Below, piece by piece: positions 1 to 48,466 of a DNA stretch of 48,466 bases. Position numbers and translations under genes: made by a program. The stretch lies in the IMG/VR virus record IMGVR_UViG_3300021559_000003, positions 1-48,466 of that record; one strand, written 5' to 3'. Positions within the stretch are counted from its first letter, which is position 1. Every line of letters starts with the position of its first letter. The notes beneath the pieces were generated by a model, which ran no database searches, was not told where the DNA came from, and saw only the letters and a list, made by a program, of their open reading frames with translations. The DNA is from a virus.

Positions 1-127
1 CAGGCTGCGGACTTCACTGACGAAGCTACTTGATTGGGGCGGGGCGGACTTCGCCATTATCGACTCTGCTGAACCCCAGGATGAAGCCCCCGGAATCAAT
101 AAAGCGATCGACAACGACTCCCATGAC
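1..127. repeat. left copy of 127-bp terminal direct repeat
   Basis: These 127 bases are identical to the last 127 bases of the window (48340-48466). Bases 1-33 are the 3' end and TGA stop of the DUF2778-type lysis gene that is complete at 47968-48372, so the genome closes on itself here. A perfect repeat of exactly 127 bases is what an assembler with a 127-base k-mer leaves at the ends of a circular contig. It more likely reflects a circular or circularly permuted genome than a true terminal repeat of the packaged DNA. Confidence 0.95.
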
Positions 128-406
128 TGGCGCGGCGCCGTAGCAGATAGGCGGCAGGATGTGGGAAACGAAGTCTTTCATCCCCGGCACGAACGGCGCA
201 ACTTCCCAAGCCATCAATCCTAAGCCGTCCAAAAATAGACGCCAGCCCAGGTCGTGCCAGTTCAGTTCCCACCATGCGCGAAAAGTCTTAACAGAGTTCG
301 ACCGAGAGGCAATCGAGCCACGAGCCCGCAGAAGAATGTGCAAGCCGACCCCATTAAAAAATAGAGCCCACACGGCGAGACGGAATGCGACTTGATCGGC
401 CGGCAC
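26..406 (-). CDS. putative membrane protein, last gene of the leftward unit
   Basis: This 126-aa protein has a hydrophobic stretch at about residues 7-29 (VAFRLAVWALFF then a Gly/Val/Leu-rich part) and a second weakly hydrophobic zone at about 55-105, so one to three membrane spans are plausible. No family is recognised. It is the promoter-distal gene of a short leftward operon with a zinc-ribbon protein and another small membrane protein. Its stop lies 8 bases inside the end of the convergent lysis gene across the circular junction. That position makes a lysis-related role (holin, antiholin or spanin-like) possible, but nothing in the sequence proves it. One divergent copy of the dispersed TGTCC...GACA-type motif (226-241) lies inside the gene on the opposite strand. 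Confidence 0.6.
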   Translation of the reverse strand: MPADQVAFRLAVWALFFNGVGLHILLRARGSIASRSNSVKTFRAWWELNWHDLGWRLFLDGLGLMAWEVAPFVPGMKDFVSHILPPICYGAAPVMGVVVDRFIDSGGFILGFSRVDNGEVRPAPIK

Positions 407-444
407 TCAATCAGTGTAGGGAGGTGTGGACCCTAGGGGATAGA

Positions 445-576
445 TTACGGCTGTGGGGTTACTTCAGGTGTCTCCGGTTCCTCCGCAGGCGCGTCCTCCT
501 CGGGTTCTAGCGGAGGATCCCCACGCTTGGCCCGGTCATCCTTAGAAGAAAAGCAAGTAATCCAGTCCAAAAGCAT
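445..576 (-). CDS. possible small Pro/Glu-rich protein
   Basis: A 43-aa frame begins with MLLDWITCFSSKDD and ends in an acidic proline-rich tail. It overlaps the 3' half of the membrane protein at 507-668 in another frame. The tail continues about 60 bases past that gene's stop, and this stretch is otherwise empty, which is the only argument that the frame is used. There is no clear ribosome site and no homology that I recognise. Confidence 0.25.
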   Translation of the reverse strand: MLLDWITCFSSKDDRAKRGDPPLEPEEDAPAEEPETPEVTPQP

Positions 577-668
577 ATGCGTCCAATCTCGACAATTTTG
601 CCGTTTGTAGCGAGTGCATAAGCCAAAACACCCACCAGAGCTACGAGCAGGGAGAGGTAAATAATCAT
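507..668 (-). CDS. small two-span membrane protein
   Basis: A 53-aa protein starts at an ATG that overlaps the TGA of the upstream zinc-ribbon gene (ATGA arrangement), which supports this start. Residues 3-20 (IIYLSLLVALVGVLAYAL) form a textbook transmembrane helix. Residues 31-42 (ICFWTGLLAFLL) form a second hydrophobic segment, separated from the first by a short polar loop with Lys and Glu. A role at the inner membrane is certain enough, but the function is unknown. Its place in a short operon next to the lysis end of the circular genome would fit an accessory lysis or superinfection-exclusion protein. Confidence 0.6.
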   Translation of the reverse strand: MIIYLSLLVALVGVLAYALATNGKIVEIGRICFWTGLLAFLLRMTGPSVGILR

Positions 669-847
669 GCGGCCCGCCGTTTCTTCCTTTGCACTTCATG
701 GATCTTGGTAGTTTTCGCAGGCTTCCCCGGCTTGGGTTTGGGCGCATTCTTCTCTGCCAGTTCGATGCGCTCGGGATGAGATTCATTCCCGCACGCAACT
801 CCTGGCTCGGCGCCACACAGCGGACATTTCACATCGGTTTCGGACAT
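665..847 (-). CDS. small zinc-ribbon protein
   Basis: A 60-aa protein starts MSETDVKCPLCGAEPGVACG. Cys pairs CPLC and a following GxxC, plus a His-Pro-Glu-Arg segment, resemble the small phage zinc-binding domain of the type CxxC-x4-GxxC...H..R. The C-terminal third is very basic (KPKPGK, QRKKRR), which suggests nucleic-acid contact. GGAGG lies 6 bases before the ATG and a promoter-like pair lies at 874-902. It is therefore the first gene of a short leftward operon that also carries the membrane proteins at 507-668 and 26-406. A similar CPTC...GDVC module occurs at the start of the gene at 17713. Confidence 0.7.
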   Translation of the reverse strand: MSETDVKCPLCGAEPGVACGNESHPERIELAEKNAPKPKPGKPAKTTKIHEVQRKKRRAA

Positions 848-873
848 GGGGAACCTCCGGCAGGGGAGATTCT

Positions 874-902
874 GTCCTAAAGGGGAACGGTTGTATGGTC
901 AA
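874..902 (-). promoter_or_regulatory. promoter-like -35/-10 pair
   Basis: Read on the minus strand, TTGACC (897-902) is separated by 17 bases from TAGGAC (874-879), about 27 bases before the ATG at 847. The -35 hexamer is good and the -10 is poor. The site lies just past a strong terminator hairpin, which is where a new leftward unit would start. Confidence 0.45.
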
Positions 903-920
903 TTTCGCTCAGGCAAGAAA

Positions 921-944
921 GGCCACTCGATACCCTGAGTGGCC
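921..944 (-). terminator. intrinsic terminator after the 966-1355 gene
   Basis: A perfect 8-bp inverted repeat, GGCCACTC (921-928) and GAGTGGCC (937-944), has an 8-base loop. On the minus strand it is followed at once by TTTCTT. It lies about 20 bases past the stop of the leftward gene at 966 and should end that transcript. Confidence 0.7.
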
Positions 945-965
945 GGGACGACTGGACGGGGAAAC

Positions 966-1355
966 TTAAACGCTTGGCGGCCCTGGCTGCATGGGAGCAG
1001 GCGGCGCCGGCGTGGTATTCAGGATCGAGACGACGCTGTTGATGTATCCGGTCACGTCTGCGGCCGTATTCGACTTGCCGGCATCTTTCAATCCTTGCGC
1101 GATCAGACCGCCAATCAATCCGGTAACCGCGGCCAGCTTTTGCGGTCCTGAGCCCACCTGCTGACCGATGGCTGCGGCATTCTGCTCGGCCATGATGACC
1201 GCGTTGGCCGTAGCGTTGAACATCGGGGAAGCGCTCGGGGCGAAGGCACTGACTGCGGACTCAGCCATGGGCAAGTAGGGCACGATGTCCTTGCTGAAAA
1301 TCTTCTCGATGTCCCTGCCTGCGGTTTCAAGAAAGCTGACAAACTTGTTCGTCAT
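966..1355 (-). CDS. hypothetical protein with hydrophobic Ala/Gly-rich helices
   Basis: A 129-aa protein starts MTNKFVSFLETAGRDIEKIF, with AGGAG placed 5 bases before the ATG, which decides the start. The N-terminal third looks like a charged amphipathic helix. Residues about 38-100 are Ala/Gly/Val-rich and could pack on or insert in a membrane. The C-terminus ends in a run of prolines (TPAPPAP). I do not recognise a family. It is the last gene before a terminator at 921-944. Confidence 0.6.
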   Translation of the reverse strand: MTNKFVSFLETAGRDIEKIFSKDIVPYLPMAESAVSAFAPSASPMFNATANAVIMAEQNAAAIGQQVGSGPQKLAAVTGLIGGLIAQGLKDAGKSNTAADVTGYINSVVSILNTTPAPPAPMQPGPPSV

Positions 1356-1363
1356 GGAGTCTC

Positions 1364-1942
1364 CTATTTGATCTGGACTAATTCTTCGGACGATTCGCGA
1401 TGTGGAACATTGAGGGGCGCTTCGTGGGGGCAATACCCAAAGAATCCACGAGCGCAGTTACAATTGAAACACAGTACTTGGAAATCCTTAGGCCAATTGT
1501 TCAATCGCAACCAGCGATAAAAGGGCCAACCAGCCCTTAACCCTAGATCCTTGCGGTGCTTGTTTCCGCCGCCAGCGATGTGATCAATAGACAGGAATTC
1601 ATGCCTGGATTCGCCACAACATGCGCAAGCGCCGCCATATGCTTTAAAAGCCGCGCGACGCGTCTTCGCGCGCAAAACTTTGTGCAGTTGCGTATTTCGC
1701 CCCGGATTTCTTTTCTTCCACTCACGCATGTACTGTCGGTATAGTTCCGGATTGTTTTCGCGATGGCGCTTACTGCGCTCTTTGCACTGGTCTTTGTGCT
1801 GCTGGTAATATTCGGTGCCTTTTTTTAAAAACTCTTCGCGGTTTGCGCGATATAGCTTCTTTCGCTGAACAAGTAATCGGTCCCTGTTGGCGAGGTAATA
1901 TGCTCGCTTGTAGGCTTTCTGTTGATCGGCTTGCCCACTCAT
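1364..1942 (-). CDS. HNH endonuclease with basic helical N-terminus
   Basis: A 192-aa nuclease. The first ~90 residues are a highly charged helical DNA-binding region rich in Lys, Arg and Tyr, with NPELYRQYMREWKKRNPGR-type spacing seen in many phage HNH proteins. The catalytic half has paired zinc cysteines (CACCGE near residue 105, CFNCNC near 160) around SIDHIAGGGNKHR, the betabeta-alpha-metal core with the invariant His. The ATG overlaps the upstream TGA (ATGA). Such genes are usually free-standing homing endonucleases that cut phage DNA and spread. It is more AT-rich than its neighbours, which supports separate acquisition. Confidence 0.8.
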   Translation of the reverse strand: MSGQADQQKAYKRAYYLANRDRLLVQRKKLYRANREEFLKKGTEYYQQHKDQCKERSKRHRENNPELYRQYMREWKKRNPGRNTQLHKVLRAKTRRAAFKAYGGACACCGESRHEFLSIDHIAGGGNKHRKDLGLRAGWPFYRWLRLNNWPKDFQVLCFNCNCARGFFGYCPHEAPLNVPHRESSEELVQIK

Positions 1943-2250
1943 TTGAGTAGTTTCTCCGTCCGAAACCGAGCCAAGTTATCTGGCAGGAGCATATCTGAGG
2001 GGACTGTCAATACCAAAAAGCCCTTTGTCTCAAGTTCTCGGAGCGTAAGGTACATGGCTGTGGCCGAGTCCTGCATGGCCTGTCCTTCCCCGAACCACAG
2101 TGCCCATTTCGCCGTGCCGGAACGCCACATGAACGAGATCCATGCGCTATAGGAAGCACTGACAAAGGCGTCCACTTCCTTGCGCCCAAGTTGCGCATCC
2201 TTCACCCCTTCGTACATCGCGGTTGGGGTTGGAAGGTCAATCAATCCCAT
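1939..2250 (-). CDS. hypothetical protein, 103 aa
   Basis: The protein starts MGLIDLPTPTAMYEGVKDAQ and is predicted alpha/beta, with no Cys motif or membrane segment. I do not recognise it. The start chosen is the ATG at 2250, because an upstream in-frame codon would run into the nuclease gene. No Shine-Dalgarno sequence is visible before it. Instead a copy of the dispersed motif (TGTCCAGAAATAGACA, 2268-2283) ends 17 bases before the ATG. The 3' end overlaps the next gene by an ATGA. Confidence 0.55.
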   Translation of the reverse strand: MGLIDLPTPTAMYEGVKDAQLGRKEVDAFVSASYSAWISFMWRSGTAKWALWFGEGQAMQDSATAMYLTLRELETKGFLVLTVPSDMLLPDNLARFRTEKLLK

Positions 2251-2265
2251 GGCGGCAGTGTAGCA

Positions 2266-2285
2266 GGTGTCTATTTCTGGACAAC
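2266..2285 (-). repeat. dispersed motif, copy 2 (stop-codon type)
   Basis: On the minus strand this reads GTTGTCCAGAAATAGACACC, identical to the copy at 17197-17216 on the plus strand. The TAG inside the motif is the stop codon of the HNH gene 2271-2780 (last residues VVQK), and the next gene starts 17 bases later. TGTCCA and TAGACA form an imperfect inverted repeat around 4 bases. Confidence 0.75.
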
Positions 2286-2780
2286 GTCTGAGCACTTCAG
2301 GCGCAAGGTCTGCTCGTGGCGTTCTCTCCTACAAGCCAAACATATTCGGTAGTGCGGATGAGCAGGCCAAGGCTTTTGCAGATTGTCTCCGCTTAGTGGG
2401 TGCCCACGTTTGCAGTGAGTCCTGTTCTTTAAGGGGCTGATCACCCGACCCTTCCTGGATGCGTCGATGCCGTTGTCTGAATGATCTCCCAAGAACAGGT
2501 GATCGACGCGGCAGCAGGCGGGATTGTCGCAGTGGTGGCAGACCAACATTCCTTTCGGAATTGGCCCGCACTGAGACTCCCATGCAACACGATGTGCTCC
2601 ATGCCGATGACCATTTATCCAGAAGGAACCATACCCTGTATCATTCCGCGGCCCGATCCACTCATAGCAGTCACCGTTCGGACCTTGGCCAGCCGCTCTG
2701 TTTATATTCTTTTGTAACCGTTCCTGTGGAGTAGCAGAAGGGGCAAATCTTCCTCTTGAGCCTCGGTTGATCAGAGTCAC
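2271..2780 (-). CDS. HNH endonuclease (HNH_3 type)
   Basis: A 169-aa nuclease. Residues about 40-60 (CYEWIGPRNDTGYGSFWINGH) are the typical entry of the HNH_3 family. They are followed by HRVAWE, then LVCHHCDNPACCRVDHLFLG with the catalytic His/Asn and zinc cysteines, then the conserved tail HCKRGHPL. The last zinc pair is CLAC. The GTG at 2780 overlaps the upstream TGA and has GGAG 8 bases before it, so I prefer it to a further-upstream GTG at 2810. The stop codon TAG lies inside a copy of the dispersed 16-base motif. It is related to the HNH protein at 12476-12934, so two members of one family sit in one genome. Confidence 0.85.
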   Translation of the reverse strand: MTLINRGSRGRFAPSATPQERLQKNINRAAGQGPNGDCYEWIGPRNDTGYGSFWINGHRHGAHRVAWESQCGPIPKGMLVCHHCDNPACCRVDHLFLGDHSDNGIDASRKGRVISPLKNRTHCKRGHPLSGDNLQKPWPAHPHYRICLACRRERHEQTLRLKCSDVVQK

Positions 2781-3079
2781 GGCTTCTTCTCCGAAGACGG
2801 CTCCCCGCACTTTATATGTCCATCACGCAATGCTCGGCAGTGGGATTCGATCCACTTTCCAATTCCCGGAATATCTGGAACGGTTGTCATTGATTCGTGC
2901 GGTAGACAGTTATCGTAATAGCACGTGCCTCCAGAGCACTTGAGGCCAGGAGTGCAGACTTGCTGCGACTCGGGCTTCTGGGCGTGAGCGGTCAGCACTT
3001 GCAACGACAGCCAAGTTGCCAAAGGTACGACAATCGCAACCATCCACAAATTCGCAGAGTTGCGCTTGAGCCAGTTCAT
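2777..3079 (-). CDS. membrane-anchored or exported Cys-containing protein
   Basis: A 100-aa protein. A short basic start (NWLKRNSANLW) is followed by a hydrophobic helix (residues about 12-30, MVAIVVPLATWLSLQVL) and then THAQ, a possible signal peptidase I site. The remaining 65 residues carry six cysteines (CTPGLKC, CYYDNC, SHC, KCGE), as expected for a disulphide-bonded domain outside the cytoplasm. The function is unknown. An ATGA overlap joins it to the zinc-rich gene upstream. Confidence 0.6.
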   Translation of the reverse strand: MNWLKRNSANLWMVAIVVPLATWLSLQVLTAHAQKPESQQVCTPGLKCSGGTCYYDNCLPHESMTTVPDIPGIGKWIESHCRALRDGHIKCGEPSSEKKP

Positions 3080-4332
3080 TTCGTCTCCTTCCCCTCAGCC
3101 TGAGCGAGAGCGGCGCGGGCCCAATCTAGACCAACGCAGAACCAGTGACGTATTGCGTCGATGTGCGGCTCTAACTTTTCTCGCTCATCCTCCCCGAGCG
3201 AAGCCCAGTATCCCTCCCACGAGTTCGGCGCTTTTGCACTGTCGCTCTCTCGTTGCGGCTCGCTGCTATGCCGAGGACCATCCCCTTCCGTAGCCTCGTT
3301 GTCGTCACAACCATTTCGTGCACTAGTCCGCAATCGCAGCACCCCACTCGGAACGGAATCCGATTCTTGACTGTCCACCCCTCGCCGTTCAGACGTTTGA
3401 CGTATTTCATGTAGCTCCTTTGTTAATCTCACGATCTCTTTCTGTGCGGAGAGAAGCGCTGCCTCCACATGAGTAAGCTTCTTAGCGAATTGCGCTACCG
3501 CATTTTCCTCGGCGGCAAGCTGGTCGCGGAGTGTGGCGTTTTCGTTGAGCAACTCTGGAATATTCAAGTTGCTCCTGTACTGCTCAGCGCTCCGAGGATC
3601 AGCCGGAACTGTGTACGCATGATCTTCGCAACGCTGATGCCTTTGGCTATCTCCGAGCGCTGAAATCACGCCCGCCTTCTTATCGCACAATTCACACTTT
3701 GAAGCCGGGACTGGCGGTACGGCGCAGGTTGTGCAGAACATTTGATCCGCTACCCACTTGTGACGCCAAAGCTTTTCGCCGCGAATATCAACAAGTTCTG
3801 GCTTCTGAAACACTGGCTGGCCGTTCTCTGTCTTCCCCGTTTCGCACATGACGCAGCGTGAAACTGGCGGTACGGCGGGTTCGTATCCTGTTCCATGACA
3901 GACTTCGCACGATGTATTACCAACCCATCCACGACACAAGTGACAGTTCGGCGCGGCCCCCTGAGGCGGGAGAGTGTGCCACCGATCAGGGCATCCAGTC
4001 TCTACGTTATCTGAGAATTTACGTTTACCCTTACACGTTAGGCAAGTCTCCTGTCTCGCATCACTCATTGCGGACCTTTCTTGTTTCTTGCGAAATTCCG
4101 CATCGTAGTCATCCGCATCTAGCTCGCTAGCCTGACTGTATGCAGGAGCGTTCAATTCCTCCATTCTGTCCCAGAATCGTGTTACCCCTTCTTCACCAAA
4201 CTCTCGGCGAATGAGTGCTTCCTGTTGTAAGATTTCCAGATCGTCCTTGGAAAGATTAGGTAGATTGAACCGCGCTGGACGGTTCCCGCCGGATCGTCTT
4301 GCCGCTCGATTAAATGCTCCGCGTTCGCTCAT
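3076..4332 (-). CDS. zinc-rich, coiled-coil protein with DnaJ-like Cys repeats
   Basis: A 418-aa protein of unknown function. Residues 1-90 are charged and helical. Residues about 95-235 carry repeated CxxC pairs (CLTCKG, CHLCRG, CEVCHGTGYE, CVMC, CTTC, CELC). Several fit the CxxCxGxG signature of the DnaJ central zinc domain. Residues about 255-310 form a leucine/glutamate coiled coil, followed by a Ser/Asp/Glu-rich linker and a Trp-containing C-terminal helix. It starts at an ATG overlapping the previous TGA and is followed by an ATGA. A second DnaJ-like Cys cluster in this genome is in the GroES-like protein at 16016-16846. Confidence 0.65.
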   Translation of the reverse strand: MSERGAFNRAARRSGGNRPARFNLPNLSKDDLEILQQEALIRREFGEEGVTRFWDRMEELNAPAYSQASELDADDYDAEFRKKQERSAMSDARQETCLTCKGKRKFSDNVETGCPDRWHTLPPQGAAPNCHLCRGWVGNTSCEVCHGTGYEPAVPPVSRCVMCETGKTENGQPVFQKPELVDIRGEKLWRHKWVADQMFCTTCAVPPVPASKCELCDKKAGVISALGDSQRHQRCEDHAYTVPADPRSAEQYRSNLNIPELLNENATLRDQLAAEENAVAQFAKKLTHVEAALLSAQKEIVRLTKELHEIRQTSERRGVDSQESDSVPSGVLRLRTSARNGCDDNEATEGDGPRHSSEPQRESDSAKAPNSWEGYWASLGEDEREKLEPHIDAIRHWFCVGLDWARAALAQAEGKETK

Positions 4333-4796
4333 GCTACCCCTCCTTTAGCTTCCGCACTCTTTTTCACACAAACCGGACACCTTCCTAAACATCCGTAGGT
4401 GACGCATTTAGGCGTCTTTTCGCCTACTTCTGCTTTAGGCGATAATGCGCCTACTGGGGCTTCCGCAATAGCTTTGAGAACGTGAGCGTATATCTCTTCT
4501 GGTTTGGGTGCAGGACGGAAAACAGGGTCTCCCATGTAGTCATAATCAACCTGAGGCACCGTCATACCCGCCATTCGTTCAATCGTCCGATAGATAAATC
4601 GCCTATCAATCAGGCCGGGAGAGATGTGCTCTACATTTGAGGCAAAATAAGAACTCGGCGCGGGAGGTGGGGGAGTGTGCCACGGGGCGTCACATTCATA
4701 GCAAGCGAATGTTTCGTCGTGATCGGCTATGCAGGCTGGATTGTCCCTATATTTACTTCCGCATCGCGGGCATGTCTCCTGTCTCGTGTCTGTCAT
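4329..4796 (-). CDS. zinc-binding hypothetical protein
   Basis: A 155-aa protein starts MTDTRQETCPRCGSKYRDNP, similar in wording to an internal stretch of its downstream neighbour (DARQETCLTCKGK), so the two genes share a module. It has CPRC, CYEC near residue 38, and a C-terminal cluster (CVTYGCLGRCPVC) that could hold a second zinc. The middle has a short helix region (PEEIYAHVLKAIAEA). The ATG at 4796 overlaps the upstream TGA. The function is unknown. Confidence 0.65.
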   Translation of the reverse strand: MTDTRQETCPRCGSKYRDNPACIADHDETFACYECDAPWHTPPPPAPSSYFASNVEHISPGLIDRRFIYRTIERMAGMTVPQVDYDYMGDPVFRPAPKPEEIYAHVLKAIAEAPVGALSPKAEVGEKTPKCVTYGCLGRCPVCVKKSAEAKGGVA

Positions 4797-4978
4797 CGCG
4801 TCACCATAGGGCATTTATCGCACTCCATGTGCATTGTGTCTCGACGAGGCTTCCTGCCGGAAATATATCGGTCGTGGCCGCAAGACAATTGGACAATCCA
4901 CACCTTAGGATTCATCGGCGAACGGTCTACTCGCTGAACCGTCTTGACTTGCTTGAAATGTGTGCCGTTATCACTCAT
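4793..4978 (-). CDS. small zinc-ribbon protein, 61 aa
   Basis: The protein starts MSDNGTHFKQVKTVQR, with GAGGTG 4 bases before the ATG. Motifs LSCGHDRYISG and MECDKCPMV give a CxxH...CxxC zinc site. A VWIVQLSCGH strand is typical of small phage ribbons. An in-frame extension to 5083 is possible but would cover the membrane peptide gene at 5008-5103. Confidence 0.6.
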   Translation of the reverse strand: MSDNGTHFKQVKTVQRVDRSPMNPKVWIVQLSCGHDRYISGRKPRRDTMHMECDKCPMVTR

Positions 4979-4994
4979 AAGCACCTCGACAAAG

Positions 4995-5008
4995 GGACCT
5001 GATCCCCT
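4995..5008. repeat. 14-bp direct repeat, copy 1
   Basis: ggacctgatcccct here and at 5105-5118 flank the tiny membrane-protein gene at 5008-5103. Copy 2 contains the stop of the RusA-like gene, and each copy lies just before a start codon on the minus strand. The repeat could be a duplicated translation-initiation region or the trace of a small insertion. Confidence 0.8.
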
Positions 5009-5103
5009 CAAGCAAATTTGGCCGCAATCAGAATCAAATTCAACACGAGCCCAGCGATGAGAAGCGCGAACCAAATTGCCCAAAGTATTCTGAAAATCTT
5101 CAT
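5008..5103 (-). CDS. single-span membrane peptide, 31 aa
   Basis: MKIFRILWAIWFALLIAGLV is followed by a further hydrophobic run and ends KFA. The peptide is almost entirely one transmembrane helix with a positively charged N-terminus. The ATG follows GGATCAGGTCCT. The gene is bracketed by the 14-bp direct repeats at 4995-5008 and 5105-5118. Tiny membrane peptides of this kind are common in phage early operons, and no function can be given. Confidence 0.55.
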   Translation of the reverse strand: MKIFRILWAIWFALLIAGLVLNLILIAAKFA

Positions 5104-5104
5104 A

Positions 5105-5118
5105 GGACCTGATCCCCT
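5105..5118. repeat. 14-bp direct repeat, copy 2
   Basis: Identical to 4995-5008. It overlaps the last two bases of the RusA-like stop codon and precedes the ATG at 5103. Confidence 0.8.
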
Positions 5119-5593
5119 ATGACCACGTAATTGCTATTTCCATCCTGGCCGGCGAGCCAAAGTGTTTCGACGCCGCGACACTTACAATTTGCGAGTCGTC
5201 TTTGAACACGATCCCAGTCAGCGAATCGAACGCACTTCTCAACAATTTGTCGATGTCGGGCTTCGTAATCTTGCGCTGCACACTTTTCTTCACACTCTTC
5301 GGCCGCCCAAAATAGAACGCGACATGCATCCAGACTGGCCCTTCGATCAATCGCTTGCTTCCCATCTCACCGAGTGCGACCGCGGCGATCTCTTGGCGCC
5401 AGGGCTTGGTGTTCTCATTGTCTGCCGTAATGATTGGCCGCTTCCAGCCCTTCGGAATAAAAGCGCGCGTGCTCCCCTGCGGCACAGGGGTGCCAAACAC
5501 CGTGAATCTCAGGCTATTGGCCGTGCTGCTTTCGGTGACAGTCGGTACACAATCCGGCGACAGCTCCGGGAACATCGTTTCGTTTTGAGCCAC
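5117..5593 (-). CDS. rusA: RusA-family Holliday-junction resolvase
   Basis: A 158-aa protein. RusA enzymes are dimeric endonucleases that cut four-way DNA junctions during recombination and before packaging. The family frame is clear. FTVFGTPVPQGSTRAF (about residues 30-45) is the N-terminal beta strand with the conserved Pro. KPDIDKLLRSAFDSLTG (111-127) holds the metal-binding Asp pair D113/D115, and KDDSQIV (131-137) is the third acidic site. I chose GTG 5593 because a strong GGGAGG lies just before it. ATG 5575 is the alternative. Either start makes the gene overlap the HNH gene 5514-5762 by 60-80 bases. It works with the Sak4-like and PD-(D/E)XK proteins further upstream in the operon. 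Confidence 0.88.
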   Translation of the reverse strand: MAQNETMFPELSPDCVPTVTESSTANSLRFTVFGTPVPQGSTRAFIPKGWKRPIITADNENTKPWRQEIAAVALGEMGSKRLIEGPVWMHVAFYFGRPKSVKKSVQRKITKPDIDKLLRSAFDSLTGIVFKDDSQIVSVAASKHFGSPARMEIAITWS

Positions 5594-5762
5594 CCATCCC
5601 CCTCCCGTTCTTGTGGTGCACCTGGAACCACTCCGGATCAAACATGACCGAGCGCCCACAATTCAGACATCGGCCTTCCTGCGCATCCCAAACGTCGTGA
5701 CGGAATTCTGTGTAATCCTTGCCATCGCGAATCGTGCGCCCGTCCTTGGTCGTCCAGATCAT
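5514..5762 (-). CDS. small HNH endonuclease
   Basis: An 82-aa protein. It starts MIWTTKDGRTIRDGKDY at an ATG overlapping the upstream TGA. CLNCGRS and CTDCHRKQH are the zinc pairs. FQVHHKNGRGMGG between them is the HNH core with tandem His. It is short, like the HNH proteins encoded near terminase or recombination genes in many phages, so it may be a resident nuclease and not a homing enzyme. It sits between a helical hypothetical protein and RusA. Confidence 0.8.
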   Translation of the reverse strand: MIWTTKDGRTIRDGKDYTEFRHDVWDAQEGRCLNCGRSVMFDPEWFQVHHKNGRGMGGSKRNDVPGAVAGLCTDCHRKQHGQ

Positions 5763-6358
5763 TGACTCTGGATCCATTCCGCCACAATTGCCTCGAGCGC
5801 CTCTTCCCGCGTCGTCATGGCCCCGTCATACTGCGAGATCATTTCCTCAATCGCCGCTTCGATCACTTTCCACTGCGAAACCGTAAAACGGAATCTTTGA
5901 GTGCAGACGTTCTCTAAAAGCTCCGCTGGGTGGCTTTCTATGACCGTGGCAAGCATTTGCCGAGGGGGGAGGGCCTTGGCCGCCTCGAGTACGCCTCGGC
6001 TCGTCCTAGAGGCTCGGGGAAGCTTTTTCAGAATGTGCGCGTTTCCTATGCCAATCTGGCGCAAATCCGCGATGGGGACATCGTTCAACTCCTCGAGCAG
6101 TCCGATCGCGGAATAGACCATCGCTCTCGACCTGGGCGCGGCACTGGCAAGCCACTGATTGAAACTCCCAAAGTTCAGCAGACGCCACTCCTCGTTGTCT
6201 CTCACCTGAATTGCGAGCTCGGCCAACTCGGACCATGCTCCGGTGATCTGGCGCTCTATCTCGCGCACGCGCGCGTCATGTTCCTGGGCCAGTGCGAGGC
6301 TTACTTCGATTTCCGCGTTTCCAAGTTCTTCTTGTGGATACGCTTGCGCTCGTTCCAT
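5759..6358 (-). CDS. helical hypothetical protein, possible DNA-binding
   Basis: A 199-aa all-helical protein. The first ~50 residues are acidic and coil-like. Residues about 60-115 contain FNQWLASAAPRSRAMVYSAI and LRQIGIGNAHILKKLP, a pattern of helix-turn-helix units similar to KorB/ParB-like or phage replication regulators. I cannot assign a family with certainty. Start ATG 6358 is inside the 3' end of the gene at 6301-6513, an overlap of 58 bases. Neighbours are replication (loader-like) genes upstream and nucleases downstream. Confidence 0.6.
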   Translation of the reverse strand: MERAQAYPQEELGNAEIEVSLALAQEHDARVREIERQITGAWSELAELAIQVRDNEEWRLLNFGSFNQWLASAAPRSRAMVYSAIGLLEELNDVPIADLRQIGIGNAHILKKLPRASRTSRGVLEAAKALPPRQMLATVIESHPAELLENVCTQRFRFTVSQWKVIEAAIEEMISQYDGAMTTREEALEAIVAEWIQSQ

Positions 6359-6513
6359 TCAAGTCTCCCTCGAAGCCAACGTTGTAACGGGGTGATCAGT
6401 TCGTCTTTCACCTTCCACCAGACGGGAAAGACTTCTCGTTTCAGTTCTTCAAGATCGGGCTCACCTTCGCGTTTCACTTCGTCCAGGTCGGGCTCGTTCT
6501 CACGCCGTCTCAC
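6301..6513 (-). CDS. highly charged small protein
   Basis: A 70-aa protein starts at GTG 6513, inside the end of the upstream gene. It has two short acidic repeats (EPDLDEVKREG, EPDLEELKRE) and then a basic C-terminal half (WLRGRLEWNERKRIHKK). It is probably helical and the function is unknown. The long overlaps on both sides reduce confidence. Confidence 0.5.
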   Translation of the reverse strand: MRRRENEPDLDEVKREGEPDLEELKREVFPVWWKVKDELITPLQRWLRGRLEWNERKRIHKKNLETRKSK

Positions 6514-6955
6514 GCTCTACCTTGCGATCTAACTCGTCGATCAACTCATCGACTTCTTCATCTGAAAGCCTGCGCTGAAGGCCAGGATAGCGTTGGTTGA
6601 AGATTTGCCACAGTGCGCGAATCTCATTCTCGCCATAGCCTTCGCCGTGCTTCTCGTACCGCGGTGGCTTGCGAAACAGGGCATTCGTCTCGCGATAGTT
6701 CCGAATCGTCTCGAGGATGTCGGCCGGCTTGGGAAAGAATTTCCCATTGCGCATGTGGTGCTCGAAAGCATACGAGCACTCATCGACCGAGTAGCCGTCG
6801 AGCAGGCCATCCCACAGCTCGATCAGTTCCTCGCTCAACTCCTTCGAGTACAGCAGTGCTGTCTTTATCAGCAACTCGTGCTTGGCCGTTAAGTCGATCA
6901 ACGACTTCGCGGTTCTTTCGGGCAAGGGAAGCTTCTTTTGATTCCGGTTCGCCAC
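6500..6955 (-). CDS. probable helicase-loader-like replication protein
   Basis: A 151-aa protein starts MANRNQKKLPLPERTAKSLI at GTG 6955, preceded by GGAGG at 9 bases. Residues about 25-95 are helical. They contain ELIELWDGLLDGYSVDECSYAF and the phrase FFPKPADILETI, a pattern shared with phage G39P/helicase-loader-type N-terminal domains and primosome proteins (FxPxPADI). The C-terminal 60 residues are charged (GEGYGENEIRALW, DEEVDELIDELDRK). Inference: it recruits or inhibits the host replicative helicase. No helicase gene is visible in the phage. It overlaps the upstream gene by 176 bases in the +1 frame. Confidence 0.55.
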   Translation of the reverse strand: MANRNQKKLPLPERTAKSLIDLTAKHELLIKTALLYSKELSEELIELWDGLLDGYSVDECSYAFEHHMRNGKFFPKPADILETIRNYRETNALFRKPPRYEKHGEGYGENEIRALWQIFNQRYPGLQRRLSDEEVDELIDELDRKVERETA

Positions 6956-7226
6956 GGTTCCACTCCTCCGGTGAATCCAAATATCGGCCTTGATGAAACC
7001 AAGTCGTGGGATGTGGGACGTAGGGGAAGTTCTGTCCCGCCCCACTTCGAGCAAACGCCGCAGTCGCTTGCAAGAGCCCGAATACGGCTTCTTCGTAACT
7101 CAGCTTTTGTCCCGTTTCGCCAGCGATCAATCTTCGTATCGCTCGCTCGATTTCCAAGAGTGCTTTGCGTCTCGCGACTTTTCTAGGAAAAGCGCCATAA
7201 ATAGCGAGCAAGTCTTCAGGCTTCAA
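6780..7226 (-). CDS. probable replication-associated protein (primosome/loader C-domain type)
   Basis: A 148-aa protein starts MKPEDLLAIYGAFPRKVARR at TTG 7226, with AGGAG 9 bases before it. The core YGAFPRKVARRKALLEIERAI is followed by VPHPTTWFHQGRYLDSPEEW. This matches the small domain found at the end of phage replication initiators and DnaD/loader proteins (FPRK...HPxTWxNxxRW). Residues beyond about 100 lie over the start of the next gene in another frame and look like an unselected extension (Gly/Arg/Asp-rich), so the functional protein may be about 105 residues. Confidence 0.6.
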   Translation of the reverse strand: MKPEDLLAIYGAFPRKVARRKALLEIERAIRRLIAGETGQKLSYEEAVFGLLQATAAFARSGAGQNFPYVPHPTTWFHQGRYLDSPEEWNRGEPESKEASLARKNREVVDRLNGQARVADKDSTAVLEGVERGTDRAVGWPARRLLGR

Positions 7227-7288
7227 CTTTCTGGGCTCCTAACCGGGGGAAGGAAAGGAATGTTACAACTTACCTGCCTCCGAGCACA

Positions 7289-7314
7289 CCCCTTCCTAGT
7301 TTTGGAAGTAGGGG
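7289..7314. other. hairpin in the 108-base gap before the loader-like gene
   Basis: CTTCC (92-96 of this block) pairs with GGAAG (304-308), extended by CCC/GGG after a 2-base bulge, with a 7-base AT-rich loop. There is no T run on either strand. It could shape the leader of the replication genes at 7226. The rest of 7227-7334 shows no gene. Confidence 0.4.
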
Positions 7315-7334
7315 AAGCACACTTAATCTTGTCC

Positions 7335-7544
7335 TTACGCGCTTAGAGAAGTAGTTACCAGTTGAGCCTTCCAATTTAGCGTGGGGGACATAGGGTGTAT
7401 GACCGGCTTTACGCTTGCGCCACCGGAACGTTGCCCCCTCCCTGAGACTTTCTTCTCTTTCTCTGAACCTGGCAGAGTCGCGACAAAGCATCGGCCCGTT
7501 TTTTCCCGGTAAAGGTGTGCCGTGAACCAACCGCTCATTTTCAT
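7335..7544 (-). CDS. possible small hypothetical protein
   Basis: A 69-aa frame starts MKMSGWFTAHLYREKTGRCF. It has a protein-like N-terminus, a basic Gly/Lys middle and a hydrophobic end. A competing 140-aa frame (7270-7692) covers the same DNA and is richer in shadow-like composition, so I prefer the shorter one. A promoter-like pair lies about 60 bases upstream (7606-7635). There is no Shine-Dalgarno. Confidence 0.4.
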   Translation of the reverse strand: MKMSGWFTAHLYREKTGRCFVATLPGSEKEKKVSGRGQRSGGASVKPVIHPMSPTLNWKAQLVTTSLSA

Positions 7545-7605
7545 GAGAGACAAGATTTTGATTTGTGATTAGTCCCAACTGTTCAGAGAAGGAATTAATC
7601 GAAGG

Positions 7606-7635
7606 AATATTGCGCTTCGAGGATTTGTGTGTCAA
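7606..7635 (-). promoter_or_regulatory. promoter-like site inside the leftward unit
   Basis: On the minus strand a consensus TTGACA (7630-7635) stands 18 bases before AATATT (7606-7611). It is flanked by an 11-base direct repeat, TGAACAGTTGG on the minus strand, just downstream (about 7575-7585) and about 65 bases upstream (about 7697-7707). This repeat could bind a regulator. The site follows a hairpin that ends the previous sub-operon. Nothing else was seen in 7545-7714. Confidence 0.5.
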
Positions 7636-7714
7636 CATCTTTTTGGCCTCATACCCAGTTTGTCCCTCGGGCGGGGCGAGTCGTAGATTCACAATTCCAA
7701 CTGTTCACGCGAGA

Positions 7715-7730
7715 GCTGACTTCGGTCAGC
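7715..7730. terminator. short perfect hairpin at end of the 7726-7905 gene
   Basis: GCTGAC and GTCAGC pair around a 4-base loop (TTCG on the plus strand, CGAA on the minus strand) and overlap the TGA of the winged-helix gene. The loop is very stable on the plus strand. No T run follows on the minus strand, so it may pause or attenuate transcription without ending it fully. Confidence 0.45.
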
Positions 7731-7905
7731 CTTTCGCGTTTCTGGCCTGCTCGCCTTTCTCGGTTAACTCCCAACTCCAGACTTTGCGAATGAATCCATC
7801 CCGCTCCAACTGCTCAAGACGCTGAGCGAACACAGGATCAATCGCGAAATTGACGCTGATCGCGCTGAGGATATTTTCATCCGTCACGTCATCCGGCCAC
7901 TTCAT
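7726..7905 (-). CDS. small winged-helix-like protein
   Basis: A 59-aa protein starts MKWPDDVTDENILSAISVNF. Its order is helix, helix (FAQRLEQLERDGFI), beta hairpin (RKVWSWELTEKG), then EQARN. This is the short wHTH layout seen in phage and plasmid regulators, where the phrase LTEKG closes the wing. The ATG overlaps the upstream TGA. It could regulate the promoter-like site directly downstream (7606-7635). I infer DNA binding from the fold only. Confidence 0.6.
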   Translation of the reverse strand: MKWPDDVTDENILSAISVNFAIDPVFAQRLEQLERDGFIRKVWSWELTEKGEQARNAKG

Positions 7906-8147
7906 TCTTTTTCCCTCACAAACATCGAGCACATATCGTTAAACCCGTCCTTGCGCCGGGGAATCAAGATAGTTAACCCGTCCTTTTTGGCCTTCGAGAC
8001 GGCATCGTCGCCGTGCTGGTCGTAGTTCCAGATCCAGTGCAAATTCATCACGCCGCATCCGGTTTGGTCGTTTTTCCCGTGAACGCAATGGCTGCACCAC
8101 TCGGCCACGTACATGTCGTTCTCGGTTCCGTTCGCGAAGTAGCCCAT
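7902..8147 (-). CDS. hypothetical Cys-containing protein, 81 aa
   Basis: The protein starts MGYFANGTENDMYVAEWCSH, continuing CVHGKNDQTGCGVM. The WCSHCVHG...GCGVMNLH region gives a likely zinc or metal site (C, C, C and His). The second half is Lys-rich with a strand TILIPRRKDGF. It is similar in style to small phage proteins with a WCxxC motif. The function is unknown. Confidence 0.6.
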   Translation of the reverse strand: MGYFANGTENDMYVAEWCSHCVHGKNDQTGCGVMNLHWIWNYDQHGDDAVSKAKKDGLTILIPRRKDGFNDMCSMFVREKE

Positions 8148-8510
8148 TTATGCCCTCAATTCCGCCAAGTACGCCTTAATCTCTTTTTCGCTCGGGTAAT
8201 ACCCGGTTTTTCTGTAAATGCGCTCGGACCATTTCAGGACTTCCACTCCTATACTTGAGCCGTCAGGCGCGATTCTTTCGGCCACAGCAACAATATGAAT
8301 TTGCTTCGCCAGTTCGTGGTAATGCGGGTCCGAAAGCCGCTGATAACCTTCACGCTCGCCAGCGGCCACATACTCGGCATCCGTTCGATCATGGAAGAGT
8401 TCGCCTAAGCCGCGCATAGCCTCGTAATAGCCACCCTCTCCATTCCAAGCGAGAGGCCATCCGTAAGGCCCAATCACAACCCAAGCGCGTTCTTTTGTAT
8501 GCCAAGGCAT
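8148..8510 (-). CDS. hypothetical protein, 120 aa
   Basis: The protein starts MPWHTKERAWVVIGPYGWPL. The N-terminal third is beta-rich with aromatic residues (WPLAWNGEGGYYEAMRGLGELF). The middle is helical (HYHELAKQIHIVAVAERI) and the C-terminus ends YYPSEKEIKAYLAELRA, a further helix. I recognise no family or membrane segment. It is the first gene downstream of the REP-like element at 8524-8611. Confidence 0.55.
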   Translation of the reverse strand: MPWHTKERAWVVIGPYGWPLAWNGEGGYYEAMRGLGELFHDRTDAEYVAAGEREGYQRLSDPHYHELAKQIHIVAVAERIAPDGSSIGVEVLKWSERIYRKTGYYPSEKEIKAYLAELRA

Positions 8511-8523
8511 TTGTCAGTTCCTC

Positions 8524-8611
8524 ACTTCGGATACCCCGGAGCGTTTCCCCTGAGCCTGCTCAGGAAGGTCGACAGGCTCGAACGACTCCCGCTACGCAGG
8601 GTATCCGAAGT
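8524..8611. repeat. REP-like nested inverted repeat
   Basis: A perfect 13-bp outer inverted repeat (acttcggataccc 8524-8536; gggtatccgaagt 8599-8611) encloses an inner 7-bp stem, GAGCCTG (8552-8558) and CAGGCTC (8573-8579). The inner phrase resembles the GAGCCTG/CAGGCTC palindromes common as extragenic repeats in many bacterial chromosomes. The element fills the gap between two leftward genes, so it may act as a transcript end or stability element. Confidence 0.7.
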
Positions 8612-8617
8612 CAAAAA

Positions 8618-9019
8618 CTAGTTCGGCTTCGTTCCATCGGTGAGCTGCTTCTGTACTGTCACCCCCTGTAGCGCGACGAAGCCCTTATGCTTCGACTGCA
8701 TGTGCTTGGCGAGTTGCGCTACGGTGCGATTGCAACACGGACAAACGCCAGCCGCAGCCCGTTTCTTGTGCTGGTTAAACTTCGCTTCGAGCCGCTGCTT
8801 TTCTCGCTCGAGCGTGGCCAACTTCTCACGAGTTCCAAGGGAATTAGCGGCCGCTTGGTCGTAGAGCCGCTTGTACTTTTCAGCCTCGGATTCGTTGGTG
8901 AACTGTTGGCTGTGTCCATTCGGGCAGTAGAAAATGGCGTGGTCGTTGCGGCGATTCTGGTAGTACTCGTCCGGCATTCCGAAGGTGACGCCACAGTTGT
9001 AGCACTCAGTAACTTTCAT
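8618..9019 (-). CDS. zinc-finger protein with C2H2-type C-terminus
   Basis: A 133-aa protein starts MKVTECYNCGVTFGMPDEYY, with GGGGAG just before the ATG. A first zinc site is CYNC ... YCPNGH. A charged coiled coil follows (residues about 45-90: LATLEREKQRLEAKFNQHKK). The end CPCCNRTVAQLAKHMQSKH is a C2H2 finger, a composition typical of small phage and Ros-like DNA-binding proteins. The frame stays open upstream to the TAG stop of the nuclease gene at 9104, so readthrough of that codon would fuse the two proteins. Confidence 0.75.
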   Translation of the reverse strand: MKVTECYNCGVTFGMPDEYYQNRRNDHAIFYCPNGHSQQFTNESEAEKYKRLYDQAAANSLGTREKLATLEREKQRLEAKFNQHKKRAAAGVCPCCNRTVAQLAKHMQSKHKGFVALQGVTVQKQLTDGTKPN

Positions 9020-9098
9020 GCTCTCCCCTTTTCCAATGACGCTCCAGCCCGTGGCTTCCAGCACGAGCCGGAGCGATCCGCAGCCAGCCACTGCCGCA

Positions 9099-9118
9099 GA
9101 TGTCTATTTTTGGACAAC
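9099..9118 (-). repeat. dispersed motif, copy 3 (stop-codon type)
   Basis: The minus strand reads GTTGTCCAAAAATAGACATC. The TAG is the stop codon of the PD-(D/E)XK nuclease (last residues VVQK), exactly as in copy 2. The core 16 bases are 9101-9116. Confidence 0.75.
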
Positions 9119-9721
9119 TTGCTTCTCGAGTTCTGGAACCAGGAATCTTTCTGCGAAGTCTTTGTAGTCCCGAGTCCAGCGCTCGCACATCTCATGCAAG
9201 CCCACAAAGCGGTATTGCGTCAGTTGGTGATAGCCGAACACGTCGTATTCCTTGTCGCCGCATTCCCTGACTTGGAATACGTGCCAATCGAAGCGATCGC
9301 ATCCGGTCATGTCGAGGTAGAATTTCCACTGCAACCCCTCGAGATACCTGTCTGGGTCAAACTGCTCGGTCGTCTTGATCTCCGTGATGGTCCTGCCATG
9401 AACTCCATCGACGCGCCCCTTGACGAGCAAGCCGTGGTAATCCTTGGACATCGAACCCTCACGGATGCTGGGCATGGCGATTTCCATGTCGCAATCGAAG
9501 TGGAAAACGTAGTCATCGGCAGAAACGACCGTGAAATCTCCCTCGAGTGCGTTTTCGAGTGCCTTATGGAACGCACTGCCAGCCTTCATTGCGTCGGTCT
9601 GTTCCCGTACTAGCAACTTCGTCAGTAGCCAGCCCGTGTCGAGTCCTTCTTCCTCGCTCCAGTGTCGAAACAGGTCCAGATCGGTGACGCTAACTTCCAA
9701 CGGGGACTGGTTTGGGTTCAT
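9104..9721 (-). CDS. PD-(D/E)XK nuclease, RecB/Cas4-like
   Basis: A 205-aa protein. The exonuclease core is clear: GSAFHKALE (48-56, metal-binding His), GRVDG (102-106, catalytic Asp), EIKT (114-117, the E-x-K of motif III) and QWKFYL (131-136, the Q-x3-Y/L motif). These mark the RecB-like branch that trims or resects DNA ends. The four-cysteine iron-sulphur cluster of true Cas4 is not evident. The gene overlaps the Sak4-like ATPase by 32 bases. An ATPase plus a nuclease in one unit is the usual phage annealing/recombination pair. The stop codon lies in a copy of the dispersed motif. Confidence 0.85.
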   Translation of the reverse strand: MNPNQSPLEVSVTDLDLFRHWSEEEGLDTGWLLTKLLVREQTDAMKAGSAFHKALENALEGDFTVVSADDYVFHFDCDMEIAMPSIREGSMSKDYHGLLVKGRVDGVHGRTITEIKTTEQFDPDRYLEGLQWKFYLDMTGCDRFDWHVFQVRECGDKEYDVFGYHQLTQYRFVGLHEMCERWTRDYKDFAERFLVPELEKQVVQK

Positions 9722-10589
9722 AAACGCCTGCCTTCTTGTTGAATGCGAATCCCAACTGGACTGCTTTTTTGTGCACGAGCATCTTGACGGTCAAGCCGGC
9801 CTTAATTGCTTCTGGCAGCATGAAATTGATCTCATCGACCGTGGAAGCATCCTCGAGAGCCATCTGCCACTCACTCATGTAGTCGGCCTCGTCTTTCTGC
9901 ACTTCCACGAGCTGATTGATATTCGATTTGATTTTCGTGATGAGTTCCCCCAGGTAAGCGTTCGTAATCGGGCTGGGAACCTCGAGGACCGGGAAGGCGC
10001 CGGGGTTTTTGCCGTAGGAGTTCTCCCGCGGCGAGAAGTCCAGCCAGCGCTTTTTGTTCTCGATGTAGAGTTTGCCCATGGCGTCCACCGACTTGTAAAT
10101 CTCGCCTTTGGATCCGCCCTGCACGTCCAGCCGCTCAATCATCACATCACCCTGCTGCTTCTCTTCCATGTGGCAGAGCAGGACTACATCCTTGCCAAAG
10201 GAGTTGAGCATTTTCATCCAAGCGGTGAACTTGGCCTTGAGTTCCCCGAAGCCCTGAAGCGTTAGGGCCCCTCCGCGCCCCATCTTGGGATTCTGCGCAA
10301 TGATCTCCTGAGTCAGTTTGTCGAGGGCTCGGCCGGCAGTGTCGAGAATCACTGTGGAATAGGGCTCAAGGTCGGACTTGTCCACGTTCGCGATGTCGGA
10401 CCACGTTTTCGCCGTGACGCTGTCTTTGCGATTTTGCGCTCGGTAGGCGCCTTCGTCCGTATCGAGTAGCAGGGGTTTGTCGGCCGTGAAGCCGAGAGTA
10501 GTTTTGCCGATTCCGGGGGGGCCGTAGATGCAGACGTTTATCCGCTCTACCAGCATTGGCTCGGACTGTTTCAAAATCTTTAGGCTCAT
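9690..10589 (-). CDS. Sak4-like RecA-fold ATPase (recombination)
   Basis: A 299-aa protein starts MSLKILKQSEPMLVERINVC, with AGGAG 8 bases before the ATG. Walker A is GPPGIGKTT (23-31), the phrase LLLDTDEGAY (about 40-49) is the Sak4-type acidic strand, and Walker B is VILDTA (80-85). The family consists of single-stranded-DNA-dependent ATPases that promote annealing or strand exchange in phages lacking RecT/Beta. The C-terminal 90 residues are helical and charged. It pairs with the nuclease encoded directly downstream and with RusA later in the operon. Confidence 0.82.
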   Translation of the reverse strand: MSLKILKQSEPMLVERINVCIYGPPGIGKTTLGFTADKPLLLDTDEGAYRAQNRKDSVTAKTWSDIANVDKSDLEPYSTVILDTAGRALDKLTQEIIAQNPKMGRGGALTLQGFGELKAKFTAWMKMLNSFGKDVVLLCHMEEKQQGDVMIERLDVQGGSKGEIYKSVDAMGKLYIENKKRWLDFSPRENSYGKNPGAFPVLEVPSPITNAYLGELITKIKSNINQLVEVQKDEADYMSEWQMALEDASTVDEINFMLPEAIKAGLTVKMLVHKKAVQLGFAFNKKAGVYEPKPVPVGS

Positions 10590-10759
10590 GACGTTTTCTC
10601 CTGTTCCTGTTTGCCCCACTCCTGCCCACACCCACACCGATGTGGTCCTTCATGGTTTCTTGGGTAATCGCAACGGTGTTCCGTGCCGAAATCCTTGCTT
10701 ATCAATATCGCTGGACACGGCTGAATCTCCTTGAACGGTTGTTTCTCGTGAATCGCCAT
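10586..10759 (-). CDS. small Cys/His protein, 57 aa
   Basis: The protein starts MAIHEKQPFKEIQPCPAILI. The segment HRCDYPRNHEGPHRCGCGQEW has four Cys/His positions in the C...H.G.H..C.C..W arrangement that recurs in small phage and actinophage proteins. It probably binds zinc. Its TGA overlaps the ATG of the Sak4-like gene, which supports it being translated. The gene above it runs over its 5' part in another frame. Confidence 0.6.
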   Translation of the reverse strand: MAIHEKQPFKEIQPCPAILISKDFGTEHRCDYPRNHEGPHRCGCGQEWGKQEQEKTS

Positions 10760-10859
10760 GCTCTCTCCTCGCAAACTCCTCGATTTGCTCCCACAGTTCC
10801 GGATCTTCGAGCCGGATTCGGGTCAGCAGCGCGACCGCGGCGAACATGCGCCAGGTCAC
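10650..10859 (-). CDS. small helical protein with long overlap
   Basis: A 69-aa protein starts MTWRMFAAVALLTRIRLEDP at GTG 10859, overlapping the TGA of the membrane peptide. Residues 1-38 form a hydrophobic then charged helix (ELWEQIEEFARREHGDSRE) and look real. Residues 39-69 lie over the start of the next gene in the other frame and look unselected. It is one of at least four genes here that stay open through a +1-frame neighbour. Confidence 0.5.
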   Translation of the reverse strand: MTWRMFAAVALLTRIRLEDPELWEQIEEFARREHGDSRETTVQGDSAVSSDIDKQGFRHGTPLRLPKKP

Positions 10860-10984
10860 CGCGATCTCCAGTGCTGTTCTTCGTACTCACTCTTAGCCGA
10901 GACGATCATGCAGGTCAGCAAGACGCCGAACCCGAACCCAAGCGCCAAGCCGAGCATCAAGAGTCCAATCATCGGTCCGGTCAT
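10856..10984 (-). CDS. single-span membrane peptide, 42 aa
   Basis: The peptide starts MTGPMIGLLMLGLALGFGFG and continues as a hydrophobic Gly/Leu helix to about residue 29, then KSEYEEQHWRSR. It has one membrane span with a charged cytoplasmic tail. GGAGG lies 9 bases before the ATG, and its TGA overlaps the next GTG, so translation is well supported. The function is unknown. Confidence 0.6.
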   Translation of the reverse strand: MTGPMIGLLMLGLALGFGFGVLLTCMIVSAKSEYEEQHWRSR

Positions 10985-10988
10985 GCGA

Positions 10989-11078
10989 TTAAACCTCCGC
11001 CAGCCCTACGCGCGCGGGCGTGGCTGCACGAAAACCCCTCAAGTGGTCCCTGTACACCCCGAAACGCTCTACGCTCAT
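10989..11078 (-). CDS. tiny basic protein, 29 aa
   Basis: MSVERFGVYRDHLRGFRAAT is followed by PARVGLAEV. The ATG overlaps the TGA of the gene above (ATGA), and the stop is followed by a good ribosome site for the next gene. A 35-aa alternative frame (start 11088) covers the same DNA. No function is proposed. Confidence 0.4.
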   Translation of the reverse strand: MSVERFGVYRDHLRGFRAATPARVGLAEV

Positions 11079-11368
11079 CTGTGCGCATTTTTGGCACCTG
11101 TCTTTTTTTGGACACCTTCGAGTCGAATTGGATCGACCGCATGATCCGGAAGTGACTCGCACAGAGCGTACCGACCGGGTGCGTGATGGCAGTTGTACGT
11201 CTCAATCTGCACGAAGGCCCCAGGTTCAACCGGCGAAGTCCACCAGCCAAGTTTCCAGCGCTTCACGACCTTGGCCTTGGCGAGCATCCAGCACTGCCTG
11301 ACTCCAGGCGGATTCTGCCCGTTGTAGAAGTCGTCGCGGCATCCACGGCAATAGCTTGTATCCTTCAC
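11075..11368 (-). CDS. Cys-rich hypothetical protein, 97 aa
   Basis: The protein starts MKDTSYCRGCRDDFYNGQNP. CRGCRDDFYNG...CWMLAKAKVVKRW resembles small phage zinc proteins of the CxGCxxxxYNG type. A second Cys/His group is YNCHHAPGRYALCE. Near the C-terminus, residues GVQKKTG are encoded by a variant of the dispersed motif in which the in-frame TAG has become AAG (11099-11114). The same GVQKKT peptide occurs at the motif copy in the ejection protein at 43373. Confidence 0.65.
   Translation of the reverse strand: MKDTSYCRGCRDDFYNGQNPPGVRQCWMLAKAKVVKRWKLGWWTSPVEPGAFVQIETYNCHHAPGRYALCESLPDHAVDPIRLEGVQKKTGAKNAHR
11099..11114 (-). repeat. dispersed motif, copy 4 (sense-codon type)
   Basis: The minus strand reads TGTCCAAAAAAAGACA inside a coding region, in the same codon phase (GTC CAA AAA xAG) as the stop-codon copies but with AAG for TAG. 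Confidence 0.65.
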
Positions 11369-11577
11369 GCGACACGCTCCCGCGCCTCATCTTGTGGCTT
11401 GATTCGGTCGTAGATGTAGGAAAACATCATCCCTTTGGCCCAGACGCAGCACCATTTATCTCCGTCATGCACAACGACATCGCAACGCTCACAATAAAGC
11501 GTAATCAGGCCGCGTTCGTCGCGCGCGATCTCGATGGCCTTGTTCAGCAGATGGCGTGCTATAGTGGGGTCGCTCAT
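11365..11577 (-). CDS. small zinc-ribbon protein, 70 aa
   Basis: The protein starts MSDPTIARHLLNKAIEIARD. An N-terminal helix is followed by LYCERCDVVVHDGDKWCCVW, a single CxxC and CC group. The C-terminus is basic and acidic in turn. Its stop overlaps the ATG of the downstream gene. It follows a hairpin at 11596-11618 that may be a processing or attenuation point. Confidence 0.55.
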   Translation of the reverse strand: MSDPTIARHLLNKAIEIARDERGLITLYCERCDVVVHDGDKWCCVWAKGMMFSYIYDRIKPQDEARERVA

Positions 11578-11595
11578 AGAAAGCTTTCCCTTTCC

Positions 11596-11618
11596 GCCCT
11601 GAGTGTCGAGCTCAGGGC
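11596..11618. terminator. 8-bp stem hairpin between leftward genes
   Basis: GCCCTGAG (11596-11603) and CTCAGGGC (11611-11618) pair around a 7-base loop. On the plus strand it is followed by TTTGTT, so it works best as a terminator of rightward (antisense) transcripts. On the minus strand it is preceded by AACAAA and followed by purines. Confidence 0.55.
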
Positions 11619-11622
11619 TTTG

Positions 11623-11799
11623 TTATGGTTTGACCTGCTCTGAAATCTCCTGCAACGCTTTGTAGGCAATGTCGATCCGCTTGCCGTGGTCTTGCTCATT
11701 GACCAGCGCTAGGAGTGCGCAGTAGAGAATCCTGCGCTGGACCTCGCATCGGTTGTAAAGCCGCTCCCACCCTCGAATTGTGTCCGTTAACTCATTCAT
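11623..11799 (-). CDS. small helical protein, 58 aa
   Basis: MNELTDTIRGWERLYNRCEV is followed by two more helices (QRRILYCALLALVNEQ, RIDIAYKALQEISEQ). The chosen ATG 11799 overlaps the upstream stop region, and ATG 11805 is equally possible. No family is recognised. Confidence 0.55.
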   Translation of the reverse strand: MNELTDTIRGWERLYNRCEVQRRILYCALLALVNEQDHGKRIDIAYKALQEISEQVKP

Positions 11800-12055
11800 A
11801 GGCATGACCCCTTGAGTGCTCAGGCATACAGCTTGCGCAGCACATGGCACGGCAACGCGGCGCCGTACATCCGAGAACGTAAGGCGACTCGCAGTAATCA
11901 CAGTGCGCGTGCGGTTGAGGAATCGCCTTGTCACAGATAGGGCAAAGCGGTTTGCTTCCGATGCCCGAGTCGCGAATGATCTCGATTCCCAGGCATTCGG
12001 CTATGGCGTAGACGTCCAAGCGATTCATCGCGTCTTGCAATCGTCTCAGGTCCAT
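11792..12055 (-). CDS. zinc-binding protein with ring of Cys pairs
   Basis: An 87-aa protein starts MDLRRLQDAMNRLDVYAIAE, a helix that is followed by about nine cysteines: CPIC, CDYCE, CTAPRC, CCASC, ending HSRGH. The spacing allows two zinc ions in a treble-clef-like fold. Its ATG shares one base with the upstream TGA (TGATG). The function is unknown. It fits the general excess of small zinc proteins in this genome. Confidence 0.6.
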   Translation of the reverse strand: MDLRRLQDAMNRLDVYAIAECLGIEIIRDSGIGSKPLCPICDKAIPQPHAHCDYCESPYVLGCTAPRCRAMCCASCMPEHSRGHAYE

Positions 12056-12288
12056 CAGCGTCCCCCTGTCACAATCGGCCCGCCCTTCACCTGAAACCGC
12101 TGATGCGCGTGCTGGCCTTGAATCAAAGCGCCGGCCAGGGCCATTCCCCCGACCGCAACCGCGGCGCCGATTGTGAGCTTGTAATGGTGTTTCGGTTTTG
12201 GGACTTCCGCACCTTGGGCCGAAGCAAAGGCCACAAGAACGATGCCCACGGATAGCACGGCAATGACGAAGTAGCGCATCGGTTTCAT
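12055..12288 (-). CDS. exported or membrane protein, 77 aa
   Basis: A basic start MKPMR is followed by a hydrophobic helix (YFVIAVLSVGIVLVAFASAQG) ending in ASAQG-A, a good signal peptidase I site. A second hydrophobic stretch (IGAAVAVGGMALAGALI) follows. It may be a secreted glycine-zipper peptide or a two-span membrane protein. It is adjacent to another exported peptide at 12285-12479. Confidence 0.55.
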   Translation of the reverse strand: MKPMRYFVIAVLSVGIVLVAFASAQGAEVPKPKHHYKLTIGAAVAVGGMALAGALIQGQHAHQRFQVKGGPIVTGGR

Positions 12289-12479
12289 TCTCCTTTCGTC
12301 CCGCAACTGATGAGCAGAACCCCGTCAATGTTTTTGACCACAGCCGGGTCACCACCATTGCCAGGGCAGGAGATTGCGACCACGCTCTGGCTTATGTGCG
12401 CGATCTTGTAGAAGTTCTTGGGTTTATCGGCAGCGATTGCAAGGCCGACTAAGAGCAAAGCAACAACGATTGTTCTCAT
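12285..12479 (-). CDS. exported small protein with signal peptide
   Basis: MRTIVVALLLVGLAIAADKP is a classic Sec signal (basic start, hydrophobic core, A-I-A before ADKP). The mature part is about 47 residues with two cysteines (SCPGN, ISCG) that could form a disulphide. The ATG overlaps the TGA of the HNH gene above. Exported early phage proteins sometimes act in superinfection exclusion, but that is only a possibility here. Confidence 0.6.
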   Translation of the reverse strand: MRTIVVALLLVGLAIAADKPKNFYKIAHISQSVVAISCPGNGGDPAVVKNIDGVLLISCGTKGE

Positions 12480-12934
12480 AAACCGATGATCCCCTTTGAA
12501 CGTTTATGTTTCTTGCGTAACTTATTGCATTCACGGCAAACTCTGTAAGTCTTGGTGCTTCTTACGAGATAGGTGGTTTCAGGTGTGAGAGGATGGCCCC
12601 GCTTGCAATGGGTGTGATTCTGGTTTGCGTGTCGGCCTTTTGCGATGCAGTCCGCTACGTTGTCTTGGCGAGTGCCTTCAAAGATATGCTCCCACCGAAC
12701 ACAGCGCGGATTGTCGCAACGATGTAGTGCGCAAGAGTTCGGCCACCGCCCATGCTGCAAGAAGAACGCTAGACGGTTGCCCCTGATTTCTCTGCGCGAG
12801 CCGATATCCCTGATGAGGGGGTAGCCGTTGGAACTGAATCCACCAGTCCATTCCCAGCATTCACCTTGCGGCCCGAAGCCCGGAGTCTTATCGACCTTCG
12901 CCCAAAACCGTTCTTCTAATGTGCCTGATCGCAT
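12476..12934 (-). CDS. HNH endonuclease (HNH_3 type)
   Basis: A 152-aa nuclease. It starts MRSGTLEERFWAKVDKTPGF, followed by GECWEWTGGFSSNGYP, NRLAFFLQHG, then ALHRCDNPRCVRWEHIFEGT with the His-Asn core, and the tail HCKRGHPL plus CREC. It is the same family as 2271-2780, with the same closing motif. It is probably a free-standing homing enzyme lodged in the early operon. Confidence 0.85.
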   Translation of the reverse strand: MRSGTLEERFWAKVDKTPGFGPQGECWEWTGGFSSNGYPLIRDIGSRREIRGNRLAFFLQHGRWPNSCALHRCDNPRCVRWEHIFEGTRQDNVADCIAKGRHANQNHTHCKRGHPLTPETTYLVRSTKTYRVCRECNKLRKKHKRSKGIIGL

Positions 12935-12959
12935 CTGGACATGCGCTCCTCGGATTGAA

Positions 12960-13559
12960 CTACGCGGACTCTTCTACAAACGCTTCTCTGTACTGCCGAA
13001 GTCTCAACTGCATTTCGTACGGGATGTAATCCCAGACTTGAGACCAGTCATATCGCCATGCGTGCTGACAGAAACGGCAGCGCACGACCGGATACACAAG
13101 CAAACCACTGCCGATAGGACGCAACTGCGCCAATTCGAAAGCGTGGCCCTTACCGTTCCAAAACGCTTGCATGGGTTTGATTACATCGGGAAGCTTAACC
13201 CCGTGATAGCAAGGCACATTCAACAGCAAACCGCTGGCTTCATGGCGTAGTTGCATGATCCCAGGATCTTCAACCGTTGACTCGTCCTTCCAGTCCTCGC
13301 AGTATCCCGAAACGCCTACACCGCGTTGACGGTACAGACGTTGCCCGCGATTGAAGTCTTCGTATTCCCCAGGTTGCACGTCGTCTTCATCGGGAAACGG
13401 CAAGCGAAACCGCAACTCGCCACAATCGGCAATCGGGTCCACGTTGCCCGAAAGCTTTTGTACTTTCTCGCGATCTTCAAACCGCAAGTAGTACATGTTT
13501 TCGCACGTTCCAATCTTAATTTCCGCGCCATCGCTGGACCGAATAGCGTATTCACCCAT
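12960..13559 (-). CDS. hypothetical protein, 199 aa
   Basis: The protein starts MGEYAIRSSDGAEIKIGTCE, and a purine-rich ribosome site (GGGAAAGGGGAAAG) lies before it. The N-terminal half is beta-rich. The C-terminal half holds a Cys pair (CRFCQHAWRYDW) and a helical end. Proteins with this opening are common in phages but have no known function. It is one of the first sizeable genes transcribed leftward, so it is probably expressed early. A copy of the dispersed motif lies 24 bases before its start. Confidence 0.6.
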   Translation of the reverse strand: MGEYAIRSSDGAEIKIGTCENMYYLRFEDREKVQKLSGNVDPIADCGELRFRLPFPDEDDVQPGEYEDFNRGQRLYRQRGVGVSGYCEDWKDESTVEDPGIMQLRHEASGLLLNVPCYHGVKLPDVIKPMQAFWNGKGHAFELAQLRPIGSGLLVYPVVRCRFCQHAWRYDWSQVWDYIPYEMQLRLRQYREAFVEESA

Positions 13560-13580
13560 AAAGACTTTCCCCTTTCCCTG

Positions 13581-13600
13581 CCTGTCTATTTTTGGACAAC
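13581..13600 (-). repeat. dispersed motif, copy 5 (intergenic)
   Basis: The minus strand reads GTTGTCCAAAAATAGACAGG. It lies in a 132-base gap (13560-13691) with no gene, upstream of the gene starting at 13559. Nothing else was seen in the gap. Confidence 0.75.
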
Positions 13601-13691
13601 TACGCTGTGGTGCGCACGAACTTTAAGACCAGTGGCCTATCAGGCGACGCTCCACACAATCGTGACTGCCTAGTCCGTATTGTCGGGTGCC

Positions 13692-13811
13692 TCACAACGT
13701 ACCGGATATTCGTACTTCCCATCGGAGTATGGTTGCTGATGTTTGCGAACAGTGCCCGCCTTTGTCAGATCCGCCACAGCGACCGCAAACCACGCTCTCA
13801 AAGTGCGTCAT
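13692..13811 (-). CDS. tiny zinc-ribbon-like protein, 39 aa
   Basis: MTHFESVVCGRCGGSDKGGH is followed by CSQTSATILRWEVRISGTL. The CGRC...HC group could bind one zinc. Its ATG overlaps the TGA of the ribbon-helix-helix gene (ATGA), the usual junction style of this operon, which is the main evidence for it. Confidence 0.5.
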   Translation of the reverse strand: MTHFESVVCGRCGGSDKGGHCSQTSATILRWEVRISGTL

Positions 13812-13987
13812 TGCTTTCCCCTCTCCCTTGCCTCTAGCGCCTCTTTCACCAAAACCCCCAACTGACTTGCAACCGACCGTTTCTCTGCCAGCGCAAGCCG
13901 CTCAACCGTTTCCAGTTCCCAACGATCTAGCGTTATCCACTTCTTCGCTCTTACCTTCTCCAGTTGGTCTGTTGTGGTCCGTGTCAT
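13808..13987 (-). CDS. ribbon-helix-helix regulator, first leftward gene
   Basis: A 59-aa protein starts MTRTTTDQLEKVRAKKWITL. A strand (KKWITLDRW) is followed by a helix (ELETVERLALAEKRS) and the turn-helix VASQLGVLVKEALEARE. This is the CopG/Arc-type RHH plan of dimeric repressors. It is the promoter-proximal gene of the leftward unit. The promoter-like pair at 13995-14024 puts the start of transcription almost on its ATG. An 8-bp inverted repeat (TATGTACC/GGTACATA) overlapping that promoter is a natural operator candidate, so autoregulation and control of the divergent rightward promoter are plausible. Confidence 0.65.
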   Translation of the reverse strand: MTRTTTDQLEKVRAKKWITLDRWELETVERLALAEKRSVASQLGVLVKEALEARERGKQ

Positions 13988-13994
13988 GGTCCTA

Positions 13995-14024
13995 TATGTA
14001 CCTCTTTGTGGTCCTTTGTGTCAA
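13995..14024 (-). promoter_or_regulatory. early leftward promoter
   Basis: On the minus strand consensus TTGACA (14019-14024) is 18 bases from TACATA (13995-14000). The gene starts 7 bases past the -10, so the message would be leaderless or nearly so. Confidence 0.6.
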
Positions 14025-14039
14025 TACTTGCGGTACATA
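13995..14039. promoter_or_regulatory. candidate operator (inverted repeat)
   Basis: TATGTACC (13995-14002) and GGTACATA (14032-14039) are a perfect 8-bp inverted repeat, 29 bases apart. They straddle the leftward promoter and abut the rightward one. CTTTGTG is also repeated in tandem between them. The small RHH protein encoded next door is the obvious candidate ligand. Confidence 0.45.
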
Positions 14040-14050
14040 ATGTTGGCATA

Positions 14051-14078
14051 TTGACTGCTTGCACTAGTCTGCTAATCT
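14051..14078 (+). promoter_or_regulatory. early rightward promoter
   Basis: TTGACT (14051-14056) is 16 bases from TAATCT (14073-14078). The first rightward frame starts at GTG 14086, 7 bases past the -10 box. Confidence 0.55.
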
Positions 14079-14085
14079 CTCGTTT

Positions 14086-14595
14086 GTGTTGACCTCGGCT
14101 ATCGACTCGGTTCGCAGTGTTATCTCGTTCACTCGCACCGTGTTCATTCCAAAGCAAGACCTTGACGGACCTATCAAAACGCGACGTTCAGACGTTTACC
14201 CGGAAGATTCAGCGTGGAATCGTGCGGTTGTGTATCTTCGCCATTCTCTCGGACAACGCACGCAATTCCGCCTAGATTTCTACGTGCTTGCAAGGTCTGG
14301 CGCTAGAACAGTTTACAAGCGCTTGCGCAAACAATCGGTATTCGTCAATGTGGGCGATCCGACGCAAGCTGAGCTCGCGATCGAAGCCATTCTATCCTTC
14401 GCACAGTCACTCGATGGCAAGTGGTTAGCGCCGGCAGAGTCAGCGCAAGCTGTTGATACACAAGCACAAACACAATCTGCCGGCGATTCGCAAGCGATTG
14501 GCACAGCATCGGCACAGAGTGAGCCAGAGCCCACGGCCGCGGCCTCGAGTGAGAGTGTGCAAGATGATGAGGCGCAAGGGTTTAGTGGGAGTTAG
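14086..14595 (+). CDS. hypothetical protein, first rightward gene
   Basis: A 169-aa protein of unknown function. Start GTG 14086 (TTG 14089 is possible) lies 7 bases after a -10 box, so a leaderless message is likely. Residues about 10-105 are a folded mix of strands and helices (FTRTVFIPKQDLDG, WNRAVVYLRHSLG, RLDFYVLARSGARTV, FVNVGDPTQAELAIEAILSF). The last 55 residues are a disordered Gln/Ala/Ser/Glu-rich tail. No family is recognised. The position suggests an early regulator or host take-over protein. Confidence 0.55.
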   Translation: MLTSAIDSVRSVISFTRTVFIPKQDLDGPIKTRRSDVYPEDSAWNRAVVYLRHSLGQRTQFRLDFYVLARSGARTVYKRLRKQSVFVNVGDPTQAELAIEAILSFAQSLDGKWLAPAESAQAVDTQAQTQSAGDSQAIGTASAQSEPEPTAAASSESVQDDEAQGFSGS

Positions 14596-14709
14596 GGAGA
14601 GCCCGCGGCGGGAACGGCAGGCCCCCTCCGGGTTCAAAACCGGTGCCGGGGTGGGTGGGAGAAATTCATTCCGCCTCACGCGATCAGCTGAAAAATTTTC
14701 AGAAATATA
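14596..14709. other. GC-rich structured gap
   Basis: No gene is seen. CCCGCGGCGGG (about 14602-14612) and a CCCC-CCGG...CCGG-GGGG fold (14622-14651) can form hairpins, and no T run follows on the plus strand. The phrase GGGTTCAAAACC resembles a tRNA T-arm, but no acceptor, D or anticodon arm can be built around it. Confidence 0.4.
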
Positions 14710-14738
14710 TTGACGAACCTAATGCACATATGTAACAT
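14710..14738 (+). promoter_or_regulatory. rightward promoter of the second regulator
   Basis: TTGACG (14710-14715) is 17 bases from TAACAT (14733-14738), 10 bases before the ATG at 14749. The pair is nearly the same as the one at 23837-23865 (TTGACG-N17-TAACTT). Confidence 0.55.
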
Positions 14739-14748
14739 CCGTGTCGCT

Positions 14749-15282
14749 ATGGCAGACATGAACATCCGTAACGTGAGTGACACATTCTTATGGAAAGTGA
14801 AGGCACATGCGTTACGGAAGAAACAAACGTTACGCGAGTATGTAATTGCGGTTTTGGAGAAGGTGGTGATTGCGGATGGCGATGACGAAGGAGGAGCAGA
14901 AGGCGGCGGCGAGAAGGATCATGGAGAAGTACCCAATGACGGAAGAGGAGCGGGTGATATACGAGCAGTTGATCAAGAAGCCGGAGGACTATCGAGCGCC
15001 AACGCCAGAGGGGTTGCGGGTGTGCGGGATATGCGGAGCGGAATTTCAGGACGTGCGAGACGCGAAGGGGGTAGTGGTGACACCGGCGCTGGGGCAGTTC
15101 GCGGACCATCAAGCGAGTCACAACCCGAGTCCCGCGGCGTGGACGGAGGCGTACAACCGGATCCAATCGTCAAAGGCAAAAGCGAAGAAGGAAGAGTGAG
15201 CGTGGTCGATAGAGTGTACACAGGGCCACCGCACAGGAAAGGCTGTCAGTGTCGGGTGTGTTTGGCGAAGGCAGGGGTTTGA
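14749..15282 (+). CDS. ribbon-helix-helix protein with open overlapping extension
   Basis: The first ~45 residues (MADMNIRNVSDTFLWKVKAH, ALRKKQTLREYVIAVLEKVV) are a clear Arc/CopG-type RHH domain. The frame has no stop after it. It continues as a Gly/Glu/Asp/Arg-rich stretch over the whole neighbouring gene (14876-15199, +1 frame) and then into the Cys-rich end GPPHRKGCQCRVCLAKAG at 15282. Either the 177-aa product is real, with a disordered linker encoded by overprinting, or only the RHH part is functional and the end belongs to the small gene starting at GTG 15196. The N-terminal domain is well supported but the end is not. It probably represses or activates a nearby promoter (14710-14738). 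Confidence 0.55.
   Translation: MADMNIRNVSDTFLWKVKAHALRKKQTLREYVIAVLEKVVIADGDDEGGAEGGGEKDHGEVPNDGRGAGDIRAVDQEAGGLSSANARGVAGVRDMRSGISGRARREGGSGDTGAGAVRGPSSESQPESRGVDGGVQPDPIVKGKSEEGRVSVVDRVYTGPPHRKGCQCRVCLAKAGV
14876..15199 (+). CDS. C2H2-like zinc protein, 107 aa
   Basis: The start is taken at ATG 14876. TTG 14870 has better spacing to GGAGAAGG, and ATG 14882 is also possible. The helical first half (MTKEEQKAAARRIMEKYPMT, EEERVIYEQLIKKP) is followed by LRVCGICGAEFQDVRDAKGV, ADHQASH, a C-x2-C...H-x3-H finger, and a basic tail (SSKAKAKKEE). It is probably a nucleic-acid binder. It lies entirely inside the open frame of the RHH gene but in another phase, and has the protein-like sequence of the two. 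Confidence 0.65.
   Translation: MAMTKEEQKAAARRIMEKYPMTEEERVIYEQLIKKPEDYRAPTPEGLRVCGICGAEFQDVRDAKGVVVTPALGQFADHQASHNPSPAAWTEAYNRIQSSKAKAKKEE
15196..15282 (+). CDS. tiny Cys-rich protein, 28 aa
   Basis: Starting at GTG 15196 (GTGA overlap with the upstream TGA, AAGGAAG before it), it reads MSVVDRVYTGPPHRKGCQCR then VCLAKAGV. The His and CxCxxC group is a compact metal site. It is in frame with the RHH gene, so the same residues could be the end of a longer protein. Confidence 0.5.
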   Translation: MSVVDRVYTGPPHRKGCQCRVCLAKAGV

Positions 15283-15581
15283 TGCTGGTGAACCGGTGTG
15301 ACCGGTGCGGGAAGTCGCAGGTGGATACGACGGCAAATCGGCACTGTCCTCCGGGATGGGAGACGGTGTTGGGGACGGAGCTTTGCGACGATTGCGCGCG
15401 CATGTTGCATTCGTGGTTAAGCAAGACGGGAGAACTTTATTGGTTACCGGAAGAGTTCGGCTGGGATTTCAAAACGCGTAGCCTCGTGGTTCGCGGGAGA
15501 CGGATTTCATTTGAGAAATTAGTCGAAATTGCGAAGGAGATAAATGGCAAAACCGAAGCAGGACGAGTTGCCAGGGATTGA
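15282..15581 (+). CDS. zinc-ribbon protein, 99 aa
   Basis: The ATG shares bases with the upstream TGA (TGATG). It starts MLVNRCDRCGKSQVDTTANR. The zinc pairs are CDRC and CDDC (about residue 42), and the fold ends in beta strands (LVVRGRRISFEKLVEIAKE). It is similar in plan to small phage proteins with a two-CxxC knuckle. The function is unknown. The last 38 bases overlap the next gene. Confidence 0.6.
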   Translation: MLVNRCDRCGKSQVDTTANRHCPPGWETVLGTELCDDCARMLHSWLSKTGELYWLPEEFGWDFKTRSLVVRGRRISFEKLVEIAKEINGKTEAGRVARD

Positions 15582-15810
15582 AAGGAAGATGAAAGACTTG
15601 CACGAGGCGGCGCTGGAGTACGCCGACATTCGGGATCGGCGCCAGGAGTTAACCGTGGAGGAAGTGGCGGCCAAGACGAAGCTGCTGGATCTCATGCACA
15701 AACACAAGAAAGAAGAGTATGAGTACGAGGGGGTGTCGATTCGGGTGGTGCATGAGGAAGAGACGGTGAAGGTGAGGGTGCGGAAGGTGGAAGAGGAGGA
15801 AGCGGCATAA
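15544..15810 (+). CDS. coiled-coil protein, 88 aa
   Basis: The protein starts MAKPKQDELPGIERKMKDLH, with GAAGGAG before it. Two charged helices (HEAALEYADIRDRRQELTVE, AKTKLLDLMHKHKKEE) are followed by a short strand with alternating valines. No cysteines. It probably multimerises, and the function is unknown. Its TAA shares a base with the next ATG. Confidence 0.65.
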   Translation: MAKPKQDELPGIERKMKDLHEAALEYADIRDRRQELTVEEVAAKTKLLDLMHKHKKEEYEYEGVSIRVVHEEETVKVRVRKVEEEEAA

Positions 15811-16019
15811 TGTGCCTGCTTCACAGTTATGTTCCGGTCGCGGCGATGCAGCGTGAGGAGCCAGTGCCCACGGATATGACACGGGTGACCGGCGAGTACG
15901 CGGCTGGCATCGCCATTCCCAAGACGGACATTCTTTGGCGCTGTTCAGGGTGCGGGCGCGTGAAGAGTACGGATATTCATGGTCGATGGTCTCTGGACCA
16001 GATTCGAGGGCAGCAGTGA
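15810..16019 (+). CDS. zinc-ribbon protein, 69 aa
   Basis: The protein starts MCLLHSYVPVAAMQREEPVP. The C-terminal WRCSGCGRVKSTDIHGRWSL contains CxxC and a Trp-rich close that resembles zinc knuckles in phage regulators. The start and stop are set by 1-2 base overlaps with both neighbours. Confidence 0.6.
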   Translation: MCLLHSYVPVAAMQREEPVPTDMTRVTGEYAAGIAIPKTDILWRCSGCGRVKSTDIHGRWSLDQIRGQQ

Positions 16020-16846
16020 AGGAACCGACGATCGGCAACGCGGCGACGGAGTTGGGGCAGTTCGAGAAGGGTGCGGACTTTGACGGAATCAACAAGTCGG
16101 GTCTGATCGAGGCGCCGGCTGTGCTCGATGTTGACGCGGAGCGCAAAGGAAACGACGTGCACCTGGATCCAATCCGCGGAGTTCGGCCGATTGTCCCAAA
16201 GAAGTCTGGCGTCGAACTTCAATACACCCCACTCCATCAGACCCTCGCAGAGATTGTGGAAGTACCGGAATTCGCGCTCGGCCGTGTGGGGAAGGTCAGA
16301 ACCTCGCCCGAACGCATGATGCAGTTGAGTACGCGGACTCTAAGACAGGCTTTGGTGTGGTACGCGATCACGCCGAATCAGGAGATGGCGGCCCTGGACC
16401 TGCCTCCAGATTCCAATGGACGTGTCATAGTCCGGATGGATACCCTCGAATCGGAGTATTCGTGTCAAGTTTGTCGGGGCCTGGGCTATGAAGAAACCGA
16501 AGTCTGTGAAACCTGTCGCGGCGAGCAGTCCAGAGACGGACAGGATTGCGATTCCTGTAAAGTCCTCGGCTACGCTCGGGATACCAAATGGAGTTGTGGT
16601 CACCGTGCATGTACATCGTGCCGGGGTTTTGGATGGCGTAGCGGAATCGTTATTCCTGAAGTGGCTCAAGGAAGGCCAGTCACTGGCGTCGTTGTGTCCT
16701 GCGGTCCAAATACTTGTGTGGTGCGACTCGGAGATCGCGTCCTCCATTCCAAGTTTGCGGGCCATGCTCTGACCACTCCGGGGCATGAGACGTTTACCGT
16801 GATGAGGGAGAGTGAAGTGATTGCGTTGATTGAGGAGAGAAAATGA
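16016..16846 (+). CDS. GroES-like co-chaperone with DnaJ-type zinc module in the mobile-loop position
   Basis: A 276-aa protein. Residues about 209-273 read as the body of GroES/Cpn10: SGIVIPEVAQGRPVTGVVVS, LGDRVLHSKFAGHA, TFTVMRESEVIALIEE. Residues 134-141 (NGRVIVRM) match the first GroES strand (DRVIVK). Between them, where GroES has its ~16-residue mobile loop, lies a ~60-residue Cys-rich module: pairs 150/153, 164/167, 178/181 and 199/202 plus C194, with the CxxCxGxG signature of the DnaJ central domain. The hydrophobic tripeptide that binds GroEL (IVL in E. coli GroES) is kept as IVI (211-213). Residues 1-130 are unassigned. GTG 16016 overlaps the previous TGA. T4 Gp31 is a known phage GroES analogue. 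I infer that this protein forms a heptameric lid for host GroEL. Confidence 0.72.
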   Translation: MKEPTIGNAATELGQFEKGADFDGINKSGLIEAPAVLDVDAERKGNDVHLDPIRGVRPIVPKKSGVELQYTPLHQTLAEIVEVPEFALGRVGKVRTSPERMMQLSTRTLRQALVWYAITPNQEMAALDLPPDSNGRVIVRMDTLESEYSCQVCRGLGYEETEVCETCRGEQSRDGQDCDSCKVLGYARDTKWSCGHRACTSCRGFGWRSGIVIPEVAQGRPVTGVVVSCGPNTCVVRLGDRVLHSKFAGHALTTPGHETFTVMRESEVIALIEERK

Positions 16847-17196
16847 ATAGCCCCATGAACCAAGCACCGCCAACGATGCCACGAAGCGAGCAACTACAAC
16901 AGGCATTCGCGGAGTTCATTGACGTGGATAGCTCCCTATGGTCGATTCGACAGGAGATCGGCGGCCACCACGAGGCCCTAAGCGGACTTGAGAATCGTAA
17001 ACTTGAACTGGAAAAGACGTGGGGCGACCGCTCGCGCAAACTAGCCGAGATTATGACGCGAGAAGCTCCGCAGTTCGTGATGCAGCAGATTAAGGAAGAA
17101 CAGTATGCAACCGAGCAGGCAAGGTTGCAGCAGGGCATCAATGTGCCGGTTGCTCAAAGGGCTCCCATCAATGGCGCCGCACAGTCGCGTTATTGA
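16843..17196 (+). CDS. coiled-coil hypothetical protein, 117 aa
   Basis: The protein starts MNSPMNQAPPTMPRSEQLQQ at an ATG overlapping the previous TGA. It is largely helical (FAEFIDVDSSLWSIRQEIGG, LENRKLELEKTWGDRSRKLA, APQFVMQQIKEEQYATEQAR), with a Gln-rich disordered end. It probably forms a coiled-coil oligomer. It lies downstream of the GroES-like gene and may be co-translated with it. Confidence 0.6.
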   Translation: MNSPMNQAPPTMPRSEQLQQAFAEFIDVDSSLWSIRQEIGGHHEALSGLENRKLELEKTWGDRSRKLAEIMTREAPQFVMQQIKEEQYATEQARLQQGINVPVAQRAPINGAAQSRY

Positions 17197-17216
17197 GTTG
17201 TCCAGAAATAGACACC
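17197..17216 (+). repeat. dispersed motif, copy 6 (intergenic)
   Basis: GTTGTCCAGAAATAGACACC follows directly after a TGA stop and ends 1 base before the ATG of the next gene, which has no Shine-Dalgarno sequence. It matches the minus-strand copy at 2266-2285 base for base. Confidence 0.75.
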
Positions 17217-17217
17217 C

Positions 17218-17421
17218 ATGACCTGGGGATACACGGAGCACGTCTTGCACCTATTCGAGTTCACTGACGATGGACGCGCTTTGTTGGTGACGATTGATAG
17301 CGTGCAATACATCCTCTCGGACAACGCGGTAACTAAGACTTTGATTTGCCTGAAAGACGGAACGAAGCTATATGTCGATCAGGACTACCAGGAAGTAAAG
17401 AGGCTCTTGACGCTTGCCTAA
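17218..17421 (+). CDS. small beta-rich protein, 67 aa
   Basis: The protein starts MTWGYTEHVLHLFEFTDDGR, with a strand-rich body and LICLKDGTKLYVDQDYQEVKRLL at residues about 43-65. The latter resembles the FlbD-like pattern (strand, DG/NG turn, strand, then EV..LI), usually a small beta-hairpin domain. The start follows the dispersed motif and has no visible ribosome site. Confidence 0.55.
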   Translation: MTWGYTEHVLHLFEFTDDGRALLVTIDSVQYILSDNAVTKTLICLKDGTKLYVDQDYQEVKRLLTLA

Positions 17422-17716
17422 GTTCCTGACCATCCCCGAAATCATCCCCTTCAAAGAAGACTCTCTCACCGAGCGCGGCGAGCGGGTCTATACTCACCTG
17501 AAAATCGAACTGATCCGGCCCTGGGGGAAACCGTTTGAGAAAGTCATTCAGGCCGAGAACGGTATCGGGTTCACCGAAGAGTGGATTGAGGATACGACCA
17601 AGGGGTGTCTCACGCAGTTGGAAAAGGACTTTCCGACCGACTTCTATAAAGTAGTCTACGTGAAACCGAATCATGTGCGGTTCGAGTATGTCGGGCCGCG
17701 AGGGATGGTGCAGTGA
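17414..17716 (+). CDS. hypothetical protein, 100 aa
   Basis: The protein starts at TTG 17414, inside the end of the previous gene, and reads MPKFLTIPEIIPFKEDSLTE. It has alternating strands and a central helix, with FTEEWIEDTTKGCLTQLEKD as the most regular part. No cysteine pairs or membrane spans. The function is unknown. Its end overlaps the next start. Confidence 0.5.
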   Translation: MPKFLTIPEIIPFKEDSLTERGERVYTHLKIELIRPWGKPFEKVIQAENGIGFTEEWIEDTTKGCLTQLEKDFPTDFYKVVYVKPNHVRFEYVGPRGMVQ

Positions 17717-18252
17717 TGCAACTCTACGAAGCTGAACGGATGCGCGACTGGCCCATGATCGTGACCGCGGTAAAGTGCCCAACGTGCCTTGCCATGCCGG
17801 GAGATGTTTGCTATCAACTCGGAATGCCGATGCGCACCCCGAGGCTGGACTTTCATGCTTCGCGCAAGGCCGCGGCACTGAATCAATGGAATCATCCGGA
17901 GGTGAAAGACGATGCCAGCGAACCCGGCAGCGCGCCAGTCGAAGATCATGCAAGTAGCGTTTCTGGACTGGCAGAGAGTCCCGCACCAGATCATCCTGAA
18001 GGAGCTCCGGCTGTCCCACCCCCACCTGAACACGATTCGCCAGGATCCGCTCTACCTCCAGACAGTGGAGGAACTGAAGGCGGAATTCAAGGAGAAGCTC
18101 CTGTCGGCGCCGGGGACGAACGAACTGGTGAAGACCTTGGGCTACGCCATGGGGATCGCGACCAAGAAGCTAGTCCACATTCTGGCGAGTCCGAGAACCT
18201 CGAACAAGGACTTGATTTCGGCAGCCCGACTGGTCGCCCAGATGGACGGTAG
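17713..18252 (+). CDS. zinc-finger protein with open overlapping extension
   Basis: The N-terminal ~65 residues carry CPTCLAMPGDVCYQLGMPMR, TPRLDFHASRKAAAL, the CxxC-x4-GxxC...H..R small phage zinc module also seen at 665-847. From about residue 67 the frame runs over the terminase small-subunit-like gene (17912, +1 phase). It encodes a Pro/Gly/Glu-rich stretch that looks unselected and stops at 18252. The zinc module is real. The 110-residue tail may be an artefact of a stop-poor frame. Confidence 0.5.
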   Translation: MMQLYEAERMRDWPMIVTAVKCPTCLAMPGDVCYQLGMPMRTPRLDFHASRKAAALNQWNHPEVKDDASEPGSAPVEDHASSVSGLAESPAPDHPEGAPAVPPPPEHDSPGSALPPDSGGTEGGIQGEAPVGAGDERTGEDLGLRHGDRDQEASPHSGESENLEQGLDFGSPTGRPDGR

Positions 18253-18364
18253 GTTCCTCGGCAGCGCCGTGGAAGATGAGTCGAACCTCTCGCGTCACGA
18301 TGCCGAAGAAGTGGCAACCGAGATCAAGGGCATGATCGAGCGGCACAAGCAGAGCGTGCAATAG
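17912..18364 (+). CDS. terminase small-subunit-like protein
   Basis: A 150-aa protein starts MPANPAARQSKIMQVAFLDW. An N-terminal helix-turn-helix (HQIILKELRLSHPHLNTIRQ) is followed by helices (TVEELKAEFKEKLLSAPGTN, ELVKTLGYAMGIATKKLVHI) that would form the oligomerisation part. The end is charged. Position (four genes before the large terminase), size and HTH fit TerS, which recognises packaging sites and assembles with TerL. Identification is by plan and position, not a clear family match. Confidence 0.6.
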   Translation: MPANPAARQSKIMQVAFLDWQRVPHQIILKELRLSHPHLNTIRQDPLYLQTVEELKAEFKEKLLSAPGTNELVKTLGYAMGIATKKLVHILASPRTSNKDLISAARLVAQMDGRFLGSAVEDESNLSRHDAEEVATEIKGMIERHKQSVQ

Positions 18365-18366
18365 CG

Positions 18367-18582
18367 ATGATCTGTGAATTGATTCTGGACGAGAAAGCGG
18401 TGCTGCCGGGATGGGGGTGCTGTGCTTGCCAAAGCTACAATGGACTCCAACGCGACAAGTGCAAGTATTGCGGACATGCGTGCTGCGTGGAAAAGCCGAT
18501 GCCGCATGAGTATGGCCTGTGCGATGAATGCGGAGTGCCGGAAGGGTCCGAACACATAGGGCATCGACTTGGGAGTCCATGA
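18367..18582 (+). CDS. RanBP2-type zinc-finger protein, 71 aa
   Basis: Residues 16-35 (WGCCACQSYNGLQRDKCKYC) match the RanBP2 zinc-finger signature W-x-C-x2-C-x3-N-x6-C-x2-C exactly. These fingers are mostly known from eukaryotic proteins that bind ubiquitin, RNA or Ran. A second site is CCVE...CDECGVP with a late GHRLG. Its ATG overlaps nothing upstream but the next gene starts by ATGA at its stop. The function is unknown. Confidence 0.65.
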   Translation: MICELILDEKAVLPGWGCCACQSYNGLQRDKCKYCGHACCVEKPMPHEYGLCDECGVPEGSEHIGHRLGSP

Positions 18583-18755
18583 CCGAGATCAAGGTCAACG
18601 CAGTGTGTAAGTCATGCCAGCACGAGTTTGTAGCTTTTTTGTATGTTAGTGAGCATTGCACTCAAGTTACCAGCATAAGTAAGTGCCCTAAGTGCGGTGA
18701 GAGTAAGTTTGCGGTTCAGGGTAAGTGGTACAGCGTGGACGGGAAAGAAGAATGA
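18579..18755 (+). CDS. small zinc-ribbon protein, 58 aa
   Basis: The protein starts MTEIKVNAVCKSCQHEFVAF (ATGA overlap). CKSC and CPKC (about residue 35) frame a beta-rich core, FVAFLYVSEHCTQVTS. It is an ordinary two-knuckle zinc ribbon, likely a nucleic-acid or protein adaptor, placed before the terminase gene. Confidence 0.65.
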   Translation: MTEIKVNAVCKSCQHEFVAFLYVSEHCTQVTSISKCPKCGESKFAVQGKWYSVDGKEE

Positions 18756-18934
18756 AAGACATTCAAGAAGTAATCACTCGCAAGCAGGCGCAGCGCGATC
18801 GGCTGGCTAAGGAAATAGCGGCACTCGAATCCGTCCTCCCTCTTCTGGCCGATGATCCCATCCCAACCGGGATGCCATCAGGGGTTGTCCCTAGCGGAAC
18901 GAGCATCGCGGAAGCGATCAAGCGCTGGCCGTGA
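18752..18934 (+). CDS. small helical protein, 60 aa
   Basis: The protein starts MKDIQEVITRKQAQRDRLAK at an ATG overlapping the previous TGA. Residues 1-35 form one amphipathic helix or coiled coil. The rest is Pro/Gly-rich and ends SIAEAIKRWP. It is a typical small accessory protein before the terminase. The function is unknown. Confidence 0.6.
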   Translation: MKDIQEVITRKQAQRDRLAKEIAALESVLPLLADDPIPTGMPSGVVPSGTSIAEAIKRWP

Positions 18935-18937
18935 GCT

Positions 18938-20800
18938 ATGCCTGACACCCTCCCTCCCGGCCTAGAGCCTGTCCGTGACCAACTCCTAGAAAACCCTCCC
19001 GCCAAGTGGAAGGAAATCCCTATCTATGACGACGCCTCGGAAGCTACCAAGAAAGCAGTTCTTCGGCTCAATGCCCTCGGGAGTCTCTTCTACTTCTCCA
19101 AAGTCGTCCTTGGACATTCCCGGCTCTCTGCGAATCTACACCGATACATGTGTTCCGAACTCGAGCGCGATACCGTGCGACTCGTCATGGAAATTCCGCG
19201 AGATCACTTCAAAACGACTATCGCTTCTGTATCAGCTCCCATGTGGTGGGCACTCCCTTTCACCAACCAAGATGAAGACCTGATGTACCAGTTGGGCTAC
19301 GACGAAGCGTGGATGAAGTGGATGCAGCGCGCGCACAATGCCGCAAATCGCACACTCATCGCCTCAGAGACGATCCAGAACGCTCGCAAGATTGGGGTGA
19401 AGATCGACGGCCACTACCACTCGAATGCTTTCTTCCGGTTCCTGTTCTCCTCGATCATTCCCAAGGATGACGACCGCTGGAACCAGGATTCGATGACTCA
19501 TCGCCGTCCTGCGGGCGAGTATCACGGGGAAGGGACTTATGATTTCATCGGTGTCAAGGGTGCACTTCAGTCACGGCACTACGATCGTCAGGTACTTGAT
19601 GATCTCGTCGGAGAGAAGGCTATCCTTTCTGACTCTGTGCTGGAATCCACCATTGATTGGGTGCGAAAGCTTCCCGGATGTTTCGATTCCGATCCCGATC
19701 GACCTCATGCACTTGCTGACCAACTATTCATCGGTAACCGTTGGTCGATGCGCGATGTCAATTCTTGGCTGAGAAAGAATGTTCCTAACCTGAACTTCAT
19801 CTCGCACTCGGCGGAAGGTGGATGCTGCGCCATGCACCCGCCCCATCAAATCATCTTTCCCGAAGAGATTACATGGGAAAAGCTGGCGGAATTCAGAGCG
19901 ATTTTCGGAAACTACAATTACGCCGCGCAGATGCTGAATAACCCCGTGGATCAAGAGGCAGTCAAGTTCAAAGACCACTGGCTCAGACACTATTCCGTCG
20001 ATGTCTGGAAAGAACCGAAGGGCTCCGACGTCATCGCCAACTGGCAGCAGTTGTCCTCCTTCAATCGAGGTAATCTAAGTGGAAACCCCGACGATGTAGC
20101 CGAATCGCAAGGCATGACTCCGAAACGGCTGAAAGTAGCTATCAAGCATGAAACACAGCCAGGAGAAACCATCGAAGACATCCGAGCCGGGGATTTGGAC
20201 CGTTTTGCGTTCATGGACCCAAACCATGCCGAGGAAAGAGGGCGCGCGTGCAACGCAATTCTTGTTGTTGGAGTCTACAACCGCCCGCCTGCCAAGCGAA
20301 GGATCTACCTGCTTGATTGTTGGTCGAAAGCCTCTCAACACGAAGAGTGGCTAGAAGCCGCGCTGGGGAATTCTCCGGGGAAACGTGGCTTGGTTCTGAA
20401 GTGGAGATGCCATGTGCTGTTCATCGAATCGGAAGTTGCAGGCCAGTCGGGCTGGAAGTTCGCGATTCGCGAGCGTATGAGAAAGCTTGGACTCGATGCT
20501 TCATTCTCGCTTCGGCCGCTCAAGACCGAGCGCAGCGCGAATGCTAAGAAAAACAGGATTGATGCCATGGAGCCGGTGTTTGAAAACGGGCTATTCTGGG
20601 TGCCGCGGTTTGGCTGTCAGGAGTGGAAGACTGAATTCAGCCAGTACCCTAACGGAGCAACGATGGACCTCATGGATTTAACTGGATATATACCACAGTG
20701 CCTCAGTGCAGGCAGTCGTCTACAAACTCGAGATTGGGTCAAAGAAGAACTACAGCGATCAAAACAGGCGCTCATGAACGTAGGCGTGGCTGGCTATTAA
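18938..20800 (+). CDS. terL: terminase large subunit
   Basis: A 620-aa protein, the DNA-packaging motor ATPase and nuclease. The ATPase half holds a Walker A variant PRDHFKTTIAS (87-97), in which the usual GxGK is replaced by DHFK as in several podophage terminases, and Walker B VLDDLVGE (219-226). The nuclease half has the RNase H-fold acids: FAFMDPN (D427), VLFIESE (about 493-499) and a later Asp (RIDAME). Length is normal for TerL. A minus-strand HNH gene overlaps its last 29 bases. Confidence 0.9.
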   Translation: MPDTLPPGLEPVRDQLLENPPAKWKEIPIYDDASEATKKAVLRLNALGSLFYFSKVVLGHSRLSANLHRYMCSELERDTVRLVMEIPRDHFKTTIASVSAPMWWALPFTNQDEDLMYQLGYDEAWMKWMQRAHNAANRTLIASETIQNARKIGVKIDGHYHSNAFFRFLFSSIIPKDDDRWNQDSMTHRRPAGEYHGEGTYDFIGVKGALQSRHYDRQVLDDLVGEKAILSDSVLESTIDWVRKLPGCFDSDPDRPHALADQLFIGNRWSMRDVNSWLRKNVPNLNFISHSAEGGCCAMHPPHQIIFPEEITWEKLAEFRAIFGNYNYAAQMLNNPVDQEAVKFKDHWLRHYSVDVWKEPKGSDVIANWQQLSSFNRGNLSGNPDDVAESQGMTPKRLKVAIKHETQPGETIEDIRAGDLDRFAFMDPNHAEERGRACNAILVVGVYNRPPAKRRIYLLDCWSKASQHEEWLEAALGNSPGKRGLVLKWRCHVLFIESEVAGQSGWKFAIRERMRKLGLDASFSLRPLKTERSANAKKNRIDAMEPVFENGLFWVPRFGCQEWKTEFSQYPNGATMDLMDLTGYIPQCLSAGSRLQTRDWVKEELQRSKQALMNVGVAGY

Positions 20801-21314
20801 AAAATGCGAATTCTCCGTAACTGCGATTCGCGCCCTCTCGGTATGCTTTGATAGCTTCTTCTTTGGAATCGTAGCGACCTAGATTCTTCATCTTTCCATT
20901 GAATCGGCAGTAAGCCATCCATTTTCCTCGAGACTTATCCCAATGAACTCCGGGGTGGCCGCTGGTGTTATTTCGAGCGATGCTACGGTTCACATTGTTT
21001 TGCCAATCGGCGCAGACTCTCAAATTCGCTCGTCGATTGTCCAATGTGTCGTGATTCCAGTGGTCTACGATACGATCATCCTCGACGCCACAGATAAACC
21101 GAGCCATATATATGAACGTTCGGTCTTTTCCGTGGCGAACGGCGTAGAAGCTTTTCGTTGCCGAGTTCCACCACGCATACCAATTCCACTGATTCAGCCA
21201 TTCATAGTCACTGGCATCAACTAGTGTGTTTTGGTTTTGGCTTAACGGAATGATCTTGTACGATGGGTCGGGCGGCTGGGAAACGTCGTGTCGGTGTACA
21301 CGATATCTGGTCAT
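20772..21314 (-). CDS. HNH homing endonuclease with AP2 domain
   Basis: A 180-aa protein transcribed against its neighbours. Start ATG 21314 has AGGAG 4 bases upstream. The HNH core is VDHWNHDTLDNRRANLRVC (83-101, D84, H85, N93, R95). The AP2 domain follows (SGHPGVHWDKSRGKWMAYCR, KNLGRYDSKEEAIKAYREGA). The enzyme family consists of free-standing homing endonucleases. It sits between terminase and portal, the conserved junction such enzymes prefer. Its AT-richer codons and its orientation show recent entry. Confidence 0.9.
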   Translation of the reverse strand: MTRYRVHRHDVSQPPDPSYKIIPLSQNQNTLVDASDYEWLNQWNWYAWWNSATKSFYAVRHGKDRTFIYMARFICGVEDDRIVDHWNHDTLDNRRANLRVCADWQNNVNRSIARNNTSGHPGVHWDKSRGKWMAYCRFNGKMKNLGRYDSKEEAIKAYREGANRSYGEFAFFNSQPRLRS

Positions 21315-21365
21315 GATGCTCCTGTGACAGCAGGAAAGTCGTGCTAGACTCAGCCGCATAATACC

Positions 21366-23324
21366 ATGCCAATACCTGCCGAACTCCCACTCACGAAGCA
21401 CTTTTCAAGCGAAAGAATCATCGGCATCGAGAAGTACGCGAGTGAGCGTCTTGAGTCTCTCGTGCGAGGGCTGAGAGATTTAAGAACAGACAAGATCAAG
21501 CGATTCAGAAAGATTTACGATGGCACGCCTCGCGAGAAAACCAAGTCGTTTCCCTGGCAGAACGCCTCGAACCTCGTCATCCAGCTTGTAGGCTCGTTCT
21601 CCGATCAGTTAGTCGCCAAGATTGTGATGTCGGAATTCGGCGTCGACCCATTCTGGCCGGCTGAACTGGTAGGCGAGTTCGAGCGCGACTTCCATGCCGA
21701 AGAGATGCGCTCTGCGGTTCAGGAAATGATGGAAGTTCAGGCGCTAGAACCTAAGCTGCTCAATCTCCTGCCCAAGTACACAATCTGGACGCGGACATTC
21801 GTGAAGTATGGCTTTGGCGCAATCAAGGCCATGCCAGAGAAAACCATCGAGCAAGTCGCGATGGTCGAGGATCAAGGCCGGGTGTTGTTCGAGGATTACG
21901 TCAAGCACGAAGGGCCAATCTGTCTCCCCATCATGTTTGAAGACTTCCTCATGCCTGCGACCACGATTGAACTGGAGCGAGCGCCATTCATCGCTCAACG
22001 AGCCCGGTTGCAGCGGTTTCAGGTTGAGCAGTTCCGTTGGGACAAGACTTTCAATCGTGGGGTCATCACGGAAATTCTGAAGCGGCCGACACGGACGGGC
22101 CCCTCTGACACGCAGCGTGACATCGAGAATGAGTCAGGAGCGCGAACCGATAGCGGCTCGACTGAGGAAGAGTGGGACTTCTACGAGATGCACTTCCCTT
22201 ATCAGGTTTTGGGGAAGCGGTTCCAGCTCATCCTGACCGGCTGTGCGGACGACATGGGCACGGATCTCCGAGTCGCCAAGTCGGTGTTCAACTGGCTTCC
22301 GGACAATGCCCTGCCCTACATCGGAGCTCGGCTTGGCAACGATGGAGAGAGAGCGTATGGCAAAGGCTTTTGTGAAATGCTCCGCGATTACCAAGAAGAA
22401 ATATCCGCTATTCACAATCGCCGCGGCGATGCTTCGACGGCAGCCAATACCAACATTTTCCGTTTCTCTCCGGGACAGCAACTCGATGCGCAATTTTCGA
22501 TCTATCCTATGGCTGGGATCACAGCGGAGAAGGATGGTTTTGAGGTTGTGCCTCTTGGACGCACGGCGAATGAAACCATTAAAGACGAGCAACTAGTTCT
22601 GCAGGAAGCGCAGGATCGCGCCGGGGTAGGGCCGTCCAGTTCTGGTCAGGGTGCCGGGACGGTAAACAAAAAGGGCGCCTACTCGGCTATGGGAACGTTC
22701 GCCGTAATGCAGGAAGGCAACACACGCGCGAACCTGAATGTGACCGAATTCCGCCAGTCGCACTATAGCCTCGGCAGTCTGGTGCTGGCCTATCACGCGC
22801 ACTTTGGTATCCCGGAGAAAGACAAGAAAGCCTACGGAAAGCAGGCGCAGTGGCTGGACAAGGCCTTGGATCTGGTGAAGCAAGGCCGACTCATCATTCC
22901 AATCCGTGCTGCGACGGGCTCGGTCAACAAGGAAATCGAGAAGCAAAACTTGATGCTCCTGCTCAATAACTGGCGCGCGCATGGGCAGATGGTTTCCCAA
23001 CTCTTGCAACAAGCCTCGAATCCGATGGCTCCGCCCCAGTTGCAGGATTATCTTGGGCAATTGATTCTCGGTGGAAACCTGCTGATGACCAAGATTTGCA
23101 AGGACTTTGGCATCTCCGATCCAAGCTTCATGATTCCTGAGCCGATGGGGATTCAGGAAAAGGCGGATGCGTTCAAGAAGCAGGTCGATCAGGCCAAGGC
23201 GTTGCAGGCACAGCAAGAGCAGCGGAAATTAGGGCAAGGTGGACAGCCTCCGGGAGTGCAAATGCCGCAAGTTCAGGCCGAGGGGGCGCCGGGGGCGGGA
23301 TCAGGGGAGCCGCAAATCCAATGA
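21366..23324 (+). CDS. portal protein
   Basis: A 652-aa protein. The portal is the dodecameric ring at the capsid vertex through which DNA is packaged and ejected. It follows the terminase, is followed by a small protein and the scaffold, and has the expected size. Family features seen are the N-terminal KSFPWQNASNL (W..N motif of podovirus-like portals), the LPYIGARLGNDGERAYGKGF/CEMLRDYQEEISAIHN helix region (about 335-375), and a Gln/Ala/Pro-rich disordered C-terminus of about 60 residues. No protease or MuF fusion is seen. Confidence 0.85.
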   Translation: MPIPAELPLTKHFSSERIIGIEKYASERLESLVRGLRDLRTDKIKRFRKIYDGTPREKTKSFPWQNASNLVIQLVGSFSDQLVAKIVMSEFGVDPFWPAELVGEFERDFHAEEMRSAVQEMMEVQALEPKLLNLLPKYTIWTRTFVKYGFGAIKAMPEKTIEQVAMVEDQGRVLFEDYVKHEGPICLPIMFEDFLMPATTIELERAPFIAQRARLQRFQVEQFRWDKTFNRGVITEILKRPTRTGPSDTQRDIENESGARTDSGSTEEEWDFYEMHFPYQVLGKRFQLILTGCADDMGTDLRVAKSVFNWLPDNALPYIGARLGNDGERAYGKGFCEMLRDYQEEISAIHNRRGDASTAANTNIFRFSPGQQLDAQFSIYPMAGITAEKDGFEVVPLGRTANETIKDEQLVLQEAQDRAGVGPSSSGQGAGTVNKKGAYSAMGTFAVMQEGNTRANLNVTEFRQSHYSLGSLVLAYHAHFGIPEKDKKAYGKQAQWLDKALDLVKQGRLIIPIRAATGSVNKEIEKQNLMLLLNNWRAHGQMVSQLLQQASNPMAPPQLQDYLGQLILGGNLLMTKICKDFGISDPSFMIPEPMGIQEKADAFKKQVDQAKALQAQQEQRKLGQGGQPPGVQMPQVQAEGAPGAGSGEPQIQ

Positions 23325-23644
23325 AGCCAGAGAAGCCTATCGCAAACGTTGTCGACGACATTCGAATTAAAAGCTGGAACGATGTAGTAGCTCCGCGCGC
23401 CGAATCGTTACTTTCGTACCTGCGACAAGACATTTATCAGAAAGGGATTGTTGCCTACCTGCACAGCATGGAAACGCTGGGCGAGAAAAAGCTTCTTACG
23501 GGCTGTAAGACGGAACGCGAAGATAACTTCATGCGCGGATACTTGGTCGCGCTAAAAGAGTTTATTTCGATGGCCGACCAGATCGAGCAATACGTTGAAG
23601 CGAAGAAGAATCCGCCTGCAGTGCCAGGGGAGTACACGGCATAG
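23321..23644 (+). CDS. hypothetical head-region protein, 107 aa
   Basis: The protein starts MKPEKPIANVVDDIRIKSWN, overlapping the portal stop by an ATGA. It is helical throughout (AESLLSYLRQDIYQKGIVAY, LVALKEFISMADQIEQYVEA), with no cysteine pairs. It lies in the place where podoviruses carry small head proteins or cofactors. The function is unknown. Confidence 0.6.
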   Translation: MKPEKPIANVVDDIRIKSWNDVVAPRAESLLSYLRQDIYQKGIVAYLHSMETLGEKKLLTGCKTEREDNFMRGYLVALKEFISMADQIEQYVEAKKNPPAVPGEYTA

Positions 23645-23803
23645 TCACTTCGGATCCCAAACTCTGGTCTTGTCCGAACGCCGAAGTTTTTCCTTCAACG
23701 CTTCCATGATCCACTCCTTCATGGTGCGGTCTTCTGAGACTGCCTGAAGCTTCACTTGGCGGACTAATTCCTTCGGAACATCTTCGACAAGGAGGGATTT
23801 CAT
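23645..23803 (-). CDS. ribbon-helix-helix protein, divergent from capsid genes
   Basis: A 52-aa protein reads MKSLLVEDVPKELVRQVKLQ, then AVSEDRTMKEWIMEALKEKL. It is an Arc/CopG-type RHH protein with the strand, helix (PKELVRQVKLQAVSED) and helix (MKEWIMEALKEKL) plan, and it ends RRSDKTRVWDPK. It is the only non-HNH gene on the minus strand within the structural region. Its start is 34 bases from the -35 box of the promoter before the scaffold gene. A TATATT box lies 6 bases before its own ATG. It is well placed to control late gene expression. It ends directly against the previous gene's stop. Confidence 0.65.
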   Translation of the reverse strand: MKSLLVEDVPKELVRQVKLQAVSEDRTMKEWIMEALKEKLRRSDKTRVWDPK

Positions 23804-23836
23804 GGCGAAAATATACCATATGGGCCTTAGGCGAGA

Positions 23837-23865
23837 TTGACGCTGAAAAGAAACGACCTTAACTT
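23837..23865 (+). promoter_or_regulatory. promoter before the scaffold and capsid genes
   Basis: TTGACG (23837-23842) is 17 bases from TAACTT (23860-23865), 8 bases before ATG 23874. The pair matches the one at 14710 in sequence and spacing. It lies between the divergent RHH gene and the head operon. Confidence 0.5.
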
Positions 23866-23873
23866 CGGCGCAT

Positions 23874-24566
23874 ATGCCGATGTTTCCGAAGGCAGAAGAC
23901 ATTCTGGGGATGAGCCAGGATGACTTCAAGAAGAAGCTCGAAGGTTCGGCTTCCAAGGCGGACCTCGACGCCCTTAAAGGCGAAATTAGCCAGCAATTCA
24001 CCAGTTCCGTAGAACTACTTAAAGCGGAACTTCAGAAGTTAGGACAGAAACCTCCGGAGCCCGTGGTCGAGACTGACCCGGAAGATCCCACGACCGCCGT
24101 CCTGACCGATCCGGCTGGCTTCATTGACCGCCGCACGCAACCCTTGGTCAACGCGCAACTCCAGTCCAATGCGCAGATTCAGGAGATGCGCGCGCGACAA
24201 GACCCGCGCTTCTCGCGCATCTTCGCGAAATACGGTCCTGAACTCGTGGCGATTGCCGACAAGATGGACATGAAGGGCCGCGGCACTCCCGGCTTCTGGG
24301 AGTGGCATATCAAGACTTTCTTGGGCGACAAGTACGTTAAAGGTGATCTCCAGGGTGAAAGCTATCCGTCGCTCATCGGCACCTCCTCAGTAGGGCCGGA
24401 AGCAGGTGGGGACGGTGACGATCCAAACAAAGGGATGAATCCCCAAGTCGCGGCATGGCTGAAAGAACGCGGCGTTCCTCTAGACAAAGCGGCCAAGATC
24501 AACAACATGATGAACCGCGACGGCGATCCGATCTCGCTACAAAACTACAAGGCTGGCAATGCCTAA
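23874..24566 (+). CDS. probable scaffolding protein
   Basis: A 230-aa protein starts MPMFPKAEDILGMSQDDFKK (ATG 23880 is also possible). Residues 1-60 form a charged coiled coil (LEGSASKADLDALKGEISQQ, SVELLKAELQKLG). The middle is Pro/Glu-rich, then come helices about 105-160 and an acidic Gly-rich linker before a short helical end. Size, charge and place just before the capsid genes fit an internal scaffold that directs shell assembly. No catalytic motif is seen. Confidence 0.6.
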   Translation: MPMFPKAEDILGMSQDDFKKKLEGSASKADLDALKGEISQQFTSSVELLKAELQKLGQKPPEPVVETDPEDPTTAVLTDPAGFIDRRTQPLVNAQLQSNAQIQEMRARQDPRFSRIFAKYGPELVAIADKMDMKGRGTPGFWEWHIKTFLGDKYVKGDLQGESYPSLIGTSSVGPEAGGDGDDPNKGMNPQVAAWLKERGVPLDKAAKINNMMNRDGDPISLQNYKAGNA

Positions 24567-25275
24567 CGAGAAGCCCGGAAGCTCTCCGCAGAATCCCGTC
24601 TCGGTCGACCAACTTCTTCGCGAAGCCAATGTACCGACTGTAAAAACCGCTCCTCCGGCTACCCCTGACAAGCCCTCTGCCCCAATCCCGCAGGGGGCTA
24701 TGTTTCGCGACAAGAGCGGCAAGATGATGTACCGCTACGAGCTTGACGGGAAAGTCATCGTTCTGCCCAAGCCTTACGAGCAGATGTCGGAGCAGGATTA
24801 CTACAACCTGCCTGTTACGCTCTACGACCAGCTTCCCGGCCGCATCCCGCAGAATCTGACTGTAACTTTCAAGGATCCGCAGTGGGGTGGACACTGGTTC
24901 AACAAGAGCGCGAAGGACGCGCGCCGCATCGCCGAAGCCCGCTCACTCGGATTCGTTCCGGCCAAGCTCAGCGACCTCCAGAACTACCACATCGAATTGA
25001 CCGATCAGGATGGCGCCGTAGAGCAAGGTGACTTGGTGTTGATGAAGTGTCACAAGGCTCTGCTGTACCTCCGCTACAAAGAGTCGATGGATAAGGCCAA
25101 ACGATCAGGCGGGGTTGAGCACTTCAAGAGCGAAGCCAACACGAAACTGAGTCCCGCGAACATCGACAAAGACCCGTATTACGTGGCAGAGCAAGCCAAG
25201 CAGGAATTTCAAGGAGTCGGACCCGTGTTTACTGCCGGCGACGGCGGGGTTCTGAATCCATCTCAGGGGAGATAA
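24559..25275 (+). CDS. head-associated hypothetical protein, 238 aa
   Basis: The ATG overlaps the scaffold stop by 8 bases. The N-terminal 50 residues are disordered (Pro/Ala/Lys). The rest is folded: YRYELDGKVIVLPKPYEQMS, VTFKDPQWGGHWFNKSAKDA, RSLGFVPAKLSDLQ, HIELTDQDGAVEQGDLVLMK. No signature is known to me. It lies between scaffold and capsid genes, so a minor head or maturation role is likely. Confidence 0.6.
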   Translation: MPNEKPGSSPQNPVSVDQLLREANVPTVKTAPPATPDKPSAPIPQGAMFRDKSGKMMYRYELDGKVIVLPKPYEQMSEQDYYNLPVTLYDQLPGRIPQNLTVTFKDPQWGGHWFNKSAKDARRIAEARSLGFVPAKLSDLQNYHIELTDQDGAVEQGDLVLMKCHKALLYLRYKESMDKAKRSGGVEHFKSEANTKLSPANIDKDPYYVAEQAKQEFQGVGPVFTAGDGGVLNPSQGR

Positions 25276-25278
25276 GAC

Positions 25279-25920
25279 ATGGCGGCGAATCTTTCGACTC
25301 ACCTTCCAATCGTTCCTGTATCCACGATTTCTGGCAATCAGGAGCACATTTTCAACTATCTGGAAGGTGCCAGCCAAACATTCAACAATGGCACACCGGT
25401 CGTAATTTCCTCCGGCGCCGTGATCGCCTCCACGTCGCCACTGTCAACTACGAACGTGACGGCCGGAATCGCAGCCTATCCGGGACACAATCTCTCGAGC
25501 GCAGGCAAGGGCGCCTCCCCCATCTTCGGCTCGATTGGGTTCCCTGGCGGTGCGCCGACGACGGGCTCGGTTCCAAACCAAACCAGCGCCGTAAACCTGC
25601 CGCATGGCTCGCCTTATGTCGATGGCTTGATGCTCGTATGGCAGTCGGTCCTCGACACGATCTTTGAAGTTCAGGTTGACAACTCGACCGGCGCGAGCTT
25701 CACCGCATCGACCTCGGACATCGGTAAGTACATCGCTCTGGTGACCGACGCGAATAGCTGGTGGTACGCCGATCGCAACACGATTGCGACCACGCCGGGT
25801 ACGCTGCCCTGCCGGATTCTGTCATTGAACCCGCAGGATCTGGCGAGCGGCTCGACCACGACGCAGGTTGCCAACGGGCGGTATCGGATTCAGTTCTTGG
25901 CGGCAGCAAGTCAGGTTTAA
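25279..25920 (+). CDS. probable head decoration or fibre-type protein
   Basis: A 213-aa protein starts MAANLSTHLPIVPVSTISGN. It is beta-rich and Gly/Ser/Thr-rich (GTPVVISSGAVIASTSPLST, IGKYIALVTDANSWWYADRN), with no cysteine pair, helix or membrane region. Such low-complexity beta proteins encoded next to the major capsid gene usually decorate the capsid. This is an inference from position and composition. Confidence 0.55.
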   Translation: MAANLSTHLPIVPVSTISGNQEHIFNYLEGASQTFNNGTPVVISSGAVIASTSPLSTTNVTAGIAAYPGHNLSSAGKGASPIFGSIGFPGGAPTTGSVPNQTSAVNLPHGSPYVDGLMLVWQSVLDTIFEVQVDNSTGASFTASTSDIGKYIALVTDANSWWYADRNTIATTPGTLPCRILSLNPQDLASGSTTTQVANGRYRIQFLAAASQV

Positions 25921-25969
25921 AAGATAAAATACAGTGACTACGTTAAGTCCTGTGTTTTGAGGTGCTTGC

Positions 25970-26929
25970 GTGACTATGGTGCGGAATCAATTCTTCCAGG
26001 CAATGAGCATCGACGTTGCCCATAACTTTATAGAATTTCTTGACCTGCGTCAGCGAAGTGTCCAGTTTCGCTCGATCTTCAACGTGCACCCCTCGAAGAA
26101 GGCTTACGAGGATGCCGTGCACTACTCCGGCTTTGCACCTGCGCAGCCGAAGAACGAAGGCGAAAGCATCGTCTATGACTTCTTGATCCAGGGCGGCACG
26201 CGGCGCTATGTCCATCAAACCTACGGCCTCGGCGTTCGCATGTCGTATGAGCTCATGCAGGACGATCAGACCGGGATGATGGAGCAGAGTCCCAAAGGTT
26301 TGGTGCAGTCGCACATCTTCGCCCAGGAGCAGACCGCAGGGAACGTTTTCAACCTCGGCTTCTCGAGTACAGGAACGATTGTCGATGACGGCGTGAGCCT
26401 GTTCAACAATCAGCATCCACTGCTCGGCGGGATTCAGGCAACGAATGTCGCGCCAGGGGCGGGGTCATTCTCAACCGCTGCCGGAACGTATCCCAATCGC
26501 CCGCAAGTTGATGCCGATTTGAGCTTCACGGCCCTGCAATACGCGACCATGACGTTCCAGCGAATGCCGAATGCCCGCGGGCTCGTGGTCGCCGTCAGGC
26601 CAAAGCACCTCCGGATCCCGCCAGAAATCGAGTTCATTGCCATCGAACTTCTCGGGTCCGCAGGCAAGCCGTACACCTCCGACAACGAGACAAACGCTCT
26701 GCTCGCGACGGGCCTGAGCTACGAAGTGAACACCTATTTCACTTCCGCCTCAGCATGGTTCCTCACCGGCAACAAGGATGAGCACCGTTTGATGTACTAC
26801 GAGCGGCAACCGATCTACGGCGATTACGACCGCGACTTCGATCAGCAAGCGCTGAAGTTCTTGGCGATCGCGCGATACTCGGCTGGCGCGGATACGTGGA
26901 TCAACACCTTTGGGAGCCTTGGACCGTAA
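25970..26929 (+). CDS. major capsid protein
   Basis: A 319-aa protein. GTG 25970 has GAGG 7 bases upstream, and ATG 25976 is the alternative. The sequence has the HK97-like order of an N-terminal helix (FQAMSIDVAHNFIEFLDLRQ), an E-loop region around residue 60-80, a spine helix (GLGVRMSYELMQDD), a P-domain with RPKHLRIPPEIEFIAIELLG, and the A-domain end HRLMYYERQPIYGDYDRDFD. Capsid proteins of this form self-assemble with the scaffold at 23874. Its size, and its place between head-decoration-like and small head genes, agree. It is the best candidate in the genome. Confidence 0.8.
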   Translation: MTMVRNQFFQAMSIDVAHNFIEFLDLRQRSVQFRSIFNVHPSKKAYEDAVHYSGFAPAQPKNEGESIVYDFLIQGGTRRYVHQTYGLGVRMSYELMQDDQTGMMEQSPKGLVQSHIFAQEQTAGNVFNLGFSSTGTIVDDGVSLFNNQHPLLGGIQATNVAPGAGSFSTAAGTYPNRPQVDADLSFTALQYATMTFQRMPNARGLVVAVRPKHLRIPPEIEFIAIELLGSAGKPYTSDNETNALLATGLSYEVNTYFTSASAWFLTGNKDEHRLMYYERQPIYGDYDRDFDQQALKFLAIARYSAGADTWINTFGSLGP

Positions 26930-27072
26930 TGGCGAAAAAGAAGGCGAGTTCTCCGAAGAGTAAGACTCGCGATGAGATTCGTTCATTGCGCAAAAGCGGC
27001 GTTCCGGATACGCCTCCGGATCGCTGGATGAACGACCCCAAAGTGGCGAAAAGGACACGCGGAGCAGCGTAA
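26929..27072 (+). CDS. tiny basic protein, 47 aa
   Basis: MAKKKASSPKSKTRDEIRSL is followed by a turn and KRTRGAA. The ATG shares a base with the capsid stop (TAATG) and its TAA is followed at once by the next ATG. The protein is extremely basic, so it may bind packaged DNA or the capsid interior. Confidence 0.55.
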   Translation: MAKKKASSPKSKTRDEIRSLRKSGVPDTPPDRWMNDPKVAKRTRGAA

Positions 27073-27339
27073 ATGTGGGCCGCCAAAAAGATCGAGTCGG
27101 GAGCTTGGTTCTACTGCCAGCGCTCGGGGATTCGCATGAACCTCGACGACGCCTACTGGGAGCAGGGCCGGCTCATCTCTCCCGAGTTCTCTGACATTCA
27201 GGCCGGAGGGGCGTTTGGACTGCTTGGCTCGCGCGAAGCGGACATCGCACGCCGGGTGAAGCAGAACATCTCCGACTTGCAACCGCATCCGAAGCTGAGC
27301 ACGCCAAATCAACCTGACGAAGATGTCTATTTCTCGTAA
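27073..27339 (+). CDS. hypothetical protein, 88 aa
   Basis: The protein starts MWAAKKIESGAWFYCQRSGI with no gap after the preceding stop. The sequence YCQRSGIRMNLDDAYWEQGR suggests a compact beta/alpha fold with a single cysteine. The position is next to the capsid genes, so a head-completion or connector role is possible. An HNH gene is inserted directly after it. Confidence 0.55.
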   Translation: MWAAKKIESGAWFYCQRSGIRMNLDDAYWEQGRLISPEFSDIQAGGAFGLLGSREADIARRVKQNISDLQPHPKLSTPNQPDEDVYFS

Positions 27340-27348
27340 GATTGCAGC

Positions 27349-27843
27349 ATGAAAATTATCCCTCTCACTCGCGGGCTCCAAACGCTGGTAGACGATGAGG
27401 ATTTCGACCAACTCAATAAGCACAAGTGGTATGCGCAGCGCTGTAAATCAGGTGACAACGTTAGGTTTTATGCGGCTCGCCGGGATGTAGTCACAAGAAA
27501 GATCGTTCTGATGCACAGGCAACTTCTCGGCTTAGAAAAACGCAGCGACCACGGCGACCACAAGAACGGTGACTCGCTGAATAACCAGCGATACAATCTT
27601 CGGCCCGCAACTCATCGACAGAATCTTTGCAACACCGGCAAGCGCAACCAAGCCACCACGTCCAAGCATAAAGGCGTTAGCTTCTACAGGAACACTGGCG
27701 AGTGGGAAAGCTATGTGTGGGTCGATGGGAAGAAGCGGCGCCAAGGATATTTCGAGACTGAGCACGAAGCGGCTTTGGGCTACAACTTCGCCGCATTGCA
27801 TCACTACGGCGAGTTCGCAGTGCTAAACGAGGTTCATGTCTGA
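27349..27843 (+). CDS. HNH homing endonuclease with AP2 domain
   Basis: A 164-aa protein starts MKIIPLTRGLQTLVDDEDFD. The family's opening (NKHKWYAQRC) is followed by the HNH core DHGDHKNGDSLNNQRYNLRP. The AP2-like domain then reads TSKHKGVSFYRNTGEWESYV, GKKRRQGYFETEHEAALGYN. It is the same subfamily as the minus-strand gene at 20772, but here oriented with transcription. It is placed between two small head-region genes. Its stop shares bases with the next ATG. Confidence 0.88.
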   Translation: MKIIPLTRGLQTLVDDEDFDQLNKHKWYAQRCKSGDNVRFYAARRDVVTRKIVLMHRQLLGLEKRSDHGDHKNGDSLNNQRYNLRPATHRQNLCNTGKRNQATTSKHKGVSFYRNTGEWESYVWVDGKKRRQGYFETEHEAALGYNFAALHHYGEFAVLNEVHV

Positions 27844-28124
27844 TGCCACTCGTAAAAGGACAACCCGGAGCCCGAATCAGCGAGAAGGACCCCGTTTGCT
27901 CGGTTAAGTCTACCGCCGACCTTGAGGACGCGAATTACTCCGGGCACGAGCCCAGAAACACGGCGGCCATGAAGCATTTCGAGAACACGCGACATATTCT
28001 CCTGAATCACTGCGAGGACAAGGATCACCGCATCCCGCAGCAGGGAGAAGATCCAAGGCCGATTCCTCCCGACCAGCATTCCGGGAAGCGTGGGCCAGTT
28101 TGGACAACTGAACAGAAGAAATAG
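27843..28124 (+). CDS. hypothetical protein, 93 aa
   Basis: The protein starts MPLVKGQPGARISEKDPVCS. It is polar, with a few Cys/His (VCSVKS, HCEDKDHR). The end PIPPDQHSGKRGPVWTTEQK is proline-rich. No recognisable fold or family. It lies between the HNH gene and a tail-region structural protein. Confidence 0.5.
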   Translation: MPLVKGQPGARISEKDPVCSVKSTADLEDANYSGHEPRNTAAMKHFENTRHILLNHCEDKDHRIPQQGEDPRPIPPDQHSGKRGPVWTTEQKK

Positions 28125-28179
28125 CCTCAACTAACCCATGTGCCGGGTGAGCATGTATCGCCCCGGTGGGAGGTAAAAG

Positions 28180-29094
28180 ATGTCGCGCACGCAATCGGTC
28201 CAGCATTACGATACTGCCTTTCCTGATGGAATCCTGACCTTCGGCATCACCGACATGGTGATCGCCACGGGCACTGGCACGGGGGCTTATACGCGCCTCG
28301 CCTCGGGCTCGTGGTCGCTCAACGTTTCGACCACAACTGCAAGCCAGATCGCCATCCCGATCTCCGGAATCTTGCGGAAGTATGGGATGCAGGACTTCGT
28401 GCAGGAAGCTTTTGGGAACTCCATTCCCAGAGGTTCGCATGGTCAGCCGGTGGGCTGGCCGAATACGCTCTCTACGGCTAACTCCCTTGCAGGGAACGCA
28501 ATCAACGTTGCCGTCAAGTCCAGCGTGAATTTCTCGGTAGGCCAAGCCTGCCTTGTGGACACGGTAGCCTCGACCGTCCAAGAGACGGCTGTTATCAGCG
28601 CGATTCCCGATGCAACGCATATCACGTTCTTCAGTCTCGCGAATGCACATACAGCGCCGGTTCCAATTGCTGCGAACGTCTTTACAACTCCTGCAAGCGT
28701 GACGGGGATTCCGCCCTTTACCGGAATCACGGAATTGACTCCGGTGACCGCGGTTCGTCCCAAGGGAATTCTCATCAAGCAGATCACGCCGCGGTATGTC
28801 ATCAACACGGCGAATGCGGCGACGAACACGATTGGGATTACCGAGACGGTCTACGCACAAGGCGCGTCTCCGACGGCCACGGTGAACACGATCCTGACGA
28901 ACGCGGCGAACGGGCTGGTGACGGCTTTCAGTGCGAACGTGAACGTGACGCCGATTCCGATTCCGGTCGCGAATCAGAAGTGGTTCATGAATCGCAACTC
29001 GGACATCATCATCGAGTGGGACATCACCAACGGCAGCACGGGAACGGTGGATCTGCTGGGCATAGAGGTGGACGTTAGTTTTAATTTGGGCTGA
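28180..29094 (+). CDS. beta-rich structural protein, 304 aa
   Basis: GGGAGG lies before the ATG at 28180. It starts MSRTQSVQHYDTAFPDGILT. The protein is beta-rich throughout with many Thr/Ala/Val repeats (ATGTGTGAYTRLASGSWSLN, GISG, ITPRYVINTANAATNTIGIT). There are no helical coiled coils or catalytic motifs. It is probably a tail or head surface protein. The preceding 55 bases (28125-28179) contain no gene. Confidence 0.6.
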   Translation: MSRTQSVQHYDTAFPDGILTFGITDMVIATGTGTGAYTRLASGSWSLNVSTTTASQIAIPISGILRKYGMQDFVQEAFGNSIPRGSHGQPVGWPNTLSTANSLAGNAINVAVKSSVNFSVGQACLVDTVASTVQETAVISAIPDATHITFFSLANAHTAPVPIAANVFTTPASVTGIPPFTGITELTPVTAVRPKGILIKQITPRYVINTANAATNTIGITETVYAQGASPTATVNTILTNAANGLVTAFSANVNVTPIPIPVANQKWFMNRNSDIIIEWDITNGSTGTVDLLGIEVDVSFNLG

Positions 29095-29097
29095 CAT

Positions 29098-29268
29098 ATG
29101 GCACGGCGCGGGCATCCATCAACGGCGCATGAGTACCGAGCAGACGGCTCCTGTATTCATTGCGGGATGTATCGTGTGAATGTCGAAGCCATGAGCCATG
29201 TCTGCACCCCGGAGCGCGAAGCCGAGCAGGACGCGAAAGAGAAGGCGGAGCAGGACGATAAGGAATAA
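29098..29268 (+). CDS. small zinc-knuckle protein, 56 aa
   Basis: MARRGHPSTAHEYRADGSCI is followed by HCGMYRVNVEAMSHVCTPER. CIHCG and SHVC give a C-x2-C...H-x-C site. The end is a charged helix (EAEQDAKEKAEQDDKE). The start is three bases after the previous stop. The function is unknown. Confidence 0.6.
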   Translation: MARRGHPSTAHEYRADGSCIHCGMYRVNVEAMSHVCTPEREAEQDAKEKAEQDDKE

Positions 29269-29314
29269 ATTTTATTCCATAGCAAAATATCAGCATTAAC
29301 GATATGTTTGCTAA

Positions 29315-29878
29315 ATGAGACAAGTTCTTGAGAGATATGCCGGATACAGTGTCGAGGCAACGAATCGTCGGAGGATGTCCGCTCGAGACCGGGCAATTCG
29401 ATTGCGCACCCAAAACCCGGAGAAATATAGGGAGCAATCGGAAAAATCCAAGATTCGACTCAAGAAGTGGCGCGAAGACAATCCTGAAAAATACCGTGAG
29501 CAAGCAGCGAAGTATCGCCAGAAAAATCGTGAACGCCTGCGTGCCCAAAAGAGGAGATGGGAATTCCTCAATCCGGACAAAGGTGCAACAGCATCTCGGT
29601 ATCGCCATGAGTTCGGATTTACTCTTGATGACTGGAATCAGGAATGGGAAAGACAGGGCAAACGTTGTGCTATCTGTAAACGGACACAGCACACCAAGAA
29701 AAGGTTTCATCTTGACCACTGTCATAAAACAAATGCGATTCGCGGAATCCTTTGTCCCCGCTGTAATCGCGTTTTGGGTTTGTGTAAGGACGATCCGGAC
29801 TTGCTGCTAGAGGCGGCTAAGTACCTGAAAAGAGGTGCCTTATTGCTAACGATACCAGCGGCACAGTCTGGAGGATAG
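29315..29878 (+). CDS. HNH endonuclease of the endonuclease VII family
   Basis: A 187-aa protein. A long basic helical N-terminus with repeats NPEKYREQ (twice) and RLRTQ is followed by CAICKRTQHTKKRFHLDHCH, then GILCPRCNRVLGLCKDD, the zinc pairs and H-N-x-x core of T4 recombination endonuclease VII-like proteins. AT-rich DNA and the 46-base AT-rich gap before it (29269-29314) mark it as an insertion. Its last 37 bases overlap the next gene, whose start it seems to have displaced. Confidence 0.85.
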   Translation: MRQVLERYAGYSVEATNRRRMSARDRAIRLRTQNPEKYREQSEKSKIRLKKWREDNPEKYREQAAKYRQKNRERLRAQKRRWEFLNPDKGATASRYRHEFGFTLDDWNQEWERQGKRCAICKRTQHTKKRFHLDHCHKTNAIRGILCPRCNRVLGLCKDDPDLLLEAAKYLKRGALLLTIPAAQSGG

Positions 29879-30117
29879 ATTCTCTTCCGTTCTCCTATGC
29901 GTTTCCGGTGAAGATCGTCACGGCTCAATGGACCGATGCGGTAAGTGCCGGGGATCAGGTGGTGATGCAGAATGCCGCGTCGAAGCCCATCATCGACTCA
30001 CAGGCGAGTTCTCCAAACTTTCAGCAAAACTTCGGCTTTTTGGGATGGCAGAACGGAATCAAGGTCACAACGCTGACTTCAGGCGTACTCCAACTCTCAG
30101 TCGGAGGCGGGAAGTGA
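29842..30117 (+). CDS. small structural protein with ATT start
   Basis: A 91-aa protein reads ANDTSGTVWRIDSLPFSYAF, PVKIVTAQWTDAVSAGDQVV and so on, beta-rich with no cysteines. The conserved-looking sequence begins before the first normal start codon (GTG 29908). The only candidate directly after a ribosome site (AGAGGTG, 5 bases) is ATT 29842, immediately before Ala-Asn-Asp. The frame is closed by a TAA at 29818-29820. Either ATT is used, or the gene lost its ATG when the HNH gene inserted and now starts at GTG 29908. It ends by a GTGA overlap with the fibre gene. Confidence 0.5.
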   Translation: MANDTSGTVWRIDSLPFSYAFPVKIVTAQWTDAVSAGDQVVMQNAASKPIIDSQASSPNFQQNFGFLGWQNGIKVTTLTSGVLQLSVGGGK

Positions 30118-32663
30118 AATGCAAAGTTCTTCTCATTTTGATGTTGCTGGCTCCGTTCGCGCAGGGCCAGAGCACCTATTTCCGCTTTGTTGCTTCCACC
30201 GTCTCTGCTAGTTCCGGCATCAACCTTCAGAATTCCGGCTCGATCTACCAGCAAATCTCTTGGACGAAATCAGGCACGCTGGCGACTTGCCAGGTGCAAG
30301 TAGATTCGTCTGCAGATGGGGTGACGTGGAACTCGGGTGACATCGTTGCCTCGCAGGCGTGCACGTCGAACGGGAACGTGAACGCGGTTCATTTCGTGTC
30401 GAACTACTCGCGCGTGAATGTGACGGCGATTTCAGGTGGCGGGTCGGTCACTGTAGTTTTCACGGGCTACACGACAAATCCGGTTCCGAGTGGCGGGTCG
30501 GTCACGTCCATTGCGACGACCTCTCCAATCACCGGAGGAACGATTACGACGACGGGAACGATCGCTTGCCCAACCTGCAACGCTTTTTCCGCGCTCACCG
30601 GTGGGACTAACACTGCGGCAGCCATGGCGGTCGGCACTGGCGCGAGTGAGACGTACAGCGGGACGGGATCAATCAATGCATCGAATAGTCCCTTTCTCTT
30701 AACAGCCTTTCCGGTCAGTGTCTACGGTGCCAAGTGCGACGGCTCGACCGATGACACAACCGCGATTCAGGCAGCCGAAACCGCAGCCGAATTAGCTGGC
30801 AGTGGCAGCACGGTGATTTTTCCAGCCGCGCAATGTAACTACTCGACCACGTTGACAATTCAGGCGAACGGCATTCATTGGGTAGGACAAGGAGAACGCT
30901 CCACAGTCCTGATGGATACGACGGCGGGGAATGATTTCCTCGACATCACCGGTCCCTCATTTGCAACCTCGCTTCTCTTCGGATCGATCCAGGGCATTAC
31001 GTTCAAACGCAACCTTGCATTCACCGGCGGCCCAAACGGACTGAAGCTCCTCAATGTTCAGTTTTGGACCTTCGAGTCAATTGAAGTGTGGGATTCGGCT
31101 AGCTTGATCAATTGTTTAGCTTGTGCCAACAACCTTTTCCACAGAGTCAACGCAATTTCGAACCTCTCTGCGGTCACAAATTCCTTTGATATGCAGACCG
31201 GCGATTCCACGATTTTAGAGGATTGTGTGAGTGCTGCCGTGGGCGGGCATGTCATCACCAATGCGCTAAACATCTTTAATTCGGCTGCCGATCTCTGGAT
31301 TGAGCGTATCAACGTTGCGGCAGGTGGTGGTGATGTGGTCATCACCGGGGCAGCCGGCAATCCTGCCAGCCAGGACGTTCATTTTATCAGTCCAATTCTT
31401 GAACCGGCTTCGGCTGCTGCAGCTCTGCAAATTACTTCGACCAACGGAAATAATTGCGGACTGAGCACTCCCTGTCAAATCACGATTGTTGATCCCCACA
31501 TCGTCAACAGTGCTGGCCCCGATATCGTACTCACCAACGCGCAGGGCGTGAACATCATCGGCGGTGACATCCGTTGCATTGCAGCAACGAATTGCGTTCA
31601 GGTTACCGGAGCATCCAGCACGAACGACACCATGAACGGCAACTGGTTTCGCTCGGCATTTGGCGGCGCGAGTCCGACTTCCTTCGTTGATATAAGTTCG
31701 GCGGGCAAAAATATCAGTGTTGTCAACAATCAGTTTTTCGGGACTTCCAGCTTTCCGTTTGGCACTGCAATCACGGTCACAGGAACGACGGGCGGAGTTT
31801 ACAGCAACAATGCCATCGGTGGAAACGGAACGACTGCGGTTAGCTTTGACAACAGTTCATCGTCCAACATCCTGCAAAACAACACCATTGACACCACCAA
31901 TATCACCACCGCAATCGCTGATGCGAACGGCACCAACACCGGCCCGCCAAGTTTTTTCCTTGACCCAAGCAAATACAGTTGGTTTTTCGACGACTTCATA
32001 ACGTCCACTTCACTGAACGCAGCTCCCCAGTCGAACGTTGCTCTGAACACTGGCGGGGCTGGAATTAGTTGGACTGGATTTACTACCGGAACCGGAGCCG
32101 GCATTGGCAACCTCTCCCCCTCAGACAGCGGCACCAATGGAGTCTTAAAGCTTACATCCGGCAACGTGTCCGGAAATTATGCACTGCTGGTTTACAGCAG
32201 CGGCATTAGCGGTTCAACGCTGAATGGGCTGATGACGCCCTTCAGCGGAACCACTTTCGATTACAAAATCCGTGTGGCGCTCGGCAACACTACCAATGTC
32301 ACTTATTTTTTCGGATTTCAGGATGGGACTGGAATCGGAGAACTATCCGGCAATGTCATAGCAATTGCTTTCGATACGACGCAATCGGACACAACGTTTA
32401 CCGCAGTGTGCCGCAAGGCCAGCACCTCGACGCGGACAACCATCACGGGTGCAACATTAGACACGAACTATCACGATCTTCGCATCCACTCAAACACGGC
32501 TGGCACGGTCTTGTTCTCGGTCGATGGTGGAGCGGAGATTTCCATCGCGACCAACGTGCCCACAGTAAGTCTCTCCCCTTATGTCACCGACGTCACCCGA
32601 CAATCGGCAGCAACGACACTCAAGATCGATTATTTTCAAGGGTGGGTTGCAATCTCGCGATGA
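30114..32663 (+). CDS. beta-helix tail fibre/spike with signal peptide
   Basis: An 849-aa protein. It starts at GTG 30114 with MKCKVLLILMLLAPFAQGQS, which has the form of a Sec signal peptide with an A-Q-G cleavage site. Next come beta-rich repeats. From about residue 200, VYGAKCDGSTDDTTAIQAAE begins a pectate-lyase-3-type right-handed beta-helix that normally binds or degrades surface polysaccharide. The last ~230 residues are a jelly-roll/lectin-like domain (SWFFDDFITSTSLNAAPQSN, KIRVALGNTTN, FSVDGGAEISIATNV). The GTG overlaps the previous TGA. A signal peptide is unusual for a tail fibre. Confidence 0.7.
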   Translation: MKCKVLLILMLLAPFAQGQSTYFRFVASTVSASSGINLQNSGSIYQQISWTKSGTLATCQVQVDSSADGVTWNSGDIVASQACTSNGNVNAVHFVSNYSRVNVTAISGGGSVTVVFTGYTTNPVPSGGSVTSIATTSPITGGTITTTGTIACPTCNAFSALTGGTNTAAAMAVGTGASETYSGTGSINASNSPFLLTAFPVSVYGAKCDGSTDDTTAIQAAETAAELAGSGSTVIFPAAQCNYSTTLTIQANGIHWVGQGERSTVLMDTTAGNDFLDITGPSFATSLLFGSIQGITFKRNLAFTGGPNGLKLLNVQFWTFESIEVWDSASLINCLACANNLFHRVNAISNLSAVTNSFDMQTGDSTILEDCVSAAVGGHVITNALNIFNSAADLWIERINVAAGGGDVVITGAAGNPASQDVHFISPILEPASAAAALQITSTNGNNCGLSTPCQITIVDPHIVNSAGPDIVLTNAQGVNIIGGDIRCIAATNCVQVTGASSTNDTMNGNWFRSAFGGASPTSFVDISSAGKNISVVNNQFFGTSSFPFGTAITVTGTTGGVYSNNAIGGNGTTAVSFDNSSSSNILQNNTIDTTNITTAIADANGTNTGPPSFFLDPSKYSWFFDDFITSTSLNAAPQSNVALNTGGAGISWTGFTTGTGAGIGNLSPSDSGTNGVLKLTSGNVSGNYALLVYSSGISGSTLNGLMTPFSGTTFDYKIRVALGNTTNVTYFFGFQDGTGIGELSGNVIAIAFDTTQSDTTFTAVCRKASTSTRTTITGATLDTNYHDLRIHSNTAGTVLFSVDGGAEISIATNVPTVSLSPYVTDVTRQSAATTLKIDYFQGWVAISR

Positions 32664-32673
32664 GACCTATCCC

Positions 32674-35600
32674 ATGAAAAAACTGCTGCTGCTGCTCGTC
32701 GTGTCCCAGGCTTTTCTGTGTGCGTTATGCCAAACAAGCAATATCACCGCGACGATTACTGACCCGGATGCGCAAACGTGGAACAATGGGACGTACACCA
32801 TCAACTTCGTACCGACGCCGGGAGTTCCGGGACCGTACACATGGAACGGCGGGCAAGGTTTTACTAAGCAGTATCACGGATCATTTAGTAACGTAGGCGC
32901 CCTAACCGTTTCTCTGCCCTCGTCAAATTTTATTGCTCCTTCCGGGTCGCAGTGGCGCTTTACGCTCTGCCCGAATGCTTCATTTCAATGTGTGGATGTG
33001 GTGCTTGGAGTCACGGGGGGTAGCCCGAATTTATCTACGGCTCTATCCTCTCCGCTTCCCGCTATCCGCTTTGGTGCCGGCCCTTCCTCGTTTGGCTATC
33101 TTGACGTGGAAGTAGGAACTCCCGCGGCTCCGCTCATTCCAGGAGCATTTTATTGGAACGTTTCCAATTTAGTGTCGCGGCAATGGAATGGAACGATCTG
33201 GCAAAACTTTAGTGGCGGCGGAGGCGGCAGTCCTGGCGGAGTAAACACTCAACTCCAATTCAACAATCTCGGAAACTTCGGCGGAATCCCAAACTTATCC
33301 GTTCCAGGATTTTTAGTAGGAAACGGGACCAGTACCACGCCAAGTTTCCAAAGCAATCCGATCTATGATCTGCGCAACTATGCTTGCGCTCAGGACGGAT
33401 CCACGGATGACACGGCTTGTATTACGCATGTTCTTAGTACCATTGGGGCTAATCCGGCGACAATCCTGTTTACGGGACCGACTTCTCAAGAATCCATAAT
33501 TTACCCTCCGAATGTGAAGGTGAAGTTTGAACTAGGCGGACAACTAAAGCCTATTACCTCCACGACTCCTCTAGGGGGAGCGGGCTTCGTACAGGGTACT
33601 GGTGCCTCTAATGTCAATACCCTGACTTCTTCCTGTTCTGTAACTCTGACGGGAATCACCGCAGGAAACGCGCTGATTTTTTTAGAGACGCATCGCTTCA
33701 CCGGGGCCACTATTCCTTTCGGATCAGTCACGGATACACAAGGCGCCGGGTATCTACAACTAACCCAGCAAGGATATAACCTGCCTGCCGTCAACAGTGC
33801 ATGGGGCCGAGCTAACGTTGCTGGTGGCTCGGTTACGGCGACGATTACCTACAAGGACAATCTAGGGAATCCAAAGAGTGTGGCGAATGGCTGCATCCTC
33901 TGGGAAATTTCCGGGATGGGGCCTGTCATCGCCGCAGAGACGGGAGGATCGGGAGCCGAAACTGGGGCTGGTTCGACCACGATGACCGCTCTAGGCCAGT
34001 TCGGTTCTCCTCCTTCGATCCCAACCACTACCGGATCGTTGGTGATCGGATTCGGAGGCCAGCAATTTCTGAATGAGGCGTCTTGTATTCCAGGGAGCGG
34101 CTATACCCAACCAGCTGGATCAGCCGGGTATATAAGTGGAGGTAGTCAGCCGGTTACGGGTTGGGGTTTCAATCTGTGCGCGACCTACAAATTAGCCTCT
34201 CCGGGAGGGAACCAAAATCCTACGCAGACGATTCCCGTAGACCCGCTTCCGCTTGGATCGCCTTGGAGCTATACCGCGCTGTCGGTGATTCCTTCCTCGG
34301 CAGTCATTGACGTACAAGGTCCGGTGGATGCTCCCGCGCAGCAGATTTGCACGAATTGTCTGGCTGGACAAGGGACGCTGGACTTCACCGGCAATACTAT
34401 CGTCGATAAAGTGTTCCCGGAATGGTGGGGGGCCGCATCCTCTGCCGCGCCAGCGACGAACACGCCAGCGCTACAAGCTGCAATCATTGGAGCCTATGGA
34501 TCAAATCGTATCAATGGATCGCAGGCTAACGTATATAACCGGGAACTCCACTTGTCTGGCCTCTACAACATCAACGGAACGCTATCCGCCAATCACATGA
34601 ACGGGTTCAACTGGACCTGTTCTCAGCGTTTCGGGTGTGGCTTAAATCAGACGGCTACAAATACTTCGATACTGACAACCACGACAGGCGGCACCTACGG
34701 AAACTTCGATAACATGATCTGGTCTACGACCGCCAGCCAAAACATTAGCAGCCCGTTAGTCAGCTTAAATTACACCGGCTCCCCTGGGCCTGATCTTGCC
34801 ACTCAGTTAATACACTTTAATCGCAACACCTTTAACGGAAATGGGGTTGCCACAGTAGGCTTAGAAATCGCAGCGGCGGGGGGTGGCGCACAGGGTTCCA
34901 GCATCCTAAATACGAACAACGAGTTCGAGAACTTTACCGAAGCGGCTTACATGGTCGGTGCCGGATCGAATTGCGTGGCATCCACGCTTGCCACCAATGC
35001 AATTTCCATTACCGTAGACACCAGCGACTTTCAGGGCAACCCGGCTTACGCTTTCGAGAACTTCGGCGGCGGGCAGATTAAATTCGATAACGATAGCTTC
35101 GAGGACGGATTTGGAACGTCCACTCAGCAAGGGGTACAAACCGGGTACGATATTTGTGGACAGACCGGCGCGGCTGGCGAGTATGTCATCGTAGAAGACT
35201 CACGAACGGAGAGCAGATATTTCCTGAGTGGAGGCCCTTACGTTGTGCGTAATAGTTTCGGCTTAGATCAATGGTTCCATCTCTCGCCTGGCGTTACTCC
35301 GGGCGTGGGTGCTGGAATCGAGGGGTCTTTTGCTGGAGGCGACGGCGTAGGTTACAACATCACGACCAGCGGTGTCTGGACCGGAGCAGGTACGGAGCAG
35401 TCTCCGATCATTGCTACCAGCGGCAATGCAACCACTCTGACCAATACGAACCAGTCGATAGCTGGAGCTAATACGATTGGCACCTTCGTTAAACTGGAAA
35501 CGGTGACGCAAGCTACTACCGGCTCTACCGGCACACTGTTGAATGTTCCTGTCTCGATTGGCACTGTGACCGGTTCGGTCACTTCGGGCACGATTGGAGT

Positions 35601-37092
35601 TGGCGACACGGTTACCCAAGCGACTACCAGTGTGGCCTGTAAGGTAGTGGCTCCGGCTCCAACCGGAACCGGTAACCTTTTGGTTCAGGCTTGTAGCGGC
35701 ACAGCCGACTCAAGTCATGTGTGGACGGATGGGACCACAAGCGGCACATACACTCCTTCCGCGGCGCCGGCTTTCTCGGTGGCTTCGCCAGTGATGGTAA
35801 TTACGGCGGCAACAGGCTCGCCGGATGCGACTCATAATTGGACGGGCGGAACCAGTGCAGCGGTTCTGGTACCCAGCGGAGCCCCGACCGCGACGGCGAA
35901 TTACACCTCGAACCAGTGGGCCGGATATCAGGCTACGATCACTGCCGGAACGGGCGCGAATCAGTACTGCGTCATCACTTCCAACACGGCAACCGTGCTT
36001 ACCTGCTCCGGAGGCTGGACGACTCGCTACCCGGCAGTGGTCACGCCGACGAACACGCTGGATAATACTTCTACCTATATCGTCGAACCGAATTGGGGCA
36101 CACAAACCACGAATGGCAGTGCTATATGGGCAGCGGATAATAAGCCTGTTGGAACCCTAAGCTTTGCGGATGGGTTTTTTGTCGCCGGCTTGAAGGTGAC
36201 TTTAAATCCCTATAGCGTCGTGCATGGTCTTCAAGTTACGCGCTCAGATTGGGCGAATTTTGGTGGGGCCCCTGCCGACAATACTTGGATTTATGACGGT
36301 CTTGATGGCATTCTGGCAGCATCTGCTTCGGGTACTGGCGCGGGCGTAGTAAACACGAACCTAGTGCGTAATTGGGGATTTAGTCGTACTTCGATTACCG
36401 GCATAAAATCACCCAGCCAGCGCTTTCAAGGGACTCTACCCATTTGCTGGGCCTCCGGACTGGTTGGAGGCGGGACATCCACTTCTGATGTTTGTACCGG
36501 CGTTGATCCTAACGTGGCGGCAGGCACCAAGAAGGGCCGCTGGTACATAGAAAACAACTCCTCGGGCTCGCCGTTCTTTTGGTATTTCAACTTTGACGGC
36601 TCGACGACCGCGCCTGGCCCGATCACGGCTACGGACTTTGAAGGGACCATCGGGACTACCAACGCAAGCACGGGCACGTTCATCAATTTGGTGACGTTCG
36701 GCAAGAACGGTTCTACAGCAAATGCGAAAGCCCAGGTCTGTGAGAACACTCCCGGTTCGACCACGCTCAACACCGGAGGTACGACTACCGATACGGGCTT
36801 GAATTGTCTGCCTGCTAATTCAGTGATTGATGCCGTGGTCTATCGAATCACGACAACGGTTACGACTGCATCGAACTTCACGATCGGCGATGCTTCCACG
36901 GCGAATCGCTTTTGCACGACACAGAGCACGCTGGTATCTGGCACCACGGGGACTTGCTTGGCGCAGTCAGGAACTTCCGCGCAGGTGCAAGGCGCGGCCG
37001 CGAAGATACGAATTACGACAGACGTAAATCCGGGGGCGGGTGGGATTGAACTGATCGTCTATTACCATACGTTTACTCCCCCCACGAGCTGA
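32674..37092 (+). CDS. giant beta-helix fibre protein with signal peptide
   Basis: A 1472-aa protein. The start is fixed at ATG 32674 because MKKLLLLLVVSQAFLCALCQ is a canonical Sec signal peptide (two lysines then a long hydrophobic core). An N-terminal Ig-like/beta region (ITATITDPDAQTWNNGTYTI) is followed by two beta-helix entry motifs (ACAQDGSTDDTACI about 230; EWWGAASSAAPATNTPALQA about 585). Long Thr/Ser/Gly/Asn-rich repeats end in a C-terminal domain with few helices. It is the longest gene in the genome. Placed in tandem with the 849-aa protein, it probably forms the receptor-binding apparatus. Confidence 0.7.
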   Translation: MKKLLLLLVVSQAFLCALCQTSNITATITDPDAQTWNNGTYTINFVPTPGVPGPYTWNGGQGFTKQYHGSFSNVGALTVSLPSSNFIAPSGSQWRFTLCPNASFQCVDVVLGVTGGSPNLSTALSSPLPAIRFGAGPSSFGYLDVEVGTPAAPLIPGAFYWNVSNLVSRQWNGTIWQNFSGGGGGSPGGVNTQLQFNNLGNFGGIPNLSVPGFLVGNGTSTTPSFQSNPIYDLRNYACAQDGSTDDTACITHVLSTIGANPATILFTGPTSQESIIYPPNVKVKFELGGQLKPITSTTPLGGAGFVQGTGASNVNTLTSSCSVTLTGITAGNALIFLETHRFTGATIPFGSVTDTQGAGYLQLTQQGYNLPAVNSAWGRANVAGGSVTATITYKDNLGNPKSVANGCILWEISGMGPVIAAETGGSGAETGAGSTTMTALGQFGSPPSIPTTTGSLVIGFGGQQFLNEASCIPGSGYTQPAGSAGYISGGSQPVTGWGFNLCATYKLASPGGNQNPTQTIPVDPLPLGSPWSYTALSVIPSSAVIDVQGPVDAPAQQICTNCLAGQGTLDFTGNTIVDKVFPEWWGAASSAAPATNTPALQAAIIGAYGSNRINGSQANVYNRELHLSGLYNINGTLSANHMNGFNWTCSQRFGCGLNQTATNTSILTTTTGGTYGNFDNMIWSTTASQNISSPLVSLNYTGSPGPDLATQLIHFNRNTFNGNGVATVGLEIAAAGGGAQGSSILNTNNEFENFTEAAYMVGAGSNCVASTLATNAISITVDTSDFQGNPAYAFENFGGGQIKFDNDSFEDGFGTSTQQGVQTGYDICGQTGAAGEYVIVEDSRTESRYFLSGGPYVVRNSFGLDQWFHLSPGVTPGVGAGIEGSFAGGDGVGYNITTSGVWTGAGTEQSPIIATSGNATTLTNTNQSIAGANTIGTFVKLETVTQATTGSTGTLLNVPVSIGTVTGSVTSGTIGVGDTVTQATTSVACKVVAPAPTGTGNLLVQACSGTADSSHVWTDGTTSGTYTPSAAPAFSVASPVMVITAATGSPDATHNWTGGTSAAVLVPSGAPTATANYTSNQWAGYQATITAGTGANQYCVITSNTATVLTCSGGWTTRYPAVVTPTNTLDNTSTYIVEPNWGTQTTNGSAIWAADNKPVGTLSFADGFFVAGLKVTLNPYSVVHGLQVTRSDWANFGGAPADNTWIYDGLDGILAASASGTGAGVVNTNLVRNWGFSRTSITGIKSPSQRFQGTLPICWASGLVGGGTSTSDVCTGVDPNVAAGTKKGRWYIENNSSGSPFFWYFNFDGSTTAPGPITATDFEGTIGTTNASTGTFINLVTFGKNGSTANAKAQVCENTPGSTTLNTGGTTTDTGLNCLPANSVIDAVVYRITTTVTTASNFTIGDASTANRFCTTQSTLVSGTTGTCLAQSGTSAQVQGAAAKIRITTDVNPGAGGIELIVYYHTFTPPTS

Positions 37093-37095
37093 TGA

Positions 37096-38994
37096 ATGGC
37101 GATTCAGGCCAAGACCGACCTCGAAGTTATCTATGTCCCGACCGCGGGACTCGATTACTCGAAGCCTTACAACACGCTGGATCAGAACGCTCTGGCGCCG
37201 GGAACGGTCAACACGCAGTCGATTAACGGCTTCCTGACTTCCAGCCCGTGGATCTCCAACCCGCCTTACTTGACCACGCTTGCTCCCGGAGAAGTAGTCG
37301 TCGGGCAATGCGAGTATTCCTTTGGCGCGGCGGCCTTTGGGACTCCTGGGTATGGCGGGGCAACTCAAGTTCTCGTTGTCACGAACATAGCCGTCTACAC
37401 TTCGCAATTGGGGGCGGCCGGAGGAACACCCTTGGCGCGCGGCACTCTCAATCTGGTGCATACGTGGATCAACCCTGGCGAATTTCAGCCCTTGTCCTAT
37501 TTCAACGGGGGCACCATCGCGTTTGTGGAAATCAACAATGTGGCCGCAGGTGGTGGAACCAACGGAGCAACGATCTTCTTCACCGGGCCGATGCTGAATG
37601 GAGTCTTTTCCTACAGTTTCGCGGCTGGATTCCAAACGGCGACCACGTATGTGACCGGCTCATGGATGATCGAACTTGGCGGGCGTCTGGTCATTGGAGA
37701 GGCGCGATTCCCTACCGGGGGCGGACCTGTCGGCAATCTCGTGAGTCCCACAATCGCATGGTCGGGGGTGGGTGCTTACAGCGGCACGGGCGCGACGGAT
37801 CCTTGGAATCCGGCGAACTTCTCCACTCTCGCTGGAAACATCGGCGGGTTCAACTTGCTCGCAGACCAGCCCGACCAGATTACCGGCTTGTATGCGCAAG
37901 GTAGGAGCGCGGGGATCTTCCGGCAGAATGGCTTGTCGCAGATGGATCCGGGGCCTTCCGGTATCGACCCGTTTCTTTTCTACCATCTGTGGTCATCGCA
38001 ATTCGGGCAGGGAGCTTGGGCTAACACCGCACAGCAGTACGGGGAATTTGGCATCTTCCTTGCCAATGACAACGTGTACGAAATGTCCCTGCAAAGTGGA
38101 CTGACCAACATTGGCGATAAGATCATCGCGGACATAAACTTTCAGAGAAAGAGGCTCGAGGTTCAAGGCGGGACTTCGCAGGTCATCAACAATCCCGGAG
38201 TCTGGGCAATCAATTACTGGTACTTCGCCAGCATCGTGACCATTGCGGGAGAATTGCACTATCTGCTTGTTTTCAACGGTCAAACGGAACCCTTGCCTTC
38301 GACGACCACGCAATATGTCTGCCGCGTCTACGACCTCAACCTGAAAGAGCAGGCATGGCATGTGTGGGATTTCTCGAAGTACATCTCCCAAGCCGGCGCC
38401 GCCGTGGGATTCAATACACTCACCACGCCGATCACCTTTGCCAGTGACTCATTCAATGTGACAGATGGGTCGGCGGTCAACGTCCTACTCCAGTTGCGCT
38501 ACTTCTTGTTTGGTGCCATCACCTCCACGGGGCCAACTTCAGGACAACTATTTCAGTTGGTTCCGGTGGACTACGACGCAAACACGAATTTGCTGAACAA
38601 CTACCTGAGCAACGTCTTTGCGGCCATCTACATGCCAGTCCCACTCATCAAGTTCCGTGGCGAAGTCGTTCAGTTGGGCCACCTTGTCAACATGAGACGC
38701 TTGCGGATCCAGTCCCAAAATGCGCCATTCCCAACTGTGATTGCGGGGTACCAGGGGCAAGCGACCGTATCCCTGACGGGGCCAACCAACGGTACGCAGA
38801 CCTCTCAGGCGATCAACATGAATCCGGGAACCCTCATGCAGACCAGTTACGGCGACGTGCGGCTGGCCGATGAGATGATTCAGGCTTCCATCGCTCCGGT
38901 CCTCACCGGGGGAAATCCGTGGAAGAATCTGCCACTGCTCAGAATCTCGACCGTCTCGGTAGTGGCGGCTGACACGAAGGGCGCCACAGGGTAA
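37096..38994 (+). CDS. tail-tube/nozzle-like protein (P22 gp10 or T7 gp12 type)
   Basis: A 632-aa protein starts MAIQAKTDLEVIYVPTAGLD. The phrase YNTLDQNALAPGTVNTQSIN opens the typical first domain of podovirus tail-stabilisation proteins. The body is long beta-rich, consistent with the propeller-like nozzle that closes the short tail. It precedes the small tail genes and the tail-tube A-like gene. Assignment rests on length, composition and order, not on a clear motif match. Confidence 0.6.
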   Translation: MAIQAKTDLEVIYVPTAGLDYSKPYNTLDQNALAPGTVNTQSINGFLTSSPWISNPPYLTTLAPGEVVVGQCEYSFGAAAFGTPGYGGATQVLVVTNIAVYTSQLGAAGGTPLARGTLNLVHTWINPGEFQPLSYFNGGTIAFVEINNVAAGGGTNGATIFFTGPMLNGVFSYSFAAGFQTATTYVTGSWMIELGGRLVIGEARFPTGGGPVGNLVSPTIAWSGVGAYSGTGATDPWNPANFSTLAGNIGGFNLLADQPDQITGLYAQGRSAGIFRQNGLSQMDPGPSGIDPFLFYHLWSSQFGQGAWANTAQQYGEFGIFLANDNVYEMSLQSGLTNIGDKIIADINFQRKRLEVQGGTSQVINNPGVWAINYWYFASIVTIAGELHYLLVFNGQTEPLPSTTTQYVCRVYDLNLKEQAWHVWDFSKYISQAGAAVGFNTLTTPITFASDSFNVTDGSAVNVLLQLRYFLFGAITSTGPTSGQLFQLVPVDYDANTNLLNNYLSNVFAAIYMPVPLIKFRGEVVQLGHLVNMRRLRIQSQNAPFPTVIAGYQGQATVSLTGPTNGTQTSQAINMNPGTLMQTSYGDVRLADEMIQASIAPVLTGGNPWKNLPLLRISTVSVVAADTKGATG

Positions 38995-38998
38995 AGGG

Positions 38999-39014
38999 TG
39001 TCCAAAAATGGACG
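38999..39014 (+). repeat. dispersed motif, copy 7 (start-codon type)
   Basis: TGTCCAAAAATGGACG differs from the core at two positions, where TAG becomes TGG and the last A becomes G. The ATG inside it is the start codon of the gene at 39008, with AGGG before it. Confidence 0.55.
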
Positions 39015-39226
39015 GATTCAAGAAAATCCCGATTGAGCCGACGCGACACTCTCGGTCGCTCGTAGAAACCATCAAGGCAGTGCAGCAGAGCCATCCGGAG
39101 GCGCGAGAAGTGGTCGAGAAGGGTCAATGGGTCATCCGGGACGGCGAGGCGATTCTGGGCGGTCCTAGCCCCACGCAATGGGGTGCGTGGATGGAGGCGT
39201 CCTATGGGACAAGTCGTACCGAGTGA
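39008..39226 (+). CDS. hypothetical protein, 72 aa
   Basis: The protein starts MDGFKKIPIEPTRHSRSLVE at the ATG created inside a copy of the dispersed motif. It is helical (LVETIKAVQQSHPEAREVVE), then a strand and turn (QWVIRDGEAILGG) and a Trp-containing end. It resembles small tail-assembly chaperone-type proteins in size only. Confidence 0.55.
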   Translation: MDGFKKIPIEPTRHSRSLVETIKAVQQSHPEAREVVEKGQWVIRDGEAILGGPSPTQWGAWMEASYGTSRTE

Positions 39227-39602
39227 GCAACCGGGACAACTCCAGAACGAGCGCGAATTCAAGCTTAGGGTGTTCAACCTTTTTAGCGAGTTCAACAAAG
39301 GTATCGACCTGGGCGTCTCGACGCAGACCAACACCAACCCCGGATCCAACACATACACCGGCAATCTGAACGGCCAGTGGATTAACGTGACGGCGCCGAC
39401 AGGAGCGAACACGGAGTTTTCCGTTACACACTCACTCACGAATGGACAAGGGCAGGCCAAAATCCCGAGTTTCTACTGGTTCATTTCAGATCGGGCCTGC
39501 CGGGTTTATCAGCTCCCAAACACCGGAACGGCGTGGACGACGACGAATGTTTATCTGAAATGCGACACAGCTTCTGCGGTTTTACGAATCTTTGTGATAT
39601 GA
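39204..39602 (+). CDS. small tail protein, beta-rich, 132 aa
   Basis: The protein starts MGQVVPSEQPGQLQNEREFK, with GGAGG 7 bases before it (inside the previous gene). A short helix (EFKLRVFNLFSEFNKG) is followed by beta-rich sequence ending KCDTASAVLRIFVI. It has the plan of small tail-tip proteins. The function is unknown. It overlaps the previous gene by 23 bases. Confidence 0.6.
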   Translation: MGQVVPSEQPGQLQNEREFKLRVFNLFSEFNKGIDLGVSTQTNTNPGSNTYTGNLNGQWINVTAPTGANTEFSVTHSLTNGQGQAKIPSFYWFISDRACRVYQLPNTGTAWTTTNVYLKCDTASAVLRIFVI

Positions 39603-39611
39603 AGGACTTGC

Positions 39612-40406
39612 ATGTCTTACACAGTTGGAGACGCCGTAACCGGACTGCCGCCTAAGTTCGACAACCGGACAGACCTGGGCGTCACCGCGGACGGCTCCAT
39701 CGGCGTCGTCGCCGTGACAGACGCGATCGACCAACTTACCGAGACATTCGAGTTTGAAGAGTTGAAGTACCAGACTCCGGTTCCCCCAGCGGCTACGCTT
39801 TCCCTCGTGCAGGGCAATCCGGTTGTGACGATTGCATCGCTGCAGGCAACCATCGCGGGCAATACGAACTTTCCGCAGTTCCAGCCCATTGCCGCGGAGT
39901 TCGTCGACATCACCGATGTCTACACGTTCTGGATGTGGTTTGCTCCGGGGATTTCAGGCGCGGGGCGCGCGCTCGAGTATCGCCGCGTCACAACCATCGA
40001 CCTCTACTCCTACGGCGTCACGTCGAATCAGGCAGGGCAACTTGGACAGGCTCCTCCGGTCTACTACACGCGCTTTGGCTCAGTCTTGCAGGTTGGGCCG
40101 GTTCCGGATCAGGCATATCAGTTCTTCGTGCGCGTCAAATTGAGACACCCGTTTCCCGCCAGTTCGGTAGCAAATCAGGTAGTTTTTACGCCGAGTTCGT
40201 GGAAACAGGCTGTCCAGTATCTTGCCTGCTACAACTTGGCACTCGGGGAAGGCGCGGAGACGTACATCGAGATGTTCAAGAATCGGCTATTGGCTCTCGG
40301 CGTGGATGTGTCTGTCCTGGCGTTGCGATCCCAAATGCAAAGGGACGAAATGCACAACTCTCGCCAAATGTCTTTGCGCACAGCAAGTTACACGTATTCG
40401 AGGTGA
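39612..40406 (+). CDS. tail tubular protein A-like
   Basis: A 264-aa protein starts MSYTVGDAVTGLPPKFDNRT. A mixed fold with QVGPVPDQAYQFFVRVKLRH and ASSVANQVVFTPSSWKQAVQ, YLACYNLALGEGAETYIEMF resembles the T7 gp11/adaptor family in the position of a helical end and a PVPDxAY-type strand. It sits next to the nozzle-like protein as gp11 and gp12 do, though in reversed order. It would join the portal to the tail nozzle. Confidence 0.55.
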   Translation: MSYTVGDAVTGLPPKFDNRTDLGVTADGSIGVVAVTDAIDQLTETFEFEELKYQTPVPPAATLSLVQGNPVVTIASLQATIAGNTNFPQFQPIAAEFVDITDVYTFWMWFAPGISGAGRALEYRRVTTIDLYSYGVTSNQAGQLGQAPPVYYTRFGSVLQVGPVPDQAYQFFVRVKLRHPFPASSVANQVVFTPSSWKQAVQYLACYNLALGEGAETYIEMFKNRLLALGVDVSVLALRSQMQRDEMHNSRQMSLRTASYTYSR

Positions 40407-40409
40407 TTC

Positions 40410-41249
40410 ATGGCATCGCCAGCAATCAATCCGACCGGGCTCTCTGACGGCATGGCAACGACGAATTGGGCGGCAATGCCAACGGGTGGCCCTGGCAACT
40501 ACAATTTCGGCAATGCGACGAATCCAAATCCTCCTGGGCCAGCCATGCCGGGAGTGAAGCCGCAAGCATGGGGGATGACTCCGGGAGGCTCGACGGGGGC
40601 ACCAGCCATGCCGGGAGGTGGGGCGGCTCCGGGAGGATCGACAGGGAACCCGATTGGCACCGTACCGGGAGCACCGCCAGCACCGACTACGGGGGCGAGT
40701 CCGCTTGGACCGGGAGGAGCGGCTCCGGGAATCGCTGGGTTCAACACACAAGAGCAGACTGCGCTGCAGAGTTCCCTTGCTGGCACCTTCCACACAGGGT
40801 ACGGCACCTACTTGGAGCAGCTTCTGAACTCGCAGGGCGGCTACAACTCGCAATTGACTCAACAGAACGTGGATGCCACGATTGCGGCCATGCAGACCAA
40901 CATCAACAAGGGCTACGGAACCCTTCAAACTGAACTCGGTCAGCAGGGGGTTAGTCCGAACTCTTCGACGGCCGCGCTTGAGAACTCGATGTACATGTCA
41001 GACGCGACAACGCAGGAGAATGCGATTGCGGCGCAGGACTACTTCAACATGTGGAATGCGTCTCAAGGCCGGGAGTTTAGTTTGGCGCAGAGCATCGAGG
41101 GGCCAATGGCAAGCGAGAAGGCCTCGGAAAGCTGGCAGAACACGCTGGGAGCGATCGGCGGATTCATCGGTGATCTGAGCGGGATCGGTTACAGTTCGTC
41201 CTCTGGTGGTGGTTCTTCTGGGTCGAGCAGTTCGAGTTTCAGCCTATGA
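40410..41249 (+). CDS. internal virion-type protein, Gly/Pro-rich N-terminus
   Basis: A 279-aa protein. Residues 1-110 are a disordered Pro/Gly/Ala-rich region with repeated PGG/PGA units. Residues about 115-240 are helical (EQTALQSSLAGTFHTGYGTY, QNVDATIAAMQTNINKGYGT, AIAAQDYFNMWNASQGREFS). The end is a Ser/Gly tail. This resembles small podovirus ejection proteins that enter the host with the DNA. It is the first of three such genes. Confidence 0.55.
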   Translation: MASPAINPTGLSDGMATTNWAAMPTGGPGNYNFGNATNPNPPGPAMPGVKPQAWGMTPGGSTGAPAMPGGGAAPGGSTGNPIGTVPGAPPAPTTGASPLGPGGAAPGIAGFNTQEQTALQSSLAGTFHTGYGTYLEQLLNSQGGYNSQLTQQNVDATIAAMQTNINKGYGTLQTELGQQGVSPNSSTAALENSMYMSDATTQENAIAAQDYFNMWNASQGREFSLAQSIEGPMASEKASESWQNTLGAIGGFIGDLSGIGYSSSSGGGSSGSSSSSFSL

Positions 41250-42877
41250 GCGCACCTGATACTTCACTTCCGCAGCAACCGCAGTCCGCCGTCCCGCAGG
41301 TCAACGTCCTGCCTCAGCCGCAGGCTCCGAGCACTTCGGGCATGACGGAAATGAGTCCGGAGTTTTCCCGCCAGCAGCAGGGAAGCAAGTGGTCTGCGCG
41401 CGGATTGCCTGCCATTGCCATGTCAATCGTAGGCCAAGTCCAGAAACGGAAGCAGCGGGAAACCGAGCAGGTCATCCAGCAGTTCGTCGGGAACTACAAA
41501 GGCATGGAGGAAGCGAAAAGCCAACTCCAGCAGATTCAGCAGCAGAACATGAAGCTGGCGCAAGCGTTTCAGGCCGCGCAGACGCCGGAAGAGAAGCAGC
41601 AGATTCAGCAGCAGTTGCAGCAGAGCGTTCAGCAGGTTCGCCAGTTACAGGGTTCGATGGAGACGAACCGACAAAACCTGCGCGAGATGTTCAACGGCAA
41701 GAACCAGGAGAAACATTCCAAGATCATCTCCAAAGCCTTCGGGATTGACGACAAGAACGCGGCCACTCCCGAGCGGCAGGCTGCAGTCAAGGTGATTCAG
41801 GATCAAATGAAGCTGGATCAGAAGTCGGCCAGCATGATTAGCCGACTCCCGCAGAGACAGCAACTCAGCCCCGAGGCGCGCGCGCAGCAGCAGATGGTGC
41901 AGGGCGGGGTCATGGGCAAGCCTGCCACGGGCGGGCAGCAACTGGCCGCATGGAATAAGCAACAGGATCGGGGACAAAAGGGCGAGGCGATGATGAACAA
42001 AGTCGGCCTCGACACCGAGAAAATGATCGAGAATCTGCGCAAGGAGAGCGGCCTAGTTCCAGTGCGCGATGCCGCTGGGAAGGTAGTACGAAATCCAGAC
42101 AATACCATCAAGACTCGAAACTTGACGCCCGAGGAGATGACGACCGAAGAGGTTGCTAAGTATCAAAACGTAAAAGCGCAGCGCGATCAGCGGCTTGCTC
42201 AGGCCAAGGCTACGGTTATGCGAGCCGAAGTCGCCAAGATGGGCGAAGAGCGCAAGCGGAAGGAATTGGCGCAAGCCGGACAGCCGGGGGCGATCTCTCT
42301 ATGGGCCAAGCAAATCAGCGATCCCACCACCGGGATTACATTGGCACAGGTTCCCAGCAAGGCGCGCGGTCTGGTATTGCAAGAATTGGCTCGGCAAGGT
42401 CTGAAGGTAGCGAAGCCGCTTACTGGCAAGGAACTGGACAAGATGGACTTGGCGAATAACGCCGTCCAGAATCTTGAAATCATGCAAGGCATCGTTAGGG
42501 ATCATCCGGAACTTTTCGGGCCGGATGGCTGGATGGGTTCCAAATTCTCCAACGCTCTCGGGCAAGGCATTCCCGAAGCCAAGCGATTCATGGCCGCGAA
42601 AAGCCTTGCCAATCTTCCATTGCTCGGCATCCATGGCGTGCGCGGGAAATATCAACTCAAGGACTTGGACGACGAAGATGGCACGCTCTATCAAAGCGCC
42701 GAGTCCATGGGTGAGACGCTGGAACAGTTTCATCGGTCTGCATCGGAATTCCGTGATCTGGCTGACCGTCCGGAAGCGATTCGGGGCGGGAGTAGCAAGC
42801 AAACGAAGGAATACCATGGCCGTCATTACGAACGAAATAGCCCGTCTGAGCCTTGGCACGTCGTGAAGACTCCATGA
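41246..42877 (+). CDS. internal virion-type protein, Gln-rich coiled coil
   Basis: A 543-aa protein starts MSAPDTSLPQQPQSAVPQVN. It has a disordered Pro/Gln start, then a long Gln-rich coiled coil (about 80-145, KSQLQQIQQQNMKLAQAFQA and so on), further charged helices, and a Gly/Pro-punctuated second half. It has no enzyme motif. In podoviruses such proteins lie inside the capsid and form part of the ejection channel. The overlap with the previous stop is an ATGA. Confidence 0.6.
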   Translation: MSAPDTSLPQQPQSAVPQVNVLPQPQAPSTSGMTEMSPEFSRQQQGSKWSARGLPAIAMSIVGQVQKRKQRETEQVIQQFVGNYKGMEEAKSQLQQIQQQNMKLAQAFQAAQTPEEKQQIQQQLQQSVQQVRQLQGSMETNRQNLREMFNGKNQEKHSKIISKAFGIDDKNAATPERQAAVKVIQDQMKLDQKSASMISRLPQRQQLSPEARAQQQMVQGGVMGKPATGGQQLAAWNKQQDRGQKGEAMMNKVGLDTEKMIENLRKESGLVPVRDAAGKVVRNPDNTIKTRNLTPEEMTTEEVAKYQNVKAQRDQRLAQAKATVMRAEVAKMGEERKRKELAQAGQPGAISLWAKQISDPTTGITLAQVPSKARGLVLQELARQGLKVAKPLTGKELDKMDLANNAVQNLEIMQGIVRDHPELFGPDGWMGSKFSNALGQGIPEAKRFMAAKSLANLPLLGIHGVRGKYQLKDLDDEDGTLYQSAESMGETLEQFHRSASEFRDLADRPEAIRGGSSKQTKEYHGRHYERNSPSEPWHVVKTP

Positions 42878-43182
42878 GCAATCGCGCAATTGGGTACGCT
42901 CCGATCCTAGCCTTCTCGCTTTTTCATTCCGACGTGGGCGATACGCTAGTCTACGATTGGCTGTCTAAGGATTTCACCGATGCGGAAATTGAGACAATAA
43001 GCAAACGGATGATAATTATCGCCAAGAACCTGAAGTTGGTCCTTGAAACGGATAAGTCAATTGCGGAAGAGGGGCCCCGCCCACCAATGGATGTGGCGAC
43101 ATTAGAGGGGAAGATACAGAAAATTATCAATGAAAACCCCGAACTCTTAGGCTCTGTTGGTGGGATTGTGAAAATACCATGA
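42874..43182 (+). CDS. hypothetical protein, 102 aa
   Basis: The ATG at 42874 overlaps the previous TGA. It starts MSNRAIGYAPILAFSLFHSD. An N-terminal mixed region is followed by helices (FTDAEIETISKRMIIIAKNL, ATLEGKIQKIINENPELLGS). No family is recognised. It is placed between two internal virion genes. Confidence 0.55.
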   Translation: MSNRAIGYAPILAFSLFHSDVGDTLVYDWLSKDFTDAEIETISKRMIIIAKNLKLVLETDKSIAEEGPRPPMDVATLEGKIQKIINENPELLGSVGGIVKIP

Positions 43183-43373
43183 GCGGAACTATCCCAATCA
43201 TCACGTTCTATCTCTTTAAGCATCAAGACGGCGAACTCGTGCTTGTGGATTGCCATGGGCAGCAGGCCAAATTATCTGAAGATACGCTGGCTCAATTGAG
43301 AAAGCGCATGAAAACATTCGCCGACCATGCCGAAGAAATCTTCATGGACAATTCAGTGAGTTCCTTGCCTTAA
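43179..43373 (+). CDS. hypothetical protein, 64 aa
   Basis: MSGTIPIITFYLFKHQDGEL (strands) is followed by a helix (SEDTLAQLRKRMKTFADHAE). It is bounded by ATGA at its start and TAATG at its stop. It could be a small paralogue of its upstream neighbour (similar order and a shared FSLFH/FYLFK phrase). The function is unknown. Confidence 0.55.
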   Translation: MSGTIPIITFYLFKHQDGELVLVDCHGQQAKLSEDTLAQLRKRMKTFADHAEEIFMDNSVSSLP

Positions 43374-45082
43374 TGCCACAACAGGCACAAACCGCGCCTC
43401 CCGACACGCTCCCTGCGGACTTTAACTTCGACCAGCAGACTGCTCCCGATACCCTGCCCGCGGATTTCAACTTCGATCAGGGTGTCCAAAAAAAGACAAC
43501 TCCCGCCGTAAATACAGTCCCTGAGAACATCACGCCTGAGCAGTACATGAAGCTGTCACCGGAAGAGCAGAAGGCGTTTGACGCGTCCATCCGTAAAGAG
43601 CGGATGCCGATTCTCAAGAGTGGCTTCGGGGCTCCTGCGGCGTTCGCTGGAACGCTCAAGGCGCCCTTGCAAGTTGCGGCGGCACCCTTTCATCAAACTA
43701 AAGTCACCCCCGATGAGCAGAAATACGGATTCAAGCCGGATGCAGGCCCAGTCGGGAGATTTGGGCAGGAGATTGGCCGTCAGATGTTCGTGCCCATGGG
43801 GGAGTCGGCGGCATGGTGGAAACAGCAACTCTCCGACCCGAAGTCCCGCGCGACTCTAATCGACAGCATCCTCGAAGTAGGACCGCAGGTATTAGGTCAG
43901 ACCGTTGGAACGTTGGCAGGCGGCAAGGTTCTCTCGGCGGCTCCGGAAGCCGGCGCAAAGGCTATCAACGCCTCCTACAACCCTGTCGGCGTGAAGACGC
44001 GAGGACTGCAAGGCATCAATGAAGCAGTCGCAGCGCATGGCGAGGCGGCGGCTGATCCCGCTCCTATCCGTGAATCACTAAACACGATTAAGACGCTCGC
44101 GAATCACGGCCATGGGATGCCGGATGTCGTGAAGAAAATGGTCGCCTATTGGGATGGCATGGACAAGGCAAAAACGGCGCCTGGGCCAGAGGGGGCCATC
44201 GAGCAACCGTCCTCGGGGCTGTCGTTCGCTGACTTGAAGAAGTGGCGCGAAGCCCTTGATACCAAGATTGATTGGGACAAGGTAGAGGGCGGAAAGACCG
44301 CGCAGATGGATCGCGCCGTGAAGGGCCTGCGACGTGCTGCCGATGTGGAAGAGATCAAGTCTGTCTACAAGAGCGGCGGGGCTTCAGAAGCTTCCAAGTA
44401 CGTTAAAGCGAAGCAGAACTACTCACGGGCAATGAAGCTCGAGAAGACAGCCGGGACGGTTGGGGGCGTCGTCGCTGGTACGGCGGGCGTTCTGGCTGGT
44501 GCGGAGAGCGTTCGCGCAACGGGCTTACCCTATGGCGGGTGGATCGGCGGGACGGCGGGCGGTGCGCTTGGACGGTATCTTGGCGGAAAATATGCTCCAA
44601 GGGCAATGCGAGCGGTCACTGAAGCCGGGATGCCGAGAGAAACTATGACCGCCGCGGAGCAGGCTGCATCCGAACTGAAGGCGGAGAAGGCTTCCAGCGT
44701 GAAAGCTGCTCAAGAATTCGGCCAGCCGTCCATGTCGAACATTGACTTGGACGCGATCCTGCGCCGAAGCAAGCTCCCCGAAGCCGAGCAAGCCAAGATT
44801 CGCGCGGTCATCGAGCAGAACGAAACCATGCGGCGCACGCGCGATCTTCCCAAAGATCCAGACGCGCCAACTTCGGAGATCATGGCTCGCGGGAAGGCGG
44901 CTTACGAGCAGAAGTACGGCAAGCCGAAAGCGCCCGAAGCCAAAGCCAAACCGTCGTCGTGGACTGAGGCTCCGCGGCATAACGATGCCATCGCGCAGGC
45001 CAAGAAAGAACTTGGCGCCTCGGCGGACATCCGAGCAGTCTTGAAACGGGCGGATGAGATTGAACGAGAGGGTAGAAAGTAG
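43373..45082 (+). CDS. large ejection-type protein with glycine-zipper membrane segment
   Basis: A 569-aa protein. The N-terminus repeats PDTLPADFNFDQ twice (10-21 and 25-36), followed by GVQKKT encoded by a copy of the dispersed motif. Helical regions follow. Residues about 360-405 are a glycine zipper (TVGGVVAGTAGVLAGAESVR, then GGWIGGTAGGALGRYLGG) that can cross a membrane. The last 150 residues are charged coiled coil. Podovirus ejection proteins with such segments build the channel through the envelope. It is the third of the ejection set. Confidence 0.6.
   Translation: MPQQAQTAPPDTLPADFNFDQQTAPDTLPADFNFDQGVQKKTTPAVNTVPENITPEQYMKLSPEEQKAFDASIRKERMPILKSGFGAPAAFAGTLKAPLQVAAAPFHQTKVTPDEQKYGFKPDAGPVGRFGQEIGRQMFVPMGESAAWWKQQLSDPKSRATLIDSILEVGPQVLGQTVGTLAGGKVLSAAPEAGAKAINASYNPVGVKTRGLQGINEAVAAHGEAAADPAPIRESLNTIKTLANHGHGMPDVVKKMVAYWDGMDKAKTAPGPEGAIEQPSSGLSFADLKKWREALDTKIDWDKVEGGKTAQMDRAVKGLRRAADVEEIKSVYKSGGASEASKYVKAKQNYSRAMKLEKTAGTVGGVVAGTAGVLAGAESVRATGLPYGGWIGGTAGGALGRYLGGKYAPRAMRAVTEAGMPRETMTAAEQAASELKAEKASSVKAAQEFGQPSMSNIDLDAILRRSKLPEAEQAKIRAVIEQNETMRRTRDLPKDPDAPTSEIMARGKAAYEQKYGKPKAPEAKAKPSSWTEAPRHNDAIAQAKKELGASADIRAVLKRADEIEREGRK
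43400..43480 (+). repeat. tandem peptide-coding repeat
   Basis: Two copies of a 36-base unit (43400-43435 and 43445-43480) encode the same PDTLPADFNFDQ but differ in several synonymous positions, so the peptide is conserved more than the DNA. A motif copy follows 2 bases later. Confidence 0.7.
43483..43498 (+). repeat. dispersed motif, copy 8 (sense-codon type)
   Basis: TGTCCAAAAAAAGACA is identical to the minus-strand copy at 11099-11114, again translated in the phase GTC CAA AAA AAG (peptide VQKK). Confidence 0.65.
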
Positions 45083-45121
45083 ACAGGCTGTGCTATCTTT
45101 GAGCAGTTCTAAGGAGACAAC

Positions 45122-45385
45122 ATGAGCGGACGCAGTGCGAACGACAGCATTGAAAGCGCCAAGAGAACGATCAAGAGTCTCTACCAGGGCGTGGCCGGCG
45201 TGGGCGGCAGCGAAGAGGAAACCAGCAAAATTGGCGGCATGGCCCGCATGGGTGCGGACGCTGAAGGAAAGTTGAGCGAAGCGCCACATCACAGAATTGA
45301 CGCTGAGTATCGGCCCGAAGGCAACGCCACAAAGGGCGAAATGGGCGTTGGCTACGGCGTCGGCCGCACGTTCGGCGGAAGCTAG
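45122..45385 (+). CDS. small hypothetical protein, 87 aa
   Basis: AAGGAGACAAC before the ATG is an excellent ribosome site. The protein reads MSGRSANDSIESAKRTIKSL, then Gly/Ala/Glu-rich sequence ending VGYGVGRTFGGS. It is polar and probably disordered with two short helices. No family is recognised. It lies between the ejection genes and the ATP-grasp gene. Confidence 0.55.
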   Translation: MSGRSANDSIESAKRTIKSLYQGVAGVGGSEEETSKIGGMARMGADAEGKLSEAPHHRIDAEYRPEGNATKGEMGVGYGVGRTFGGS

Positions 45386-45387
45386 TC

Positions 45388-45452
45388 TTCAGGGCGGGCC
45401 ATCGGGTTGGGTGCTCTGCGGTAGAGGCATCTCATCTTGGTCCGCCCCTGAA
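45388..45452 (+). other. structured leader before the ATP-grasp gene
   Basis: TTCAGGGCGGGCC (45388-45400) and GGTCCGCCCCTGAA (45439-45452) form a long stem (13 versus 14 bases, one bulge and one mismatch). They enclose a small hairpin CTCT/AGAG (45414-45417/45423-45426). The stem ends 5 bases before the ATG at 45458, so it would cover the ribosome site. No known riboswitch consensus fits what I can see. Confidence 0.55.
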
Positions 45453-45457
45453 CTTCC

Positions 45458-46813
45458 ATGAAATTCCTCTTCGTCTCCGAGCACGGCGAGATTGCCGACC
45501 TAGCTTCCTACCTGCTTCACGTCGAAGGCCACGACGTACTCCTGCATATCACCAACCATGACTGCTCTCGCATCGCAGAGGGCATCATCCCCCACATCAA
45601 AGACTGGTATCGCTACATGGGCAAGGGCTACATCTTCGTCTTCGATGGCTGCTCGCATGGCGATTGGCAAGACTGGCTCCGGGAGATGGGCGAGCACGTT
45701 GTCGGTGGCTCGGCCATGGGAGACGATCTCGAGAATGACAGGCAGGCGGGGCAGAAGTGGTTTCGCGAAGCTGGCTTCGATCAGCCGTGGTCGCAAAACT
45801 TTACCGACGCGGATGAAGTGCTGGCCTTTGTCGAAGAGCATCCCGAGACTCGCTTCATCCTGAAGCAGAATGGCGACGCGCCAAAGCATCTTTCGCACAA
45901 GGGCAAGTTCGAGAATTCCGAAGACATGATCTTCCACTTGCGCGAGCTCAAGAAGTCTTGGAACGAGATGGAGTTTGGCAAGTTTGACTGCGACTTGATG
46001 GAAGTGGTGGAAGGACTCGAGGTAGCGGCATCAGCGTTCTGGAATGGCGAAGACTGGCTGCGCAACTCTGCCGGCAAGGTGGTAGGGTTCCTGAACTTTG
46101 AGGAGAAGAAAGAAGGCAACGATGGAACGGGGGAGACTTGCGGTGAGATGGGAACCACCTTCATCGGAGTGGACGAGGGCGACGGACTATTTGCTTCCAT
46201 CCTCCTACGTCCTGAAATCGAACAACGTTTGCGCGAATCAGGATTTCGCGGCGTATTTGACATTAACTGTATCCACGCAGACGGTCGTTTGGTAGCCCTA
46301 GAGCCCACCTGCCGTTTCGGCGTGCCTGCCTCCTCCTACGAGTTCATCGAAGGACTGGCGAGCCCGCTAGGCGAGTTGCTGAGCGCTTTAGCAAAGGGGA
46401 TCAACCGTCGCATCGAGATCCACGAAGGCGTGGGCATGGTCATGTGCCTCGTCGCCAAACCGTTTCCGCTCGAGGTGGATGTCGAGCCGGAAGGAACCTC
46501 GGTCGGAGAGAAGCTTTGGATCATGCAGGATGGCGTCCCGGTATCTGACTTCACCGATGAGCAGCGCCAGCACATCCATCTCTACAACTTCGAGCGCGTC
46601 GAGGACGAAGAGACAGGGGAAATCTGCTACAAGGTTCCAACCAAGAGCGGCTACCTTCTCACGGTGACCGGCCGTGGCTCTCGAGTGTCCCTAACTCGCG
46701 ATGCGTTGATTCACTACATCAAGCAAAACGTCTTCGTCCCTGGCATGAAATACCGCACCGACATCGGCGCGCGCGTTGAGGCAGTCGAGATGGAACTTGA
46801 GGCTGCGCAATGA
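45458..46813 (+). CDS. ATP-grasp enzyme, PurD (GAR synthetase)-like
   Basis: A 451-aa protein starts MKFLFVSEHGEIADLASYLL. Its order matches phosphoribosylamine-glycine ligase: a Rossmann-like first domain, HVVGGSAMGDDLENDRQAG (80-98), a nucleotide-binding strand RFILKQNGD (132-140), EVVEGLEVA (182-190), and the catalytic grasp end FDINCIHADGRLVALEPTCR (267-286) followed by FGVP. The family joins an acid to an amine using ATP. True PurD keeps the first-domain glycine loop, which is altered here (SEHGEI), so the substrate may not be phosphoribosylamine. It is preceded by a structured leader and followed by a small partner gene (ATGA). Confidence 0.72.
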   Translation: MKFLFVSEHGEIADLASYLLHVEGHDVLLHITNHDCSRIAEGIIPHIKDWYRYMGKGYIFVFDGCSHGDWQDWLREMGEHVVGGSAMGDDLENDRQAGQKWFREAGFDQPWSQNFTDADEVLAFVEEHPETRFILKQNGDAPKHLSHKGKFENSEDMIFHLRELKKSWNEMEFGKFDCDLMEVVEGLEVAASAFWNGEDWLRNSAGKVVGFLNFEEKKEGNDGTGETCGEMGTTFIGVDEGDGLFASILLRPEIEQRLRESGFRGVFDINCIHADGRLVALEPTCRFGVPASSYEFIEGLASPLGELLSALAKGINRRIEIHEGVGMVMCLVAKPFPLEVDVEPEGTSVGEKLWIMQDGVPVSDFTDEQRQHIHLYNFERVEDEETGEICYKVPTKSGYLLTVTGRGSRVSLTRDALIHYIKQNVFVPGMKYRTDIGARVEAVEMELEAAQ

Positions 46814-47184
46814 ATATCCTGCTTGAAACCATTGCTCACGAAGCGCAGCGTTATCCCACGGTTGGGGATTGGACCGTTAAAGACGGCAACATTCGAATCA
46901 TGGTCAGCAAAATGGAGCCCGAGGATTACTCCTTCCTCGTTGGTCTGCATGAGCTGGTGGAAGTCTGGCTATGCAGGAAGCGCGGCATCTCGCAGGAAGC
47001 GGCCGATGCCTTCGACATTGAGTTTGAAAAGAATCGGCCCGAGGGAAACATGAATGAGCCAGGAGACGACCCGAAAGCGCCGTATGTTCGTGAGCACCAA
47101 TTTGCCACGAAGATCGAGCGGCTCATGGCGGAAGAGTTGGGCGTAGAGTGGGATGCGTACAACGCCGCAGTTGAGAATCTTTAG
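46810..47184 (+). CDS. HELVE-motif protein, possible metalloprotein
   Basis: A 124-aa protein. LHELVEVWLCRKRGISQEAA contains an HExxE motif as seen in some zincin-like active sites, and it is followed by DAFDIEFEKNRP and a C-terminal HQFATKIERLMAEELG with another His. Similar hypothetical proteins with an HELVE helix, acidic follow-up and a late His are common in phages. The catalytic status is not established. The gene overlaps the ATP-grasp stop (ATGA), so the two products probably act together or are co-translated. Confidence 0.62.
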   Translation: MNILLETIAHEAQRYPTVGDWTVKDGNIRIMVSKMEPEDYSFLVGLHELVEVWLCRKRGISQEAADAFDIEFEKNRPEGNMNEPGDDPKAPYVREHQFATKIERLMAEELGVEWDAYNAAVENL

Positions 47185-47218
47185 CTTGTTACGAAATCCG
47201 GAAAAATAGCACGTCCGT

Positions 47219-47273
47219 AATGTGACAGCCGGGGGAACCCGTTCTAGGCTTGAATTCCCTCCCCCGCCACATT
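47219..47273 (+). other. strong hairpin before the lysis cassette
   Basis: AATGTG (47219-47224) pairs with CACATT (47268-47273), and CGGGGG (47230-47235) with CCCCCG (47261-47266), around a 25-base loop. It stands 2 bases before the ribosome site of the holin gene. It lacks a T run, so it may be a processing or translation-control element and not a terminator. The remaining bases of the 104-base gap show nothing else. Confidence 0.6.
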
Positions 47274-47288
47274 TAGAAGGAGATTTGT

Positions 47289-47636
47289 ATGGACGGCGCA
47301 ACTTCGTTACTTGGGACACAACTAGGCGCGGCGGCCGTATGCGCTTACCTCATGCAAGCCCTGCAAAAGTGGTCGAAAACTCCATGGATCAATGAGCATA
47401 CCGCGGGAATCAATGTCGCCGTGCGCGCGGCTCTCGCCGTCGTTTCCACAATCGGCATTGGCTGGGCGTGGTCGAACGGCGCGGCGGGTGGTCACGTTCT
47501 CACCATCGCGATTCCTTCGGGCGTGGTACTGCTCCACGGCTTCTGGCATGTCTTCGTCCAGTACGCCATCCAGCACGGTTGGGGAAACCTCCTGAGCCCA
47601 AATCCTGCGGTCGCTCCTCCCAAAATCTCGGCATGA
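47289..47636 (+). CDS. probable holin
   Basis: A 115-aa protein starts MDGATSLLGTQLGAAAVCAY, with AGAAGGAG 6 bases before the ATG. Two clear transmembrane helices (about 45-62, INVAVRAALAVVSTIGIGWAW; about 68-88, HVLTIAIPSGVVLLHGFWHV) and a third N-terminal amphipathic segment fit class I or II holins, which collect in the inner membrane and trigger lysis at a set time. It starts the lysis cassette and is directly before a tiny membrane protein and the cell-wall enzyme. Confidence 0.7.
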   Translation: MDGATSLLGTQLGAAAVCAYLMQALQKWSKTPWINEHTAGINVAVRAALAVVSTIGIGWAWSNGAAGGHVLTIAIPSGVVLLHGFWHVFVQYAIQHGWGNLLSPNPAVAPPKISA

Positions 47637-47710
47637 ACCGTCAGCGCAACATCTTCATGGCGGTTTTGTTTCTAGGCTTTGCATTGTTCATCTACTTGTC
47701 TGTCAGATAG
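47633..47710 (+). CDS. tiny membrane protein, 25 aa
   Basis: MNRQRNIFMAVLFLGFALFI is followed by YLSVR. It is one transmembrane helix with a basic start. The ATG overlaps the holin stop. It could be an antiholin or spanin-like helper, judged by position only. Confidence 0.55.
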   Translation: MNRQRNIFMAVLFLGFALFIYLSVR

Positions 47711-47726
47711 TTCATAATGACGCGGG

Positions 47727-47966
47727 ATGCTGCAACCGAAAGAATCGAAGTACGACGTTGCGCTCCGGGAAGTCGTCTCCGGGATTCAGGTTCTCATCTA
47801 CCGGCGCGAAACGACTCCCATCCGCGACCGGGACGAGGTGCACATAGATGTCGAGCGCCGCTTGGGGGAAATCCGGAAGTACGCCACAAATGGAAAGCGT
47901 AGTTGGCGAAAGGGCCTTTTGGAACTGGCTGCGTACTGTGTTTTTGCTGCGGCAGCAGACGACTAA
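47727..47966 (+). CDS. small lysis-cassette protein, 79 aa
   Basis: MLQPKESKYDVALREVVSGI is followed by charged sequence and a hydrophobic C-terminal helix (LLELAAYCVFAAAADD). The final helix could anchor it to a membrane. It ends 1 base before the start of the cell-wall enzyme, and its frame is separate. The function is unknown. Confidence 0.5.
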   Translation: MLQPKESKYDVALREVVSGIQVLIYRRETTPIRDRDEVHIDVERRLGEIRKYATNGKRSWRKGLLELAAYCVFAAAADD

Positions 47967-47967
47967 C

Positions 47968-48372
47968 ATGTGGACCTACGAGCAGGCGACTGGCAAATTT
48001 TACACTCCCGATGGATTCCTGACGGCCTTCGGATACTCCGGCCGCGCTGATGGCAAAAACAATCCTGAAATGCAGAGCGTGCCAAACGTTGGTCCTATCC
48101 CGGAAGGCATCTATTCGATCGGCCGCCCAGAAGATACTTTGACTCACGGGCCATTCGTGCTCCCGCTCACTCCGGATCCATCCAACCAGATGTTCTCGAG
48201 GGGCGGGTTCCTGATTCACGGTGACTCCATCGTTGCCCCCGGTTCAGCCTCCGAGGGCTGCATCATCCTCCCCCGCTTAGTCAGAAATGAGATTGCTGCG
48301 AGCCTCGATAGGACGCTCAAGGTAATCTCTGGGCCGTTTCAGGCTGCGGACTTCACTGACGAAGCTACTTGA
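47968..48372 (+). CDS. DUF2778/Tlde1-like L,D-transpeptidase-fold lysis enzyme
   Basis: A 134-aa protein starts MWTYEQATGKFYTPDGFLTA. The conserved catalytic set is visible: FLIHGD (81-86, with catalytic His84) and SEGCII (95-100, with nucleophilic Cys98), in the H-G-x8-9-S-x-G-C order of the L,D-transpeptidase fold. GPIPEGIYSIG (about 42-52) is the DUF2778 signature. Family members outside phages are bacterial effectors (Tlde1) that cut or swap cell-wall D-amino acids. At the end of the lysis cassette it is the likely endolysin. Its 3' end is repeated at position 1-33. Confidence 0.8.
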   Translation: MWTYEQATGKFYTPDGFLTAFGYSGRADGKNNPEMQSVPNVGPIPEGIYSIGRPEDTLTHGPFVLPLTPDPSNQMFSRGGFLIHGDSIVAPGSASEGCIILPRLVRNEIAASLDRTLKVISGPFQAADFTDEAT

Positions 48373-48466
48373 TTGGGGCGGGGCGGACTTCGCCATTATC
48401 GACTCTGCTGAACCCCAGGATGAAGCCCCCGGAATCAATAAAGCGATCGACAACGACTCCCATGAC
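48340..48466. repeat. right copy of 127-bp terminal direct repeat
   Basis: Identical to positions 1-127. It contains the 3' end of the lysis enzyme and the end of the convergent membrane protein gene. Confidence 0.95.

Follow-up and report, generated by a model that had tools for sequence, protein, structure and literature searches.

A phage GroES-like protein with a DnaJ-type cysteine module inserted in its mobile loop

What can the mobile loop of a co-chaperonin carry, can the lid itself bind clients, and how do phages direct the GroEL of their host towards phage proteins? The mobile loop of GroES governs both the affinity for the chaperonin and the timing of its cycle, and known co-chaperonins have a short one; to our knowledge no other GroES holds a zinc module inside this loop. 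A natural test of these questions is offered by a gene of a 48,466-base IMG/VR virus record, analysed over its whole length and referred to here as the window, in which a Cys-rich and probably zinc-holding module lies in the mobile loop and is kept across a divergent phage clade. The gene, hereafter zinc-GroES, is an intact ORF of 276 codons at positions 16016-16846 on the plus strand, with a GTG start at 16016 and a stop codon at 16844-16846; the start overlaps the preceding ORF by 4 bp (GTGA), with GAGG upstream of it. The dN/dS values of 0.17-0.22 obtained against two near relatives show that the protein is under purifying selection.

A preceding sequence-only reading had proposed that the C-terminal part of this protein is GroES-like, and the Pfam search bore this out with a Cpn10 (PF00166) match at residues 208-272 (E=5.6e-9; 36.4 bits versus a cut-off of 21.1), so that the absence of a Cpn10 match, named there as a refutation, did not occur. 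The same C-terminal part is matched by the GroES family phrog_3188 in PHROG (2.7e-8), and its closest solved structures in the PDB are Cpn20/Cpn23 and bacterial GroES chains. Matches of the unspliced proteins to the Pfam profile begin at about position 21, and the putative first strand of the window protein is divergent (GRVIVRM preceded by PPDSN). Both observations would fit a chance arrangement of two unrelated domains, in which a zinc protein adjoins a truncated half of Cpn10 and nothing has truly been inserted. This explanation is very improbable in view of the continuity of the Cpn10 domain across the module. In silico excision of residues 148-204 restored a continuous match to profile positions 7-93 of 93 with 44.1 bits, as compared with 39.3-39.6 bits and a start at position 21 for controls in which the first-strand segment was exchanged for a shuffled version (five controls) or for another stretch of the protein (two controls). 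Ten excised relatives all gave Cpn10 matches that begin between profile positions 2 and 7 (4e-8 to 2e-16), and that of L025 stops at position 78. Residues 48-70 and 78-100 were rejected as candidates for the true first strand, as splicing either of them left the match unextended.

The segment NGRVIVRM (residues 134-141), previously read as the first GroES strand, was placed at this strand by MAFFT unprompted; the strand (SNGRVIVRMD, 16412-16441, plus strand) corresponds to GDRIIVRxD in the relatives. Against an HMM derived solely from 12 GroES proteins without an insert, two of 500 shuffled segments scored as well as the real one from the window protein and 498 were beaten, while for the segments of the relatives between zero and five of 500 shuffles equalled the real score, which argues further against two unrelated domains. 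Since the gain contributed by the window protein's own first strand is small (about 3-5 bits), the case for this strand rests on the relatives. In most of the uncut relatives the same HMM finds two collinear pieces that flank the module, with the first strand upstream of it. Alignment of the excised family with insert-free GroES by hhalign gave a probability of 99.4% over 81 columns at 31% identity with the first strand included, so the anticipated Cpn10 match on both sides of the Cys module was recovered. At the sequence level the Cpn10 barrel is complete, including its first strand. AlphaFold2 modelling gave pLDDT values of ~30-40 for the barrel and ~70-92 for the zinc module even with 14 sequences, and a run with one sequence likewise produced no confident barrel; the fold assignment therefore relies on sequence profiles. 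A Foldseek search returned no match at E<=0.001.

The remainder of the barrel (16661-16843, plus strand) has no roof hairpin; in the alignments the segment from GP to GD is reduced to ~7 residues (GPNTCVVRLGD in the window protein). The shortened roof region of the window protein has two cysteines, 229 and 234. Insert-free viral Cpn10 proteins without a roof hairpin and with Cys in the shortened roof were also observed at L007:5935-6192, where the roof holds CDDC, and at L009:1079-1354. The N-terminal extension of zinc-GroES (residues 1-125; 16016-16390, plus strand) matches no known family and contains a conserved NxxxE..G.DF motif; it is largely missing from the L025/L022 subfamily.

The module itself (16463-16624, plus strand) comprises ~55 residues between the first beta strand and the GIVIP segment, and contains four CxxC pairs, C150/153, C164/167, C178/181 and C199/202 in the window protein. 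The first and the last of them have the full CxxCxGxG form, while the middle motifs are without the second Gly, so that the DnaJ-type pairs described from sequence alone hold as four CxxC motifs and only in part as CxxCxGxG. None of the eight cysteines varies among 14 aligned sequences with identities as low as 30%, nor among 15 module sequences; the Cys-pair spacers differ widely in length among the latter, as expected of a metal-held module. The DnaJ_CXXCXGXG profile matches 13 of the 15 isolated modules (E up to 0.1, the best being 1.1e-6), and the PDB matches of the module are DnaJ and anti-TRAP. The four CxxC pairs of CxxCxGxG flavour resemble the zinc domain of type I DnaJ (PF00684), BSD2 and anti-TRAP. 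The window protein shows a weak Pfam match to the DnaJ central domain over the four pairs (0.047). In contrast to the DnaJ zinc domain, the module sits in a Cpn10 domain, every scanned full-length member stays below the PF00684 gathering cut-off (best 25.7 versus 32.7 bits), and the window protein has no J-domain match in Pfam. In DnaJ, the zinc domain coordinates two Zn and helps to bind polypeptides (PMC4428491); with its eight Cys, the zinc-GroES module would likewise hold two zinc ions.

Such a module might be merely a stabilising or redox element that stiffens a long loop and makes no contact of its own with clients or GroEL. The invariance of the eight Cys amid mostly variable module positions is consistent with this role, as is the DnaJ-like protein ZnJ6, whose zinc fingers make it heat-stable and participate in redox activity (PMC7865324). 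However, rigidity alone needs neither 55-85 residues nor two metal sites, and the Gly residues of the DnaJ signature have been preserved as well, so we regard a purely stabilising function as unlikely.

The position of the module is compatible with a preserved GroEL contact. It is the N-terminal limb of the mobile loop that takes up the module, and the C-terminal limb (SGIVIPE, 16640-16660, plus strand) matches GroES. The proposed presence of a Cys-rich module in the loop is thus upheld, but not the replacement of the loop, since the limb with GIVIP is kept. The GroEL-contact tripeptide survives as IVI in the window protein, in agreement with the initial reading, and is I/V-rich in the main clade, where the G-[I/V]-x-[I/V]-P loop is retained at 36-49% overall identity; in an outlying branch (L088 and L102) the tripeptide is weakened to IAL/IAI. 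As the insertion lies on the limb without the tripeptide, contact with GroEL could be maintained.

Homologues with the same insertion, predicted at the outset, were recovered using a junction DNA pattern that encodes CxxCxGxG, three residues and GIxIP; it gave 29 matches, to which profile scans added more. Among the 29 pattern hits, L023, L027-L029, L031, L034, L036, L037 and L044-L046 were rejected as chance matches. The family is diverse (30-49% identity) and is found on 17 or more viral contigs, with identities to the window protein ranging from 97% down to 30%. Besides the eight Cys, 14 sequences share the invariant Arg of the first strand, the Asp after this strand, the Gly and Pro of the loop, and GDRV...AG. 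Single-protein scans of viral and genome contigs yielded near-identical copies plus one plain Cpn10, or nothing, and a mixed alignment of GroES proteins proved too divergent for use as a search query. One family copy comes from a 3.3-kb contig placed in the bin of a Methanoregulaceae archaeon; this contig is probably a mis-binned phage fragment. We take the family phages to be uncultured inhabitants of soil and peat, partly from the title of one MAG (SPRUCE peat) and otherwise from general knowledge. An annotated phage collection searched with four family members returned insert-free Cpn10 only, and a zinc-insert GroES was not found in the open-licence papers searched. The combination of Cpn10 with a DnaJ-type module is a real and conserved co-chaperonin architecture that has apparently not been described.

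The zinc-GroES gene is located among packaging and head genes. Downstream of it, on the plus strand of the window, are the genes for the terminase large subunit (18938-20800; 620 aa; phrog_38, 8.2e-42), a probable portal protein (21366-23324; 652 aa; phrog_1216, 4.8e-5) and the major head protein (25970-26929; 319 aa; phrog_371, 1.4e-11), a candidate client. The terminase gene is a neighbour in all 14 family records checked, at a distance of 0.3-2.1 kb from the zinc-GroES gene; in L058 and L059 (records G007 and G008) it is on the opposite strand, unlike in the other family records. The records share the terminase at ~37-70% identity and, where the contig reaches it, the head protein at 38-92%; because they had been found through the Cpn10 protein, the shared terminase is an independent observation. 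The identities of terminase and zinc-GroES fall in parallel across the family, a pattern suggestive of vertical inheritance in a single phage lineage. In a terminase-seeded scan, all relatives at >=50% terminase identity had the gene where their contig included this region, as did a few at 37-41%; it was not seen in most of the more distant relatives, which mostly have no detectable Cpn10 nearby. A plain GroES at the same position was sought in the terminase relatives and not found.

Each of the 14 records encodes a single Cpn10, the one with the zinc insert. No Cpn60 (GroEL) was detected in 11 records scanned, which may be incomplete; the control gave a hit in all 14 genomes. For the scanned records a phage-encoded GroEL was rejected, and host GroEL is the likely partner. 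The family can be compared with known phage co-chaperonins. T4 gp31, which has no roof loops, a longer mobile loop of 22 residues and no zinc module, works with host GroEL to fold the T4 capsid protein (PMC6318259), and both gp31 and the phrog_3188 co-chaperonins share with zinc-GroES the phage Cpn10 fold without the roof hairpin. The GroES of phage DSL-LC05 also sits among packaging genes, between terminase and portal, but consists of 82 aa and has no insert. Bacterial GroES (PF00166) resembles the excised domain (31% identity) in its first strand DRVIV, the GIVIP loop, GDxVL..K[FY]AG and MRESEV, and zinc-GroES differs from it by ~60 extra residues in the mobile loop, the missing roof hairpin and the 125-residue N-terminal extension. 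A co-chaperonin with an added Cys-containing part is known from Helicobacter pylori, where the GroES protein HspA has a metal-binding domain B (PMC5116745), but that part is a C-terminal His-rich nickel tail with disulphides rather than a DnaJ-type module in the mobile loop. Human Cpn10 with foreign peptides in its mobile loop stays heptameric (PMC5118791).

Considering these data together, we propose that zinc-GroES is probably a phage co-chaperonin with a roofless Cpn10 barrel and a DnaJ-type module in the N-terminal limb of its mobile loop, which acts as a lid on host GroEL; a gp31-like lid is its most likely function. Seven copies would form the lid, as in T4 gp31, and together with host GroEL would assist the folding of phage proteins for the head and for packaging. 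The seven modules, with up to 14 zinc ions, would lie along the outer edge where lid and GroEL meet and point outwards rather than into the cage; there they may keep hold of unfolded clients or make additional contacts with the apical domains of GroEL. An outward orientation would suit the holding of clients not yet encapsulated, or contact with the outer face of the apical domains. A normal GroES cage would accommodate the 319-aa head protein, which makes enlargement of the cage a less than obvious reason for the change, and the size argument made for gp31 is not directly transferable; the terminase (620 aa) and the portal (652 aa) are larger possible clients. More tentatively, the protein could be a chimeric chaperone that unites a client-holding module of Hsp40 type and an Hsp60 lid in one polypeptide, with the lid bringing phage proteins to host GroEL or tuning the lid-GroEL contact and thereby bypassing the DnaJ/DnaK step.

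A different possibility is a repurposed Cpn10 ring that oligomerises and no longer caps GroEL, being instead a structural or assembly scaffold, for example for the head or portal, with the zinc modules as seven-fold binding arms. Erosion of the tripeptide in the L088/L102 branch, the location of the gene and the large N-terminal extension of no known family would agree with such a scaffold. The conservation of the hydrophobic loop segment and its flanking Gly and Pro across the main clade argues against it, and we consider this scenario rather doubtful. Zinc-GroES is also of interest as a scaffold, on which seven zinc modules would be displayed.

Several other features were observed in the window and in related contigs. 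Near the zinc-GroES gene, the ORF at 17713-18252 (plus strand) encodes a phage zinc-binding domain (PF24623, 1.1e-7) and, after it, a long tail of low complexity. The 418-aa ORF at 3076-4332 (minus strand) has an N-terminal CxxC-rich stretch (CLTCKGK...CHLCRG...CEVCHGTGY) that resembles DnaJ-type motifs, and Pfam gives only a sub-threshold CENP-Q match for it. ORFs resembling HNH homing endonucleases were recognised by eye at 1364-1942, 2271-2810, 12476-12934, 20772-21401, 27349-27843 and 29315-29878, one of them between terminase and portal. Near the contig end, the ORF at 47848-48372 (plus strand) has a Tlde1 domain match (2.4e-14) and is possibly a peptidoglycan-acting enzyme. Finally, a distant terminase relative contains a 162-aa ORF (L150:561-1046, minus strand) with an unusual Cys repeat of 32 tandem CxxC motifs (CSYCSDCSYC...).

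Follow-up and report, generated by a model that had tools for sequence, protein, structure and literature searches.

An ATP-grasp protein encoded late in a virus genome is best explained, with rather better than even confidence, as a phage carboxylate-amine ligase that derives from GAR synthetase, no longer acts as one, and is often coupled to a putative metal-dependent partner designated HELVE. As judged by sequence comparison, the protein belongs to a distinct ATP-grasp family related to GAR synthetase, and its substrate has probably changed. The DNA analysed, here called the window, was the stretch of 48,466 nt from IMG/VR virus record IMGVR_UViG_3300021559_000003. A sequence-only reading of this locus had proposed such an enzyme behind a regulated leader; the enzyme claim stands and extends to a two-gene cassette of uncultivated phages, and the leader claim falls. 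It seems that phages, and a small number of microbes with plasmids, have converted a core purine enzyme into a ligase with some other substrate.

The terminal 127 bases of the window were the same as its first 127 bases (nt 1-127 and 48340-48466), as seen through the related record L002; the record is thus probably a complete circular map. Features of the locus and of related loci are given in Table 1. The ligase and HELVE open reading frames overlapped by 4 nt (ATGA), as the sequence-only reading had noted. Its placement of the ligase in the structural operon was also borne out, since gene order and homologues put the gene after virion-type genes and before lysis-type genes. A domain search of six large proteins encoded upstream of ligase genes revealed an SNase domain in one and nothing else. 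The sequence-only reading had suggested that the enzyme may build a modified nucleotide or peptide-like compound; no DNA-modification partner was seen among the scanned genes, but HELVE was found as a linked one. At nt 47848-48372, the window encoded a Tlde1-domain protein (Pfam E 2.4e-14), likely a lysis gene, a homologue of which was located immediately upstream of the ligase in L055.

Table 1. Features of the ligase locus in the window and of related loci
Feature	Coordinates	Strand	Remarks
Small Gly-rich protein gene, 87 aa	45122..45385	+	Precedes the ligase; close relatives have a homologue immediately ahead of their ligase gene
Intergenic hairpin, 14-bp outer helix with one bulge plus inner hairpin	45388..45452	+	Phage-specific; without U-run behind it
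GAR-synthetase-like ATP-grasp ligase, 451 aa	45458..46813	+	Uninterrupted frame from ATG to TGA
HELVE protein, 124 aa, HExxE...D...E...H...E, putative metal-dependent ligase partner	46810..47184	+	Overlaps the ligase frame
Intein-bearing ligase	L073:5950-8391		Intein in active-site motif
Intein-bearing ligase (G067/L294)	L294:429-2666		Intein in active-site motif
Cellular plasmid member, Halarchaeum	L121:9989-11305		
Cellular plasmid member, Roseomonas	L122:10001-11275		
Cellular plasmid member, Sphingomonas	L123:10001-11301		Frame split

The purD model, a family profile and the full-length fold agreed on the ATP-grasp order of GAR synthetase that the sequence-only reading had seen in the enzyme. 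NCBIfam purD (TIGR00877) matched the ligase with E 5.8e-14 and 51.7 bits, against a cut-off of 288 bits; in a second scoring with the purD model the ligase reached 50.5 bits, and 13 of 14 control genomes passed the cut-off. The Pfam matches to GARS_C (E 0.0017) and GARS_A (E 0.12) were both below cut-off. When a profile of 32 family members was compared with solved structures, the best match was the GAR synthetase 2yw2 (E 3.2e-44), followed by ten further matches that were also GAR synthetase chains. The AlphaFold model of the ligase (pLDDT 89.9) was aligned by VIA-align with 2yw2_A over 399 residues (Z 33.3, rmsd 3.3), showing the GAR synthetase fold in full length; the best fold other than GAR synthetase was PurK (Z 24.3), and a viral structure library held no full-length match to the model (best TM 0.45). 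The Pfam scan of the 32 members listed only GARS_A, GARS_C, ATP-grasp_3 and ATP-grasp_4, and the C domain of GAR synthetase was present in 30 of them; models for the R2K clade of ATP-grasp ligases exist in Pfam. In the tree, a branch of 3.08 separated the family from canonical PurD, represented by two rows, with support of 100/100.

Residues reported to bind ATP/Mg and glycine in A. aeolicus PurD (PMC8880213) were mapped through the alignment of the family profile. Counts refer to 113 aligned family rows (55 at 95% non-redundancy), two of them from cellular members on plasmids. Excluded were the duplicate L002, the intein-bearing L073 and L123, whose frame is split. The predicted ATP/Mg residues E92, R95, K136, E188, K217 and E282 were invariant in all 113 rows, and the ligase has the features of an ATP-grasp enzyme, namely the fold, two basic residues, a glutamate, a lysine and a metal-side glutamate. 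Of the A. aeolicus ATP/Mg residues, K103 was R in the family, and the E185 column held Q in 89 rows, M in 23 and E in one. Both glycine residues were exchanged, D212 for E in 113/113 rows and E292 for non-acidic residues (all six listed types) in 111/113, as was the metal-side N285 for T in every row. The window carries E215, E230 and T284 at the substituted positions; R287 was kept, the predicted carboxylate Arg in the window being R286. The GGMG motif read GEMG or GEQG, with E at the second G throughout the 113 rows. The altered first-domain loop of the sequence-only reading was confirmed, GGREH being found in none of the 113 rows and in both canonical ones; this loop of the PurD N-domain presumably has a role in substrate handling. 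DGLAxGKG was likewise found in no family row, and the C-domain motif RxDIG was retained. Inteins usually occupy conserved active sites, and in two distant phages inteins with LAGLIDADG domains were located at the same point inside the ligase motif ExT^CR(F/P)G. The two computable pairs among five tried gave dN/dS values of 0.08 and 0.12.

The family is common in uncultivated phages and practically absent from PHROGs and from nearly all annotated phage records. Viral contigs yielded 252 relatives of the ligase, of which the best 80 were kept. A search with the window protein gave a single match, MW202796.1, among 50,697 annotated phage records; there, an unannotated ligase gene of 443 aa (L003:19935-21266) was located at the end of the virion genes; PHROGs gave a marginal match for one of 32 family members. 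Family members were carried by three of 72,556 plasmid records, outside purine operons and with no HELVE-like gene named in the nearby annotation. Two pattern scans of genome contigs found no relative, a negative that holds for the patterns used. Several records filed as phage were rejected as bacterial DNA with canonical purD: L117 and L119 lie next to purH, and L118 is a fragment of a purine operon. MT835991 was a further match of this kind, and the remaining ones were judged by record listing.

HELVE marks a two-gene ligase cassette in many phages. It was encoded in nine of 22 ligase records, comprising 9/12 of the window-type branch and 0/10 of other branches, and in 2 of 18 capsid relatives. 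Its absence from the sister phage L053 (a 48,424-base record) and from all ten other-branch records indicates that the ligase does not always need HELVE. In the opposite direction, 164 HELVE relatives were found and 80 were kept, 45 of which (L165, L166 and the records with a length of roughly 25 kb upward) were covered by the ligase-profile search. The profile matched 38 of these 45, and in 29 of the 38 the two genes were on the same strand within 600 nt, in either order. None of 15 control records matched, these being 14 of 25 RusA loci plus L125, a set not matched by phage type; the linkage was significant by Fisher's test (p 3e-9), a value that ignores relatedness. The 22 of 38 matches that scored below 55 bits were taken as real because 21 of them were within 420 nt of HELVE and, except for the fragment G040, had open frames of 417-463 aa. 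Some HELVE partners were very divergent ATP-grasp proteins, barely or not recognised by Pfam.

In all 58 HELVE sequences compared (that of the window and those of 57 among the 80 kept loci), residues H47, E48, E51, D69, E83, H96 and E103 were invariant, a pattern expected of a metal site. The motif formed by the first three is HExxE in 58/58 and differs from the zincin motif HExxH. Foldseek found no match to the HELVE model at E 0.001; in a fold comparison the best Z was 4.8, with zinc peptidases among the weak top rows. A DtxR-like metal-binding domain was considered and rejected, the match to Pfam Fe_dep_repr_C (E 0.023, and 5e-4 in one homologue) being below cut-off. HELVE had no match in annotated phage records, nor in plasmids when one homologue served as query. 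It would most likely act as a metal-dependent hydrolase on the same chemistry as the ligase. This partner offers a handle on the system, namely two small proteins and one prediction, that an ATP-dependent bond would be made and a bond broken in a metal-dependent manner.

The locus has exchanged its ligase among close relatives. A capsid protein was common to 18 records, of which seven carried the ligase, seven the small gene and six both, always adjacent; most of the records without both were short contigs. Phages with 79-92% identity in the capsid protein had one or the other of two ligase subfamilies in the slot that follows the small gene, and ligase identity at this one locus ranged from 22 to 71% among close phages. 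Four of the six (G028, G033, G036 and G037; capsid protein 79-88% identical) had the second subfamily, 22-24% identical to the window ligase, which keeps E215, K217, E282, T284 and R286; its E292 column held one acidic residue, D in G033, which counts against uniform loss. The flanks of L165 were 83-100% identical to the window in nearly all 60-nt blocks, and the swapped block extended from the C-terminal half of the small gene to the end of the ligase, which was 61% identical. On the minus strand of L165, a gene assigned by eye to the HNH type because it resembles window frames (L165:1071-1613) occupied precisely the gap that separates small gene and ligase, the place of the hairpin in the window. 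The window frames similar to it are at nt 20772-21401 and 27349-27843.

The joint swap of ligase allele and small-protein C terminus could have arisen by gene conversion driven by a homing endonuclease, in which case it would be uninformative on substrate pairing. The position of the HNH-type gene in L165 points this way, as does the course of identity, which is only 0.47-0.75 across nt 45321-46760 and climbs back to 0.83-1.0 further downstream; however, other swapped relatives have no HNH gene in the gap, and a ligase of the same family was kept in 7/7 records covering the region, which leaves this origin a real possibility at somewhat less than an even chance. The small protein was detected in no clade other than that of the window and thus cannot be a universal substrate. 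Its tail may be a substrate or may just happen to fall within the exchanged tract.

The chemistry of GAR synthetase would be retained, with ATP and Mg converting a carboxylate to an acyl phosphate for attack by an amine. Since the glycine- and phosphoribosylamine-binding residues are exchanged, the bond formed is expected to be an amide or peptide-like one with a different substrate. The most plausible substrates would be a small metabolite or a late phage protein, candidates for the latter being the products of the genes just upstream, the small Gly-rich protein and the large virion-type one. A narrower proposal, rather unlikely as it stands, is that the two genes form a widespread phage pair for protein modification, in which the ligase would decorate a protein of the virion, or one that is ejected, with an amino-acid-like group, to be trimmed or removed by the HExxE protein; allele swapping in near-identical phages would then represent a change of modification driven by host or defence. 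A working GAR synthetase, encoded by an auxiliary metabolic gene that would raise the purine supply in the late phase of infection, would agree with RxDIG and with the best homologues of known function, all of which are GAR synthetases; it is nevertheless very improbable, given the distance from the purD cut-off, the family-wide replacement of residues at both substrate sites and the still greater losses in the second subfamily at the same locus. Scarcely better placed, and improbable in our view, is a catalytically dead ATP-grasp fold with a structural or binding role in the virion. The gene does adjoin virion-type genes, and at 13 of 33 loci a large virion-type gene upstream ends in a 4-nt overlap with the ligase start, but the invariant ATP/Mg residues, the two inteins in the active-site motif and the purifying selection all argue for a functional enzyme. 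For the preferred reading, a ligase derived from GAR synthetase with a changed substrate, homology, fold, residue pattern and linkage to HELVE are shown; activity, substrate and the part played by HELVE are inferred from them.

The sequence-only reading had described, in front of the ligase, a stem of 13-14 bp with an inner hairpin that ended 5 bases before the start codon, and this structure was recovered as an outer helix of 14 bp with one bulge, in which nt 45388-45401 pair down to 45452, leaving 5 nt between stem and ATG. The 72-nt leader had a folding energy of -36.7 kcal/mol (z -3.99; 1/200 shuffles equally good), and a looser frame of 101 nt gave z -2.0 (7/200). As 21 of 4839 plus-strand windows of 80 nt reached -35, the leader is among the most stable stretches of the genome and is not unique. 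An upstream GGAAG could lengthen the helix through CUUCC up to the ATG. The stem had been supposed to hide the ribosome site; there was no Shine-Dalgarno-like sequence in the stretch between stem and ATG, and hence nothing obvious to hide. Behind the stem follows CUUCC, without the U-run that, together with a GC-rich stem, characterizes an intrinsic terminator.

Conservation was compared at 33 loci, the window and 32 others. Only in the window (z -3.8) and in L053 (z -3.6) was the upstream stretch clearly more stable than its shuffles, the other 31 having z -1.3 or higher. The hairpin of L053 (z -4.5) occupied the same gap, was followed by TTTTT and was terminator-like; it had no sequence in common with that of the window. 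Five near relatives with the same upstream small gene had gaps of 6, 12, 16 or 9 nt, or overlapping frames. A scan of viral contigs for both stem arms returned the contig of L002 (as L124), whose leader is identical to that of the window, and one unrelated phage, L125, where nearly identical stem arms precede TTTTTT immediately ahead of the start of a gene, again a terminator-like hairpin. Apart from the identical L002, no relative had a homologous stem, and no conserved paired sites with compensatory changes were seen. Relatives that have retained the ligase gene thus do not share the stem, the outcome that the sequence-only reading had named as refuting its proposal. Its suggested riboswitch search gave no family for window or leader either, as Rfam returned 0 matches at gathering score in the window and one chance-level match (E 9.7) for the leader.

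From this comparison the hairpin is concluded to be an intergenic element of local occurrence, neither a conserved switch nor a riboswitch. A ligand- or protein-controlled switch gating ligase translation, as proposed by the sequence-only reading, would draw on the stability of the leader (z -4.0), its position next to the start codon and the hairpin in the same gap of L053; with stable structure in 2/33 loci and of unrelated sequence, gaps of 6-16 nt or overlap in the five near relatives, an HNH gene in the gap of L165, no Rfam match and no Shine-Dalgarno sequence to hide, it can hardly be credited. Probably the window hairpin separates the small gene from the ligase gene as a leaky or decayed terminator or as an insulator. 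That it lowers expression of the ligase relative to the small virion-type gene, as a transcription terminator or attenuator in L053 and a decayed form in the window, has about an even chance: the T-runs of L053 and L125 favour it, whereas the window stem lacks a U-run, the terminator scan called neither hairpin, and two phages are concerned.

In the portions available of a literature drawn mostly from outside subscription journals, including PMC7824862, PMC5512222, PMC4431377 and PMC8880213, no PurD-like phage ATP-grasp family and no ATP-grasp/HELVE pair was recognised. Among known systems, GAR synthetase itself (PurD, EC 6.3.4.13; TIGR00877) shares with the ligase the fold over its entire length (domains N, A, B and C), the ATP/Mg residues and RxDIG, but the ligase is changed at the D212, E292 and N285 sites, in GGREH and in DGLAxGKG, and is far under the cut-off of the model. 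The R2K clade comprises phage ATP-grasp peptide ligases proposed to modify proteins, and the ligase is likewise a phage-borne ATP-grasp enzyme; the available text of PMC4431377 and PMC7824862 names no PurD-like member or peptidase partner in that clade, whereas most members of the ligase family have the C domain of GAR synthetase. The ATP-grasp ligase RimK works with the protease RimB, which is described as retropepsin-like in the available part of PMC11957791. This couple, likened by description and not by sequence, may serve as a model for the way in which an ATP-grasp ligase and a protease work together, although RimB is retropepsin-like and HELVE carries HExxE.
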